A DNA stretch of 64,000 nucleotides, taken from the NCBI GenBank assembly GCA_943736015.1, contig OX031059.1, forward strand, positions 46,077,159-46,141,158. Direction: 5' to 3'. The position numbers and the translations under genes were made by a program. The stretch comes from Tridacna crocea (lineage: Eukaryota; Mollusca; Bivalvia; Cardiida; Cardiidae). The notes under the pieces are model-generated. The model made no database searches. It was not told the origin of the DNA and saw nothing but the letters and a program-made list of their open reading frames with translations. The first letter of the stretch is position 1. Each line of letters begins with the position of its first letter. Positions 1 to 64,000 of the stretch are shown in pieces.

Positions 1-2280
1 TCCTGTCAAAATCACTTTTATCAAACCTCAGAATGAAAATTCGCCGAGCCTTGGATTCGATCAAGTGGTCGACTGGTATCAGTTCTTGTCTGCTAGCGAC
101 TGCTCTATCGGGATCGATGTCTCTAAACTTAGACACATTTCTATTCAAATATTTCTGCTAGATCTTTTGACGCATGTAATGCGAACCTGTAGAACAAGTT
201 CGTGAGAAATTTAGATTTGAAAAAAAGAAACTGAGTACGAAGTTAACGGCGTTTGGAAAATTACGATTCGGAAAAAATATGAAAACTTAAAAATTGGGTT
301 GTCATGAATTTTGACAAGTAAATTTGGGTTTGTCATCTTACTGTCTGACAAGTGTAGTAAAGAAAGCACGATAAAAACGGATTAGCAATGGAAGAATCGC
401 GTGACAGCACAGTAGAAGACGGTTATAATAACGCTCTGAAAGCCCGCCGAGGATGCACATTAAAGTAGAAGCCATATCTTTTGTCTTAGGTCTAAAGTTA
501 TTATTCGCGTAAAAGGTGGAATTGAAACACTTCATTTTCTATAGCTGAATATATTATCATGGACTTTTTCAAATAAATTCCTCTACAAAATGATCTCAAG
601 TTTTGACAGTCCATAGTGGAAAAAGGAGAAACTCCTAGTAAACAGCATTTTTTTTTTAATTTCTCACAATGACAGATATCGCGTCATTTGGACCACTCTT
701 AATTTGCGATTGCATATGCTTTTAATGTTGACAAGTCCAAAACGTTTGCAAAGGTTTCTTAACTTTCCTGATATCATAGTCGACGACTTTGCACTTTATT
801 TAAACAATTAAAGTAGGTAATTTTACTGGTATTTTAAAGTCTCCGATAGTTATACAGTGGAAAGTTAAGACGCTTCAGTCTTTAGTTTTGTTTGAAAGGC
901 AAAATAAGTCGAAAAGGGCATAAATTTATCTGCTTGAAACATTTGCAATATCAAGACAAATCGTAGTCATCATTGCTCAATTCAATCCTCCAAATACCTC
1001 ACAAGTATCAATGCCGTAGCGCCAAATATAATACATATAATGTCCGGAAAGTGCGTCTGGTACATGTACATATTCTAGAATTATTTTTTGCTGATATTTT
1101 TGCTGATTTTTTTATGATCAGATCAACTTGATCATCCCGATCTTAAATTTTCCCGACAAAGCTCGACCGAAGGCCCTACACGAAGGCATTTACACGACTT
1201 TTTCTTGACTTGTACTCGATCATACACAAACCCAACACAATCATCCACGAAGACAAGCTAAGAACCACTCCGATCTCTGCTTGATCGTCGCGACCCATAA
1301 AAATTCTCTACATTATCTCTGCTCGACCAACTAGATCTCTGCTAGATCTCTACCGATCTTCACTGGTCTCATGGAAACCAGGCTTTTGCTGCTCCGGGCC
1401 CCTGATATGTTCGGTAGGGGAGTAAACTGGAGATGTATGTGGATTAGCTGGTTCGCATTCTCTACTTTCTTAGCGGGGTTTGCAGGTGTTGGTTGTTACT
1501 GTATCTCTTTGATACACCCCTACCAAACTGCATTTCTAAACAATGGTTCCAACTCAATTCTCTGCTCGATCCGTATATCCGATCGCTTCTCGAGCGCTTG
1601 GCTATCCACTTGCATATATCAGAAATGTTGGGAGGTAAGAAGCCGGAGCGATGCCGACCAAGGTAGATCTCCCAAACCACTGTCAAGCGAGCCAGATCAG
1701 TCTCCGTTCGTTTGATCGGGCTCGATGGAGTTAATCTGTGTGCAGCACCAGTAATCACGTAAGATTTACCAAAGTATGCAGAGTCTCCAGATTTACGTAC
1801 TATTCATAAGGACACGCTCATAAGCTATAATCAGAGCTAGCTCGTCGGGCTGACCAACACCAATTTGAAAACAATGTCGGGGTAGTCAGCATTTTCTCCA
1901 TATTCCAGCGTTGTTTTTCCATCCTTTTAAAGACAAGTTCTCTCATTTAAGTCGCATGGTAACGGGTTAAAGTTTAACGACGTTTGGTATAAATGTTTAC
2001 GCGTATCCATACTGCGCATGTGTATTTCTCACAGATAGTAAAACTATCAGCGCTATTGTGTATTTTTCGCACAAATGGCAATAGTAACAGCGGACCGACG
2101 GTGCACTTTTACAAGAACATTCTACGGATGGTAATAGCACGGTTACACTAGCCATGGTATTCTATGGTTGAAATAAAAAGGGGAAGTTTTCACCAAAACG
2201 AATGCTTATTTGTCGTGGAAAAGGGAATTTTTTACGCAGTTCAGCCATCCAACGTTGAAAATGATACAGCTTCTGACGTT
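1..2280. other. No recognised feature
   Basis: No gene or repeat from the families found elsewhere is recognisable. Open frames at 1371-1715 (+) and 1462-1758 (-) overlap each other and lack any family signature. The part from about 1080 to 1740 is rich in GATC and TCGA words, but I could not align it to a second copy. Confidence 0.5.
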
Positions 2281-2289
2281 TTCCTGAAA

Positions 2290-2354
2290 CTGGCAGGCCA
2301 GTTGTCATGCTATCCTTTCCGGAGAAGGTGATAGCATCAAAAGTGGCCTGCCAG
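2290..2354. repeat. Imperfect inverted repeat
   Basis: Two 25-nt arms (2290-2314 and 2330-2354) pair with a few mismatches round a 15-nt loop, opening with CTGGCAGGCCA and closing with its complement. No second copy is seen here, so it may be one foldback element or a chance remnant. Confidence 0.6.
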
Positions 2355-2600
2355 TATAAGGATGATATGACTGGTAAAGAATTAGCTAGAAAAAAGTCCA
2401 GTTACACAGCAAACAATGAAACAGGCAGAAAATTGAAGCTGTTGAAGTATTTCTTGAAGTATAGCTATTTCCTCTTTGAAAAATACTGTGGGAAAAGGGA
2501 AAATTTCTTCCACTGAATAATTTTTCCTTTTTCCATCATGTCAGCCGAGCTTTTATCCCTTACCTTGGAAAAAATTAACTTCCAATGTGACCTTCATCCC

Positions 2601-2712
2601 TTTTTCCTGGGGAAAGAAGCACGGGTAGGTGCCATTCTTATTTTTTCGTATTGTCAAGATTTATAAGTACTATGATTGTGGAAATTTAAAAAAAAATCTG
2701 TCCGTTAGAAAG
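2601..2712 (+). repeat. Dispersed repeat T, copy 1
   Basis: It aligns over about 105 bp with 2990-3095. Both start with GGAAA.AAGCACGG, pass through a diverged middle of matching length, and end with a run of A followed by ATCTGTCCGTT. Class unknown; no open frame. Confidence 0.6.
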
Positions 2713-2989
2713 TATGTTTTTATTGAAAATTAACCCTTAACCCGGTCAAATTATCTCCCTTTTTAACTCAATGGTCTGTATATAAAATGCATATTGGTAC
2801 ATTTGCTATGCTCAGAACCAGGCTTTTATATGTTTTTTGTGCAAAACTGAATTACTTTTCTTAAAAGTGATGTATATTTGTATATTCTTCTAGCAATTTT
2901 CCCGTTTAATTGACTATTCAAGGAAAGTGTGTTAAATCCAGTATAAGCTGAATTTTGTAACTGTATATACCGTTTTCAAAAGCAAATTT

Positions 2990-3095
2990 CTCGGAAACAA
3001 GCACGGGGACCCCCATTTTTTTCTTTGTAATCTACAAGAGACATGATGAGCTTTGTATGTGCAAAGTTTAAAAAAAATCTGTCCGTTGGAAGAAT
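2990..3095 (+). repeat. Dispersed repeat T, copy 2
   Basis: This is the second copy of the block at 2601-2712, in direct orientation about 390 bp downstream. It may be an old local duplication or two insertions of a family not otherwise seen here. Confidence 0.6.
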
Positions 3096-3556
3096 TTGTC
3101 ATAAGGTCTTTAAGGTACTTTTTATGGTTTAGTATAAAAATAGCAAAACTACATTGCATTCAGTGAGATATTTTAGCCAAAACAGCCTAGATATTGCAAT
3201 CATTTAGGCTTTGTGTCCCTTACTGCAATCTCTATCACATCCATTCGGCACTAAAAGCCGATACACAATACACTGTCATTATAGCGACAGATGTCTCAAT
3301 CAGACCGATATAAATCGATTACAATTGATCGATAATTCTGAACCAATTGCGCCCTCTTTATCCGACAGTGAAACACTTAGCGCTGTATTTACATAGATTT
3401 TCACAATCATCTTAGGTTTAATTGCGAAACCATCTGTTTTGTCCCGTTCTTTTTCTCTGACAGCAGGTTGTAGATCAAGACATTTGTGTAACTTGTGAAG
3501 CTGATTTAAACCATATTTCCATTACGTCAATCGCAACTGTTCATTTACTCCTGGTA

Positions 3557-3725
3557 TTAACTCATTACCAAATGACAATATTTTTAGGTTTGTCCAAATC
3601 GAAAGCGTTTGTAGACGACAATATAAAACTGACCAAAAATTTGAAATTTGTTTTGTGAAGTGTAGAAAACATTGTGGGAAAGGAGAAAATGCTGGCTTTC
3701 ATCATTTCTCTACAGGAGTTTTCGC
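3557..3725 (-). repeat. Family A element, 3' part lost
   Basis: It begins TTAACTCATTACCAAATGACA like an inverted A copy, keeps the subterminal region and left palindrome arm, and decays just after GGAGAAAATGCTGG. The right arm and right end are not recognisable. Confidence 0.8.
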
Positions 3726-3878
3726 CAATCAGGGTCTGAACTTGTAATCCCTGGGTTATGATACTTTTGCTCTGCTGATGAGGTGGCCTAGCTCAGCAAC
3801 TTCAAAAGTCCTTCTAATTTACCGATCAAAGATACAGTAACAACCAATCCAATATATAGAGAATAATGGGGGTTCTTT

Positions 3879-4250
3879 TGGTGAAAGATAGAAATTTATT
3901 TCATCGAGTGAACACCATCGGTAATATTTCACGGGTGGCACAGCCACAAGTGAAAATCATCGATGGTGTTCACGAGATTAAATAAATTTCGATCTTTCAC
4001 TGAAAAAAAATACTCTATTTATTTCATGCGTTTAACCCTTTCTGGAAGGAGCTTTATCAAAAAGCATTACATCAAGTGCGAGAAATGTAAGGTAAATGAC
4101 ATCATATTTCCATCTGGTTGTGAGGCACGCACAATTAACCTAGGCAACAAGAATATGAAAATCAGTCTTTTCACTGGTCGTACCAGTGTAAGATCGAAAA
4201 ATGTTTCCACTCCTATTTCTCGATATCCTACTGGAAAGCATGAAATAAGA
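3879..4250. mobile_element. Family H foldback element, copy 1
   Basis: It shares about 370 bp with 30142-30550. A long palindrome near the left end carries GTGAACACCATCGG and its complement round a GCACAGCC centre. A unique part follows, containing TTTAACCCTTTCTGG, and the element closes with GGAAAGCATGAAATAA. No coding capacity. This copy has small indels in the palindrome that the other lacks. Confidence 0.75.
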
Positions 4251-4306
4251 TGTATTCTTTCACATTTTTTTTATTGAGGGAGGAGAATGGGAGACGAAAT
4301 GTAAAT

Positions 4307-4320
4307 GGGGGGGGGGGGGG
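4307..4320 (+). repeat. Homopolymer run of 14 G
   Basis: An uninterrupted run of 14 guanines, the only long G tract in the window. It lies between an H and an A element. Such runs are prone to length error in assembly. Confidence 0.9.
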
Positions 4321-4359
4321 TTTGAGGAAGGTGGGAGGGCGCGCGGAAACAATTCTGCG

Positions 4360-4588
4360 TTAACACATTACCACACAATCCCTACTTTTGACACCCCTGA
4401 GAAAGAAGCGTTTTGAAAACACTGTGGGAAAAGGAGAAAATGCTGGTAACCAGCATTTTCTCACTTTTCCACAGTGTTTTCTACCCTTCCTAGAACAAAT
4501 TTCAATTTTTCAGTTACCTTTATTTTGTCGTCTGCAAATGCTTTCAATTTGGACCAGTCTAAAATTTTCTCGTGTGGTAAAGAGTTAA
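4360..4588 (+). mobile_element. Family A TTAA-bounded foldback element, full length (229 bp)
   Basis: Full-length copies run TTAA-(Y)CATTACCACACAATCCC..., a palindrome, then ...GTCGTCTGCAAATGCTTTC... and ...CGTKTGGTAAWGAGTTAA. The two ends are inverted relatives of each other (TTAACYCWTTACCAMAC). The 67-bp palindrome has 33-nt arms round one centre base: GAAAAC, a GTGGGAAAAGGAGAAAATG block, CTGGT-A-ACCAG and the complement. TTAA ends with CCC/CTC next to them recall piggyBac-type targets, which is inference. '+' here means the CACACAATCCC end is on the left. This copy is close to the one at 12601, sharing the CACTGTGGG palindrome variant. Confidence 0.9.
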
Positions 4589-4694
4589 GTAGCCACCTAG
4601 CCACCTAAGGGAAGGGATAAGAAAAGCTGACCTCATATTACAGGCTGCTGCTAAACACACACTGGTGCTTTCTTCCAGTTCAGAATTATTTTTG

Positions 4695-4855
4695 GTTCAT
4701 GCTCTATGAGAGGGGGGCTTATTGCATAAGCAAAAAAACTATCGATCCAGGTCTGTCTTCTCAGTAGGCGCAGGCTGACCTGGTTCATGCCTTTCTGCTA
4801 TTGGTCAATCTTCTGCTTTTCAAAGAACCAGTGTAGCTTATGATTCATTCAGTTG
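4695..4855 (-). repeat. Family F fragment
   Basis: It contains the F end (GCTCTATGAGAGGGGGGCTT), the ATCGATCCAGG block, GCGCAGGCTGACCTG and the flank GCTATTGGTCAAT seen in other F copies. Half the palindrome has been rearranged. Confidence 0.65.
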
Positions 4856-4902
4856 TTCGACAAAATATAGTGTCTGTGGATGTATAATTATGATTGGCTT
4901 GC

Positions 4903-5152
4903 ACCATGCGAAAATGGGCATTCGGACATCTGCGTAAAGTGTCGTCTCGGATCAGCCTGCGCTGTCCGCGCAGGCTAATCCGAGACAATACTTTCCGTTT
5001 TGATGCAATTTTCTGTTTTGTAGATGTCTACTGAAGGACAAAATCTAATGTAGTCGTAAAATGCCGTCTCGGATTAGCCTGCGCGGACTGCGCAGGCTGA
5101 TCCGAGACGACACTTTACGCAGATGTTCGAATGCCCCTTTTCGTGTTTTGCA
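4903..5152. mobile_element. Family E double-palindrome element
   Basis: The ends are inverted (CGAAAA.GGGCATTCGGACAT and complement). Each is followed by GCGTAAAGTGTCGTCTCGGAT and a palindrome turning at CTGCGC-N5-GCGCAG. Between the two palindromes lies a conserved spacer (TTTCTGTTTTG..., GTCTACTGAAGGACAAAATCTA). There is no coding capacity; apparent frames here are palindrome artefacts. Confidence 0.85.
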
Positions 5153-5836
5153 CTTCAATTATCATGCGGCAGAGATGCATTAAAACCGCATTTCCCAGAA
5201 TATGACGTAATTTACATGGAGAAATCCCAAGTAAAATACAGTCCAATTGCCCTCATTACAAAATTCATGTCCAGGAAAAAAAACATTCATTTTTCAAAAT
5301 TCATGTCGATTTTGAAGACTATTTTTCTGATTGGATTAGATATTTTGTCTCGGTCATTCAGAGTAAGAGTCTTTAGAACCATATTTTTTCTATCTGTCAG
5401 GAAGTATTCACAGAATAAAGGGATATTATGGACACACAATGCTATTAATGGTAATGAAGTGATATTCTAAGTTACATCGGGTCGATACACGTTTGAACTA
5501 GAATGAATCCGGACCATTTTACGAGTTGGCATTAATGATCAAGATCTATCAGAATTCAATCCGCTGGCTTCATATCTAATTTATGTGGACAGTGGACATA
5601 AAACACAACAACAAAAAATCATTGGATTTTGATGTTTCGTGTCAAGTAGAAGTACCGGAAGATACTGCACGCGCGTCTCGAAAGGATCTCGCGAGAATGC
5701 ATGAGCGAGTGGCAGGTATTTCCTGTCAAAGTGTCCGTGGACATGTGGAACTGACATTTTACATGGATGACATGTAGTCGCATGGTTATTGATGGCCTTT
5801 CAAAAAAATGACAACAGGAAAACAAAGGTTAGAGTG

Positions 5837-5837
<1 letters not shown>
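5153..5837. other. No recognised feature
   Basis: Open frames at 5123-5470 and 5583-5777 (+) show no motif. The first starts inside an E element, which argues against a gene. Confidence 0.45.
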
Positions 5838-5883
<46 letters not shown>

Positions 5884-5899
5884 TCTCTCTCTCCCTCCC
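5838..5899 (+). repeat. (CT)n microsatellite
   Basis: About 20 nearly pure CT repeats followed by imperfect CTCTCC units. Confidence 0.95.
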
Positions 5900-6529
5900 G
5901 AAAAATCCTTCTTATATTTAATACTTTTACTTATTGACCAACAATTTTTTATCACTACAGTATTTTACTCAGTCGTTCATGGGTCCACCATGGCTGTTTC
6001 TATGCAATCTGCAAAAGCCACATTTCCCCTATGACACTCAGAGGGCTAAGTTAAACGAATCAAACAATCCCCATGTATGTTTTTGAACCTTTATTGAGCC
6101 GTTCACCACCATCAATACCATTTGCAAGAGATGTAGAGGAAGATCAGGCTGGGTTTATCCTTTCTACTTCTTTTCGGTAATTCTTATTACCAGTAGTTTC
6201 TTTCATGTAACCCTTTTCTATCTTTTCTATCGTGTATTGTTGGCCGTACGAAAAATAAAACGTTGCAGACACTTTCCAGAAAAAATTGCCCTCAAAGGAG
6301 ATACCCCAAGGCCACTGAATAACTTTTACAATTCAAGAAGTGTTTTGGGGAGGCCCCGAACCTCCGCATTCTCGGTACTTCACGCCTTGAGTTATTATAT
6401 ACCTTTGGTATCACTTGCGTGCACTTTATTTTGGAATAGCTACGCTCTTTCCATTGACTAGAACAAAATGTTGGAGGGTTTTTAAATTAGCAATATACAT
6501 TCGGTAGGGGTATGTGTTATACTATTATG
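5900..6529. other. No recognised feature
   Basis: Nothing aligned to other parts of the window. The open frame at 6237-6461 has no recognisable domain. Confidence 0.45.
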
Positions 6530-6600
6530 AAACAGAACAGAAGTTTATTGCATATAGGTCAACATGATGACATTCGCTAGCAAAGGGTATACGGAGCAAC
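6530..6600 (-). repeat. Possible LINE 3' tail with AACAG repeats
   Basis: AACAGAACAG is followed by TTTATTG. On the minus strand this reads AATAAA then TTCTG repeats, the layout of a non-LTR retrotransposon 3' end with a microsatellite tail. A related arrangement is at 13436. No reverse-transcriptase sequence is seen, so the class is inferred. Confidence 0.35.
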
Positions 6601-6838
6601 GTAGTGATCGTCACCAAAGATGGACCTAAATGGACAGTACAGTGAACACGAAAAAAAGGCTTGATATCCAGATTACAGTCTTGATACATGGTCTAATACT
6701 CGTACTATAAGATGCCAACGGCAATAAAATGCTCGTAAATGATTATAACTAGGTCGTGAAAATGTCTTGATTTATTGCGAAGGGGCGATGGACCCGTTTA
6801 TTATATTTAATTGTTTTCTATTCCTGTTTTATGGAATC

Positions 6839-7065
6839 CTAACCTCTTTTAGCGCTACAGCCGAAAAAGCTGGAGGTTTTTGAGGACGGTATAGATCCTA
6901 GATCAGACTGCACAGAACGTGCACAGAACGTGCAGTCTGATCTAGGATCTATGCTGTCCTCTTGTTTAGTCAAGCTAATGAAATGAAAATCTTTCTGTAA
7001 CAGTGGATTTAATTTTCAGCTGCTAAAAGATATGTGTTCATTTTGTCCGGCCCTAAAAGAGTCAA
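6839..7065. mobile_element. Family C element, copy 1
   Basis: The ends are inverted (CCTCTTTTAGCGCTACAGCC on the left, GGCCCTAAAAGAG on the right) with degraded TTAA at both. The interior is a B-type palindrome (ATCCTAGATCAGACTGCAC and complement) in which ACAGAACGTGC is duplicated at the turn. It shares its ends with 8145-8358. Confidence 0.7.
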
Positions 7066-7580
7066 CAATTGATATGTCAGAGCCATTGACTTTCACTGCG
7101 TTTGTTTTCAGACAACCCTCCCCTTTTCAATCGACCTTTAACCGAAAATAACTTTCTTTTCTCCGAGTGATTTTATCTTTCACCAAAGCCGTGGATTTCA
7201 ATGAATACCGAAATATTTTCAGTTAATTCAAGTTTACAGAGCTTGGACTTGTCCGGTACCTCATAATGAATTTTTCAAACCTTCCTTGGTACATTTAGAA
7301 ACAGTCATTTTGTTTGTTGGTGTTCATTGGTGTTTTAGTTACGACCTTCAACTACATCTATGCTTCTCTAAAACGTCGCTTGAATAATTTCCGTGCGCGA
7401 CACTCTGTCTGAGCCGCTGTCTTATAAACAACTTATCAGATAATGATCAGCTGCGACGAGAGAGTAATGAGTTCGGTTTAAACTGTTGACATCAGTTGTA
7501 CAATTTACTTAGAAAACAACAGCATGCCACTCACAACTGCCATTAGGTATAACCTTCGTGAAAATTTTGATTGGCTTTTA
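7066..7580. other. No recognised feature
   Basis: A stretch of about 515 bp between a C element and the TA-flanked element. No open frame over 60 codons or repeat match was found. Confidence 0.45.
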
Positions 7581-8117
7581 CGAGGGCTGTCCTGGAAGTT
7601 GGCGGATTTTTGCTAGAATTTGTTTCTTGTGTAAACATACACAAAAATATTTTGATCATAGAACCTTTCGTTTTAAATGCAAACGTTTTTCCACATTTCG
7701 GTAGTCTGTCGGACGATCTTACCAATTTCAATGTCTCTGCCGATGACTTTCTAGGTCCAACACAAATCTTGATAACACTCCCATATCCCAAGTCACTCGT
7801 CGACGTCATTGTTGCAGTAAGCGGTTTCCTTGAGCTATCTGTTGATTTTGTCAACAAATCTAAACAAATGAAGCGTCAGGCATTTAAATCACAGGAAATG
7901 ACAATGTGACACTGATCTAAACGATACGATGTTTTGCGGAAAATTTAACCTTATGTAGATTGGTCTAGAAAACAAAATCTAGAGCTACAAATTAAAGACA
8001 AAAGCAAATTCTCAGCTTGCTCCGGGTATACGTCAGTATGTTACGATGGACACGAATGTTCTACAAAATTTACTCTTTGAATGTGATCAATTCCATGAAT
8101 TGCCAGGACAGCCTTCG
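7581..8117. mobile_element. TA-flanked, mariner-like non-autonomous element (537 bp)
   Basis: The left end CGAGGGCTGTCCTGGAAGTT and right end AATTGCCAGGACAGCCTTCG are inverted repeats (about 17 of 20 match), each bordered by TA. A CGAGGG.TGTCC-type tip occurs in some mariner/Tc1 elements as I recall them. Two opposed frames (7571-7909 plus, 7543-7857 minus) cover the left half, but neither shows a D,D,D/E signature or helix-turn-helix, so they are probably not transposase. Only one copy is in the window. Confidence 0.55.
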
Positions 8118-8144
8118 TATACCCCAGTATCATGAACTTGACAA

Positions 8145-8358
8145 TCAACCCTTTCAGCGCCAAAGGCGTAGGTGGGTGCTTTTGTGTCTGCAATAGAACA
8201 GGATCAGACTGCACAAGACATGCTGACTAATCCTCGATCTATCTCTTCCAGTTGTTTAGCCAAATCTATATTGTAAAAATTATTTCTGGATTCAAGTGTA
8301 TCATATTTTCAGCTGTCAAAAATGGTGGGGTTTGTAAATATTGCGCTTAGAGAATTAA
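8145..8358. mobile_element. Family C element, copy 2
   Basis: It begins TCAACCCTTTCAGCGCCA and ends GCGCTTAGAGAATTAA. It keeps the C interior: a palindrome relic (GATCAGACTGCAC, CTCGATCTAT), TTGTTTAGCCAA and TTTTCAGCTGTCAAAA. The palindrome is more eroded than in copy 1. Confidence 0.65.
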
Positions 8359-8463
8359 CTCATTACCATTAGACATGTGTATCTATGTATCTAGGTTTTT
8401 CGCTCAGGATCTTGCAGATCATTTTAATAAGCCACTGATCTTTCTTTCTATGAGCACATCCTG

Positions 8464-8492
8464 TACACACACACACAAACAAACAAACACAC
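8464..8492 (+). repeat. CA/CAAA-rich microsatellite
   Basis: ACACAC followed by AAACAAACAAACAC units. Confidence 0.85.
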
Positions 8493-8494
8493 AT

Positions 8495-9906
8495 AATAGC
8501 CGACGCGTATGGTTGGGGCAGAGGGTGATGTTAAGCTACCTGCAGTATAGCGACTCTCCACACTTACTCGTCACAATTAAAGGCATATTCCGTATCTACA
8601 TCTAAACTCGTCCGTATTACGGTCCATTTGAACTGAGAATCGCTTGATTCTATATCTAGCGCGCCACTGACAGTCGTTTAGAACCTCGATGAATTTATTC
8701 ACATCTGTCTACATGTATTTGTAGGTGAAGAATTCAATCGGAATTGATGAACCACGTTAAAAATGAATGTACGAACTGTTTGTCAACTGAAATATAGTTA
8801 GAAAGATTTTGATAGAAAATTGAAATGTAAGCTTTCTTTTGTTAGAGGAGCACCACAATTTTCAGAACGGTAAACCAGCGTATTTTCGGGCGATGAATGT
8901 ACCGATCTGCTACATATCAATCCACCAGCCAGAAATAGCCGAGGGATATCATGGCTCCCGATGATCACCCGAAGTATGCCGAATATCCGTCCACATTGTT
9001 AGTTTTCACCGTGGGTGCACGAGAAATCGAGTCTTAAAACAGGATTTAGTTTAGCCGATCCAGTTTGAAAATTTAATCCTAATGCGAAAATTCTGGCTAA
9101 GATTTCGCATAATGAGAAATAAAATTATCACGTGACTCGATGCCGTGTAACTCTTTTCTATATGAAATATTCATCGGTCCAATTTGAAAATACTTGCATT
9201 CGACATATTGCATGCAACTTGATCGGTATGAACTAGTTTTTAAAAGATAATAACGTTGCAAGAAAAGGGGGGAAATGGTGGTCTTCGGTGGTTCCCTCTT
9301 CCCCTAAGATGCTTTTAAGACATCTTTGTCCCAAAAGCACTAGATCGTAGGGGTAAACGGGAAAGTTTCTCAGACGCTTGGAAATTCGATTCGGACCCGA
9401 TCTGTAACGTAACACGATAATGGAGCTTGTATTTTCAAACCTTTTGACACCTAATCGTTCAATACTTTCTGCCACAAATATTTCTGAGTTCGATTTAACA
9501 CGATTCTCTTTCAAAAATAGACAAAATTCGTTCCAACGTTTTAGTTTCTCTTTGATATCCGAGTCTATAGTGCAATCAAAATGGGGGAAATATATTGTCT
9601 CCTACTTAAGTTTCTTTGTTCTACAAATATCTTTTTACATGTTTAAATGTCTGTTACGGTGTTCAGGGAAATTCTACTTTCACTGTGATATCGATACAGT
9701 ACGGACACATGTGGTCTGATTAATCCTATCTATTATTTATATTCTTACACGTTTGGTACCAAAACGGGATGAATAAAATAACAAGTATTGAGCGAGGCCT
9801 TTGGTCTTAATCAAAAAGAAAAGAGGGGATCGATTATATCGACCAGACACAGACAAAGATTCAACATAAGGTCTATCGGCCGTTTTTCTCCAAATATGAA
9901 CACATA
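8495..9906. other. No recognised feature
   Basis: 1.4 kb without a recognised repeat. Frames at 9233-9514 (-) and 9420-9719 (+) overlap in opposite sense and carry no motif. Confidence 0.45.
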
Positions 9907-10135
9907 TTTTACCCTTTAACAAACAACAAAATTTTAAACTGGTCCAAATTGAAAGCGCTTGCAGACGACAAAATAAATGTAACTCATAAATTGAAATTTG
10001 TTTCCAGCAAGAGTAGAAAACATTGTGGGAAAAGGAGAAAACGCTGGTTACCAGCATTTTCTCCTTTTCCCACAGTGTTATCAAGACTTCTTTCTCAGGG
10101 TGGTAAAAACAAGGGATTGCTTGGGAAAGGATTAA
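9907..10135 (-). mobile_element. Family A element, full length
   Basis: Inverted copy. The left TTAA has decayed to TTTT; the right end is GGGAAAGGATTAA. The palindrome has the GTGGG arms but CGCTGG at one side of the turn. Confidence 0.85.
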
Positions 10136-10203
10136 ACCAACGTAATTTGGACCTCATCGAATATCAAAACCCGCTGATTCGGGTGCTTTTGCAGACGACA
10201 AAA

Positions 10204-10424
10204 TAGCCCTTTACCCCACAATAACAACTTTTAACGCCCTGGAAAAAGATGGCTTTTGAAAACATTGTGGGAAAAGGGAGAAAATGCTGGTAACCAGCAT
10301 TTTCTCCTTTTCCCACGATGTTTTCTACCCTTCCAAATTCAGAATTCAATTTTCGACTCACATTTATTTAGCCATCTGGAAATGCTTACCAGTCCAGAAT
10401 TTTGTCGTTTGGTAAAGAGTAAGA
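10204..10424 (+). mobile_element. Family A element
   Basis: Both ends are degraded at TTAA (TAGCCC..., ...AAGAGTAA). The palindrome is complete except for a G insertion in the left arm (AAAAGGGAG). It follows the copy at 9907 after only about 70 bp. Confidence 0.85.
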
Positions 10425-10439
10425 ATTATGGCCGAGAGC

Positions 10440-10540
10440 TATCTTTGATAAGGTTGAAAACATTGTGGGAAAAGGAGAAAAATGTTGGTTACCTACATTT
10501 TCCACAATGATTTCACAAGCTGTCTTTGTCAGGATAGTTT
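10440..10540 (-). repeat. Family A palindrome fragment
   Basis: It retains GAAAACATTGTGGGAAAAGG and GTTGGTTACC, but the right arm is shortened to ACATTTTCCACAATG. Ends are not recognisable. Confidence 0.65.
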
Positions 10541-10640
10541 AATACTTGGAATAGTGTAATAAAGGGTTCGGGCTGTCATGATACTTTTATATCAAAATTT
10601 CTTTTGCTTTGTCCTGTTGTTTATCATAGTATTTAAAAAT

Positions 10641-10652
10641 CTCCCCCCCCCC

Positions 10653-10690
<38 letters not shown>

Positions 10691-10731
10691 GTTTCTCTCT
10701 GTCTCTCTCTCTGTCTCTCTCTCTCTCTCGC
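10641..10731 (+). repeat. C-run and (CT)n/(TCTG)n microsatellite
   Basis: A run of C followed by CT repeats interrupted by GTCT units. Confidence 0.95.
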
Positions 10732-11151
10732 ATAAAATTAAAAAAAGACTTTAACATTAACCTTTCCATATTTTCGTGTGTATAAAATTCTGCTTTGAAA
10801 TTCAAATTCTTGAAAATTGAGTGAAGCCAGAATTTCAAGATTTTCATTCTTAAACAGGTTTTAACAACTTTTGGAAAATAACTTTCAAGTGGAAAAAAAG
10901 AAATGAACATTTTTCATAAAAATCAAGATTTTTTTTTTCTTCTCTAACATAACTATCAAGAATTTACATGTGAATCTGATTTAAGTTGGAGAAAAAGAAG
11001 AACGTTCTCCCCGAGAAATTTCCATCTTTGCACAAATTGAGGGAATTTGCTGTCACTGTCGTCTGTTAGGCCCGCAAAATAAGCCTGGAAATACAAAAGA
11101 ACGCTTACTGACTACCGGAACTAGATCAACCCTTTACCACTCGGTCCCAAT
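10732..11151. other. No recognised feature
   Basis: AT-rich DNA. The minus frame 10587-10910 is produced largely by the CT microsatellite. Confidence 0.45.
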
Positions 11152-11176
11152 GTTACCCTTTATCCTGCTGTATTAG

Positions 11177-11411
11177 TTAACCCTTTGCCAAACAATCCCT
11201 GGTTTTTACGGGCCTGAAAATAAAGCCTTTTGAAAACATTGTGGGAATAGGAGAAAATGCTGGTAACCAGCATTTTCTCCTTTTCCCACAATGTTTTCTA
11301 TCCGTCTGGAAGCAAATTTTGATTTTTGACTTGCGTTTGTTTTTGTTGTCTGCAAGCGCTTTCAATTTGGACCAGGCTAGAATTTTGTTGTTTGAGGATG
11401 GTTTAGATTAA
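11177..11411 (+). mobile_element. Family A element, 'GGTTTTTACG' subtype
   Basis: TTAACCCTTTGCCAAACAATC and CCTGGTTTTTACGG mark the subtype also seen at 25797, 57816 and 61836. The right end is diverged (TTGTTGTTTGAGGATGG), so its limit is approximate. Confidence 0.8.
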
Positions 11412-11451
11412 CTTTTAAGCTGTTGGTAAAAGCACCAACGGAACTACTTCA

Positions 11452-11482
11452 TTTTTTATTTATTTATTTATTTATTTATTTT
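11452..11482 (+). repeat. (TTTA)n microsatellite
   Basis: About seven TTTA units inside the B copy. Confidence 0.9.
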
Positions 11483-11619
11483 GGGGAGGTGTAAAAATAT
11501 CTCCTTACCGGACAGTGTAGATCCAAGATCAGACTGCACAGAATGTACAGCCTGATCTTGTATTTACACTGTCCGCAAAAGGTCAGTAAGTAGCACTAAG
11601 CAGCGTTAGGGCTAGTTAA

Positions 11620-11791
11620 TTGACTTTTGATAGCCTTGGGAAAAAAGGAGGAATGCTAGTAACCACCATTTTCTTTCACCGACGTTTTCTTCCATTTCTT
11701 TGACAAAGCCCTTTATTTGAGTCGTCCTTAATTTGTCGTCTGCCAATACTTTGAATTCAGACGACCGCAATATTCTATCGTTTTGGTAAAA
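11620..11791 (+). repeat. Degraded family A element
   Basis: The left end is absent. GGGAAAAAAGGAGGAATGCTAG, TTTGTCGTCTGCCAAT and ATCGTTTTGGTAAA remain in A order. It directly adjoins the B right end. Confidence 0.6.
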
Positions 11792-11994
11792 AAAAAATCA
11801 CTTTTTTTATGCCAATGCTATTCCTTTATAATTGCAAAAGTTTTAGGTAAAGACCTGTCGGCACAGAACGTGCTGTTTGATTATTTAGTCTACGTAGTCA
11901 GATATTTTGAAAGATAGAGTGACCAGATAAAGCCCTGTAAATGAAACATCATGGGTCCGCTTAACTGACTAGATCTGACCACCTGACCTCTGTT

Positions 11995-12110
11995 AAAAAA
12001 AGTATCGATCCGGGATTGCCTGATCAGTCATGTCCAGACCGCACAGGCTGACCTGTGTCGAAACTTTGCTTTTGGAACATTTTCTGTATGTACAGGACTA
12101 CTTTTTTCGG
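11995..12110 (+). repeat. Family F fragment
   Basis: TATCGATCCGGGATTGCCTG, GCACAGGCTGACCTGTGTCG and AACATTTTCTGTATGTACAG follow the F order. Both outer ends are missing. Confidence 0.55.
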
Positions 12111-12385
12111 TTGTTGACAAAAAGGACTTTATGGATTCATTATTATATGCTTTCTTGCTTGGTAGAGTGTATCAGTGACGTGCATGAAACCTCCTTTTGC
12201 CAGAAAGTGGCTCAGTCGTTTACACCCGTATAGTTGTCAGTTTTGGAAAATCTTTGTGCAAAAGGCAATTGTTGGCAATAAGAAAATTTCTGTTTTTCCT
12301 TTACTGTTTGCGGTTGACAAACTATTTCTGTTCCATTGTTTTTCTTCTATACTTTGTAAAAGAAAGTTGCTCGTATGGAAATGGG

Positions 12386-12604
12386 TTATAGTCCTTTACC
12401 AGGTAATCCCCAGTCTGAACGGGAAATAAGCTATTGGAAAACATTGCTGGAAAAGGAGAAAATGCTGGTTAACCAGCATTTTCTCCTTTTCCTACAATGC
12501 TTTCTGCCATTTCAAAGACAAGCCTAATTCTTTGAGTCAGACTTTCCGTGAGGTCTATAAATGCCTTCTATATGGACAGGTCTAAAACGTTGACTTCATG
12601 TTAA
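12386..12604 (+). mobile_element. Family A element, left of a head-to-tail pair
   Basis: Degraded left end (AGTCCTTTACCAGGTAATCCC); palindrome GCTGGAAAAGGAG with an extra T at the turn. Its right end runs into the TTAA that starts the next A copy, so the two share one TTAA. Confidence 0.75.
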
Positions 12605-12829
12605 CCCATTACCACACAATCCCTACTTTTGACGCCCCTGAGAAAGAAGCCTTTTGAAAACACTGTGGGAAAAGGAGAAAATGCTGGTAACCAGCATTTT
12701 CTCCTTTTCCCACAGTGTTTTCTACCCTTCCCAGAACAAATTTCAATTTTTCAGTCATCTTTATTTTGTCGTCTGCAAATGCTTTCAATTTGGACCAGTC
12801 TAAAATGTTCTCGTGTGGTAAAGAGTTAA
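12601..12829 (+). mobile_element. Family A element, full length (229 bp)
   Basis: Clean TTAA at both ends and a perfect 67-bp palindrome (12656-12722) carrying the CACTGTGGG/CCCACAGTG variant in both arms. Close to the copy at 4360 along its whole length. Confidence 0.92.
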
Positions 12830-13080
12830 GGGTTAAAGCTGACTGCCATCGCGGAATCTATAAGAGTTAGATTAGGTCGACAGCCTTATTTTCGCTCTGC
12901 AACTGAAGCAATTTGAATACATTGTGAGATTCTCCTCTGTGTATTTCTATCTTAATTTGGCCATCCATTAGGCGTAAAATTAGATTGGGCTTTCTCATAT
13001 ATAGGAAATAGCGTGGAATGGCCCCGTCATGACGTGAATAAAACGTTGCTAGATTTTTCTATCGCGTGCTCTGTTAGAGC

Positions 13081-13149
13081 TGTCTTTCTTCTGAGCTAGC
13101 TCTCTGTCTCTCTTTCTTTCTGTCTCTCTGTCTCTCTCGCTCTCTCTCA
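13081..13149 (+). repeat. CT-rich microsatellite
   Basis: Interrupted TCTC/TTTC/TGTC units. Confidence 0.85.
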
Positions 13150-13936
13150 AAAGTATTGAAGGAGTTTGTATTAATTTGCCTTACCCCTACATACAAGTAT
13201 GACTGGAGCATAATCAATAGGTAGTTGTAAACATGACATGTATTTTGGGCCAGCAGTCTATATTTACGGTAATAAAATTTTCTGAGTTCGGCGTTCTCTC
13301 TCTTGCAAGGAAGATAAAACTTGTTTCCAAGGTATTTTGCTCGAAAAATATGATAAACGTTTACCGGAACTAAATACTCGCTGAATACGAAACTTTAAAA
13401 AAAAATGCGCAGTACTTGCATTCGGCACTGTGAAACGAACAGAACAGAACAGAATATTTCATTGACTTAACCTATACACGTTTTTCGTCATCAACAAAAA
13501 ATATATAAACAAATCTATTACGGTATAGGTCAGTGACACATATACAAACAATGAAAGCATTGAAGATAATGCTGTTCGAGTATTCAAGTAGACACGAAGT
13601 AAAAGTTTCATCTTTTTTCCCTTTTTGGATTATCTATGAATAAATCACACAATTTCACTGCTTCTAATTTTATTTGCCGATGCAGCCGCAATAAGATAAC
13701 CTTTATGAATAAATAATGGGGTGAAAGCCTATATAAAACAAATACTAAACTAATAATGTGGTTACCTTGTGATACCATATGTTAGTTCTTATGTTGAGAA
13801 TGAATACCATTATCTTACCATATGCTATGAAATACACTATTTTATTCGAGTCAAGTGTATCGTTACTCTCGTAGTTCTGTGTCTGATATATAAAGTAATT
13901 ATCAAAATGTAAGTTTGTGCAGTCCTACCATGATTC
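13150..13936. other. No recognised gene; possible LINE tail at 13436-13500
   Basis: GAACAGAACAGAACAGAATA at about 13438 is followed by TTTCATTGAC, resembling the tail-like structure at 6530 in the same orientation. The remainder shows nothing else. Confidence 0.35.
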
Positions 13937-14165
13937 TTAACCCATTACTAAACAATCCCTACTTTTGACGACACTGAGAAAGAAATCTTTAGAAAACATT
14001 ATGGGAAAAGGAGAAAATGCTGGTAACCAGCATTTTCTCCTTTTCCCACAATGTTTTCTATCCTTCAAAAAACAAAATTCAAATGTTCAATCACTTTTAT
14101 TTTGTCGTCTGCAGATGCTTTCAATTTGGACAAACCTAAGATTTTGTCGTTTGGTAATGAGGTAA
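13937..14165 (+). mobile_element. Family A element, full length (229 bp)
   Basis: Left TTAA intact, right site mutated to GTAA. The palindrome has one arm difference (CATTATGGG against CCCACAATG). Confidence 0.9.
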
Positions 14166-14283
14166 AAGACATATATCTCAGGAAAAAAGTTGCTGCGACA
14201 TTTTTGATAGCTCCGATTAGCATTACTGGGGCGACACGGTATGCTATAGACGTGTCCGTTTCAGTCCATAGTTCGAACAAAAT

Positions 14284-14500
14284 CTTAACTAGATAAAGGA
14301 CTTGTCCAAAATAAAAGCATTTATACGCCATAAATCAAATGGGGGAGGCTCATATGATTGCATCTGTCTTTGAAAGAGCAGAACATATCTTTAGTTAGGG
14401 AGAAAACGCTGGTGACTCGTATCTTCTCCTTTTTTCTGCAATGTTTAAATGCCTGTTTTCCCGAGGGTCATTAAAACCTGGGATCGTTTGGTGATAGGTT
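14284..14500 (-). repeat. Degraded family A element
   Basis: TTAACTAGATAAAGGACTTG, then TTAGGGAGAAAACGCTGGTG, TCTTCTCCTTTTTTCTGCAA and GGGATCGTTTGGTGATAGG keep A order with many substitutions. Confidence 0.6.
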
Positions 14501-14717
14501 CCAACATATTGGGTGTATCTACTGCTCAAACAATCAACACAATTTCCATGAAGTAAGCATCTAGTTGGATTAAGGACAAGATAATCAAATTTCAGTGAGA
14601 CTTTTTGTTTTATTTCTCCATGTGATAACCTTACTTTTTACATACCATGTTCCTTGAGTATTCTTTTTTGTGATCATCTTTTTTTTGTTCATCCTTTTTT
14701 CATCTCTCTTCTGTATC

Positions 14718-14808
14718 ATTACCAGCATTTTCACCTTTTCTCACAATGTTTTTAAAAGGCTTCTTTCACAGGGGTGTTAAAATTCGGGATCGTGTGGTAA
14801 AGGGTTAA
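14718..14808 (-). repeat. Half family A element starting at the palindrome centre
   Basis: Recognisable sequence begins at TTACCAGCATTTTC, the turn of the palindrome, and runs to a normal right end (GTGTGGTAAAGGGTTAA). The whole left half is missing. Confidence 0.75.
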
Positions 14809-14879
14809 ACCCTTTTTTGAGCGCCACTTATATTGTTTCTGTGTGGGAAACTTTTTAGAATACTTTTTTTCGTATTTTA

Positions 14880-15316
14880 CAAACATGACAGTTCGCAATA
14901 AATATATATAGCTGAAATACAAACCATCTGGCGGGATTCGAACCCATGCGGACGAATATCTACGTTTTTCAAAGTTTAACTCATTACCAAACGACAATAT
15001 TTTAGACTTGTGCAAATTGAAAGCATTTGCAGACGACAAAATAAAAGTGACTGAAAATTTGAAATTTGTCTTGTGAAGGGTAGAAAACGTTGTGGGAAAA
15101 GGAGAAAATGCTGGTTACCAGCATTTTCTCCTTTTCCTACAATGTTTTCTAAAGGCTTCTTTCTCAGGGGCGTCAAATGTAGGGATTGTGTGGTAATGGG
15201 TTAAAAGACCAATACCATAACCACTGAGCTAAAGAGATATCTCCCTAAAGAAGTTGTTAGGTATTGTATTGAAATCAGGACAAAGCCATGCATGAAGGAA
15301 TGGTCTCCCGTAATAC
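14880..15316 (-). mobile_element. tRNA-derived SINE copy 1, split by an A element
   Basis: Read on the minus strand, TAGCTCAGTGG (pol III A-box-like, from 15221-15231) and GGTTCGAATCC (B-box-like, 14934-14944) are tRNA gene promoter elements. The A element at 14976-15204 lies between them. The rest aligns with copy 2, including about 70 bp upstream of the tRNA part. Confidence 0.7.
14976..15204 (-). mobile_element. Family A element inserted in a SINE (229 bp)
   Basis: Clean TTAA at both ends, and removing one TTAA plus the insert restores continuity with the SINE copy at 15560-15833. Arms differ at a few positions (CGTTGTGGG against CCTACAATG). Confidence 0.92.
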
Positions 15317-15559
15317 AACCCTTGTTAACGTCATCTTTTATTGATGACTCAAAGTCTTATTAGTACAAAAGCATGAATAGTATGAATAGTGTTTTCAGGC
15401 CCGTCGACAACCTAGGTCATATTGGGCGCACTTACTTAGTAAACAATAATGGGAGGTGAAAATAACATACATGTGCAACAACATAAGACAAACATGATAA
15501 ATGAGGAATGGATGAAACACAAAATAATGCCCCTTTTGTCGCCTTTTACGACATGCATG

Positions 15560-15833
15560 CATGTACAACAAATAGGATTAATGGCTCAATAGCCAATTCG
15601 GACAAGCCCCCATCTTATGAACATGATAGTTGGCAACAAATGCCCAGCTGACATACAACCCGCGTGTGGCGAGATTCGAATCCATGCAGACAGATATCCT
15701 TGTTATTCTAGGTTTACGAGACCAATACTATAACCACTGAGCTAAAGAGATATCTCCCTAACGCATTTGTTAGGTATTGTATTGAAATCGGGACAAAGCC
15801 ATGCATTAAGGAGTGGTTTACCGTAACACGTAA
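15560..15833 (-). mobile_element. tRNA-derived SINE copy 2, uninterrupted
   Basis: Minus strand: GGGAGATATCTCTTTAGCTC opens a tRNA-like part with A box at 15734-15745 and B box GATTCGAATC at 15672-15682, about 50 nt apart as in tRNA genes. A body containing TTTGTTGCCAACTATCATG and GTCGTAAAAGGCGAC follows. I recall a similar GTCGTAA.AGGCGAC block in some metazoan SINE core domains, but could not check it. Confidence 0.65.
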
Positions 15834-15997
15834 TATCTTTCTTTTTCACCGTAAGCTTCAACTTTTCTGGTACATATGCGCTGTGGAACTTGACAGTGAG
15901 AATGACAAATATACGTCAATACATCAACATACCCCCACCCACCCCTCCTCCATCCCCCACACACACCCCCCCTTCCATCTACTAAAAATATTAGACC

Positions 15998-16060
15998 GTT
16001 CGAATCCTGGATCAGACTGCAAAGTATTTGAAATCGGATCTTGATCTGCAGTAAATGAAC
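15998..16060. repeat. Family B palindrome relic
   Basis: CCTGGATCAGACTGCAAA and a weak complement (CGGATCTTGATCTGC) remain. Ends not visible. Confidence 0.4.
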
Positions 16061-16137
16061 AAAACAAATACTAATAATGACATACATTATACATTACATT
16101 CTAAATGGAGTACATCCAACTGAGGTCTATAATTGCG

Positions 16138-16366
16138 TTAACCCTTTACCACACGGCAAAATTTTAGACCTATCCAAATTGAAATCTTTTGCAGACGACG
16201 TTTTCATATTGGTTCGAATAACTCAATCTTTCCTTGATAGAAAAGAAAACTTTGTGGGGAAAGGAGAAAATGCTGGTTACCAGCATTTTCTCCTTTTCCC
16301 ACAATGTTTTCAGAAGGCGTCTTCCTTAGGGTAGTCAACAGTCGTCATAGTGTGGTAAAGGTTTGA
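16138..16366 (-). mobile_element. Family A element, full length (229 bp)
   Basis: Left TTAACCCTTTACCACACGGC; right site mutated to TTGA. Palindrome arms nearly intact (CTTTGTGGGG against CCCACAATG). Confidence 0.88.
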
Positions 16367-16524
16367 AATCAATACGCAACCTATTCAATATACAAGTATA
16401 TGTTAAGTTAGTTAACATCTTCCTAATTAAACACAAAAACTAATTCCGAGAAACTCTTCTCTATCTATGTTCGAATCTGGAGTAACATTTAATTAGTGGC
16501 AATGGAGAATCAAACTTACATTGG

Positions 16525-16580
16525 TAAATAGGATAGATCAAGATCAGGTTGCACAAAACGTGCAGTCTGGTCTTACATTC
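16525..16580. repeat. Family B palindrome relic
   Basis: GATAGATCAAGATCAGGTTGC, then GTGCAGTCTGGTCTT. It abuts a TTTAACAAAACAATCCCTA motif that resembles an A left end. Confidence 0.5.
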
Positions 16581-16689
16581 CTTTATCATTTAACAAAACA
16601 ATCCCTATAATTGGAACAAAACGAGGATTTCAAACGGATTTATCTGGACGTCCATGTTATTCGACTATTTATATGACAACAGAACTGCA

Positions 16690-16870
16690 AACCAGTCCCT
16701 ACCGGAAGAGTTTGCGAACAAAAATAAAATTATGCAAAAATAATTTATTTCCCTGTGGGACGGTAGAAAACATTGTGGAAAAAGGAAAAAAATCTGATTT
16801 ATAGGATTTTTTCCCCTTTTTTCCACAAAGGTTTCAAAAGTCTCATTAGTCAGGTCTTTGAAAGCACATT
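16690..16870 (-). repeat. Degraded family A element
   Basis: GTAGAAAACATTGTGG, AAAAAGG.., TTTTTCCCC and TCCACAAAGGTTTC preserve the palindrome skeleton, but the turn has mutated to TTTATAGGA. Confidence 0.55.
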
Positions 16871-18160
16871 TTTTTTTTAAAATGGTCAATGGCATTGAAC
16901 ATGGTTCAGAAACGTTTTTTGGTTGAGATGTTCATGCTGGTATATATAGTTACGGACCATTAGTGAATGGCCTTATATTACCATAACTAAGCACACAAAT
17001 CAAAAGGGAAAAAAATTGACGGCAAGGAAAAAAAAGTTTAGTAATCAGAATCTGTTAGGTGTCTTGATTATTCTATAGGCTGTTATCTATTGTCATTTGC
17101 ATTCACATTTACATAGAAAATTACGTTTTCTAACGGTTACGGAATCGGGAAGATTTTGCTGAATAGGAACGTTTTCCTTAGGCAATTGTATTTCTCTTTC
17201 CCCATTATTTATTAACACAAATTCTATCGGGCTAGAAGTAAAATTATGCAAATGTCACACATGCAAATGAGACGACGGAAGATGACATGTTAATATCGTA
17301 TTCCAAACACTTTTTCACCCTCCCAAGAAGCTCTCTGTAGACTTCTTATGAATATTTTTGGAGTAAGAAGACGGACCGTAAATCCTCAATATTGGTTTCG
17401 AAAAAGGGGTGCTCTGATTGGTCGAAACGTTCCGAAGCGAGGTCAGATTCTTTGGCATTATGCAGAGGTTTCTGGGAAAGCTAGAAGAACCCGATACAAA
17501 GATCCAGACGGGGCCATAGTACACAGGAAGTTGGAAAATTTGTGCGCTCGACGTAAAACTGTTTTATTATATTTCAGTTACCCAAGATAGTTTTAGTGAG
17601 AAAAGGAGAAAACATCGTACAAAAAAATCCAATTTTTATGGAATGATTAAGTACTAAGATTTTGTATGGAGTAAGATGGTCGATATCTATTTTGTAGGAC
17701 GAAGGGCTGCTTAAATTATGTAGATACAAAGCTGGGTTGTTATTTAAAAAAAAAGTAGGTATGTTATTCCAGTTTTACTGATTTCTTTTGTACATAAAAT
17801 ACAAAATACATCCATATAAAAACAGCAAACAAAAGATAATTTTTCTTCTTTTCCACAGCCTATTTTATAAAATGATTTACCAAAAATAGAAACTTAAAAT
17901 AACAAAACGGAAATAAAATTGAGAAAAATATATCCTGAATTTTAGGTGAAATTAGAGATGTTTCTAGTAAAATTATATCTTTTTTACACTTTTCTTTCTT
18001 ATTTTTTCCCATAGAACTAGTAGGATTTGGTATCCTTAGAAATCGTCGGTAGCAGATAATATTTAAATCGCTTTATAAGAAGGTGAATGTCTGTCTGTTA
18101 CTGTTGAATTCCAAAATAACATTAGCTTTCTCGCAATTAAGAGCACACGTTAATTTTTTT
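16871..18160. other. No recognised feature
   Basis: About 1.3 kb of AT-rich DNA. The 80-codon frame at 17348-17590 is rich in Arg and Lys, has no family I know and lacks splice or start context. Confidence 0.4.
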
Positions 18161-18162
18161 TA

Positions 18163-18390
18163 AATCTTCACCAAATGACAAAATTTTAGATTACACCGAA
18201 CTGATAGCATTTGCAATACGAGAAATCGGGTATGGCCCAAAACAAGTTTTTTTGTGAAATGATAGGAAATAATGTTAGAAAATGAGAAAATTACTGGTCA
18301 CTAGAATTTCTACCTTTTTACCAATATTTTCAAACGTTTTGTTTTTCAAAAACATTGAACTTCAAGTTTGTGTGGAAAAGGCTAAAGGTG
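18163..18390 (-). repeat. Degraded family A element
   Basis: CTTCACCAAATGACAAAATTTTAG is a good A end (18168 on). The palindrome is eroded (AAAATGAGAAAATTACTGGTC) and the right end is TTTGTGTGGAAAAGGCTAA. Confidence 0.6.
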
Positions 18391-19210
18391 ATTGTACAAT
18401 TCTGTCATGATTGCGATGATCTTTTTTTATTGCCAAAAAAAGTCTGCATCGAAAACTCAGTCGACTACCATTATACGAAAATAAATTGTTTAGATTTTAC
18501 CATAATAGTAAATTTCGAACTTCATATATTTTCAAAAATCGTCAGATGTGCTTCATCTTTCATAAGGAAATTTCGTGATTTTTTTATATAAAAAAAAAAA
18601 AGAAAATTAACAAAATACGGTCAACTTTAATTTTTATTAATTTTGCAATTTTGTCCCTTTTTATTGTAAAATACAATTTTTTGCGTGTAAAATAAAGCCA
18701 TTTCTGGTCCTCAGCAAATTAGTTTCCCTAATTGTAACATTCGTGTTTGGAAAACAGAAATTCATAATATTTCAGATGGCATTTTTGATTCAAAGAGTTT
18801 TTACCATTTACGTCGATCGACCTGTACCTGAAGTGTGATTCCTGGATATGAGAAATTCCACCAACCCCACCGACTAGCGGTAAGTTAATGATTTGAATTG
18901 CTTGAAATATTGAATGGATTTCTTTTTTTATTTTTTTACCTATTTTCTTTAAATTGCAAAAAATGACAAATTGAAATTAAGATATATTTTTACTCTCTCC
19001 ATTCTCTCTATGTCTCATTTGCATAAATAAGCATTTGATAACATGTAGCCCCTTTTTTGTAAACTTCTACGATGTCTTTTTTTTTCAATTAATTTGCAGA
19101 CGGTAAGTCAAATGGTCAGTTATACAATACAATGATGCAATTTGCCAAAAACCGGTAATTTTCACTGATGAAGCCCAACATCTGCACAATTATATCCAGA
19201 ACAATAAAAA
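18391..19210. other. No recognised feature
   Basis: Very AT-rich, with several T and A runs and no repeat match. Confidence 0.45.
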
Positions 19211-19214
19211 TGAG

Positions 19215-19400
19215 CCCTGCTATGTGTAAAGGATGCTTAATGCATTTGCGAAAAAGTATCGATCCAGGACTGCGCAGGCTGATCTGGGCCGAAACCTTTC
19301 GCTATTGGTCAATTTTCTGTATTTTCTAGGACCAACCTACCTCAAGATTAAGTCGGTTGTAAAAGAAAAAGTAGCCATTATGACAATATAATTGTGTATC
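19215..19400 (-). repeat. Family F, partial copy
   Basis: GGATGCTTAATGCATTTGCG, AAAGTATCGATCCAGGACTG, CGCAGGCTGATCTGGGCCG and the TTTCGCTATTGGTCAATTTT flank. The outer end nearest 19400 is missing. Confidence 0.65.
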
Positions 19401-19427
19401 ACACAGTCGCATTTAACCCCCTCTTGC

Positions 19428-19735
19428 TAGAGCACGGCTCATGTAAATGCGTGATGCTCTGTAAAAAGGGAGCTTAATGCATATCCGTGATGTATGGTAA
19501 CCAAGTCATCACATATTTATGGATCCATAAAACTCCATATAAAAAATCCATATTTCTTTAAACAACTGACCGAAACCATAAGGTAGAATGACCCTTTGAC
19601 ATGCAGTCAGTTTAAAGAAAGAGAAAAGTTTCGGCCCATGTCAGCCTGCGCGGAATGCGCAGGCTGGCATGGGTCGATACTTTTCTCAAAGGCATTAAGC
19701 CCCCTTTTTCGTAGAGCATGACTCAGAAGCTGTCA
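19428..19735 (+). mobile_element. Family F element, complete copy
   Basis: Inverted ends (GAGCACGG.../GAGCATGACTC with AAGGGAGCTTAATGC and its complement). Internal blocks are GTCATCACATATTTATGGATC and TGACCCTTTGACATGCAG. The palindrome at 19621-19687 has 31-nt arms (28 of 31 paired) round GGAAT and turns at CTGCGC/GCGCAG. Confidence 0.8.
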
Positions 19736-19873
19736 ACATTTAGATGCTAGATAGATGCTGATTTGACTTATGCGTCTTAAATCTTACTTTTCTACTTTTG
19801 GACAATCATACAAAAACCGGTATATCACGGCTGAAAACATGTTTATGGTAAAGACATGGTTAAATTCTGCCAT

Positions 19874-20103
19874 TTAACCCATTACCACACAATCCTTACT
19901 TTTGACGACCCTGAGAAAAAATACTTTAGAAAACATTGTGGGAAAAGGATGAAATGCTGGGTACCAGAATTTTTCTCCTTTTCCCACAATGTTTTCTACC
20001 CTTTACTAAACAAATTTTAAAGTTTCAGTCACTTTTATTTTGTCGTCTGCATATGCTTTCGATTTGGACAAGCCTAAAATTTTGTCGTTTGGTAATGAGT
20101 TGA
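19874..20103 (+). mobile_element. Family A element, full length
   Basis: Left TTAA intact, right TTGA. The left arm reads AAAAGGATGAAATGCTGGG, a few mismatches from the right arm. Confidence 0.88.
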
Positions 20104-20427
20104 ATACCCACTATATGATTACTAGGCCTATAAAAACCAAATCACTGCCTCACGCAAAATCCATCGGGAACATGCAACTGTCGAAGTAGTGAAGAGCCAA
20201 GGCTCAATCTTATGATATTTGGATATTTCCAAACCAATTTTCAGTTATTTTCTCCATGCGAAATAATACGAAAAAAGAGCACAGAAAAAAAATATTTTAT
20301 TCTATCATCCAGTTTTATGGTCAATTTACAAGCGCAATTTTACAAACGCAACTAGAGATGTATTTAGACCAGACAAGTATAAGTATCCTATCTTTTGTTC
20401 CGGCCTTTCTTATTTGAATTTTGATTT

Positions 20428-20868
20428 TTAACCCTTTGGCTGAAAAGCGCGACTTACTGACCTTTTGCGGACAGCGAAGATCAAGATCAGACTGCACAGA
20501 ACGTGTAGTCTGATCTTTGATCTACACTGTCCGATAAGCAGATATCATTTCCAAAAAACATAACCATGATATTGCAGTATTTGAATTTTTAACCCATTAC
20601 CACACAATCCCTACTTTTGACGCCTTCAGAAAAGAAGCCTCCAGAAAACATTGTGGGTAAAAGGAGAAAATGCTGGTAACCAGCATTTTCTCCTTTTCCC
20701 ACAATGTTTTCTACCGTTCACAAAACAAATTTCAAATTTTCAGTCACTTTTATTTTGTCGTCTGCAAATGCTTTCAATTTGGACAAGTCGAAAATGTTGT
20801 CGTTTGGTAATGAATTAAAATATCGGAGAGAGAAAATCATTTTAGTTATTTAGCAGGATAAAGTTTAA
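20428..20868. mobile_element. Family B element containing an A element
   Basis: The left end is TTAACCCTTTGGCTGAAAAG. The palindrome spans about 20470-20536 (GATCAAGATCAGACTGCAC and complement). The right end TTAGCAGGATAAAGTTTAA appears only after the A insert. Without the insert the element would be about 210 bp, the normal B size. Confidence 0.75.
20589..20818 (+). mobile_element. Family A element inside B
   Basis: TTAA at both ends. Palindrome complete apart from a T insertion in the left arm (GTGGGTAAAAGGAG). The host B arms lie on either side. Confidence 0.9.
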
Positions 20869-20879
20869 GTCTTGCTCGG

Positions 20880-21010
20880 TGAAAATGGGTTTTAATGTAC
20901 CTGCAAAAAGTGTCGGCTTAGATCAAACTGCAGAGACCTGCTGACATGGTCAAGCCTCTTTACGACTGGTCAATTTTTCTCACTCTCAACGACTACTGTA
21001 CAGTGACGGA
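20880..21010 (+). repeat. Degraded family F fragment
   Basis: GCAAAAAGTGTCGGCTTAGATC, TGGTCAAGCCTCTTTACG and GACTGGTCAATTTT follow F order. Outer ends lost. Confidence 0.45.
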
Positions 21011-21452
21011 TGCATATAGCCGAAAATAAATGGACAAGTAGAGCATGTGTTATGAGGGATTGAAGGCAAACTAGTTCCTAAAAGCGTTGTCTTATTTTCT
21101 TACCTGAGTCTTATTGTGACGTTTGATTATCTATAATCGTCTGTCTTTTCAAATGACCTTTTTGATTTCGAATATATTTTAGTATGATACGAAATGCATG
21201 TATATGCATAATTATTAGTAAAGTCTCTTGCTAAACAAAATTTTAGATCTTTTCAAGATCTTGTGATAAAATCGGTTCATAAATGAGGTCCTACTGACTT
21301 TCAGGAATAGACTTACTTTGTGATAAAATGGCCGAAGTACCGTTGGACAGAACATTAGAAGCAGTTCAACGAAATCAAACAAACAAGGCACTTGACAGCA
21401 TACTATTGTCTTTTCAGTCATGACTTTGTCACCCTGCTTAGGCCTTTATGGC

Positions 21453-21707
21453 CTGCAGCACGCGAAAAGGGACATTCGGACGTTTGCGTAAAGTGTCCTT
21501 TCGGATCAGCTTTGTGCTGTCCGCTCAGGCTAATCCGAGACGATACTGTCCGTTTTTTATGTAATTTTCTGTTTTACACGTGTTTACTGTGACACAAAAT
21601 CTAATATAGTCGTAAAGTGTCGTCTCGGATTAGCCTGCGCGGAATGCGCAGGCTAATCCGAGACGACATTTTACGCAAATGTCCGAATGCCCCTCAAGCT
21701 CGTGTGA
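21453..21707. mobile_element. Family E double-palindrome element
   Basis: GCACGCGAAAAGGGACATTC and the opposite end ...AATGCCCCTCAAGCTCGTG. The right palindrome (CTCGGATTAGCCTGCGC-GGAAT-complement) is almost perfect; the left has decayed round TTTGTGCTGTCC. Confidence 0.85.
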
Positions 21708-22116
21708 TACGAACCACATCACCTTATATCACTTGCAATGGTATTTCATTGTTTGAAAAGAAACTGGTATGATTATATCATGTTAATTCTCACAGGAAAA
21801 GAAACGTTTAAAACATCTGTCTGAAATATTAAAAGCATTACCAACCAAAACTGACTAGATTCTACTTCTTCACTTCTTCGGGAAGAAGGTGATCAGCCGT
21901 GTCTCGCTTTCGAGCAATGTATACTTGTCACCAGAGACAAAATATATCGATGACCTTTGCAAATGATCACAATTTTATTCCTGGGTAAAGAGAGAAAAGG
22001 GGGCTGGTATATTAGATTTATACGGATTGCACGTCAGGGTCTCTCTGGGGGGATGTTTCGGGATTTGTCATTGATTTTTTTTTTATCATTTTGGTCCGCC
22101 TTCTCCAAGTCATCCA
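21708..22116. other. No recognised feature
   Basis: No repeat match. The frame 21957-22262 runs into the next A copy and is not gene-like. Confidence 0.45.
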
Positions 22117-22343
22117 TTAACGGCATTACGAGAAGACAAAACTTTAGACTGGTCCATTCTGGAAGCATTAGTCGACAAGATGTTAACTACTGCTTAAACT
22201 ATAGAATTTGTCTTTCGATGAGTAGTAGAAAATATCATGGCAAAATGAGAAAATTTCGGTAACAACATTTTCTTCTATCCTAATAGTTTAAAGGGCTTCT
22301 TTCTAAAGACCGTAAAACACGTGACCGTTTGATCAAGGGTTAA
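22117..22343 (-). repeat. Degraded family A element with both TTAA sites
   Basis: Both TTAA ends survive 227 bp apart, but the palindrome is heavily mutated (AAATATCATGGCAAAATGAG, ATTTTCTTCTATCC). One of the oldest copies that still shows the standard length. Confidence 0.7.
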
Positions 22344-22628
22344 TGGCATTGCCGGAATTCCAATTTCTTCATGTATAATGGATTGTCTTTCGTTCCATCT
22401 GTCCTCGTAACCGTCGTCCTCTGATTCTTGCCTCGCTTTCATTCTGTTAGCGGGTAACCTTTGACCTCTAGTGAACCGAGTCTTCCTAACTTTTCGTGAT
22501 ATTGCTAAAATTTTGTTCTGATTATATTATTATTTTTTAAAATCACAGTGTATTTTATGTTTTATCGTATTGGTTTCCTATGTATTTGTATGGTCTAACT
22601 CTTTCAATAATGATTCCATATTTTTGAA

Positions 22629-22694
22629 TATCCTGCCTGCCTGCCCACCTTCCTGTCCGTCCGTCCGTTCGTCTGTCCGTTAGTCTGTCTGTCT
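22629..22694 (+). repeat. CCTG/TCCG/TCTG microsatellite
   Basis: Stepwise change from GCCT to GTCC to TCTG tetramers. Confidence 0.9.
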
Positions 22695-22956
22695 CAATAA
22701 CAAAAATAAATACAACAATAACAATAAAATGTTATGGTAAACCATTAAGGATCATCTTTCAGAAAAAAAAACTAATGTCTAAAAACATTAAGGTCTTTAA
22801 TTATTAACATTTTATACTTCTAGCATCTTCTCGGCAAAGTCTGTGCTTCGGACATTTTGAATCTCCAGTACTACAGAAAAAACATTGAAGTTCTGTTGTA
22901 GACTTTTGCTTTTTGTTTTTATATGCAAAAAGCTTAGTATAGCGAGTAAAATATGA

Positions 22957-23207
22957 CCTACAACACGCGAAAAGGGGCTTTCGGACGTTTGCGTAAAGCG
23001 TCGTTTCGGCATAGCCTGCGCAGTCCGCGCAGGCTATGCCGAAACGACGCTTTACGCTCTTATGTAATGTTCTTTTTTGCACAAGTCTACAGTAGCACAA
23101 AATATTACGTAGTCGTAAAATGTCGTCCCGGATTAACCTGCGCGGACCTCGAGACAGCTCTCCACGCAAATGTCCGAATGACCCTTTTGGCGTGTTACAG
23201 GCCATAT
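22957..23207. mobile_element. Family E element with a perfect variant palindrome
   Basis: The left palindrome (22991-23057) has perfect 31-nt arms round AGTCC. It carries TTTCGGCATAG where other E copies have CTCGGATTAG, and both arms carry the change. The right palindrome is partly deleted. Confidence 0.88.
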
Positions 23208-23780
23208 TATGTGCAGCTTTCTCTTTGTAAATTCAAGCAAAAAATAATGACCAAGGAGTTTGTAGAAAATATTTAAATAATCCAAACAATAAATATATTT
23301 TTTTAAAAAAAAGGTACACGGCCAAAAGTGGACGTGGAAAAAATTATAATTATCTACAGCCTTCATTTTGGTCTCATCATTCAGTACTGCGGAAAATAAA
23401 AACTTGACCGCATTTACCTGTTTTTCCTCATTTTTTTCATTTTGTTGAAAAACGGAATTTTTAAATAGGTATATGTTTCAATATTTAAATTCAAATATGT
23501 TTTAAGATTTAAATTTAATTCCAATCATTCTCGAAAACAGAAATTATATTAAACATTTGTACGGACACACTTCAGTTTCGCATCGAGAGATGATCACTAG
23601 CCTTAACGGATGCCACTTAACTTCGTCTGAGAGCCGCACAGCATACCATGACAGCTACTTGAACGTTTTAACTCATTTAGCTGATTCCGAAATCAAATAA
23701 GGTTGTTCGAATTATACTTGATTCGAAACATGTTAAATTATCAAACTGTACAAGAAAAGGATCATGCCCTATCATATTAT
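23208..23780. other. No recognised feature
   Basis: AT-rich spacer between an E element and the Tc1-like copy. Confidence 0.45.
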
Positions 23781-23781
23781 A

Positions 23782-24040
23782 CAGTCAGACATAAGTTAAG
23801 CGCCACCAAAACTGACCAGCAATAGCCCATGTGCTTAGACCAGCATTACTCATGCCCACAATTTGCCATTTCTGGGCTTCGGAAAGTTTTCTCGTAGCCA
23901 CCCTTTCATTTGGCTCATAAATCAGCCTGTTACTTGTCTTATGAGTCCGTGCATAGCTTGAAAATATACCAAATAAAAGGTTAACCATAAAAAAAATATG
24001 ACTATATTTGTTCTGGTGATGCTTAACTTCTGTCTGACTG
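23782..24040 (-). mobile_element. Internally deleted Tc1-like element (259 bp)
   Basis: Inverted ends CAGTCAGACATAAGTTAAGC (left) and GCTTAACTTCTGTCTGACTG (right) match at 19 of 20 and are bordered by TA on both sides, the Tc1/mariner target. The interior encodes, on the minus strand, a transposase helix-turn-helix remnant and nothing of the catalytic domain. It is therefore a non-autonomous deletion derivative of an otherwise absent parent. Confidence 0.85.
23803..23910 (-). pseudogene. Tc1-like transposase N-terminal HTH remnant
   Basis: The minus-strand frame reads RKLSEAQKWQIVGMSNAGLS followed by TWAIAGQF. This matches my memory of the first helix-turn-helix of Tc1-type transposases (LSE..R.QIIGM..AG.S...IA...G), which binds the terminal repeats. 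Translation stops near the left terminal repeat, so the second HTH and the DDE catalytic part are missing. It lies in a longer 133-codon open frame, whose upstream part (from 24186) is flank and not transposase. Confidence 0.75.
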
Positions 24041-24319
24041 TATAGTTTGCCATCGTTTGAATAAGGCCCTAGGGTATCGTTCAGTGGTATAAGTGCTTGT
24101 ACATGTACATAAGTGTCATACAGTACAAGAAAATAGGCCAACAGGGTGCCGCAGAATGAACACATGTATATTTCTTTACAAACCACAATTTACAATCTTT
24201 TCATTCGATTTCATTATACCAAGAAATAGGTCAAAGGCCAGCGCATACAGCTACACCGAAAAAGTATTATAACGTCACTTGGAAATTGACATTGTTAGGC
24301 TCTTTGTAAGACAACCTGC

Positions 24320-24549
24320 TTGAACCTTTAGCAAACCACAAGTTTTTAGACTTGTCCCAATTGAAAGCATTTTGCAGACGAGAAATTTTCGGTTGCTCAA
24401 AGGACGAAATAAGTTCTTGATAGGGTAGAAAACATGGTGGGAAAAGGAGAAAATGCTGGTAACCAGCATTTTCTCCTTTTCCCACCATGTTTTCAAAAGG
24501 CTCTGTTTCTCAGGGCGTTAAAAGTCGGGATTGTGTTGTAGAGGGTTAA
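24320..24549 (-). mobile_element. Family A element, full length
   Basis: Left site TTGA, right TTAA. Both palindrome arms carry CATGGTGGG / CCCACCATG in place of the usual CATTGTGGG / CCCACAATG. Confidence 0.88.
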
Positions 24550-24741
24550 AATCTCATTTGTCCTACTTATATCTTGCTGTCTGGCCGATAAACTGCAAAA
24601 ACCTGAATGAAATGAGCAAAAGCAACATCCAAAATACTGCGATGTCAAAGGTCTTATGCCAGTAAGTTTCGTACTATGACAGTGTAGGTTCAAGAAACAA
24701 CTGAACGAGTACTTTTATAATGTTGTTGTTGCAATTTTAAG

Positions 24742-25198
24742 ACTAACTCTTCACAAAAAAAAACACAAATTTTTAGACTTGTCCAATTTAAAAGCACTCG
24801 CAGACGACATTTAACAGGTTGTTCTAGTAGCAGAATTCCTCTCTTATTGAAGAGAAAACATTGTGGGAAAAGGAGAAAATGCTGTTTAACAGCATTTTCT
24901 CCTTTTCCCACAATGTTTTCACTTTTTTCAAGGAGTCTTTTAATTAACCCATTACCACACAATCCTTACCTTTGACGCCCCTGAGAAAGAAGCCTTTAGA
25001 AAACATTGTGAAAAAAGGAGAAAATGCTGGTGACCAGCATTTTCTCCTTTTCCCACAATGTTTCTACCCTTTACAAAACAGATTTCGAATTTTCAGTCAC
25101 TTTTATTCTGTCGTCTGCAAATGCTCTCAATTTGGACCAGTCTAAAATATTGTCGTTTGGTAATGAGTTATACCAAGGATTGTTTGATAAAGGGATAA
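24742..25198 (-). mobile_element. Family A element split by another A element
   Basis: Left half: CTAACTCTTCAC..., then GTGGGAAAAGGAGAAAATGC turning at TGTTTAACA. After the insert at 24944-25171 comes the missing right end, ACCAAGGATTGTTTGATAAAGGG. The insertion lies in the right subterminal region. Confidence 0.75.
24944..25171 (+). mobile_element. Family A element nested in A
   Basis: Starts TTAACCCATTACCACACAATC and ends GGTAATGAGTTAT. Orientation is opposite to its host. The left arm has AAAAAAGGAG for GGAAAAGGAG. Confidence 0.88.
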
Positions 25199-25226
25199 AT
25201 CGTCACCATTCATTCCAATGAACCTT

Positions 25227-25455
25227 TTAACTCTTTACCCCATAAGGCATTTCTATGGTATCTCTAACTGACCCTAAATAACATCAAGGATGAAGCCGTT
25301 TCTTATGTATATATTACACCTTTTGATAGTGTAGAAAACATTGTGGCAAAAGGTGAAATTGCTCGTCACGAGCAATTTCACCTTTTGCCACAATGTTTTC
25401 CAAAGGCTCCTAGAAGCAATGCGTAGAAATGAGTATCTATGGAGTAAAGGGTTAA
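25227..25455. mobile_element. Family A', divergent 229-bp sibling with perfect palindrome
   Basis: TTAACTCTTTACCCCATAAGG to TATGGAGTAAAGGGTTAA, exactly 229 bp. Subterminal sequences do not match the standard family. The palindrome at 25334-25400 is perfect (33-1-33) and differs from standard A at several positions in each arm: GTGGCAAAAGGTGAAATTGC turning at TCGTCACGA. The only copy of this type in the window. Confidence 0.85.
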
Positions 25456-25796
25456 CACAAACATAAGCTAAGGTACTAATTTGACTCCAACTGTAACTTA
25501 ACATTATCGATACGCGATAACCCCATCACACTAAGGTGCGACGGAACTATTTCCCATTTTATCGGATCTTGTTGCAAGTTTAGGTATAGAGTTTCGAAAA
25601 TGTTTTTGCTTCACACTCTGTGACTTGAAAATGTCCCCTGAATAATTTCGCCGTCCAATTACGTCAAATTGTTCGGTGACAAACTTAGAGAATCTTTAGG
25701 GCACAAGACAACAAATTCTACATAACAGCTTTCCTGTTAAGCTATACCATCAGTTTTCATCTGTCCGTTGTAGAAATAATCATTTCCGCTCATGCC

Positions 25797-26027
25797 TTAA
25801 CCTTCTACGAAACAATCCCTGGTTTTTACAACCCAGAGGAAGAAGTCTTCCGAAAACATTGTGGGAAAAGGAGAAAATGCTAGTTACCAGCAGTTTCTCC
25901 TTTTCCCACAATGTTTTTTCAGCTCTTCCAAAGTCAAGTTTCATTTTTTGAGTCACGTTTATTTCGTCGTGTGCAAATGCTTTCAATTTGGATAAGTCTA
26001 AAATTCTGTCGTTTGGTGAAGAGTTAA
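25797..26027 (+). mobile_element. Family A element, full length
   Basis: TTAA at both ends, 'CCTGGTTTTTACAACCC' subtype. The turn is altered to GCTAGTTACCAGCAG. Confidence 0.88.
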
Positions 26028-26446
26028 TACGTTACGAATTTTCTGCGAAGGATTAATCTTCGGAGGATTCCATTTAAGATCGATGGTAGTAAAGTTTTAT
26101 TGTGACATGTTTTTGCCAGATGCTTCAGCCGCAGACGACAATACCATCTAAAGGCGCGTGGCGGTCACGTGACCTTAGTTAACGCTATTGTTTTGTTCTC
26201 TCCCCACACCCTCTCAATATTTCCCATTAAAGGCGTTCATAATATTTTTCCCATTGTATTGCTTCTGTAAAATTAGTGACCATACGAACACTTTTAGTCC
26301 AGGTTGCTGATTGGGAATAGTCAATCTGAAAAATCAGAAGATCTTAATTCGTAAAATCAGACGATCTTAATTGAAGGAATCAGACGAAATGAATTCTGGA
26401 AATGAAGAAAACGAAACGATTTTTTACCCTTAAATTAATGAGTAAA
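26028..26446. other. No recognised feature
   Basis: Contains GGCGGTCACGTGACC and three short repeats of AGA(C/A)GATCTTAATT near 26335-26375. No gene. Confidence 0.4.
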
Positions 26447-26581
26447 TTGACTCATTACCAAACGACAAAATTTTAGGTTTGTGCAAATCGAAAGCATTTG
26501 CAGACGAAAAAGTAAAAGTTACCAGTATTTTCTTCTTTTCCCAAGTTTGTCAAAAGTAGGGATTTTGTGGTAATGGGTTCT
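26447..26581 (-). repeat. Family A element lacking one palindrome arm (135 bp)
   Basis: Both outer ends are present (TGACTCATTACCAAACGACA and TTTGTGGTAATGGGTT). Sequence jumps from GACGAAAAAGTAAAAG straight to TTACCAGTATTTTC, removing the left arm up to the turn. Confidence 0.8.
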
Positions 26582-26642
26582 GCCCAATATTGTAACCAAA
26601 ATTTTAAGATCTAAAAGTTCTGTTTTCACTAAAATATTTACC

Positions 26643-26800
26643 ATGACGGATAGAGTTTATCCAAGATCGAACAAGACGTTGTATTAGACGATCTTGTGTT
26701 TTACGGCCTTGACGAAACAGGGGTTTGAAAACGTACGTTATTGAAAAGGAGAAAATGCAGATATAACCAGTATTTTCTCCTTTTTTCCAAAAAATGTTTA
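26643..26800. repeat. B relic followed by A palindrome relic
   Basis: GACGGATAGAGTTTATCCAAG with AGACGATCTTGTGTTTTACGG looks like a B palindrome. GAAAAGGAGAAAATGCAG with CAGTATTTTCTCC looks like an A palindrome. Ends are missing for both. Confidence 0.5.
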
Positions 26801-26952
26801 TATCTTGACGTATTTCAAGCTTAGATAGATTTTAACGTGTACAATCATGGGTTTTCGTATGTTGAGAACTGATGCACATCATAAGATGGTGGTTTTGTAT
26901 TGTATTTTATCGCATAACTCTCTTTGTTTTCAATGTAATACAACCATTACGA

Positions 26953-26988
26953 ATTTTCTTGTCTCACACACGTGTGAGATAAGAAAAT
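26953..26988. repeat. Short inverted repeat
   Basis: Two 17-nt arms (ATTTTCTTGTCTCACAC and its complement, one mismatch) separated by two bases. Could be a short stem-loop or chance. Confidence 0.5.
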
Positions 26989-26999
26989 AGTGCTGTATT

Positions 27000-27617
27000 T
27001 GGTCAACACTCTGAAATTATACGTTTCATTTCTAAAACAATGCTGATCTAAGTTTCTAAAGGAAATTAGCTGTCAAAGTTCTTATCGTGATAAAGTTGTT
27101 AATTTAATCACTGTTAGATTCAAACAAAAATCAATATCATGCAAGTTTCTTCGGAACTTTTTTCGTTCGTAATGTGCCTGTCAAAGTAAGTGCACAGGCT
27201 TCATGTAAATTTCACTACACATGATACATGTATGCCTGTGGTTTAACACATTTTGGACTATAATTCTTATTATGCAGTGATGTTATAAAAAGAATCTGAC
27301 ACTCGTTGGTTTTTGAGGTAAAAATTTATTAAACTCGTCCACAAAAAAAAAATGTTATTAAATTAAAAATCGAACGTGGTCCGTCCAATTCTGAGGTAGC
27401 CTATCCCCTATAGTTAATTCAGAAAAAAAATATTTCTACGTATATAATTCTCATTTAGAATACCCATAGTCCTCTTCTTCATCTTGACCTCTTTTGTTAC
27501 TTTTTTATGTAACCTAATCTTTCCAGATCAAACAATCCCATCCTAAATATCTTGTAACACTTCTGATACAGCCATGCTCGCCAAATGGTCCTACTGTGGA
27601 TATGAGATAAAACAAGA
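27000..27617. other. No recognised feature
   Basis: Nothing aligned to the families of this window. Confidence 0.45.
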
Positions 27618-27665
27618 TTCATTCATTCATTCATTCATTCATTCATTTTCTCTCTCTCTCTCTCT
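27618..27665 (+). repeat. (ATTC)n then (CT)n microsatellite
   Basis: Seven ATTC units followed by about eight CT units. Confidence 0.95.
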
Positions 27666-27690
27666 TAATTGGTCCTTTTTTTTTCGCCCA

Positions 27691-27886
27691 GGGTCCGTAT
27701 TCACCAACCATTCTTAAGTACATTCCTTGTATTGTTCTTCAACATTTTCTAACTGTGAAAGTAAAGAACTTTTGATTGGCTAAACCAATTGGTTTAGCCA
27801 ATCAGAAGTTCTGTTACATTCACACTGACAAAATTATGAAGAATAAGACTAAGAATGTTCTGAAGAATGGTTGTGAATACGGACCC
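27691..27886. mobile_element. Family D foldback element (196 bp)
   Basis: The ends GGGTCCGTATTCACCAACCA and complement (...GTGAATACGGACCC) are terminal inverted repeats. The whole element is an imperfect palindrome, turning at GATTGGCTAAACCAATTGGTTT. No coding capacity. Target duplication is not clear. Confidence 0.85.
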
Positions 27887-28169
27887 GGGTGTTCTGTGCT
27901 ACGATGCACCCCTGGAAGTTGAAATTCGAGATTTTCGGTTCCTAGTCGTATCCGAATCATTGCAGTTTTACTGTAATTTGTATAATAGTGCTCGGAATTA
28001 AATGCTTTTATCTCCACGGCTTATCAATAAATCATGAGGACTATTTCAGGACAGTTCGCATAAAATTAAGATAACGTCAAAAGAAAAACAAAGAAACGTG
28101 CCCGTAAAAAATCCTTTGTATTATCTCTATCATCCTCTGAACACTGGGCACAATTTTTATTGCCTTTGC

Positions 28170-28250
28170 AAACAGTTTAAAACCAAGATCAGACTACACA
28201 TGTAATGAATGCACAAACTGATCTTGCATCCACACTTTCCTCAATTTTGT
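28170..28250. repeat. Family B palindrome relic
   Basis: AAACCAAGATCAGACTACAC and CACAAACTGATCTTGC with a longer spacer than usual (insertion at the turn). Confidence 0.5.
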
Positions 28251-28288
28251 GACATGTAATGGACAAGGCAGCATTTAAATTGGAATAT

Positions 28289-28470
28289 TTAACCCTTTAC
28301 CAGATGACAAAATTTTAGCCTTGTCCAATCTGAAAGCATTTGCAGAAGATAATTTCAGTATGGCTCAAATGGTGCAACTTTTCTTGACAGGGGAGAAAAC
28401 ATTGTGGGAAAAGGAGAAAATGCTGGTTACCAGGGGTGTCAAAAGTCGGGATTGTGTGGTAAAGAGTTAA
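28289..28470 (-). repeat. Family A element lacking the right arm (182 bp)
   Basis: TTAACCCTTTACCAGATGAC to GTGTGGTAAAGAGTTAA. The left arm is complete up to CTGGTTACCAG and then jumps directly to GGGTGTCAAAAGTCGGG, so the right arm was lost exactly after the turn. Confidence 0.85.
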
Positions 28471-28486
28471 GACGTCCTTACCCAGT

Positions 28487-28733
28487 TAAACCCCAATCCG
28501 GTACCACATGACACAGCTTTGAACTTGTCCATGTAAAGAATAATTGTAGACAACCAATTCACTTTTTTATTAAAAAGAAAAAATGAAACTTGCTTTTTAA
28601 ATATGTGGGAACAGAAAACCGTGACAAAAAGAGAAAATGGTAGTTGATAGAATTTTATTCTTTTTCAAAAACAATTTCGAAAGCCTCTTTTCCCGGGGGT
28701 TGTCGAAACACGGGTGTGTTTGATAAATGATCA
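28487..28733 (-). repeat. Degraded family A element
   Basis: GGTACCACATGACACAGC, GTGGGAACAGAAAACCGTG, GAGAAAATGGTAGTTGATAG and GGGTTGTCGAAACACGGG keep A order. Confidence 0.55.
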
Positions 28734-28809
28734 AGCTGCTAACTATATAATAATAAAGAATTATAGTCGAAGTTTAGAACCCAAATATTGTAAAGTAAAA
28801 ATTTCATTC

Positions 28810-28935
28810 CGTTCGAAAATTCTCACCGTCTCGGATAGTGTAAATCCAAGACCAAACTGTACATTCTGTGCAGTCTGATCTTGGTTTTACACAGTCTGCA
28901 ATAGACCATTGGGTCCCGGTGAGCAGTGTAGGGGT
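28810..28935. repeat. Family B element, partial
   Basis: CTCGGATAGTGTAAATCCAAG...CTGTACATTCTGTGCAGTC...CTTGGTTTTACACAG, then the right end (GGGTCCCGGTGAGCAGTG, GGGGTTA). Confidence 0.65.
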
Positions 28936-29390
28936 TACAAAATCTTCATTATCTGGTGTTGATCTCTCAGAGATTTTGAGATCAATTAGATCTAATTTGT
29001 GAAGTGTTTACAAAGGATTGGATGAACAATACACATTATGCACGGCTGCTACTTTGTATTATGCTAATGAGGTCATGAGGGTCTCAGTCAAGGGGGTGAA
29101 TGACCCCCCAGTTTCTTTGTGTCCCCTGCCTCATAATTTGACCCTAACTTTCTGTAACGGTTCTTTCCTCACCCCGCGGTCATTTCAGGCTATTTGTCAC
29201 TTTCAAATTCAATTACGTTTTAGACAAAGCGATATCAATGTTGCATGTCCTACCAAAGAATGTTTGAACCGGGGTTACTTTATTTTTTCTTTACAGGGAA
29301 GATCAGGATCAGACTGTCTCAATTTGATCCATATCGTTAACGATATACTTCTTCATTCTTAAGTGAGAGTGTATTTATTTGCACTCAAAC
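28936..29390. other. No recognised feature
   Basis: The 114-codon frame at 29018-29362 has no recognised domain and no repeat match. Confidence 0.4.
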
Positions 29391-29393
29391 AAT

Positions 29394-29664
29394 TGTGACC
29401 CATTACGCAGAAAAAGACCATCTGGGAATTCTGTACATCAATAAAATGAAAACAGATCAACGATATATAGTGCAGGTCGGTTTAAGTGGATTACTCAAAA
29501 ATGATTGTATAACAAGGTACTCTGACCACTTTTCATACAAAAATGTCGTTAAATCGAAAAGTGACAACCCTGGTCAGCCTGCGCAATTTGCGCCGTCTGA
29601 CCAGGCTGGACACTTTTCGCAGTTCTCAGAAGGTCCTTTTTTGAATGATGGGTCACAATTCTTT
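29394..29664. mobile_element. Family G element, copy 1
   Basis: Inverted ends (TGACCCATTACGCAGAAAAAG and TTGAATGATGGGTCA). The block ATCTGGGAATTCTGTACATC precedes a palindrome (GAAAAGTG.ACAACCCTGG...CCAGGCTGGACACTTTTC) turning at CTGCGC-AATTT-GCGCC. Slightly more worn than copy 2. Confidence 0.8.
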
Positions 29665-30141
29665 CAGTCCTCGTGTAAAAAGTCAAATTCATTTATTCGG
29701 TGGTAAAGGGCGTTACCAAAGTATTTGGATCCATATTGACCACTGATGAGTCCCCAATATCACTTTTGTTAGAACGAGGCTACAGTCCCGAATATCGACC
29801 GATATTTTACACGAAGACTACCGAAAGGCATCACAGATCTCCCTTATTCGCTCAAAGCTCAGCCTTTGTTTTGTTTCAATTAGTCTTAGTAAAAATGGCC
29901 TAAATATTTATGTTTATTTTAAATTCAAAATTAGTATGAAATAGATATGAAAAAGGGATAACTTAACGTGTTTTGGTACAATATTGAATTGAATTGGATT
30001 CGTACGTTGCAGTCAAATCTGAATTTTGGACTCTGGTTTCGCCTTGTCAGACTTGTAGACTGGTTCTGCAGTGCACCCATCCGACAGAATTCAGTATTGT
30101 GCTAAACATATTACTAAAATGTATGGAGGATATTTTTTTTT
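29665..30141. other. No recognised feature
   Basis: No family match and no gene-like frame. Confidence 0.45.
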
Positions 30142-30550
30142 CGGTGAAAGATCGAAATTTATTTCATCTCGTGAACACCATCGGTTATATTTTCACGAGT
30201 GGCGCAGCCACTCGTGAAAATATTACCGATGATGTTCACGAGATGAAATATTCTATTTATTTCATGCTTTTAACCCTTTCTGGGAGGAGCTTTATCAAAA
30301 TCCATTACAGTTCTTTTCCGTTATTCCCCGTGGCGTACCCCTCCCGCATAGCAACGCATTACAATATCACGTCAAGAGCGAGAAATCTAAGGTATATGAC
30401 GTCATATTTCCCATCTGGTTGTTAGGCACGCGCAATTTACCCAGGCAACAAGAACGTAAAAATCGGTATTTTCACTGGTGGAACCAGTGTAAGATCGAAA
30501 AATATTTTCACTGCTATTTCTCGATATCCTACCGGAAAGCATGAAATAAA
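30142..30550. mobile_element. Family H foldback element, copy 2
   Basis: Better preserved than 3879-4250. The palindrome at about 30162-30251 (TTTCATCTCGTGAACACCATC..., complement) turns at GAGTGGCGCAGCCACTC. The distal part (CATCTGGTTGTTAGGCACGC, CACTGGTGGAACCAGTG) ends GGAAAGCATGAAATAAA. It contains a 30-bp stretch absent from copy 1 (TTCTTTTCCGTTATTCCCCG region). Confidence 0.8.
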
Positions 30551-31535
30551 GCATTGTTATCTACCATATCAGTTGCCCAAGATCAGCAAGTACAGACAAA
30601 TAAAGAATTAGGGGAAACAAACGTGTATAATAAATACAGAGAAACCCTGTTTGATGCACATGAAAACAACATGTAATGCCATTTTCGCGTGACAGCGCAT
30701 CACCTCGTGTTTAATTCCGTTTCCAATTGAGATATCGATTTGTTTCATCGATTACCCCCTTTTCAGGCTTTTTTTTTTTTCAGTTAACGAAAATTGAGAA
30801 AATACAGATCTGAAAACATCCACTGTTCCTGTAATTTACTCCTACATGTACCATTAGAACTCCTTGAAACCGTCCTATTAGGAAAAGAAATATAAACTAT
30901 TAAAGTCGTTTTTTTTTCCAAAGGCTGCTACAGAACTTACACCCAAAATGTCTTTTTATTATGTATACTCGCTTGAGGTAAAAGTTTGCTTTCAACAGTA
31001 GAAAGTAAAGTTGGATTCAAAACCGCTTTTTTACGTTTCATGTGACTTTTTTTTTCAAGGAAAGTAACACATAAAACCATAATGTGTGTCGCAATCATTT
31101 TTCAAGAACGTTGTGGAGGTCCGTAGCAAATCTATTTCATGGAGTCTAGTATAAAAAAGCTATTCTTTATATACCTGAGTGTTGTGGGCATCTTTTGTTC
31201 TTTTCTGCTTTGTATTGCATGTTCTAAGCCCGGTACTGATTAATTCATACCTCTTGCATGTTTATTGCCAATAAACCACGTGGTTACGGTCAAGGTCAAA
31301 TATCCACCATGAGAGGTCATGGTGATGTAATGAATTTTTTATTCGTTATGATCAATCAATGATCGATTCTCTGACAGATTTATTAGCCATACAGAACTAC
31401 AAAACATATGGCCATTGACATTCTCAGAACTTGAAATTCAAGATGTTTACTTGCTACCCTTGTAACAATGGACGTGTCCTTATCTATGAGATTGTTTTCG
31501 GCTTTCGAATAGTCAGTGATGTTAAACAAATAGAG
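30551..31535. other. No recognised feature
   Basis: AT-rich; no repeat match or gene-like frame. Confidence 0.45.
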
Positions 31536-31669
31536 TTTATTTCATCAGCTTGTGGTTAATATGGGGAAATGCCGAAAAAAGGAAAGGTATGCGAAAATAA
31601 CGAGTGCCGCGGACCTTTCCCTTTTGAGGCAAATAGTTCCCCATATTAAACACAAGCTGATGAAATAAA
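31536..31669. mobile_element. Family J foldback element
   Basis: Arms TTTATTTCATCAGCTTGTGG (31536 on) and complement ending GATGAAATAAA (31669), 33 nt with few mismatches. A second shorter inverted repeat (GGAAAGGT / ACCTTTCC) lies in the 68-nt interior. It shares its TTTATTTCATC tip with family H. Confidence 0.7.
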
Positions 31670-31779
31670 TTATACATTATATTTCATCTGATTATCTTGT
31701 CAACGAAAGCCACTTTTAAAACTAGTGATCTCAAGTAGAACAAAAAAGTTTTTCCAGATTTTACATAATGATACAGCCT

Positions 31780-32008
31780 TTAACTCTTTACCAAACGACA
31801 CAACTTCAGGCTTTTCCAAATCGAAAGTATTTGCAGACGACGAAATAAAAGTGACTGAAAATTTTAAATGTGTTTTGTGAAGGGTAGAAAACATTGTGGA
31901 AAAAGGAGAAAATGCTGGTTACCAGCATTTTCTCCTTTTCCCACAATGTTTTCTAAAGGCTTCTTTCTCAGGGTCGTCAAAAGTAGGAATTGTGTGGTAA
32001 TGGGTTAG
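31780..32008 (-). mobile_element. Family A element, full length (229 bp)
   Basis: TTAACTCTTTACCAAACGAC to GTGTGGTAATGGGTTAG. Palindrome with one difference (GTGGAAAAAGG against CCTTTTCCCAC). Confidence 0.9.
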
Positions 32009-32029
32009 TTCTTTTTTGGTTGACAACCA

Positions 32030-32145
32030 ACTGAGGTCGCCTGATCCCTGGGCATGCAAGAAACCAACAATCAAATTGTACCTCGCAGGCTGACCTCGAT
32101 TGATACGTTTAACACTAGAGCCTCCTTTTCAAAGAGCATGGTCAT
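32030..32145 (+). repeat. Degraded family F fragment
   Basis: CTGATCCCTGGGCATGCAAG, CTCGCAGGCTGACCTCGATTG and CTCCTTTTCAAAGAGCATGG, the last being the F outer end. Confidence 0.5.
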
Positions 32146-32160
32146 ATATATTATATTCAT

Positions 32161-32205
32161 TTAACCCTTTACCATACAATCTCGAGTTTTAAATGCATCG
32201 ACCAG
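32161..32205 (+). repeat. Family A left tip
   Basis: TTAACCCTTTACCATACAAT then CTCGAGTTTTAAATGC; the rest of an A element does not follow. Confidence 0.5.
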
Positions 32206-32312
32206 TCATCTTTTCGAGCTCTCCTACTTTGACTTCGTCTGTCCCTCGAGACTAAAGCGTCAAACTTTTCATTCTTTATAGTAAGTCTGTCCATTATAAA
32301 TCAACACGGCTT

Positions 32313-32449
32313 TTAACTCATTACCAAACGACAATATTTTAGACTGGTCCAAATGCTGGTTACCAGCATTTTCTCTTTTTCCCACAATGTTTTCTAAAGG
32401 CTCCTTTCTCAGGGGCGTCAAAAGTAGGGGTTGTGTAGTAATGGGTTAA
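32313..32449 (-). repeat. Family A element lacking the left arm (137 bp)
   Basis: TTAACTCATTACCAAACGAC... reaches GGTCCAAAT and then joins GCTGGTTACCAGCATTTTC. Both TTAA ends and the right arm are intact. The AAATG shared by the two broken ends could be deletion microhomology. Confidence 0.88.
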
Positions 32450-33589
32450 CCCATGTCGTTGCTACCCTGGGATTCCCTGAAACATGATGGTTTCTAGCGT
32501 AATTTTGCCACAGAGAACCGGATTTCAAGTAAAATAGTTTTAAGATATTTCAGAACTATACAAGCGATCTTTAAACTTCGTGAAATCACTTCCGTGCGAC
32601 TTAAAATACTTTTTTTTTTCATTGATCTATTTATAGAAGACAAAAAATAAGATAAATGGGGAGATTACCAAGAAAAAAACAGTGCCCTTTTCCCAATATA
32701 TATTCAAAAAAAAAAAAGAATTACTAAGTGGGATAAGATTTCATCAACGTATGTTAATGGTCTTTTTCTATAATACAAATCAAGAGCTCAGTAGACTTGC
32801 CAAGCCCTTGTTTTACCGCTCTTCAAATCTAATTAAAAGCCAGGAGTAGAAATGCAGATGTAATGAATCTCGAAAAGTGAAGCCATGCAACAGTTAAGTA
32901 AAAGACTAGAAAGCTTTTAAATGAAGAGAGTGGAGCGACAAAAGATAGATAACGCAAACCGGAAATTGCAGATTCTATCAAATCTCGTGGTGCTAGATTG
33001 GATTTGTTCACTGCTCGAGACCCCTTCACTATGATTGATTTCAATTGTTAGATTGCTAATAAACCAAACCGCTTGATTTCTCTTGTCACGGAGCCGGAAT
33101 CTTAATTAATTTTCGAGATTGAAGAATTCGGCAAGATTGGAAATGGGTTCTGTGAGCCTATGTCAATTCCACGAACCTCTCCAAACATGACAGTCCGGTA
33201 ATTGAAACAGCCAAGGAGAATTCGAATAGTTTTTTGCCCCCCTTCCAAGTTCACATCATTCCATCATGATAGAATTGTCAACCACGTTTTTCTCCCTTGT
33301 GACATATTAATTCGACATTTACTATCATCCCAGTAGATACTGTTTCAGACATCATGACCATCTAGTACCAGTAACACCGACAAAAAATATTTGGAAGATA
33401 GGAAAATATATTTTTCGATGATGCGGTATACATTGTGGGGAAAAGGAGCAGCTGTATGTATCAAGCAATTGATTCTTTTATTGATCAACACTTTTCCAAA
33501 GGGTGTTGTCATCTATTGCTTAGTTGTAAAGAGTCTTATTTTCATAGTGATTGGAAATGACAACAAAGTTTCGAATGATTTTTTTTTAC
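32450..33589. other. No recognised feature
   Basis: 1.1 kb without a family match; several poly-A/T runs. No gene-like frame. Confidence 0.45.
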
Positions 33590-33674
33590 ATATCGTCGGT
33601 TTGCTTCCAAATCCTCGTAACTACAGCTTGTTACAAGCTGTAGTTACGAGGTTTTGGAAGCAAACCGACGATAT
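33590..33674. repeat. Family I palindrome, copy 1 (85 bp)
   Basis: 42-nt arms (ATATCGTCGGTTTGCTTCC...) round one centre base, one mismatch. It turns at CAGCTTGTTACAAGCTG. Sequence outside is unrelated to copy 2, so the palindrome itself appears to be the mobile unit. Confidence 0.85.
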
Positions 33675-33860
33675 ATAACTTTAATTGTACCAAATGCTCA
33701 TAGTAAGTGAGGTTTGATGGCGGTCGGTAGGAAAAGAAATCCCCTCTTCCAACAATAATGGTGTAGCTTAATGATTTGTGACCAAAAAAAACAAAATGAT
33801 TCTAATGAAACAAACATGAAGCGGAATAAAACGCACAAAGAGGACTTGAAATTGCTTTAA

Positions 33861-34089
33861 TTAATCCTTTACCACACAATCCCGACGTTTAACATCCCTG
33901 TGAAAGAGGCCTTTTGAAAACATTGTGGAAAAAGGAGAAAATGCTGGTAACCAGCATTTTCTCCTTTTCCCACAATGTTTTCTTCCCTTCCCAAAACAAA
34001 CTTCAATTCTTTAGTCACATTTATTTTGTCGTCTGCAAATGCTTTCAATTTGGACGAGTTTACAATTTTGTCGTCTGGTAAAGGATTAA
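33861..34089 (+). mobile_element. Family A element, full length (229 bp)
   Basis: TTAATCCTTTACCACACAATC to GTCGTCTGGTAAAGGATTAA. Arms differ by one base. Confidence 0.9.
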
Positions 34090-34229
34090 ACTAGAATTTT
34101 TATGTTCTTAGAATTACGATTAAAACGTCATTCGTGCCCTTTTTACTTTGGCAGATCTAATCCAAAAGGTTTTATACGAATAAAAGGTGGATAAGACATT
34201 TACCTTTTAAAGTGCATAGTCTTTCCGAC

Positions 34230-34458
34230 TTAACTCATTACCAAACGACAATATTTTAGGCTTGTCCAAATCGAAAGCATTTGCAGACGACAAGATAAAA
34301 GAAACTAAAAATTTAAAATTTGTTTTGTGAAGGGTAGAAAACATTGTAGGAAAAGGAGAAAATGCTGGTTACCAGCATTTTCTCCTTTTCCCACAATGTT
34401 TTCAAAAGGCTTCCATCTCAGGGCCGTAAAAACCAGGGATTGTTTGGTAAAGGGTTAA
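34230..34458 (-). mobile_element. Family A element, full length (229 bp)
   Basis: TTAACTCATTACCAAACGAC to TTTGGTAAAGGGTTAA; the far end is the 'AAAACCAGGGATTG' subtype. It abuts a B element at its right TTAA. Confidence 0.9.
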
Positions 34459-34658
34459 TCTGCTTAATACTAGTAAATCAAATGCAACTTTCAGACAGAT
34501 ATTAAGGATCCGATTACTACTTTTTCAAATTTAATAGGGGTATCACTTTATGGAACAGTGTACATCCAAAGATCATACTGCACGTTCTGTGCAGTCTGAT
34601 CTTGGATCTACACTGTCCGCAAAAGGTCAGTGAGTCGCCCATAGCAGCTTTAGGGTTA
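34455..34658. mobile_element. Family B element
   Basis: TTAATCTGCTTAATACTAG (left end, altered where it meets A), then the palindrome (GTGTACATCCAAAGATCATAC...CTGCACGTTCTGTGCAG... complement ending ACACTGTCCGC) and the right end GTGAGTCGCCCATAGCAGC TTTAGGG. Confidence 0.75.
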
Positions 34659-34899
34659 CTTCTCTCTCTCTTCTACTCTCTTCTAGTACCACACAATCAT
34701 ATCAATATGCTGCCAACATAAAATTTACATTTTCGGTTGGGATCAGGATAGAGTTTACTATTGTTACTGTTTTCCAACCGGAAGTTTGTTATTGTTACCG
34801 TGCCTGCAGGGAGATGATGTCTCATATTATGTGACTGAAGGCATAGGTTACCATCTAATTCGCTGTTTTGATACATTCTAATTTGCTGCTTCGGAAATT

Positions 34900-34994
34900 G
34901 ACGGTTACCAGCATATACTCCTTTTCCCACAATGTTTTCAAAAGGCCTCTATCTCAGGGTCGTGAAAACTAGGGATTGTTTGGTAAAGGGTTAA
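34900..34994 (-). repeat. Half family A element starting at the palindrome centre
   Basis: Recognisable A sequence begins at GGTTACCAGCAT and runs through TCCTTTTCCCACAATG to GTTTGGTAAAGGGTTAA. The left half is absent. Confidence 0.8.
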
Positions 34995-35963
34995 ATAAAA
35001 TTTTAATGTATTTACAACTCTGGTTATGGTAAATACATGTATATGTTTCTTGTCAACCATTATGGTGGTATTTGGCAGCACAAAAATTAAAAAAATTTTC
35101 ACAATTCTAAGACCAATGTTCAGCTTGAAAGGTACATGTATAATGAATATCAACTTTCGTAAGCATCAATTATTTCTACAAATTTGCCCCAAGACTAACC
35201 GATGGAAATAAAGCAAACACGTCAATCCAAGGAGATATTATTAATTACTATTTAGCTACTTTTATTGACAATGCACATTAAAATCAGACTGTACAGAAGA
35301 TGCCTTGTAATCTTTGATCTTCAATATTTGATGAAAATGCTGGCAAAGTCTTAAAGTTGAAATGTCCTTTTACTGCAAGAAGATGGACATTTTATTGGAA
35401 CACTCAAGATTAATCTGTAAATTTTACATGGCGGTCCAACGGTTAAAGATTTAAATTTTGGTAAGGGTAGGGAAAAAAAGCAAAAACCTCACTGAAATAA
35501 CACAAGATTTGAAAAGGAAACAATCGATATTTATTTCTTCCAAGTTTTCTCGTCGAGGCAATCTACGGAACCTCCTGCTGTTCGGCTGACATTTTCACGT
35601 ACAATTAGGGACTCTTATTTAACGACCAGATTGGGCTTTTCTCACTTCAGAGCCTTATTTATTACAGCGCTTATAGCAGCATTCTTTGCCTTAATTTACA
35701 CGTTATTTTTAAATTTTAATGCCTTGGTGTCTGAAACCCATATTTAGATACGTATATTACTTGTGTGCCCATTCGCCAGGGATGGACCCCCCATATTTGT
35801 TTTGCACGTAATTATTGCTAATGATGTTATGACCGCGAAACAGTTTTGGCTTTGCATATACTTTCTCCAGAACTAAATTTTCATGTAGCACCATCAAATA
35901 ACTTAGACGCTGACGACCGAAAAACAACCTTCTTAGAAATGGTTAATCGAAAGATCTCTAGCT
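34995..35963. other. No recognised feature
   Basis: A very weak B-like string (AAATCAGACTGTACAG) occurs near 35281; otherwise nothing. Confidence 0.4.
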
Positions 35964-36176
35964 TTAACCCTTTACCACACAACAAAATGAAAACTTAAAG
36001 CATTCGCAGACGACAATTAAAAATGGGGATCAAATGATGCCATTTGTCTTTGATTGAGTAGAAAACATTTGGAGAAAAAAGAAAAAAGTTAGTTACCAGC
36101 ATTTTCTCCTTTTCCCAAAATGTTTTCAAATTTTTCTCCCTCAGGGAAATTATAAACTGGCATTGTATGGTAACTG
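35964..36176 (-). repeat. Degraded family A element
   Basis: TTAACCCTTTACCACACAAC, GCAGACGACAATTAAAA, GTTAGTTACCAGCATTTTC and GGCATTGTATGGTAAC. The left arm is worn, the right arm good. Confidence 0.7.
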
Positions 36177-39100
36177 AAAGAAAAAAAAGCGCCTTTGCCA
36201 AGACACAAGGTGTGGTCTGCCGGTGGAAATGCATTATTTTGTGTTCTGTATATCTATATATTTTTTAACTTCTTTTCTCGTATTTGTTTTTGCCTCCATA
36301 TATTTTTCACTCGATTTGAATGAAAAGTTCTGCTTGAAGCCATGTGCCATGAACCTATGTGTTTTATGTGTTATCAGGTTGTGAGTGTATCTTGCCAAAT
36401 TGAAAATTGCTCTAGAAATCACCAGAGTTCAGTTTAGTATCTGGTCTCTGCAAGCCCCTTGCACCACGGAATATAATTTAGGTGTCGTTGTTTGTGGTGA
36501 AGCTTGGCCACGGTGTCGTGCAAAGCACTGGTAACACAAACTTCTGGAACCCATGGGTAGTTGCATCGACCACCTTCATAATTATACAGTACATGTATCT
36601 AAAAGAAAAAAACTGGAACACCAAACAAACAAACAATTTCATGCCTCCAAGACATTAAAAAATGCTCATGCATGTATACTTGCATACTTTCTCCCTAAAA
36701 AGAACAAAAAAACTTTTGACATCTTTACTAAATGATAAGTTACAAAAATATTTGTAAACTAAGATATCCCTTTAAAAATTTCATGTTTCCACGTGAAGCA
36801 CTGAATTTTATAGTTACTTTATTACTATATCAAAGTTTGAGTTACTGATCTTCAATCTTGTTGTGGTCAGAGGCCATTAATTTTGACCATTTCGACACCA
36901 ACGATGAACACGAGTTACAGGTGTGAGCAGTGTAGGTCAATGCCAGTTTTCACAGGTCAATCTAAATCTGATTCTTGGTTCAAGACTCAATTTTTTTCTA
37001 CATTTCTAAGCAACTTAAAATTGTGTGAGTTTCTAACTTTAAACTACACCAAGCATGCAATTATTGGTGAATTATTGGTGAATACGGACCGGGACTTCAT
37101 GGATGAATTGTTTAAAATTGGGTCTACGCTGACCAATGGTTAAAAAAAAAAATCTGCGTATCGACAGAAAAAGATAAGAAAAATAGTCCACTGTTGCCCT
37201 TAGGTATGTCAGGTTTAGAGACGAGGAAAAAATTACTTGTTTCCAATGCGTTCGCTCTAGCGAGGTTTCAATAGTCTAGATGTTTTGCCTGCAGCAAAAT
37301 AACAAAAAAGAAAGAGAAACTAATTCCTCGCCGTCTCTGAGAAGAGGAAAACGATGACGGTCATTCCGAAGTACATTTAACTAATTGTGTCCGGAACGAC
37401 GACAGTGATATGGGCGGAAATCCTCTCACCGTAATCACGACAAATCATTTATGGCGCGCCATCTTAACTTGTGATCGGAGGGTCAATAATGCAGTATCAA
37501 ATTGTCGGGATACCCGGACAAGACTAATATTCGGATAATGTGTGGCATACATCTTATCAAGGACCAGAATCGGTTATATGTAACACATACAATGATGTTT
37601 GATCAATTTTGAAAATATGTATGCAAAAAAACTAAAGAATTTTCCCTAATTAGTTTACATCTCTCAACCTCATCATGGTGAGAAAGGTTTTCATACTATA
37701 GCAAAGTAGAACATGCGAGAATCTCAAATAGTGCTCAATAGTCATACCAACGTAGCTAAAAAGTAGTGAGATTTAGATTCAAAAACACTTTTGTGCCCAG
37801 CAAGTGAAAAAGAAAAACATTTTAAGTACACAGCTTAAGTTTGCAGGTCATCTACGAATCTAAATAGTCCTGGTCACCTATCGTTTAAGCAGACAATATT
37901 TCCTTTCGTGAAAACTTAGTAGTAATTTTCTCTTTGCCCAGATAAGCTGGATGAATTAAAAAAAACTTACAAGTTTCAAGAGCAATGTATCCAATCACTT
38001 TGTTAAATTCAAGACAGTCATAAATCATTCTAAATGCTTTTTGGATGTTCATGACGTCAAGAAAAATAAAATGTCGGTAGTTCGTTTTGACGCATGTTTG
38101 TTTCTCAAAGATATCATTTTGGCTTACAGTGCAGGGTATAAGTTTTGAAAGTATATACCGCGCCAATGAAGGAGGTTATTAATCCCTAGCCTAATTGACA
38201 GCCCCATTCATCATACGAAGCACCTAAAAATGACAATTCCTCAAATCTGTCGACAGACCAATTCCCGTCGATTAAGGAACCTACTTAGAAGAGCATAAAT
38301 GACAAGGAAAAATCGAAGTCAATTACGTTTTTACGTGACGATTCGAGCATTATTTCGCATTAGGCTGAAAACCTCTAAATATTCCGGTCGTTAACTGGCG
38401 GTAAAACGGTTCTGTCTACATACGCATGCAGTGTGCGTTACAAAAAATAGTCCCGTGAAAGTCTCATGTTTCCTAACCAGATTTATTCAGATTATTCCGC
38501 GAGCCACAAATAAAAGAGGGCTCCCAATTGCCATATGCAAACAGACCTCTTCAGAAGGCGAAACTTCTAATAACTTTTCTAGATGACCCAGGCAACACGT
38601 ATGCGCATGCCCAAAGGGTCGTGTCTTGCAACTGTGTGATAATATATTACCATGGCTTTAGTGTACTCCTCCTCCGATATTCACTCTGAATTGATTTTGA
38701 TTTTTTTCTAGCACTTTTATGCTTCCTCTTTCACGTCATGTTTGCTAAATACAGTAAGAAAATATTATAAGGATTAGATAAAAATGTAAAAAAAAAAAAG
38801 AACGAATATGAGTATGTGTTTGTCTTTCATAAGAAAATCGTTTTTCGTCAATGATATTGTACTTGAATCATGATCGAAATTGATTAAAACAAAAAAGAGT
38901 AGTTACAGTGTTGTACCTATAACAACTTCCTTTTTCTGTTGTTATGGTTTATAAATCGAGGGTTGAATGCGAAACTATTCCATCTGCATTTTTGAAAATT
39001 CTACAGGTGAGGGAAAAAACTTCTCATTTCTCCTAAAAGCATTGGTAGATCATCATTCCTGGATATGTAATGTTGAATTCATTTATTCAATTCTACACAA

Positions 39101-39249
39101 CATATCTAAAAATGTGAAAAGGAGCGCAATTTAGCTTATTTACCGGGTAAAGTATTATATACGAAAGTTAAAACATTTTCACCGCCGTCTGTTGCAACTG
39201 TTTTACGAAATGACTTGATGCAGCAATAGCTTTCAAGTAAAATTACAAA
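36177..39249. other. Largest stretch without a recognised element (3.1 kb)
   Basis: None of the repeat families appears here. Frames at 36883-37143 (+) and 37885-38166 (-) have no motif or splice context. Base composition resembles the flanks. It may be unique sequence or hold families with no second copy here. Confidence 0.45.
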
Positions 39250-39516
39250 TGTGACCCGTCACACAAAAAAAGGGGTCATCTGGGAATTCCGTACATTAAT
39301 TGGATGAAAACAGATCAACGATCGTGCAGATCAATTTAAGCTGATAGTTCAAAAATAATTGTATAACAATGTAGAATGACCACTTTTCATACAGAAAATA
39401 TCATAAAAGCGAAAAGTGTCAACCCTGGTCAGACTGCGCGAATTGCGCAGTCTGACCAGGGTTGACACTTTTCGCAGTTCCTAGACGGTCCCTTTTTAAG
39501 TGAAGGGTCACGAATG
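39250..39516. mobile_element. Family G element, copy 2, with perfect 31-5-31 palindrome
   Basis: Ends TGTGACCCGTCACACAAAAA and TTAAGTGAAGGGTCACG. The palindrome at 39409-39475 has perfect 31-nt arms (GCGAAAAGTGTCAACCCTGG..., turning at CTGCGC-GAATT-GCGCAG). Conserved left block ATCTGGGAATTCCGTACATT. No coding capacity. Confidence 0.88.
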
Positions 39517-39532
39517 CTTCATTTATCATTTT

Positions 39533-39753
39533 AGCTATGCTCTGGCAAAAGGGGGCTTAATGCATCTCCGTGATAGGTGATACCAGACAAGTCATCAAAT
39601 ACTTGTGGATCCATAAATAGCCACGTTTTTAACAATGGATTTAATCATGAGGTAGATCGGTCCTTGGACACACAGAAAACTGACCGGACTTCGCATGCTG
39701 GCCTGGGTCGATATTTTTCGCAATTGTGTTAAGCTCCCTTGTCACAGAGCATG
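39533..39753 (+). mobile_element. Family F element
   Basis: GCTATGCTCTGGCAAAAGGGG to CCCTTGTCACAGAGCATGAC. Contains GTGGATCCATAAATAGCC and CATGAGGTAGATCGG. The left palindrome arm is shortened: only GCATGCTGGCCTGGGTCGAT of the right side is clear. Confidence 0.75.
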
Positions 39754-39798
39754 ACTAATTTTTTTTTTAGGAGAAATTGTTTCAGTGAACGCCGTAGC

Positions 39799-40024
39799 TT
39801 TTCCCATTACCAAACAATCCCTGGTTTTCATAACCCTGAAAAAGAAACCGTTTGAAATCATTGTGTGAAAAGGAGTAAATGCTGGTAACCAGCATTTTCT
39901 CCTTTTCCCACAATGTTTTCTAACCTCCCAAGACAAATTTCAATTTTAGAGTCAGGTTCGTTTTGTCGTCTTCAAGTGCTTTCAATTTGGACCTGTCTAA
40001 AATTTTGTCGTTTGGTAGAAAATA
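39799..40024 (+). mobile_element. Family A element, near full length
   Basis: Left TTAA decayed to TTTT, right to ATAA. The left arm reads ATTGTGTGAAAAGGAGTAAATG against the normal right arm. Confidence 0.82.
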
Positions 40025-40329
40025 AAGGAAAAAAATTAAATAGGTAAGCTCTTTACAGACAAATAATATGCGTGGAGATACTAGACAAGGGAGGAAAATC
40101 AGCATAATTACAACCTTGCGGTGGCGCCCCCTTTTAAGTTCTGAGACAAGAGACGCCATTTAACATACAATTGTGCATTCGATTCACTTTTAGCGTTCAA
40201 CCTTCATGCTGAACACAGGCAACGATCAATTACAAATACATTTACTGAATACTTTCAGTACTTTATAGAAGGCGACTTTTAAAAAATACTGCCAATAAAC
40301 ATAAGCTGAAAAACATGAACGTGTCAATC

Positions 40330-40555
40330 TATGTGAAAATGGGGTTTAAAGCAAAAGTATCTATCCAGAATGACGTTTCGCTATCAATCAGTGTTCTGTA
40401 TGTCGAAGGACCGGTCTACCTCATGATTTATTTGGTGTGAAAGACAACTTGATTTTCATGGATCCATAATTATGTAATGCTCTTCTGGCTTTAATGTATT
40501 ACGGAGTTCCAATAAGCCCTCTTTTTCCAGAACATAGCTTAAATATCTGGAAATG
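40330..40555. repeat. Degraded family F element
   Basis: AAAGTATCTATCCAGAATG, TTTCGCTATCAATCAGTG, TACCTCATGATTTATTTGG, TTCATGGATCCATAATTATG and CCCTCTTTTTCCAGAACAT follow F order. The palindrome has been largely deleted. Confidence 0.6.
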
Positions 40556-40650
40556 TTCCAAAAACATCGACATTTTTTTCCAAGAATTAGATATTACTCA
40601 CCCGGAAAAGAGATAGGAGAAATTGTGACGAAGTAATGTATAATAACCTG

Positions 40651-40865
40651 TAGAATGGTGAGCGTGGCTCACTGACCTTTTGCGGACAGTGTAGATCAAG
40701 ATCAGACTGCATAGAATGTGCAGTCTGATCTTGGATCTATACTGTCCGATAAAAAAATGTTTTTTTCTAAAAAATGAATGTGAAAAAGCATCATTTGGGT
40801 TTATAGATCTATTTTCGACTTGAGAGGGATTTTTTTTAAAACTTATAAAGCAGGATAAGAGTTAA
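40651..40865. mobile_element. Family B element
   Basis: Reverse-order copy. GGCTCACTGACCTTTTGCGG leads into the palindrome (GACAGTGTAGATCAAGATC... turning at CTGCATAGAATGTGCAG) and the far end is AAAGCAGGATAAGAGTTAA. Confidence 0.8.
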
Positions 40866-41000
40866 TTGAAACCGTGACTCGTAAAGATGTCTGGCAGAAG
40901 TGCTCCGGATGTAATATAATTTTTTGTTTCCCGCGCTTACAGTCTAGCGATGACGCACGAATTCTAAACTTAGTTGCAGCACATTTCCTGTTCTCAGGAT

Positions 41001-41236
41001 TTTATCCCCTTACCGTATAATACCGTGTTTTAAACATCCCGAGTAAAAGACTTTTGAAAACTTACACCAAAAAAAAAAGAAGAGAAAATGATGGCAACTT
41101 CTTTTCTTCTTTTCCTGCAATGTTTCTCCTTAATGTCAGGGGGGAAAAGCTCATTAATTGAACCCCATGAAATTGTCGTCTGCAAAAGCTTTTAATTTGG
41201 GTGGGTCTGACATTGTGTCGTATGGTTAAGAGTTAA
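41001..41236 (+). repeat. Degraded family A element
   Basis: TTATCCCCTTACCGTATAAT; GAGAAAATGATGGCAACTTC; AATTGTCGTCTGCAAAAGC; GTGTCGTATGGTTAAGAGTTAA. Confidence 0.68.
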
Positions 41237-41704
41237 GTCAAAATTTCAACCCTCGAAAAACAGAGTTTTAAGTGACTATGCAAACAATATAGATTAAGAT
41301 TAGACTTTTTGGTAATGAACGCCTTCCAAAGGAAGTTTCAACACGTTTTATATTTAGTGAATATAAATGCGTTTTTTTTTGAGAACATTAATGATCAATA
41401 TAAGACTGCATGGCTTAAACACGTCTGTGACATAAAATACGGACCACTCCCGTAAATGACTAATAAATGGGGAGGGAATGAGAAATGAGTCTTGCCTATT
41501 TTAGAATTCTTTTTAATTTCCATCGAGTTCTCATTCTAAATAGTTCAATAGATTTTCTCAAGTTTCACAAAGTAAAAACAAAGAAATCAAAATGTCAGAT
41601 ATGTTGTCGGGTAAAAAGGACACAACGCCCTGATATCATGATCTGTCTCAATGAAATTCATTCTTCAGCTTCAGGTCCGGACCCACTGATCCTGCAAATA
41701 TTTG
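41237..41704. other. No recognised feature
   Basis: The frame 41485-41730 runs into the next D element; nothing supports a gene. Confidence 0.4.
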
Positions 41705-41892
41705 AGCCCGTATTTACGAACCATTCTTAGTCCTATTCTCCAAAATTTTCTAAATTTGAAGGTAACACAACTTCTGATTGGCTATACCAAATGGTTTAGC
41801 CAATCAGAAGTTGTGTTACATTCGAATTTAGAAAATTCAGTAATATAAGACGGAAAACGGTCTTAAAAATTTGGTCGGTGAAAACTGGCCCT
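41705..41892. mobile_element. Family D foldback element
   Basis: GAGCCCGTATTTACGAACCAT at the left. The central palindrome ACACAACTTCTGATTGGCTA and complement turns at CCAAATGG. Right side TTTGGTCGGTGAAAACTGGCC is diverged. Confidence 0.8.
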
Positions 41893-42042
41893 GGTCCAGT
41901 AGGTGCTATTTATGACTACAAAATAATAAGTTGAGCATAACTCTGCAATGCCCACATTCTCTCCCTAGAGACGTCTAACACATTGGAAATTATACACATG
42001 TCATGAATTATGCAAGACCTAACAGACTGCCCAAACATGGTT

Positions 42043-42268
42043 TGCAGTATGCGAAAGGAGGCACTCGGATATTTGCGTAAAGCGTCGTCTCGAATCAGCC
42101 TACGCAGTCCGTGCAGGCTAATCCAAAACGGCTCTTTCCGTTTTTATATAATTTTCTGTTTTGCGCATGTCTACTGAAGGACAAAATCTATTGTAAACGT
42201 AAAGTGCTGTCCGAGACGACACTTTACGCAAATGACCGAATACCCCTTTTCGCGTATTGCAGGTCATT
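42043..42268. mobile_element. Family E element, second palindrome mostly deleted
   Basis: Ends GTATGCGAAAGGAGGCACTC and CCCCTTTTCGCGTATTGC. The left palindrome is worn (CGCAGTCCGTGCAGG). In the right one GTAAAGTGCTGTCCGAGACG shows loss of the turn and one arm. Confidence 0.8.
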
Positions 42269-42289
42269 CATAGTAAACATTACATGAAC

Positions 42290-42549
42290 AGTGCTCTGAC
42301 ACAAGGTGATTTAAAGCATCTTCATGATCCCTTATACTAGACAAGTCATCACACACATTTTGATCCATAAAGTCTATTTCGCCCTAGAACTAACTGAATC
42401 CTGAGGCAGACTGATCCTTTGACATACAGAAAATTGATCAATAGCTTTAAGTTTCGACACAAATTAGCCTATGAGGACTGCACTGGCAAGCGTGAGCCGA
42501 AACTCTTTGCAGATGCATTAGAACGCCTTTTCACGGAGCATGGCTCAAT
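42290..42549 (+). mobile_element. Family F element
   Basis: AGTGCTCTGACACAAGGTGA to CCTTTTCACGGAGCATGGCTC. Conserved internal blocks are AGACAAGTCATCACACAC and GATCCTTTGACATACAG. The palindrome turn is diverged (TATGAGGACTGCACTGGCAAG). The frame at 42419-42736 starts inside it and is not a gene. Confidence 0.75.
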
Positions 42550-42802
42550 GTGCTGCCCACATAAAAACCAAGTAACACAATTTATTTGGGAAAAAAACAT
42601 CTTCTTTATGATATCTTCTCGTAACAAACAGAACTCTGCGATACAACCTAATCCCTCTCGTCTAAAAACCAATTTCACTATTCATTTCACATTCACATCT
42701 GTGTCTAAAAGAGAAAATCTCTACTTTTATCAATAATTATATTGTAAGGGCGAACTTTACGCATCTGTATTCATGTGATATTGATATATGTTCTTTTTCT
42801 AC

Positions 42803-42963
42803 CTTCAGGCGTTGAAGAGTGCACGATTCCACCAGACAGGCTTGAATTTATAACAATTCATCGTCAAGAATTCCGTTATTGGATGCTAAAATTAGGATGG
42901 AAACGTGGAATGAGGGTTGGGTCCGCTGCAGACAGCAATGGAAATTTACGATCTTTGATGTAA
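42803..42963 (+). CDS. Possible 3'-terminal exon, unrecognised product
   Basis: A pyrimidine-rich tract (TTCTTTTTCTACCTTCAG, ending at about 42808) resembles a splice acceptor. It is followed by an open phase that reads EECTIPPDRLEFITIHRQEF, continues for about 30 residues rich in Arg and Trp, and stops at TAA (42961). An AATAAA lies near 43257. I do not recognise a family, no upstream exon is visible, and a chance acceptor is likely at this window size. No repeat family overlaps it. Confidence 0.15.
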
Positions 42964-43333
42964 TTACTGCTTTCCAAACAGGGGTATGTAATAATGCTAT
43001 TGAGTATTGTTGTTTGTTATTTCGTCTGTGTTTTGGTTTTTAAATCAGTTTCGTCAACTGAAGAGGCGACCTTATGTCGATGATGTTAGGATATTGCTAC
43101 ATTGTTCCCATATTTCCCATTTCTTCTGTGGCATTGACTTTGCAGACGAATGATTGGCTTTATGCTCCTGTATTCAATGTATGGCTTAAAGAATAACTTA
43201 AGTTAGATAGTAACAAGTAAGAGATGCTTCTTTTCCCATTTAATCTAACTATATCTGAAATAAACTTGAAAATTTATATGAAGTAGATCAGTCAGAAAAC
43301 AAGCTTGCGTAGTAAGGAGTTAGTTTACAAAAC
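42964..43333. other. No recognised feature
   Basis: No repeat family match. Confidence 0.4.
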
Positions 43334-43410
43334 CGTCGGTTTACTTCGAAAACCTCGTAACTACAGCTTGTTACAAGCTGTAGTTACGAGGTTTTCGAAG
43401 TAAACCGACG
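43334..43410. repeat. Family I palindrome, copy 2, perfect (77 bp)
   Basis: 38-nt arms with no mismatch round a single T (CGTCGGTTTACTTCGAAAAC... turning at CAGCTTGTTACAAGCTG). It differs from 33590-33674 at two positions that are changed in both arms. Confidence 0.9.
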
Positions 43411-43885
43411 ATATGTTGAACAGAGCTGCAGTCTAATAGGCCCACTGAAGAAACCAAGAGTATCCATGAACAAGTAAACTGTTACCGACGTGTCACTGAA
43501 GTAATATTGAAGCAGCTGTAAAACACCATTCACAAAAAGAAACGAAAAAAAAGCAAGGGGCTGGTTCCACTGTTTCTTTCAAGGACGGTGTCCAGAGTTT
43601 TAGAGAGTTTAAATGGCGCGAAACATATAGGGAACCAGTATATTGTTTTTTTTCCCGTGACAAGTGCCGTCTAGACTCAGGTGCGCGGTTGCCTCACTAG
43701 ATTAGAAAAGGTGACTATAATTAGCAACAATGAGACGTATTTGTCCTCTATAACTTAATTTCCTCACATCCATTCAGCCTGTTCAGACATGAACAATGTT
43801 TTGCATCACACTTTGAGTCTAATTGTTTTGCTCCTACCGAACCCTGGTGGCTCTGACTTGAATGCATAGCTATATATGTATCAAG
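43411..43885. other. No recognised feature
   Basis: No repeat match. Confidence 0.4.
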
Positions 43886-43963
43886 GGGTTGGGGGCTCGA
43901 AACTCGACCCTCCGGGTTAAAAGTCCGTCCAAGGACAGTGCTATCGATTAGTATGCTACCCCC
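43886..43963 (-). repeat. tRNA-Lys-like relic (SINE head or tRNA pseudogene)
   Basis: Minus strand: GGGGGTAGCATACTAATCG, then GTCCTTGGACGGACTTTTAA (a TTT anticodon-like loop), then GTTTCGAGCCCCC and AACCCC. Acceptor-like G and C runs lie 79 nt apart. The D and T arms fold poorly, so a working tRNA is unlikely. It could be the head of a second SINE family. Confidence 0.4.
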
Positions 43964-44689
43964 CTAGTCGTTGATTGTAGCTTCCACAGGTTTTGTGAAA
44001 GATAAACCTTTGCTTTTAAGGAGTGTTAAACTAGATAAAGAACTATGTAGGCCCACAGAACCATATATTTTCACAGGCAACAGTAAAATCTCCAACTCTC
44101 CAAAATATCGTTGAAAACGGTATTAAGCAACTGAAAATCAAATTCGTTTCTCTCAAAACATTGTAAAATATCTTTATGAACTGAGGATATCACAAGATAT
44201 CTCCAAAAAGTACAAAATACACTTCTTTTAGAAGGAAAACGTTTGAATGAAAAGGAACAACCATTATAACAATTTGGAAAACATTTGTGGGATGAAGGAA
44301 CCATGGCATGTCACGATAATTGCTCCTTTTCCGATTACTATTTTCAAAATTTCAGAACAGAACAGGTAGCTTCAGAAGAAATCACGACAATTAAGCTTTG
44401 GGACTATACAGCCATTCAGCTGTGTACAGCGTCTTTGTTATTTATAGTCATGTGCACCGCATTACACAATGACGTCATCGCTGCATGAGACAGAGAAACG
44501 AACATGTCTCTTATTTCTTACTATGAGCCCGATCAATACAAAAACCATTCTAATCAAATACAGTAGGGGCAGAATCAATTATACAGTGATTTCTGATCAG
44601 CAAACGATCTTTCACGGTGATATGGCCTGGTAGGATTGAATATATGGGGGTCTCACAGGACCAGTCCTAGCGTATAGAACTTCTTGCCT
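43964..44689. other. No recognised feature
   Basis: Weak A-like words (GAAAACATTTGTGGGATG near 44276; ATTGCTCCTTTTCCGATTAC near 44319) suggest a very old A relic, but not enough to call one. Confidence 0.35.
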
Positions 44690-44907
44690 AGTACTTTAGC
44701 TAACAGTTCCATGTTTGAACGCCTCATTGGTGGAATCATTGGTGTGGAAAAGGAGAAATGGTGGTGACTTGCATTTTCTGCATTTCCCACTATTATGTCT
44801 ATTCTGTCAAAGACATATTAATCATTAGAGCCACATTTGATTTGTCTTCTGCAAATGCTTTCAATTTGGAAAAGTCGAAACACTTGCCATTTGGTGAAAG
44901 GTCAATG
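44690..44907 (+). repeat. Degraded family A element
   Basis: TGTGGAAAAGGAGAAATGGTGG, TTGCATTTTCTGCATTTCCC, TCTGCAAATGCTTTCAATTTGG and CATTTGGTGAAAGGTCAA in A order. Confidence 0.65.
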
Positions 44908-44985
44908 ACTATTGTTAGGAAATTCTGACGGGGGCTAAACGATAGACGTCTTTATTATGCTACAAAGCACGGTCCAGACGCTGTG

Positions 44986-45183
44986 CACCCTTACCCTGTT
45001 AAATCGGTGAAATGAAACTTTCAGGCCTATATTTTGCCATTTCAAAGGCACTTCCGGGGGTAAAGATACCTTTTCATCGGACAGTGTAGATCCAAGATCA
45101 GACTGCACGTTCTGTGCAGTCTGATCTTGGATCTACACTGTCCGCAAAAGGTCCTCAACTCGCGCCTAGACGCCAAAGGGTTC
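44986..45183. mobile_element. Family B element with perfect 31-5-31 palindrome
   Basis: Left end CACCCTTACCCTGTTAAATC, ATGAAACTTTCAGGCCTAT and TTCAAAGGCACTTCC. The palindrome at 45078-45144 has perfect 31-nt arms (CGGACAGTGTAGATCCAAGA...) round GTTCT. The right end CTCGCGCCTAGACGCCAAAGG differs from other B copies. Confidence 0.85.
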
Positions 45184-45351
45184 ATGTGGGTGGTATAGAA
45201 ACAGAAACAAATGGTTGATGCACCGATTAGGGATTGGCTGGAGAAAGCATTTTGCATTGGTTGCGATATTAACGTAACTAAACGTTCAGAGAAATTTAAA
45301 GGACAATGTCATGATGTGGAATTAGTTTAAACTCGAAATTATAAAAAGGGA

Positions 45352-45530
45352 TTCTTCTTCTTCTTCTCCTTCTCCTCTTTTTGTTTTTCTTCTTCTTCTC
45401 CTTCTTCTCCTTTTTCTTCTTCTTTACCTTTTCTTTTTTCTTCTTTTTCCTTTTCTTTTTCTTCTTCTTCTTCTTCTTTTTTTTTTCTTCTTCTTCTTCT
45501 TTTTCTTCTTCTCCTTCTTCTTCTTCTCAT
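45352..45530 (+). repeat. TTC/TCTTTT-rich homopyrimidine tract
   Basis: About 180 bp almost free of purines on the plus strand: TTC repeats with TCC and TTTT interruptions. The minus strand reads GAA/GGA and yields a spurious Lys/Glu/Arg frame. Mirror-symmetric parts could form triplex (H-) DNA in principle. Confidence 0.95.
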
Positions 45531-46217
45531 TAAGACAAAACTCTTTCTCATTATTCAATTTTTGAAAGTAAATATATAATATGTGAAGCCGTGTGATATC
45601 ACCATATACTTATCATATTATAAGAAGGGACTCGGCCAATGTTTGACAAGTGAAGCCCCCAGTAGCTGCCAAATATAAACAATGCGAGAGTGAAAATGCA
45701 TTTGAATTTATTTCATTACCGTTTAAAGAAAAGAAATTACTTTGACTATAACAATCTATTATTGTATTGTTGTTCCAACTGTTAGCAGCTGACAGAAAAA
45801 TAAATTTTAAACCCAGGTTAAAAATGAACAAAGTAAAGAGCGACCTGACAACTTTTGAATTACTTGCAAAATTTGTTTTTTTTTAAATACTATCTCTTAG
45901 ACTGACTGTACAAGAACGAAGTTAATTGTCCTCATCACAATAATTCCAATGATTTTAAATGGAATTGTTTAAATTCAAATGCATTCTGGTCTCTGCACCG
46001 TTTAGCTTTGGTGGCTCTCGGGGGCTTTCAGACATTTAGATCTGTCATCTAAAACCTAGTTTCTTTTTCGATAGCTGCTGGTGTTGTTACGTGGCAGTGC
46101 CATGAGGGGAGGGTCAAAGCCTGAGACTAGTTTAGCCCAAGAAAATTCTTGAATAAGTGAACTGTGGACATAATACAAATTCAACAATGTAAAAAAATAC
46201 ACAAGAAACCAGTCGTA
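45531..46217. other. No recognised feature
   Basis: No repeat match or gene-like frame. Confidence 0.45.
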
Positions 46218-46444
46218 TTAGTCCTTCACCACACAATCTCGAGTGTTTATGACCCTGAGAAAGAGACCTTTGGAAAACATTGTGGGAAAAGGAGAAAATG
46301 CTGGTGACCAGCATTTTCTCCTTTTCCCACAATGTTTTCTACCCTGTTAGTGACAAATCCCACCATATGGGTCATATCTAAACTGTCGTCTGTTGCTTTG
46401 AATTCGAACAAATCTTATACGTTGTCGTATGATAAAAGGATTAA
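46218..46444 (+). mobile_element. Family A element, near full length (227 bp)
   Basis: TTAGTCCTTCACCACACAAT to CGTATGATAAAAGGATTAA. Palindrome intact, with G at the centre (CTGGTGACCAG). Confidence 0.85.
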
Positions 46445-47243
46445 ATAAAGTGTCGTCAGAACTGATTTAGAAAGTCACCATGGCCCTTCGATACCTCCGT
46501 ATAAGCCTATTCAGTAATGCCACATTGATCCTGGACCAGAATTATTCTTCTATTTAAATGAAGTTCACTGCCATAAATTGCCATGGCTGTCTGTATGCAT
46601 AATGAATGTTGCTGCAAGCGAAATAGGTTCTTGTTCAACAACATAGATCGTTTGTTGTGAAACTGTAATCAAACATTCGATCACCCTGCGACATGCAATC
46701 ATAGAGAAATTGACCTACTCGGTCAATTACCCGTTCCGGCGGGTATCATCTGCGACAGACAACATTTTTCATCTTGAATTCGATCACTTTTGAATACATT
46801 GACCTGCAATATCTCCGTTTGCTGCAAAGTTTTTACAGGTATTGATTAAACAGTTTAATCACTTTGTTGCAAAAGAAGGCTCAAGATAATAGACCTGTAA
46901 TACTTCTAGTGCAGCATGGCATAAACTTTCTTGATAGTTGATAAATACGGATTTATACAGATATAATTCTTTTGTACATTTTTAACCGACCAGAAATCCC
47001 TTTGGTGTCTGTCCTCAAATTATTTGTTGATACTTTCGCAAGTTTCCAGAGAAGGGAGGTAATTATTGTCTCCCTTTGTAATGAGAATTAAGAGGTTTTA
47101 GATTTATAAGTGATAATTCTAGGAAAGACAAACAGGAAAAAGTGACTAGGTGAAAGTAACTTAGTACAATAATACTCCTTCTTAGTCATAGCAAATTTTT
47201 GCAGGATAATATTATAGTGGAAATAGCTGTTTTCTATTGCGAG
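46445..47243. other. No recognised feature
   Basis: Contains one short inverted word pair (TTGACC/GGTCAA near 46711-46726). No family match. Confidence 0.4.
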
Positions 47244-47465
47244 TTTACTGCCCTATCTTTACCAAAAGACAAAATTCTAGACTGTTCCAAATTGAAAGCA
47301 CTTGCTGACGATTCGAAAATTGAAATTTGTTTCCAGCTGAGTAGAAAACATTGTGAGAAGAGGAGAAAATGCTGGTTACCAGCATTTTCTCCTTTTCCCA
47401 CCATGTTTTCAAAAGGCTTCTTTTTCAGGGTGGTGAAAACCAGGGACTGTTTAGGAAAGAGTTAA
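47244..47465 (-). mobile_element. Family A element
   Basis: Left end worn (TTTACTGCCCTATCTTTACC), right GTTTAGGAAAGAGTTAA. Arms differ (GTGAGAAGAGGAG against CCTTTTCCCACCATG). Confidence 0.82.
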
Positions 47466-47524
47466 TGCATATTAGTGATTCCGCGCAGTTTCTACATGTG
47501 CATGACATTCGTTGACAAAACACT

Positions 47525-47785
47525 GAAGCCACGCCCTTGCAAAAGCGGGGTGGGAGATTAATGTATCCCCGTGATACGTCATGTCAAGCAAGTCACCATT
47601 TTATTATGTATCCATAAAATCAGGCTTGGCTAAAACTGACTGAGTCATGGGATAGAACCATTGTCCTTGGCCATGAAGAAAATCCACTATATGCAAAAAG
47701 TTTGGATTCAGATCAGCCTGTGTAGATGTACGCAGACCAGGATCGGTACTTTTTGCAAATGCATCCAACCCCCTCATTTATTCAT
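47525..47785 (+). repeat. Family F element, worn
   Basis: CCCTTGCAAAAGCGGGGTGGG, CCCCGTGATACGTCATGTC, AGTCATGGGATAGAACCATTG, TTCAGATCAGCCTGTG, AGACCAGGATCGGTACTTTT and GCATCCAACCCCCTC follow F order. Confidence 0.68.
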
Positions 47786-47872
47786 ATTGATTGTCTGCAC
47801 TTCATAAAGGATGTTTTCAAATGCGTCGACATTTTCCATTGTCCGAAATTAACTATTAACCACCCACTAAAT

Positions 47873-48000
47873 TTAACCCTTATCCTGCTAAAAAGTGCAA
47901 TGAAACTTTAAAACCGACAGTAAAAACCCCAATTTTGCTGTTTCAAAGGATATTTAGGGCAAATTATAAGTGTCATCTAATATTGGCAGAGACTATCAGA
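47873..48000 (+). repeat. Family B left end only
   Basis: TTAACCCTTATCCTGCTAAAA, AATGAAACTTTAAAACCGAC, GCTGTTTCAAAGGATATTT: a clear B left region. The palindrome is replaced by weakly similar sequence. Confidence 0.65.
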
Positions 48001-48183
48001 TTCTATCTCTGTTAGCCGAACTGCTGATCTAGGAATTAACCTATGTCTGTTCAACATATGTATGAAGCGACCAATTCTTTAAATCAAACCATGTTGATTT
48101 ACCATGTTGATTTTTTTTTTCAGTTTTTGTTTTATACATACATAACCAAACGAGCATTACTATGACCATCATGCCATAACTGG

Positions 48184-48446
48184 ACTGCAACACGCGAAAA
48201 GGAACATTCGGACATTTGCGTAAAAAGTGTCGTTTCGGATTACCCTGCACAATGAGCGCTGGCTACTCCGAATCGACTTTTTCCGTTTTTATGGTATTTT
48301 CTGTTATGCATTTATTCTACTATAACACAAAATGTAATATAGTCGTAAAGTGCCATCTCGAATCAGCCTGCGCCGATTGCGCAGGCTGATCCGAGACGAC
48401 AATTTACGCAAATGTCCGAATGCCCATTTTCGCGCGTTCCAAGCTA
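48184..48446. mobile_element. Family E double-palindrome element
   Basis: TGCAACACGCGAAAAGGAAC to TTCGCGCGTTCC. The right palindrome is good (GAATCAGCCTGCGC-CGATT-GCGCAGGCTGATCC); the left is badly worn. Confidence 0.82.
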
Positions 48447-49948
48447 TATAGATGTCTGCACAAGTTTGCAACCCCATATCTAAGTAAACTTTATAACTTT
48501 GATTTCTATAACAGCTCACTTTTGTGCATACAGGGACACGTCACTCTTGCAACACACATGTATACGCTAGTTCCATTCGGCTAACTTCGGATGATCTGTT
48601 GATCAAGTCCTTCGGCGTTATCACGTGGCTTGATATGCAGCTACACAGTACTCTTCTCCGGCTTACTTAGAAAGCAAACACAATACCTAATTTTCTGTGA
48701 GAGTCTTTCTAACATATTTCCCATGACAACCAGTTTGTACATTTATTTTCCAACTCGGTCTATCAGCTACCTTTGTATTTTTCAGCGACGGGTTACTTAT
48801 TACCGTGGCTGTTGTTGCCCATTCCTAAACGATTTACAGGGCGCCGCAGAGTAAGTGGTCGTATTTTAGATTGGAACGAGGTTAGATTCACTGAATCGGC
48901 CGAGTTTTGGAGATTGACATTAGCTCATGCGATCATTTCACACGTATACTCAATAATTACAATCTGACAAAAACGGACTTGAGATGTATGGATGCACCGG
49001 TCATCTTAGAGGATGATATCGTACAGCGAAACAAAGTTACTATTATTTAACTAGTCTTTGGTAATGCAAAAACGAAAACAAATCTTTTGGCATGTAGCAG
49101 AAAGCACCTTATCTGAACATCTGGAAAAAAAAAAACATCAAGTAAAATTTGTATCGCGTTTTCTCAAAAATTTTATTTGTAAATTTCAAACGAGTTATTT
49201 TTTTTTTCCTTCAGTCGTGTGTGTAAAGCTCTAGAGATTAATGCCTTATATGGAATCCATTGACGTCATAGGCTGAAAATTGTTCCATTCCAAAAAACGA
49301 AATTAGTCACGCTATCGCATAATTCGATTGCCGACTTCTAAAATGAGGTTTACTTACAGACAACGCGGATGATTTTATGGATCTGAAACTAAGTTTTGTT
49401 GCTGCAAGGTAAAAAAAAAAGGAGGTTTTTACAAAAACATATTTTTTATTCGCCCAAAAAAAAAAGTTTTCGACAAGCTGGCAGATAATAAGAAAATACA
49501 CATGCCTAAGAATAGAATGGCTTGCCTCCTTGCCTCTAGAATAAAATTTCTTACTCAGTCTAGCTTCATTTGCTATATAAGCTAAGACATTTACTCCGTA
49601 CTAATATCATGAAATTTTTTCAAATTAGAATTTATTTATTTCTATTCAAATCCTCAACTACAAGACCGGCATTCTGACTGAAAGAGGCGTTCTGGGAGAG
49701 TTAATCAGATGGTGTTTCGTCAACGTTGTTAAAAAAAAACTTACAGGCCAAACCACGAAATTAACTATATCTAATTGAATGAGGCGTTCTGTCAAGTGAT
49801 TGTCTTGGATTGAGAAGTATATGATATGTGTAACGTGCTCAGGGAATACTGGCCTATACTGTTCAGAACTTGGAGTCTTTGGGATCTTCTAAACAGTGTC
49901 AAAGTTTAGACAATCTTTGACAGCAGGAACTTTACTAGGCAGTAACTT
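48447..49948. other. No recognised feature
   Basis: 1.5 kb without a recognised element; AT-rich runs near 49120-49450. Small frames (48630-48967) overlap in two phases and show no motif. Confidence 0.42.
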
Positions 49949-50143
49949 GGTCCAGTATTCACCAAACATTCTTAAGAACGTACATAGTTTTGTTCTTCAA
50001 GATTTCAACAATGTGAAAGTAACAGAACTTCTGATTGGCTAAACCATTTGGTTTAGCCAATCAGAAGTTGTGTTATTTTCACATTGTTGAAATCTTGAAA
50101 AATTAGACTAAGAACTTTCTTGAGAATAGATGGTGAATACAAT
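49949..50143. mobile_element. Family D foldback element
   Basis: GTCCAGTATTCACCAAACATTC to GATGGTGAATAC. Central arms (ACAGAACTTCTGATTGGCTA) turn at CCATTTGG. Confidence 0.82.
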
Positions 50144-50767
50144 ACAAGTATTTAGAATTATTCTAGATTTAAAGAGTAATATAGCTTCTAATAATCGAAC
50201 TTATGTTACTTTCAATTTGAAAAAAAAAAAGCTTGAGAATGATGCTATGAATGCACGTAAGAATTATGGTTTGGACAGAGCCCTATATGAAGTAAAAATA
50301 TGAAAAGCAACATAAAGCGGTTGTTTGTCTGGGTGGTGTGAATGTAGTTGTTCGTGGTACTTTCAGCAATATCGGGGCAACATCTCCCTTTAAGAGGCTG
50401 TATATAGCCAGTTTCCCCTCCTCAATCTATAATTGGTAAAAAAAGAGAGAAAGGTCCTGGCTACACATTATAATTTCCTACATAATCTGTGATTTGCAGG
50501 TCGATAAATGCACTTTCATTAAAGAATTAATCGGGAAGGACAATTATCACTACATTTAAGTGTGGTCACGCTAAGGTAATGAAATGTTCCTCTACGCATG
50601 CGTGAAACCTGAACCGTTTCATTTATAGTGTCCAGGGTTGCTACAAATGGTGATTGTTATAAACGTTGATGTCTGATTCTAGAGCAGGGATTTATCACAC
50701 AGCAACCTTTTTTCTAGCTGAACTGAAATGCTCTGTAATGTAACCTTTGTGTAGTTTCTACATATTG
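50144..50767. other. No recognised feature
   Basis: No repeat match. Confidence 0.42.
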
Positions 50768-50993
50768 AGTTATTCCTCCGCTAAGCAATCACATGTTTTT
50801 AACGGCTGTAGGAAGAAAACCATTAAAAACAATGTTGGGAAACAAAGAAAATGCTGGTAACCAGCATTTTCTTCGTTTCCCGATATTGTTTTATATCCTC
50901 TCAAGGTCAAGATTCATTAGTTTATCTATTTTTCATTTGTCACCTGTAAATGCTTTTTTTAAAGATTAGTCAAACTTTTGTTGTCTGGAACAC
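50768..50993 (+). mobile_element. Family A element, variant palindrome
   Basis: Ends worn. The palindrome reads GTTGGGAAACAAAGAAAATG / CATTTTCTTCGTTTCCCG: several changes from the family pattern are matched in both arms (AAACAAAG with CTTCGTTT, one mismatch). Confidence 0.75.
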
Positions 50994-51330
50994 TCAAAAT
51001 GGTAGAAGAAAAGCTTGACTGATTAATTGAATACCAAAGGCACTTGGCAAATATCAGCCTGCTCAAACTTGAAATTGAATTTTGGTCTCTCCCCCTTGCA
51101 CCTGGCATTAAAAGATCGCGATATGCTGGCTGTGGATATAATTGTGACATTTTTTAAACCCTGTACCCCTTGATCACTGATTTGAAACGAGCGAATTTGA
51201 AACTATGCATATTTTTGTAAAATATGGACAATGAAATTGTGATTTACAATGAGCATCGACTTAAAGGTATAAATACATCTGAATGTAATTAGAAGAGAAA
51301 AAAATATGATCCAGTGAGCCTCATTATGGA

Positions 51331-51747
51331 GTGCTTTGTAATGTTCTCATTATTGTGACAATCGTGGAATGTTGTCGAACGATTCAGATTTATCCACCCA
51401 ACCATTTGAAATCATCAAGCCGATTGCTAGCGCTCTTTGAGACCGAGGGCTTCTATGGGAAGATTTCCATACGTAATTACTCATTTCCTAGCAGAAAGAA
51501 GCGTACCGCGACGCTAAATTACGTTAAGATGGATTGGCATGTCATTAAAAGTGAAAAGACAGGAAACGACCAGATCTGTATTGGACATTCAGGAATTTTT
51601 TCGGACGGGAAATGTGGAATAAATAATGACGTAGGAAAAGGGGCACTCGAAGTCTGCCTTACTTCCGATTCTTGCAGAGACCCTATATTGTCCCCGTTCT
51701 TGTTTCATTGTCTTCTAAACTATACTGTTGTTTTCGCCGGTAAATAA
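51331..51747 (+). CDS. 138-codon open frame, unrecognised (weak candidate)
   Basis: The longest open frame not overlapping any recognised repeat. It starts MLCNVLIIVTIVECC, which could pass for a short hydrophobic signal segment, and holds about ten cysteines with no spacing I recognise. It ends FAGK-stop at GGTAAATAAAG, which includes AATAAA. No splice context, homology or codon bias supports expression. Chance is the likeliest explanation. Confidence 0.12.
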   Translation: MLCNVLIIVTIVECCRTIQIYPPNHLKSSSRLLALFETEGFYGKISIRNYSFPSRKKRTATLNYVKMDWHVIKSEKTGNDQICIGHSGIFSDGKCGINNDVGKGALEVCLTSDSCRDPILSPFLFHCLLNYTVVFAGK

Positions 51748-51984
51748 AGCAACTTCTGCAAAATCAATGACTTGCAAAATCATTGCAAGCCTACCAATGC
51801 CTACGTGTACTAGCGCAAGAGAAGTGGGCCAGTAAAGGCAGACAAGCCTCGCGCATAATAATAAATTGGAAAAGAGATGGGCAGATTAGAATCTTGCAGG
51901 CGACTGTGGTCTTCTAAAAGCATTTTGACAATGAAAACAAATTCCATGGAATCTCTTCTTTTGTCTACCATTTAACATGTATTA

Positions 51985-52350
51985 ACCCTCGCCGCTACTA
52001 AGCACGACTCGGGCGCTTTTGCGGACAGGTAAGGTCAATGTTTGGCTGCACACTACGTGCAGACAGGGCTCGTATTCACCAACCATTCTTGAGAATATTC
52101 TTAGTCTTATTCTCCAAGGTTTTCCAAATTTGTAAGTAACACAACTTCTGATTGGCTAAACCATTCGGTTTAGCCAATCAGAAGTTGTGTTACTTACAAA
52201 TGTAGAAAATTCTGGAGAATAAGACCAAGAACGTTCTTAAGAATGGTTGGTGAATACAGGCCCAGATCGTTGATCTACTTGTGCGATACCGTGTTTTCTT
52301 TCCGGTGAAATCAACTTTATAATCGCAATATTTGCGTTTTTAATATGGAC
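51985..52350. mobile_element. Family B element split by a D element
   Basis: TTAACCCTCGCCGCTACTAAG and GGGCGCTTTTGCGGACAGG lead to CTGCACACTACGTGCAGA at the palindrome turn, where D is inserted. After it, AGATCGTTGATCTAC, TGCGATACCG and GAAATCAACTTTATAATCGC continue B. Confidence 0.6.
52066..52263. mobile_element. Family D element inserted in a B palindrome (198 bp)
   Basis: GGGCTCGTATTCACCAACCA to GGTTGGTGAATACAGGCCC. The arms are among the best preserved for D: TTTGTAAGTAACACAACTTC..., 34 nt perfect round ATTC at the centre. Target duplication uncertain (AGA is on both sides but offset). Confidence 0.88.
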
Positions 52351-52432
52351 TGGAATTACTTTTGTTTCTTCCATTTAGCATCCGTTTATGGTTTAAACCT
52401 TCATGTTATCCTTGCCAACACCATAGGCGAAA

Positions 52433-52515
52433 ACGGATTTTTTTCTGACGGCAAGGACCAAGATTAAAATACACAGAATGTGCAGTATGATCTTGAATCT
52501 ATACCATACGTTTGT
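52433..52515. repeat. Family B palindrome relic
   Basis: AAGGACCAAGATTAAAATAC and TGTGCAGTATGATCTTGAATC. Confidence 0.5.
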
Positions 52516-52813
52516 TTAATCATGCCCTCGAAATATGTTTTTTTTTCCGGCGTTTTAGTTGATTTTATCTCATCTATCGACAGAGGTCGCTCTGAAAGAG
52601 CTAATTATTTATTTCTTACAGGGATGGTTTTAGATTCATCTTCGATACATCTATGTACCTTTTTTATGAGTTGAAATATATACTACTCAAAATTTGCTAG
52701 GGATCACCCTAAAAAGATTCACTCTAAATATATCTGTGGCATGTATCGTGTATGACTTTAAAATAAGTTACACTGCCACACTGAGCATTAAAATGACCGG
52801 TGGAAATAGATCT

Positions 52814-52985
52814 TTCAAGCCTTCACCACACAATGCCGACTGTTAAAGGCACTGAGAAAGTAGCCTTTGGAAAACATTGTTGGAAAAGGAGAAAATGCTG
52901 GATACAGACAGCATGGTGCACATTGCATTTAGTTTTTGGTCAGTAAATGCTTTCAACTTGGACAAATCTAGAGTTTTACTGAGTT
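52814..52985 (+). repeat. Family A element, right arm lost
   Basis: CCTTCACCACACAATGCCG, GGAAAACATTGTTGGAAAAGG and GAGAAAATGCTGG, then a jump to ATACAGACAGCATGGTG. The far side keeps GTCAGTAAATGCTTTCAAC and ATCTAGAGTTTTACTG. Confidence 0.7.
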
Positions 52986-53347
52986 TATGCAAAACTGTTG
53001 TAACTTTTAAAACCATACAGGAATATGTAAGTGATCCCTATCAAAGTTTGAGTAGTATAGTAAACTACACATTGGAAAGGGCAGAAGTATTTCCTGATAC
53101 TTCTAAAAAATAAATTTTGATGGATCCATCGCCGAATTTAAAAGAAAGGAGTTATGTTTCTACGTCACGTATTTTACATATCCTGGTTCCGGGGCCTAGC
53201 GTTGATCTACGGTAATTAAGGAAGCTTCTATCGGGATTCCATTAAACTCGGCAATAACTACCATTTCAAATGCAATCAATAGAAAGGCGGAAACATACAC
53301 GCACGGAAATAACGATATATAGAGAGCATAATGACGGAAACAGCGTC

Positions 53348-53538
53348 TTAACTCTTCACCAAACGACAAAATTTGAAAGCATTTGCAGACGACAAAATAA
53401 ACCTGTCTCAAAATTTGAAATTTGTTTCCAGCAGAATAGAAAACATGGTTACCACCATTTTCTCCTTTTCCCTCTATGTTTTCAAAAAGCTTCTACCTCA
53501 GGGCCGTAAAAACCAGGGATCACTTGATAAAGAGTTAA
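53348..53538 (-). repeat. Family A element lacking the left arm (191 bp)
   Basis: TTAACTCTTCACCAAACGAC to GATAAAGAGTTAA. GAAAACAT joins directly to GGTTACCACCATTTTC, removing the left arm up to the turn. A second small deletion removes the GTCCAAAT region. Confidence 0.85.
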
Positions 53539-53668
53539 GTAAGAATAACTTCTGTATAACGATAGCGCATACGGTAGTAGCTCGACTGTTGCCCATGCAA
53601 TTATTGGCTGAATCGGACATCGCGCCGGAAAAAGGGGTAGCAGTACTGATTGCTCACACAATTTATCA

Positions 53669-53770
53669 GGTATTTATTCACCAACCATTCGTAAGGACTT
53701 GCTCAGTTTTATTCGCCAGAATTTTCTGAATTTGGAAGTAACACAAATCCTGGTTGGCTAAACCATTTAT
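53669..53770 (+). repeat. Half family D element ending at its turn
   Basis: GGTATTTATTCACCAACCATT through AACACAAATCCTGGTTGGC to TAAACCATT, the palindrome centre, where D sequence ends. Confidence 0.78.
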
Positions 53771-53835
53771 TCGGACTGCATAGGCTGGCTTTGGTCTATA
53801 CTTTTCGCAGACGCATTAAGCCCGTTTTACACAGG
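53771..53835 (+). repeat. Family F right-end fragment joined to half D
   Basis: GGACTGCATAGGCTGGC, GGTCTATACTTTTCGCAGAC and GCATTAAGCCCGTTTTACAC are the right part of F, starting near its own palindrome turn. Confidence 0.65.
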
Positions 53836-54101
53836 ATGCTGCTTCTTCATATATGTACGGGCTGTCACTGTTGGCTTTCTTATATTCATACGCGTGATTT
53901 TGCTTCAAAATCTATAACGCTACATTTTCAGATGGCGCGGTTTTTATGTCTAAGAAATGGCATTGTGACTACTTTTGTTGAAATCTTCTAATTACCAGTC
54001 CACATTTAGCTTGCTTTTTCACCACGAACGCCTTATTTCACCTGCAAAAGTACAAGTAAAACTTGCACAAAGCAGAAACATTTCAGGTACGGAAAATCCA
54101 A

Positions 54102-54315
54102 TTAACTTTTCACCATTTTAGACGACTCCAAATTGAAAGCAGTTGCAGACGACAAATTAAGGTGGCTTAAAGGACGACATATGTCCTTGTTAGGGTTAAA
54201 ACATTGTTGGAAAAGGAGAAAATGCTGGTTACCAGCATTTTCTCATTTTCCAACAATGTTTTCAATAGGCTTTCTCAGGGTCGGTAAAAGTCGAGATTGC
54301 ATGGTAAATGGTTAA
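54102..54315 (-). mobile_element. Family A element (214 bp)
   Basis: TTAA at both ends. Arms carry GTTGGAAAAGGAG / CTCATTTTCCAAC with the TTGG/CCAA change on both sides. A small deletion right of the palindrome (AATAGGCTTTCTCAGGG) accounts for the shorter length. Confidence 0.85.
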
Positions 54316-54489
54316 CGATATGGCATGGCGGATGGGTACAATTTACTGGTAACAACCGGACTTAATACATTCCTTTTCTTGTGTAGCTGAAGGTGTTGTC
54401 GTTTGACCTACTTTTGGTATACTGGTAGATTCAAATGAATAATTAGAAATTTGCGATTGGTCAATTTTGTCAGCGTGTTCCAAGGAGAC

Positions 54490-54894
54490 ATGAATTTACA
54501 CCGTGTACCTTTTTCTAAGAATTACTTGTTATTGCCAATTTTCTCAAAATCTTTTTACTATTAAGAAATCTAAACTTGTCCTGTGGGTCCAAATACACTA
54601 AGGCGATTTTATTTTGACTTCATTCTTTTCTTGCGCAAGAGTACAAATTGTCTAGCAGCACTAAATCAGCCTCGATAATTATAGTAACAATATTCCCAAA
54701 TTTACACTGTGTACCTTTTTTAAAAAGCAATTTTTTGTTGCCAATGTTTCAGAAGCTTTCGACTGTTAAGAAATCTAAACTTGTCCTGTGGACCCAAATA
54801 CATGACAACGATTTTATCTTGAATTGCGCAAGGATACAAATTACTGAGCATCACTAAATCAGCCTTGGTAATTATAGTAACAATAGAACTAAAC
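54490..54894 (+). repeat. Tandem duplication of a ~205-bp unit
   Basis: Units at about 54490-54697 and 54698-54894 align end to end. Shared blocks are AATTTACAC.GTGTACCTTT, TTAAGAAATCTAAACTTGTC, CTGTGG.(T/C)CCAAATACA, TTGCGCAAG, and CACTAAATCAGCCT followed by AATTATAGTAACAATA. By eye roughly 75-80% identical. No coding frame is conserved in both units. Confidence 0.85.
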
Positions 54895-55207
54895 ACATGA
54901 GGCACATTTTACCCATAATTAAGTCAATGATTTCATTGATTAGCATGCAACTGTGGAAAGGGAGGTCAAAGGCGCTGTCTGATCTTAGTTTACATATGTG
55001 TAGGAAGATGTAGATCCAAGGTCGCAGGCAGCGCGTTCTTCAATCCTTCTTACTGCAGTTGCCTGCGAAAAAAAAACGTTCATCACAAATGAAAAACAAA
55101 AAAAGTACTTTTTTTCTATTCTTGAAATTCCCTACCTAAGTAAGTTAGTTATTTGAGATGTATTGACATCTCAATGACTTGGGTTTTTCTAACAATAAAA
55201 AAGGTAC

Positions 55208-55437
55208 TTAACCCATTACCAAACGACAAAATTTTAGGTTTGTCAAAATTGAAAGGAACTGCAGACGACAAAATAAAAGTGACTGAAAATTTGAAATTTG
55301 TTTTGTTAAGGGTAGAAAAACATTGTGGGAAAAGGAGAAAATGCTGGTTACCAGCATTTTCTCCTTTTTCCACAATGTTTTCTAAAGGCTTCTTTCTCAG
55401 GGGCGTCAAAAGTAGGGATTGTGTGGTAATGGGTTAA
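55208..55437 (-). mobile_element. Family A element, full length (230 bp)
   Basis: TTAACCCATTACCAAACGAC to GTGTGGTAATGGGTTAA. Palindrome near perfect, with an extra A at one outer edge (AGAAAAACATTG). Confidence 0.92.
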
Positions 55438-55442
55438 ACATG

Positions 55443-55520
55443 TATTAGCCCTATACCACACAACCTGTTGCTTTATCACCCTCTGAGGAAGAAAGCCTCT
55501 GAAAACAAAGACCCCTCTAT
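55443..55520 (+). repeat. Family A left part, rest replaced
   Basis: TTAGCCCTATACCACACAAC, CTGAGGAAGAAAGCCTCTG and AAAACA. The palindrome is lost and repeat N follows shortly after. Confidence 0.55.
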
Positions 55521-55550
55521 TTTCTCAAGGTTTTCCCTGTAAGAATGTTG

Positions 55551-55640
55551 TCTGCGCATGTCATATTCCTCGAAGATTCGACCTGTCTACTATGATGCAT
55601 CACCCATCCCCGGATACCTGGGAAAAGTAGGGCTCATACC
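55551..55640 (-). repeat. Dispersed repeat N, copy 1
   Basis: Its minus strand aligns with 58613-58662: GTGATG, then GAATCTTCGA.GAATATGAC and ATGCGCAGACAAC. Class unknown. Both copies sit inside remains of A elements. Confidence 0.6.
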
Positions 55641-55780
55641 AAAGCTATTAGTCTATTACCCTAGCATGTAGAAGCTGTTTTAATAAATGGTCGGTATATA
55701 GGTTACAAAGCTGAATGAATGAAAGTAACGGTTGTTGTTTTGAAAAAAATGACTCCGCATTTGTACCCAGAATACTCAAA

Positions 55781-56137
55781 TGTACGGAATCCTGTTTCTG
55801 CCATCCACTTTTCGACCTACGAGGAACTCGAAAAGTGGAAATTAGGCTCGAAAAGTGGAAGTTTTATTGACAATTGTCATGTGAAAAACTTCCACTTTTC
55901 TTCTTTTCGACCTAGCATTTTAAGGCGAAAAGTGGAAGTTAGAACTTCCTAATTTCTACTTTTCTAGACAAACGTGAGGTCGAAAAGTGGAAAGTTTTAT
56001 GACAATTGTCAGGTCAAAAACCTCAACTTTTCGACTTTTCGAGGTAACTTTTTTGCTAGAAAAGTGGAAGTTAGTGTGCCTAATTTCTACTTTCCTCGTA
56101 GGTCGAAAAGTGGATGGCGGAAACAGGATTCCGTACA
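55781..56137. mobile_element. Family K element with 45-bp terminal inverted repeats (357 bp)
   Basis: The ends start TGTACGGAATCCTGTTTCTG and match over 45 nt with one mismatch (55781-55825 against 56093-56137). The interior holds about ten copies of CGAAAAGTGGAA or its complement. It includes two modules built as arm, GACAATTGTC centre, opposite arm (about 55849-55899 and 55980-56034). No coding capacity. Single copy here; target duplication not evident. Confidence 0.85.
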
Positions 56138-56239
56138 AATTAGATAGATGTGTATGTGTAGAATGCCATCTAGCGGGAGATAATGTTGTAAGGATAGTTT
56201 TAACTCGGAATTACGGCTCTATAGGCTGCCACTTATACG

Positions 56240-56310
56240 GTTTTATAGTATCTGTTGCATCTATTCTGCACAGAACATGCAGTATGACTGGATCTACGCT
56301 GTCCGGCATT
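56240..56310. repeat. Family B palindrome relic
   Basis: TTCTGCACAGAACATGCAGTATGAC, then TGGATCTACGCTGTCCGGC; the left arm is short. Confidence 0.5.
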
Positions 56311-56402
56311 TTACGAAATATTCTGGTCGATATCGAACTTTAATGATCGGAATATTTGCTTAGATAAAATATATCTAGACTACCTATTTGTTTTTTTTTG
56401 TG

Positions 56403-56593
56403 TGTCATTCTTTACCAAACAATCCTATGCCCAGAGTTAAAAGGTTTTCTTTTTAAACATTGTTGGAAAAAAAAGAATATACTTGATACCATTTTAAAGA
56501 CAAATACGATCATTTGAAGTACATTAAATATTTCCTCTACAAATTCTTTAATTTCGACGAGTCTAAAAGTTTGTCTTGTGACAAGGACTTAAA
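56403..56593 (+). repeat. Degraded family A element
   Basis: CATTCTTTACCAAACAATCC, AAACATTGTTGGAAAAAAAAG and TCGACGAGTCTAAAAGTTTGTC. The right arm is deleted. Confidence 0.6.
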
Positions 56594-56599
56594 TCCTGC

Positions 56600-56820
56600 A
56601 TTAGGTTGCAAAACTTCTGACTCCTTTACGTTGAAAACAGTAGCAGTTGACACATGAAATGTGGCTCCTATGATGGGATTTGTCTTTGGAAGGTTAGAAA
56701 ACATTGTGGGAAAATGAGAAAATGCTGGTTTTCCAGCATTTTCTCATTTTCTCACAATGTTTTTTGACAACCGTATTATTCAAGATCGTAAAACTACAAT
56801 ATTCCAGGGCAAAGGATTAA
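56600..56820 (-). mobile_element. Family A element with variant palindrome
   Basis: The arms read GTGGGAAAATGAGAAAATGC / GCATTTTCTCATTTTCTCAC: the AATGAG change is matched by CTCATT opposite. The turn is CTGGTTTTCCAG. Left outer end worn, right end CAAAGGATTAA. Confidence 0.78.
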
Positions 56821-57003
56821 GTAAGCCGCATGTTCTTTTGCGAAATGTCAGAGAAAACCTAGAAAATATTGTCTGGATGGTATCTTCTAAAAGCTTCTCT
56901 GGAGCCTTTCTATTTTTTTCCTTCCAACTGCCAAGTTTGATGTATTTCACGTAAGTCTTTCTCGCCAAATTAATGGTTTCGTTTTTTTTCTTGTTTGGTC
57001 TGA

Positions 57004-57180
57004 GTTTACTCTATGCCAGTGAACAAAGTGATAGCATTTGCCGGGGACAAATTTAGCATGGCTTTTTATGATGAAATTTGAATCAGGCAGGGTAGAAAAA
57101 CATACGAGCATTGAAGAAAATGCTGTTTACCATCATTTTCTCTTTTTGTATTAGCTGATGCGTGATTGTTGGGGTAAAAG
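57004..57180 (-). repeat. Degraded family A element
   Basis: AAAGTGATAGCATTTGCCGG, GAGCATTGAAGAAAATGCTG, TTTACCATCATTTTCTC and TTGTTGGGGTAAAAGGAAC. Confidence 0.55.
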
Positions 57181-57393
57181 GAACTTCAAAGAACAACTAT
57201 TTTCAAAGAGGCGGAAAAAACGCCATGTTTGTGCAGCGATGGGATTATTAAATTTCCATTTTAAGATTGAGAAGGAAGTAAAAGCAAAATCTACAAGCAA
57301 CATTTTCTTTATTTGTTACATTTTGTAGTATTTTAAAGTGACAAGTGCGTGTCACAGAACCGAAACTTTTCATAGAAATCACAAATATTAATC

Positions 57394-57598
57394 ATCATTT
57401 ATTCAAATAAATGAAATAACACTTCCAGACCTATTGTATAAACTTGAATTCAGCTATTTCAATGGCACTTTAGGGGACAGATATTGCCTTATCGGACAGT
57501 TTAGATCTAAGATCAGACTGCACGTTCTGTGCATTCTGATCTTGATCTACATTGTTCGCAAAAGATCGGTGAGTCGCACATAGCAGCTTAAGGTTTTA
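57394..57598. mobile_element. Family B element
   Basis: AAATGAAATAACACTTCCAG, ATTTCAATGGCACTTTAGGGG and TTATCGGACAG lead to a palindrome turning at CTGCACGTTCTGTGCA. Right end GTGAGTCGCACATAGCAGC. TTAA sites not preserved. Confidence 0.75.
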
Positions 57599-57621
57599 TT
57601 CAAATAACATTTGCCCAGTGT

Positions 57622-57716
57622 TCCTCGTCGTCATCATCGATATCATCATCAACATTATCATCATTGTCATGTCGTTATCGTGATCACCATTATCATCATC
57701 ACTGCCATTGTTGTTG
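57622..57716 (+). repeat. ATC-rich trinucleotide repeat
   Basis: Interrupted ATC/GTC/TTG triplets. It produces an Asp/Met-rich minus-strand frame that is not a gene. Confidence 0.9.
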
Positions 57717-57815
57717 TTTGTCACAATTCTTATTTCTAGTTTAAATAAAGAAAGAAGAAACATTGTAACTTGTAATTTCATTTCTTATACGTTTCATTAT
57801 AATGTTTTGCAGCCA

Positions 57816-58034
57816 TTAACGCTTTCCCAAACAATCCCTGGTTTTTACGGGTCTGGAACGGTAGCCTTTTGAAAACATTGTGGGAAAAGGAGAAAATGCT
57901 GGTAACCAGCATTTTCTCCTTTTCCCACAATGTTTTCTACCCTATCATAGACAGAAATCATCTTTTCAGCAAGAGTTGAATTGTCGTCTTCAAATACTTT
58001 CAATTTCGTCTAGTCCAAAAGTTTGTCGGGTTAA
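57816..58034 (+). mobile_element. Family A element (219 bp)
   Basis: 'CCTGGTTTTTACGGG' subtype with TTAA at both ends and a perfect palindrome. About ten bases are missing near the right end (GTTTGTCGGGTTAA). Confidence 0.88.
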
Positions 58035-58265
58035 GTACGACATTTTCCTGAATCCAAAACTTGCACAATCAGCGAAACTGTCCAGACTGGATGAAAGTAC
58101 TGTTCTCTTGTAGACTGATCCGTTACCGATAGATTCTGGATAAAGGTATTTATTTGACAATAAATTGACAATAAATTGCCATTGACGAGTAGAAAGAAAG
58201 CCTTCTTGAACATGAATAGTTAGAATGAAGAAAAGTTTGAATCCGTATCTGCAGCACACATTCCT

Positions 58266-58700
58266 TTCTCAGCCTTTTACCAAGTAACAAAATTGTAGAC
58301 AAAGTCCAAAGTTGAAGCAACAGCAGGCGACAGAATAAATATGACTGAAAATTGACATCGGTACTTGGAAGGGTAGAAAACAGTGTTGGAACAGAATAAA
58401 ATGGCCATTGCCGACATCTGTCTTCTATTTTTACCACTTAAATTGAAAAAGCCTGCTTCATCAGGATCGTTACCATTATCTCCCGCTCCACGGCATTCTA
58501 TAAATACTCATCTATCTGATATGGGCATCCTGGGTACAGAACTGAACCACTTTCCTACGCGACAACCGTTACTTTGAATATTACAGTCAGCCCGCTTTTG
58601 GGGCTAGTGATGTGTCATATAAGACAGAGAATCTTCGAAGAATATGACATGCGCAGACAACGGGGTCGTTACAACTCGTGATTGTGTGGTGAAGCTTTAA
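58266..58700 (-). repeat. Family A element split by repeat N
   Basis: TTTTACCAAGTAACAAAATTG, GTAGAAAACAGTGTTGG and ATGGCCATTGCCGACATC (worn turn), then GGATCGTTACC. After about 190 bp of foreign sequence, GGGTCGTTACAACTCGTG and ATTGTGTGGTGAAGCTTTAA complete it. Confidence 0.55.
58480..58662 (+). repeat. Dispersed repeat N, copy 2
   Basis: The right part (GTGATGTGTCATATAAGACAG ... ATGCGCAGACAAC) matches copy 1 in inverse orientation. The left part has no match in the window. The short sequence GG.TCGTTAC occurs on both sides and may be its target duplication. Confidence 0.5.
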
Positions 58701-59009
58701 GGTACAGGTATTGCGAATAAAGTAATCTGTAACACGTAAATCAATATGAAAATATTGTTCAAAGAAAGCTCTCCTTTCACCACAATGTTTTCAAATGTGG
58801 CCTGCAGCAAGACGAAAAATTCTAGATGTGGTCATATGTTAAAATCGTTATAAACAGTTATTTCAGTTCTCAGAGTGACTTTGCATTCATTGCGCCTTCT
58901 TACATGTGCGGTGCGCATCACTCTTTCAAAAGTCACAGGTTGATTTCAGTCTCAATACTTTTTTTTTTTATCCAGTGCTGAACGATTAGAGCAGATATGT
59001 ATATGAATC

Positions 59010-59065
59010 AGGGTCCGTATTCACCAACCATTCTTAAGAACGTTCTTTGTCTTATTCTCCAGAAA
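59010..59065 (+). repeat. Family D left end only
   Basis: CAGGGTCCGTATTCACCAAC through CGTTCTTTGTCTTATTCTCC; D sequence then stops. Confidence 0.75.
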
Positions 59066-59451
59066 TGATGTGAATTTCATAAATGAATGAATTTTAGGTC
59101 TACCCTATCAAAAACTCTACCGGACTGTTTCTCCAAGTTCGAATACTTTTAATAGTCGACTGAACCAGCGAGGCAGGTTAGAAGTTTATCTTTTATGTAC
59201 ACCAAACATACCAAAAGTATTGACATACATGGTGACATACACTTTGTTACTTACATGGATGTTTCTTGAAATACAAATATACAACACACCTGTAAAACTA
59301 TTGTTTCCGACAAGTCATTATTTATTCATGTTTTGGTCGCTTGAAATCCTTATCCAGAATGTTGGCAGTCCAGCTGTATACCAGACTGTGCCGTCTTTTG
59401 ATGACGCAGATGAAGAAGACATTTTGGGGTACTGTGGCGAAAGAGAAATGC

Positions 59452-59679
59452 TGGTAAATCACACAATCCCGACTTTTGACGACCCTTCTTTTGAGAAAGA
59501 AGCCTATAGAAAACATTGTGGTAAAAGGAGAAAATGCTGGTAACCAGCATTTTCTCCTTTTCCCACAGTGTTTTCTACCCTTCACAAAACAAATTTCAAA
59601 TTTTTCAGTCACTTTTATTTTTTCGTCTGCAACTGCTTTCGATTTTGACAAACCTAATAAAATATTGGTAATGAGTTAA
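59452..59679 (+). mobile_element. Family A element
   Basis: Left end altered to TAAATCACACAATCCCG and preceded by an A-like GAGAAATGCTGG, so it may have landed in an older A relic. The palindrome is GTGGTAAAAGGAG against CCTTTTCCCACAGTG. Right end intact. Confidence 0.82.
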
Positions 59680-60600
59680 GTCGCATGTAAATTGTCGTCT
59701 GCAATAAACCTACAGTCTTGACAGGTGTAAAGCTTTGCAGTTTGTAATAAAGATAAAAAAAAAATACTCTGATGTTTTGGTTTATTTTTTGTTTTTTCAA
59801 CACGTATACTACACAACACTCAAACCCTCAAAAGAAGCGCAATGATGAAGCGTCTGAACAAAAGGGGAAAAAATCCTTCGTTTTGTGTAAAGACTGATCG
59901 CTCCTTTTTCAGTAAGATTTTCATAACCTGTCCGAACAAAGATCGTGTTTGCACACTTAGGGGTTTATTAGATTGGCCGCTGACATCACTGGTTGCAGAA
60001 TGACCGGTCAATACCGTGGTAATGTGAAGATACAACTGCATTTCCTTTTCTTACTCTGACTGAACAGTTTGGTGACGAATTGATGTGACGCAAAAGCTTG
60101 TTGAAGCAGGGTTCCGCAACATTCAACAGTATTTCAGTGATAATGCAGTAACAGCTCATTCATTCATTGATTTCTGGGTTTTTTAAGGGTTAGGCATGGG
60201 CACTACACAGTGTTGTGCTCAAGAACTCTTCCAAATGAGTGGCACCGCATTTGCTGTTGTTGTTGTAGTTGTTCTTGTTGCTATTGGTGCATTTACAATG
60301 CAATTACCCACATGTTCTTTCTAATATAAGTTACCAATTTAACAGAAACTCATGGTCTGAAATGATTTTCTTTAAATATGTTTTATCAGATCGATTTATG
60401 TTTTTTTTCTTCAGATTACTGAAGAATTAAACTGTATACACTTCTAGAACATGTACCATCTTAAACACAAGAAATTCAATAATGAGTTAACGAGAGAAAA
60501 GGCAAACTTGGAGGCTGCAAAGGAATCGGTTGAATCACATAATCTTGCAAGTGGTGTATTTTAGTTTCGACATTATGGTGTATTTATTTTGTTATCTAAA
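59680..60600. other. No recognised feature
   Basis: A short TTG-rich run near 60254-60290; otherwise no match. Confidence 0.42.
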
Positions 60601-60630
60601 TTAGTTCATTTTCCACCTTCCTGGCTGTCT

Positions 60631-60666
60631 CCCTCTCTCTGTCTTTCTCTGTGTGTCTGTGTCTGT

Positions 60667-60710
<44 letters not shown>
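60631..60710 (+). repeat. (CT)n/(TGTC)n microsatellite
   Basis: TCTC units, TGTG-rich middle, then about 20 pure CT repeats. Confidence 0.95.
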
Positions 60711-60711
<1 letters not shown>

Positions 60712-60976
60712 CTGAAGTCCAGATATCATCCATTAAGACATAAGCTACAAATACCGCAAATCGATTTCTGCATCCGGATAATAGCTCCCTTGTGACAAGA
60801 ATCGGAATTCTCTTTTGTCATCCTGGCAAATTATGACCGATGGCTATCTACACTAAATATAGGGAAAACACTTAAAGAATAAACCATTTACTCTTGGCAA
60901 GCACTGCAGAGATTAATCTTAAGCTTTTGATTTTTAGACAGTAGATCTAGACAGTCTAGTGAAGGTTGTTATTTCT

Positions 60977-61170
60977 GGGTCTGTATTCAACGTCCATTTG
61001 AATCAGGGCCATTCTGAAGTCTTCTTCTCAAGGATCTTCTACATTTGAAAGTAACGCAACTTCCGATTGGTTAAACCAAATGGTCAGAGCCGTTTTACTT
61101 TCAAAATCTATTATTAGAATGAAATTCAGATTGCTTGGAGAAGATTTTTGGTCTTGTCTAAAATCAACGA
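60977..61170. repeat. Degraded family D element
   Basis: GGTCTGTATTCAACGTCCAT, ACATTTGAAAGTAACGCAAC, TTCCGATTGGTTAAACCAAATGG and TTTACTTTCAAAAT; the right side is poorly matched. Confidence 0.65.
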
Positions 61171-61835
61171 GAAAAAGTCTGAGAACAGGCTCTTTTCAGC
61201 GATATCTTGATTGCTGTTAAAACTCCTGACAGTGTTTGGTGCATAGTTTTTATACATTTACGTTGAAATCCGACTGGTTTTATTCTTTTAATCTTCTATT
61301 AGATAATTATCATGCATATTGAGACACACAAAATAGATTCCATCCGTTAAAATCAATGTTTCTTTTCTCCACGATGTTTTCACTTGGTGTGCAGTAAAAG
61401 GAATCAAGCAATTCTTCTGCCGCTGATTATGTGGTAAAGCCCATGTGTCCGAATGGAGGAAACTACATCACTTGGCTTATTTTAATCATAAGACTTTGAC
61501 GAATAGATACTGAACACATGAATTTCATGATGAAATACTCTAGAACATGAAATATATTAACACATCTACTATTATAGATCGTTTCAGGTTGTTCTATGTA
61601 GACTCGTACTCCCGGGAGAGTTTGGAACAAGCCTTGTGGCATGTAGTACGGAAGGACAATACTGTTCCGCATTTTATGAATACAGAATTAAGTGAGTAGG
61701 CTCGTTTTGTCTGTTGTGAACTGACTTTATATATCTTTATTTTAATCGAGTGATTTTCGGATACAAGGTCGATGGTCTTTTTTAGCTTGTCGACACTGTG
61801 TTGTTGGCGACAGTAATTAACGTAGGCCTGTAATA
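61171..61835. other. No recognised gene
   Basis: A weak A-like right half may exist near 61357-61440 (TTCTTTTCTCCACGATGTTTTC, GATTATGTGGTAAAGC). Confidence 0.35.
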
Positions 61836-62063
61836 TTAACCCTTTCCCAAACAATCCCAGGTTTTCACGACCCTGGGAAAGAAGGCTTTTGAAAACATTG
61901 TGGGAAAAGGAGAAAATGCTGGTAACCAGCATTTTCTCCTTTTCCCACAATGTTTTCTGTCCTATCAGAGACCTTAAGCTAATTTGTATCAATTCCGAAA
62001 TTGTCGTTTGCAGCTGCTATCAGTTTAGTAGAGTCTTAAATTTGCCGTTTGGGAAAAGGCTAA
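61836..62063 (+). mobile_element. Family A element, near full length
   Basis: TTAACCCTTTCCCAAACAATC to GCCGTTTGGGAAAAGGCTAA. The palindrome is perfect. GGTTTTCACGACCC subtype. Confidence 0.9.
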
Positions 62064-62209
62064 AGGATCCGGAAGCGAATCACGAGAGGAGGTTGGTGGT
62101 CCTTTGGAACTACTCATTTCACTGCGCGAATACTGGTTATGGTCCCAAACATTGGCGGCAAACATTGAGAGTGGTGAGTATAACTTGTTAGCACTTTTTT
62201 TTTTCAAAA

Positions 62210-62399
62210 GGAATTGAGCTCTTTAGCCGATAGTGGAAACCCCAACTTTGCTTGTTCAAAGGTAATTTCTGGGGGGAAAATATGTCCTCACTGGACAGAG
62301 TAGATCAAAGATAAAACTGCACGTTCTTTGTTGTCTGATCTTGATCTACACTGTCGGCAAAAGTTCGATGAGTCCCGCTTAGCTCCCTAGAAAGGGTTA
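62210..62399. mobile_element. Family B element, worn
   Basis: TCTTTAGCCGATAGTGGAAACC, TTGTTCAAAGGTAATTTCTGG and CACTGGACAGAGTAGATCAAAG; turn CTGCACGTTCTTTGTTGTC; right end GATGAGTCCCGCTTAGC, then GGGTTAG. Confidence 0.7.
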
Positions 62400-62410
62400 G
62401 ATAAATAGCA

Positions 62411-62543
62411 TTCTCTCCTTTTCCTGCGTTGCTATCTGTCTTTTCACAGAAAACCCAGTCATTTGAGCTGCAGTTAAATTGTCGTCTGCAAATGCTTTCA
62501 ATTTAGACAGGTATAAAGTTTTATCGTCTGGTTAAGAGGTAAA
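62411..62543 (+). repeat. Half family A element starting near the palindrome centre
   Basis: Begins AGCATTCTCTCCTTTTCC, close to the turn, and keeps TTGTCGTCTGCAAATGC and ATCGTCTGGTTAAGAGGTAA. No left half. Confidence 0.72.
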
Positions 62544-62636
62544 TAACCAAACAAAGAAATAAGTTTTTAACACAACATGATAGTCCTAGACTATGAGTTT
62601 TTCAGTATAAATTTCCATATTTTTTACACTTATATG

Positions 62637-62866
62637 CTTTTTCCAGACGATAAAATATAAGACCAATCCAGATTAAAAGCAAGTGCAGACCTATACACTG
62701 ACTGTGGCTTAAGATCATATGAATTGCTTTAGATAGGGTTAAAAAATTGTTGGAAAAGGAGAAAATGCTGGTACCAGCATTTTCTCCTTTTCTAACAGTA
62801 TTTTCAAAAGCGTGTTTCTCATCAGTCAAGGTCGGTAAAATTTGAGAGTGTTTGATACAGGATTAA
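62637..62866 (-). repeat. Family A element, worn ends
   Basis: Palindrome GTTGGAAAAGGAGAAAATGC turning at CTGGTACCAG (a perfect even palindrome, one base fewer). Outer regions poorly matched; right end GTTTGATACAGGATTAA. Confidence 0.72.
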
Positions 62867-62997
62867 ATTCGTTCAAGCCTATTGGGTTGTCTTGTCTGGT
62901 CTATATTTCACATGGGAACAATTTTGTCTTAGTATAGGAGAAATTAAAGTGAGAGCACTGGGTATCAAATTTTAAAACCTACACTAAAATTTGACTC

Positions 62998-63225
62998 TTA
63001 ACTCTTTACCAAACGACAAATTTTTAGACTTGTCCAAATTGAAAGCAGTTGCAGACGAGAAAATTAATGTGACTCACAAATTTAAATTTGTTTAAGGAAG
63101 GATTGAAAACATTGTAGGAAAAGGAGAAAATGTTTGTCACAAGCATTTTCTCTTTTTCCCACATGTTTTCAAAAGACTTCTTTCTCAGGGTCGTCAAAAG
63201 TAGGGATTGTGTGGTAATGGGTTAA
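62998..63225 (-). mobile_element. Family A element, full length (228 bp)
   Basis: TTAACTCTTTACCAAACGAC to GTGTGGTAATGGGTTAA. The turn is changed to TTTGTCACAAGC, with one arm base lost (CCCACATG). A B element starts at its right TTAA. Confidence 0.88.
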
Positions 63226-63436
63226 GCTGCCGTGCGCGTCTTGCTGAGCCTTTATGGACAGCGCAGATCAAGATCAGACTGCACAGAATGTGCAGTCTGA
63301 TCTTAGATCTAAGCTGTCAGATCAGGAGATGTTTTTTTTCATCCCAAAGGGTAAGTTTGAAATACCATTAGTCTATTCGAGTTTTTATTATTGGTTTGAA
63401 AGTTTTATGTGACATATTTAGCATGATAAGTGTTAA
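63222..63436. mobile_element. Family B element
   Basis: TTAAGCTGCCGTGCGCG, CTGAGCCTTTATGGACAGCG; palindrome GATCAAGATCAGACTGCAC-AGAAT-GTGCAGTCTGATCTTAGATC; far end TTTAGCATGATAAGTGTTAA. Confidence 0.8.
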
Positions 63437-63449
63437 AAATAATGTGATT

Positions 63450-63678
63450 TTAACCCATTACCACTCAATACCTACTTTTGACGCCCTTGAGAAAGATGCC
63501 TTTAGAAAACATTGTGGGAAAAGGAGAAAATGCTGGTAACCAGCATTTTCTCCTTTTCCCACAATGTTTTCTACCCTTTACAAATCAAATTTCAAATATT
63601 CAGTCACTTTTATTTTGTCGTCTGCAAATGCTTTCGATTTGGACAAACCTAAAATTTTGTCGTTTGGTAAAGACTTAA
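63450..63678 (+). mobile_element. Family A element, full length (229 bp)
   Basis: TTAACCCATTACCACTCAATAC to GTCGTTTGGTAAAGACTTAA, perfect 33-1-33 palindrome. It follows the previous B element by 13 bp. Confidence 0.92.
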
Positions 63679-64000
63679 ACGAGGTCCTGTCTTAAAGGTG
63701 GGTATTTAGAATTTTTACATCTCACCAAATTAAAAATTATATATATCACTGAAATTCATATGAAAAAAATAATACAAATCATCAATAATTAAAATTTATA
63801 AAATTACAAAAAAAAATCTTTTTTGATGGTATTCCCTTAAAAGGCTACGTAGCCTCTTAAGCTATTTTTAGATTTCGCGCCAAAAATCAATAAAGCATTG
63901 TGGGAATGTCAAGTGACTGGCACATGACTCATAACACTTATATTTTCTATCATTACAAACATTAACAATTATTTTCCATAATTTCTTCTTCGGACGCTAT
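63679..64000. other. No recognised feature
   Basis: AT-rich to the window end; contains the short inverted pair AAAAGGCTACG / GTAGCCTCTT at about 63840-63858. Confidence 0.4.

Follow-up and report, generated by a model that had tools for sequence, protein, structure and literature searches.

A 67-bp hairpin shared by four MITE-like repeat families in a 64-kb Tridacna crocea window, probably inherited from one ancestral module

Repeats similar to those described here are known from bivalve genomes. Of two MITE-like repeats at the haemoglobin genes of Lucina pectinata, consensus 1 is 210 bp long, has imperfect TIRs of 30 bp and contains an internal palindrome of 77 bp (96%); in addition, its region 124–190 gives an ungapped reverse-direction alignment of exactly 67 bp, the pattern expected of a palindrome, and consensus 2 holds a self-complementary stretch of 68 bp (74%) (PMC4732748, Table 1 and accompanying passages). 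The same passages report fragments of this kind in other molluscs and no target-site duplication for the Lucina element. Kolobok transposons use TTAA target sites and end in 5'-RR...YY-3', and the KolobokP group is rich in bivalves, according to the available part of another account (PMC9587614). The titles, abstract openings and passages searched described no 31-5-31 hairpin common to several MITE families, the available parts of two bivalve repeat papers (PMC10294476, PMC5139131) held no matching hairpin, and a literature word search for the hairpin letters gave a zebra mussel primer as its only useful result.

The window, that is the whole stretch of 64,000 nucleotides analysed here, contains four repeat families, B, E, F and G, to which the initial annotation had ascribed one palindrome design with arms of 31 nt, a spacer of 5 nt and a CTGCRC/GYGCAG apex. 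The coordinates, spacers and arm matches were confirmed, each palindrome being 67 bp long:

45078–45144, minus strand: B hairpin, 31-5-31, perfect (31/31), within a B element copy matched at 44960–45184 (minus)
22991–23057, plus strand: E hairpin 1, 31-5-31, perfect (31/31), in an E element at ~22947–23208 whose hairpin 2 is partly deleted
39409–39475, minus strand: G hairpin, 31-5-31, perfect (31/31), in a G element at ~39245–39544
19621–19687, minus strand: F hairpin, 28/31, 5-nt spacer, in an F element at ~19440–19730

The exact apex, CTGCRC-N5-GYGCAG, is found at 11 sites in the window against a shuffle mean of 0.01 (none of 100 shuffles reached 11), and with up to one mismatch at 23 sites against 0.04. 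When spacers of 2–9 nt were scanned with one apex mismatch allowed, 22 of the 23 hits had a 5-nt spacer and the last one was part of a copy with a duplicated apex (6908–6935), so that the hits represent 22 places. In this B hairpin (6878–6959) the apex carries an 11-bp duplication, which leads to a loop of 16 nt. Read from the TIR side, the loops are AGAAC or AGAAT in seven of eight B copies and ATTCT in one, AGTCC in three of six E hairpins, ATTCC in F, and AATTC and AAATT in two G copies.

A closer look at the arms showed a wider spread. Ungapped matching over 31 nt gave 31/31 at three of the 22 places, 24–29 at eight, 20–21 at two and 17 or fewer at nine. Five of these nine poorly matching places (20492, 34578, 40707, 57518 and 63279, all B copies) have arms one base unequal in length and, with one base omitted, match at 27, 19, 28, 26 and 26 of 31 positions, respectively, the value of 19 probably being still out of register. 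In the E alignment the TIR-side arm starts with GCG and the inner arm, in most copies, with ACG or TCG; the consensus stem comprises 30 positions with one to three internal mismatches, to which the copy picked in the initial annotation (E23016) is an exception. Given this E stem and the five unequal B copies, a 31-nt arm is not universal. The sharp 31-5-31 mode that had been anticipated thus holds for the spacer, whereas exact 31-31 pairing belongs to selected copies.

The four families had also been called unrelated, a description that the comparison of their arms contradicts. One representative arm per family was read from the TIR side over the 25 positions outside the apex, with 200,000 shuffles per pair. 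Identities were 16 for B–E, 14 for B–F, 17 for B–G, 16 for E–F, 18 for E–G and 18 for F–G (shuffle P from 0.0018 to <5e-6), those of B depending on the register used, which is that of the B copies lacking the extra base. All four families agree at ten of the 25 positions, and at least three of them agree at 21. Profile searches of the window pointed in the same direction: the E half-element profile matched G (E=1.4e-15 and 5.7e-13), F (1e-9) and one B copy at 45063–45150 (4.6e-4), and the G profile matched four B copies (1.2e-5 to 7.9e-4), while the profile derived from a single F copy matched E and G and no B copy in the window. In the register of the initial annotation the E, F and G arms match mutually, and single B and E arms agree at 6/25 positions (P=0.61); this low value and the different ends of B are what could speak for four unrelated families agreeing in length and apex by chance. 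As all six pairs match once the arms are in aligned register, and as the E and G profiles match B copies, chance convergence was rejected, and we regard its probability as negligible. Being relatives, and being borne by small repeats that resemble mobile elements, the four palindromes look as if their common design was inherited, and descent from one hairpin module, as had been proposed, is supported by the arm homology.

The ends give a divided picture. TIR alignments were related for E–F (P=0.001), E–G (P=0.002) and F–G (P=0.013), whereas no relation of the B TIR to those of E, F and G was detectable (P=0.12, 0.19 and 0.36). The statement of the initial annotation that the families differ in arm sequence and ends holds only in part, and a recruitment of different ends is possible for B as against E/F/G, with divergence of the ends as the alternative. 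The passage of a single hairpin cassette between transposons that differ in their ends (TTAACCC-type in B, AAAAGGGG-type in E/F/G) would account for homologous hairpins beside a B TIR that bears no detectable likeness to the others; but TIRs may have diverged past recognition and those of E/F/G are themselves related, and we hold such an exchange to be rather unlikely. For the further family A described below, the arm comparison with B gave P=0.012 and the terminal comparison P=0.07, and its arms gave 0.40 against E, 0.06 against G and 0.018 against F.

The reading that we favour, with a probability of roughly 0.8, is that B, E, F and G are MITE-type families of ~210–300 bp whose hairpin, ~67 bp long and lying beside a TIR, goes back to a single ancestral one. 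This hairpin would have been kept singly in B, F and G and at each end in E, and the common 31-5-31 size would be mainly a matter of inheritance and less probably that of a ruler. The repeats are short and present in many copies, and TIRs were seen in A, B, E, F and G. The longest stop-to-stop stretch in the window has 150 codons, and no transposase was found in the window, where a Pfam scan of 10 of the 61 stretches of at least 85 codons gave none above the curated cut-off.

E elements are arranged as TIR, hairpin, a centre of ~55 nt, hairpin and TIR, the TIRs being clear in four of five copies and weak in the copy at 21635, while F and G have terminal repeats, also apparent from their left/right terminal alignments, and a single hairpin adjoining one of them. 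Five E copies, seven aligned F copies and two G copies were counted in the 64 kb; further members are:

4887–5165: E element with two hairpins (4932–4998 and 5054–5120) and TIRs, apparently inserted in an F copy (nesting judged by eye from the flanks)
21448–21719: E element, better-kept hairpin at 21610–21676
42032–42272: E element, hairpin at 42075–42141
48175–48449: E element, hairpins near 48220–48286 and 48343–48409
29381–29675, plus strand: second G element, hairpin at 29554–29620 (25/31)

Elements of these three families adjoin or nest with gaps of ~20 nt or less at 4693–5165, 19211–19730, 39245–39757 and 42032–42547 (E apparently in F, F beside F, F beside G and F beside E), which suggests a preference for insertion at or in existing copies.

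B elements start near TTAACCCTT, with the hairpin ~36–40 nt in, and have a far end like AGCAGGRTAAGRGTTAA in about three readable copies. Twenty matches were obtained in the 64 kb, of which ten include the hairpin as well as flanks. The B matches, besides that at 44960–45184, include:

11370–11615, minus strand: B element match, hairpin at 11509–11575
20428–20662, plus strand: B element match with a nested A element (20586–20821) that has TTAA on both sides
28163–28304, plus strand: partial B element match, hairpin diverged
28697–28938, minus strand: B element match, hairpin at 28832–28898
34421–34659, minus strand: B element match, hairpin at 34553–34619
40644–40876, plus strand: B element match, hairpin at 40682–40748, arms of 31 and 32 nt
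57366–57598, minus strand: B element match, hairpin at 57493–57559
62186–62398, minus strand: B element match, hairpin diverged
63220–63458, plus strand: B element match, hairpin at 63254–63320

Owing to the nested A element, the right part of the match at 20428–20662 is A sequence. In five of the ten copies (11370–11615, 28163–28304, 28697–28938, 34421–34659 and 63220–63458) the inner end of B lies no more than 21 nt from one of the ends of an A element, and a sixth holds the nested one. Family A may insert at the TTAA of a B end, or the two families may on occasion be mobilised jointly.

Family A has a layout similar to that of the other four, in an element of ~237 bp whose ends are TTAA-like and which carries a 34-1-34 palindrome of its own, turning at CTGGT/ACCAG. 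Its 44 usable copies in the window (12598–12834, for example) are the most among the repeats profiled. Of 26 copies, 19 have TTAA on the left, 17 on the right and 12 on both sides; with TTAA excluded the consensus begins with CCC and ends with GAG, and individual copies vary. A second copy serves here as the example:

63447–63683, plus strand: family A element, ~237 bp, TTAA-like ends, 34-1-34 palindrome

Differences along A were counted for each copy against a consensus built without that copy. Over the 44 copies the hairpin showed 281 differences in 2992 positions (9%) and the flanks 1486 in 6464 (23%), the rate dropping at the hairpin edges and climbing again beyond them. The hairpin rate was the lower one in 42 of the 44 copies (P<0.001 in 15), with two exceptions. 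The ten B copies gave 71/665 for the hairpin and 438/1328 for the flanks, the hairpin being lower in 10/10, in a count that takes the nested A element as flank; with that copy left out the values were 62/599 (10%) and 392/1183 (33%), lower in 9/9. A second stretch near the far end of A is also more conserved than its surroundings. As the slowest-changing part of A and B elements, the hairpin is suggested, on divergence alone, to be needed for propagation in these two families. A structure that something measures, as the initial annotation had put it, is supported in part by this slow change, the exact length of 31 nt being at most a candidate for the measured quantity.

The distances between copies bear on when such a protection would act. 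Two A copies (57814 and 61833) have an unchanged hairpin between flanks that are 25–30% diverged, and three others (14293, 28492 and 58264) have lost it at similar flank divergence. Hairpin and flank distances are about equal in the two closest A pairs (0.043/0.049 and 0.074/0.068), as expected if protection acts during propagation, whereas the next-closest pairs, with flank distances of 0.086–0.103, are already at only 0.029–0.043 in the hairpin. Over 35 copies the median nearest-neighbour distance was 0.205 for the flank and 0.074 for the hairpin, which had the lower value in 31 of the 35 nearest pairs. From two equal pairs, and with repeat profiles that were seeded from visible palindromes, we infer that the hairpin is protected while the elements propagate and decays after insertion; given the next-closest pairs, there may be some protection after insertion as well.

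A different origin of the low hairpin divergence would be palindrome breakage and repair, in which template switching from arm to arm, or gene conversion among copies, would hold the arms equal and near consensus in the absence of any function. Across the families, 450 of 527 arm cells are matched, against 354.9 when the right arms are redealt among all 17 copies (0/5000 redeals reach 450). In 38 A copies, the two arms share a non-consensus base in 31 cells, where redealing gives 13.1 (0/5000), at least seven of the 31 coming from one outer subfamily position. Such an excess is what repair would produce, and it is joined by two single cases: the perfect E23016 hairpin carries a GGCATAG change on both arms that is absent from the other E arms compared, with the damaged hairpin 2 beside it, and the A copy 25321–25458 has four palindrome changes, each present on both arms as a complementary swap (G-C to C-G, A-T to T-A), and no one-arm change. 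The lower hairpin distances of the nearest A pairs would likewise fit. Within E, G and B, on the other hand, the excess of matched cells is weak (450 against 442.3 expected, 339/5000 reach), the hairpins of the A copies 14293, 28492 and 58264 have decayed freely, and arm-to-arm repair alone cannot hold separate copies to a single consensus. Because the arms change together, repair is a live rival for how they stay equal; as an account of the hairpin as a whole we find it improbable.

If the hairpin is needed for propagation, it would most simply serve as a DNA site for a transposase or host factor, in the form of two inverted binding sites or of an extruded cruciform, and would decay together with its surroundings after insertion. 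Granted the MITE reading, we place this DNA role at about even odds. An action as RNA, in which small RNAs of one uniform length would be cut from the stem and the arm and loop length thereby kept fixed, is the less likely of the two and, in our judgement, quite improbable. The perfect 31-bp stems in three families would suit such processing, but 5 nt is short for the loop of a Drosha substrate, the loop of family A is 1 nt, and no Rfam match was obtained in the 64 kb at gathering thresholds. Human mir-548 genes derive from MADE1, which is a MITE (PMC1784062), and this favours an RNA role; against it, a mollusc survey (PMC12479628) reports, in the passages available, having found nothing to show a dedicated endogenous siRNA pathway and few signs that long dsRNA is processed.

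A bolder form of the DNA role would take the hairpin as a long-lived exchangeable cis-module, its DNA recognised by one host or transposase factor, on which elements with unrelated ends, the TTAA-type B and the AAAAGGGG-type E/F/G, all depend to spread. We consider it doubtful, but if true the hairpin would for that reason be the most conserved part of each element. In a MITE one usually expects constraint on the terminal repeats; here an internal hairpin next to the terminal repeat changes most slowly in two families, A and B, and a hairpin is homologous in four families although one of them has different ends. Should this hold genome-wide, it would name a cis-element that something must recognise, and offer a way to find the agent that mobilises some of the window's commonest repeats. 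It is also a warning that equal palindrome length across families can mean descent.

Outside the window, searches for relatives gave, in viral contigs, five loci for one pattern and none for another, and at least 119 loci in prokaryote contigs. Among the 124 viral and prokaryote sites examined the best arms (28/31) match no family and the best family match is 12 of 21 outer positions; these sites were rejected as relatives and are read as chance palindromes. A tRNA search of the window gave nothing useful. Long palindromes with a TTGGCTAAACCA-type core, 48–186 bp in length, could be seen at 49955–50140, 52072–52257, 41744–41837 and 27765–27812 and are perhaps another foldback element family. 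Two further palindromes, at 33586–33678 and 43334–43410, have arms of 46 and 38 nt, a 1-nt spacer and the common core TAACTACAGCTTGT.

With regard to the described systems, MADE1 is a palindrome over the whole element, in contrast to the hairpin found here, which is one segment beside a terminal repeat. The likeness of MADE1/hsa-mir-548 lies in a MITE able to form a hairpin (PMC1784062). Kolobok shares the TTAA target sites with A, but the termini differ, the A and B consensus sequences starting with CC and ending with AG inside TTAA where the available account gives RR and YY (PMC9587614).

In comparison with piggyBac, A has TTAA followed by CCC at one end, and GAG or GGG before TTAA at the other. 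The ends of piggyBac are CCC...GGG. TTAA, the piggyBac target site according to the available part of PMC9587614, was found for A only, at both ends in 12 of 26 copies and on either side of the one nested in B; in difference to piggyBac, no TTAA was noted at the E/F/G ends and no transposase was seen.

A zebra mussel primer (contig JWHF01000913) matches the E arms at 18 of 23 positions, and the 12 best matches listed for the window all belong to E or F copies, with 11 in the register of the arms; the match is suggestive only, since the controls also reached 5 mismatches (1 of 100 resampled windows, and 1 of 7 other, 20-base, primers of the same table, elsewhere in the window). In the available part of its source it is published as a single-copy gene primer, which sets it apart from the repeats described here; this forward primer may lie within the arm of a repeat hairpin, with possible consequences for that assay (PMC5155230). 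The Lucina MITE-like repeat, likened to A, B, E, F and G through the published description in the passages available rather than letter by letter, is, as they are, a short element with TIRs and an internal palindrome (PMC4732748).
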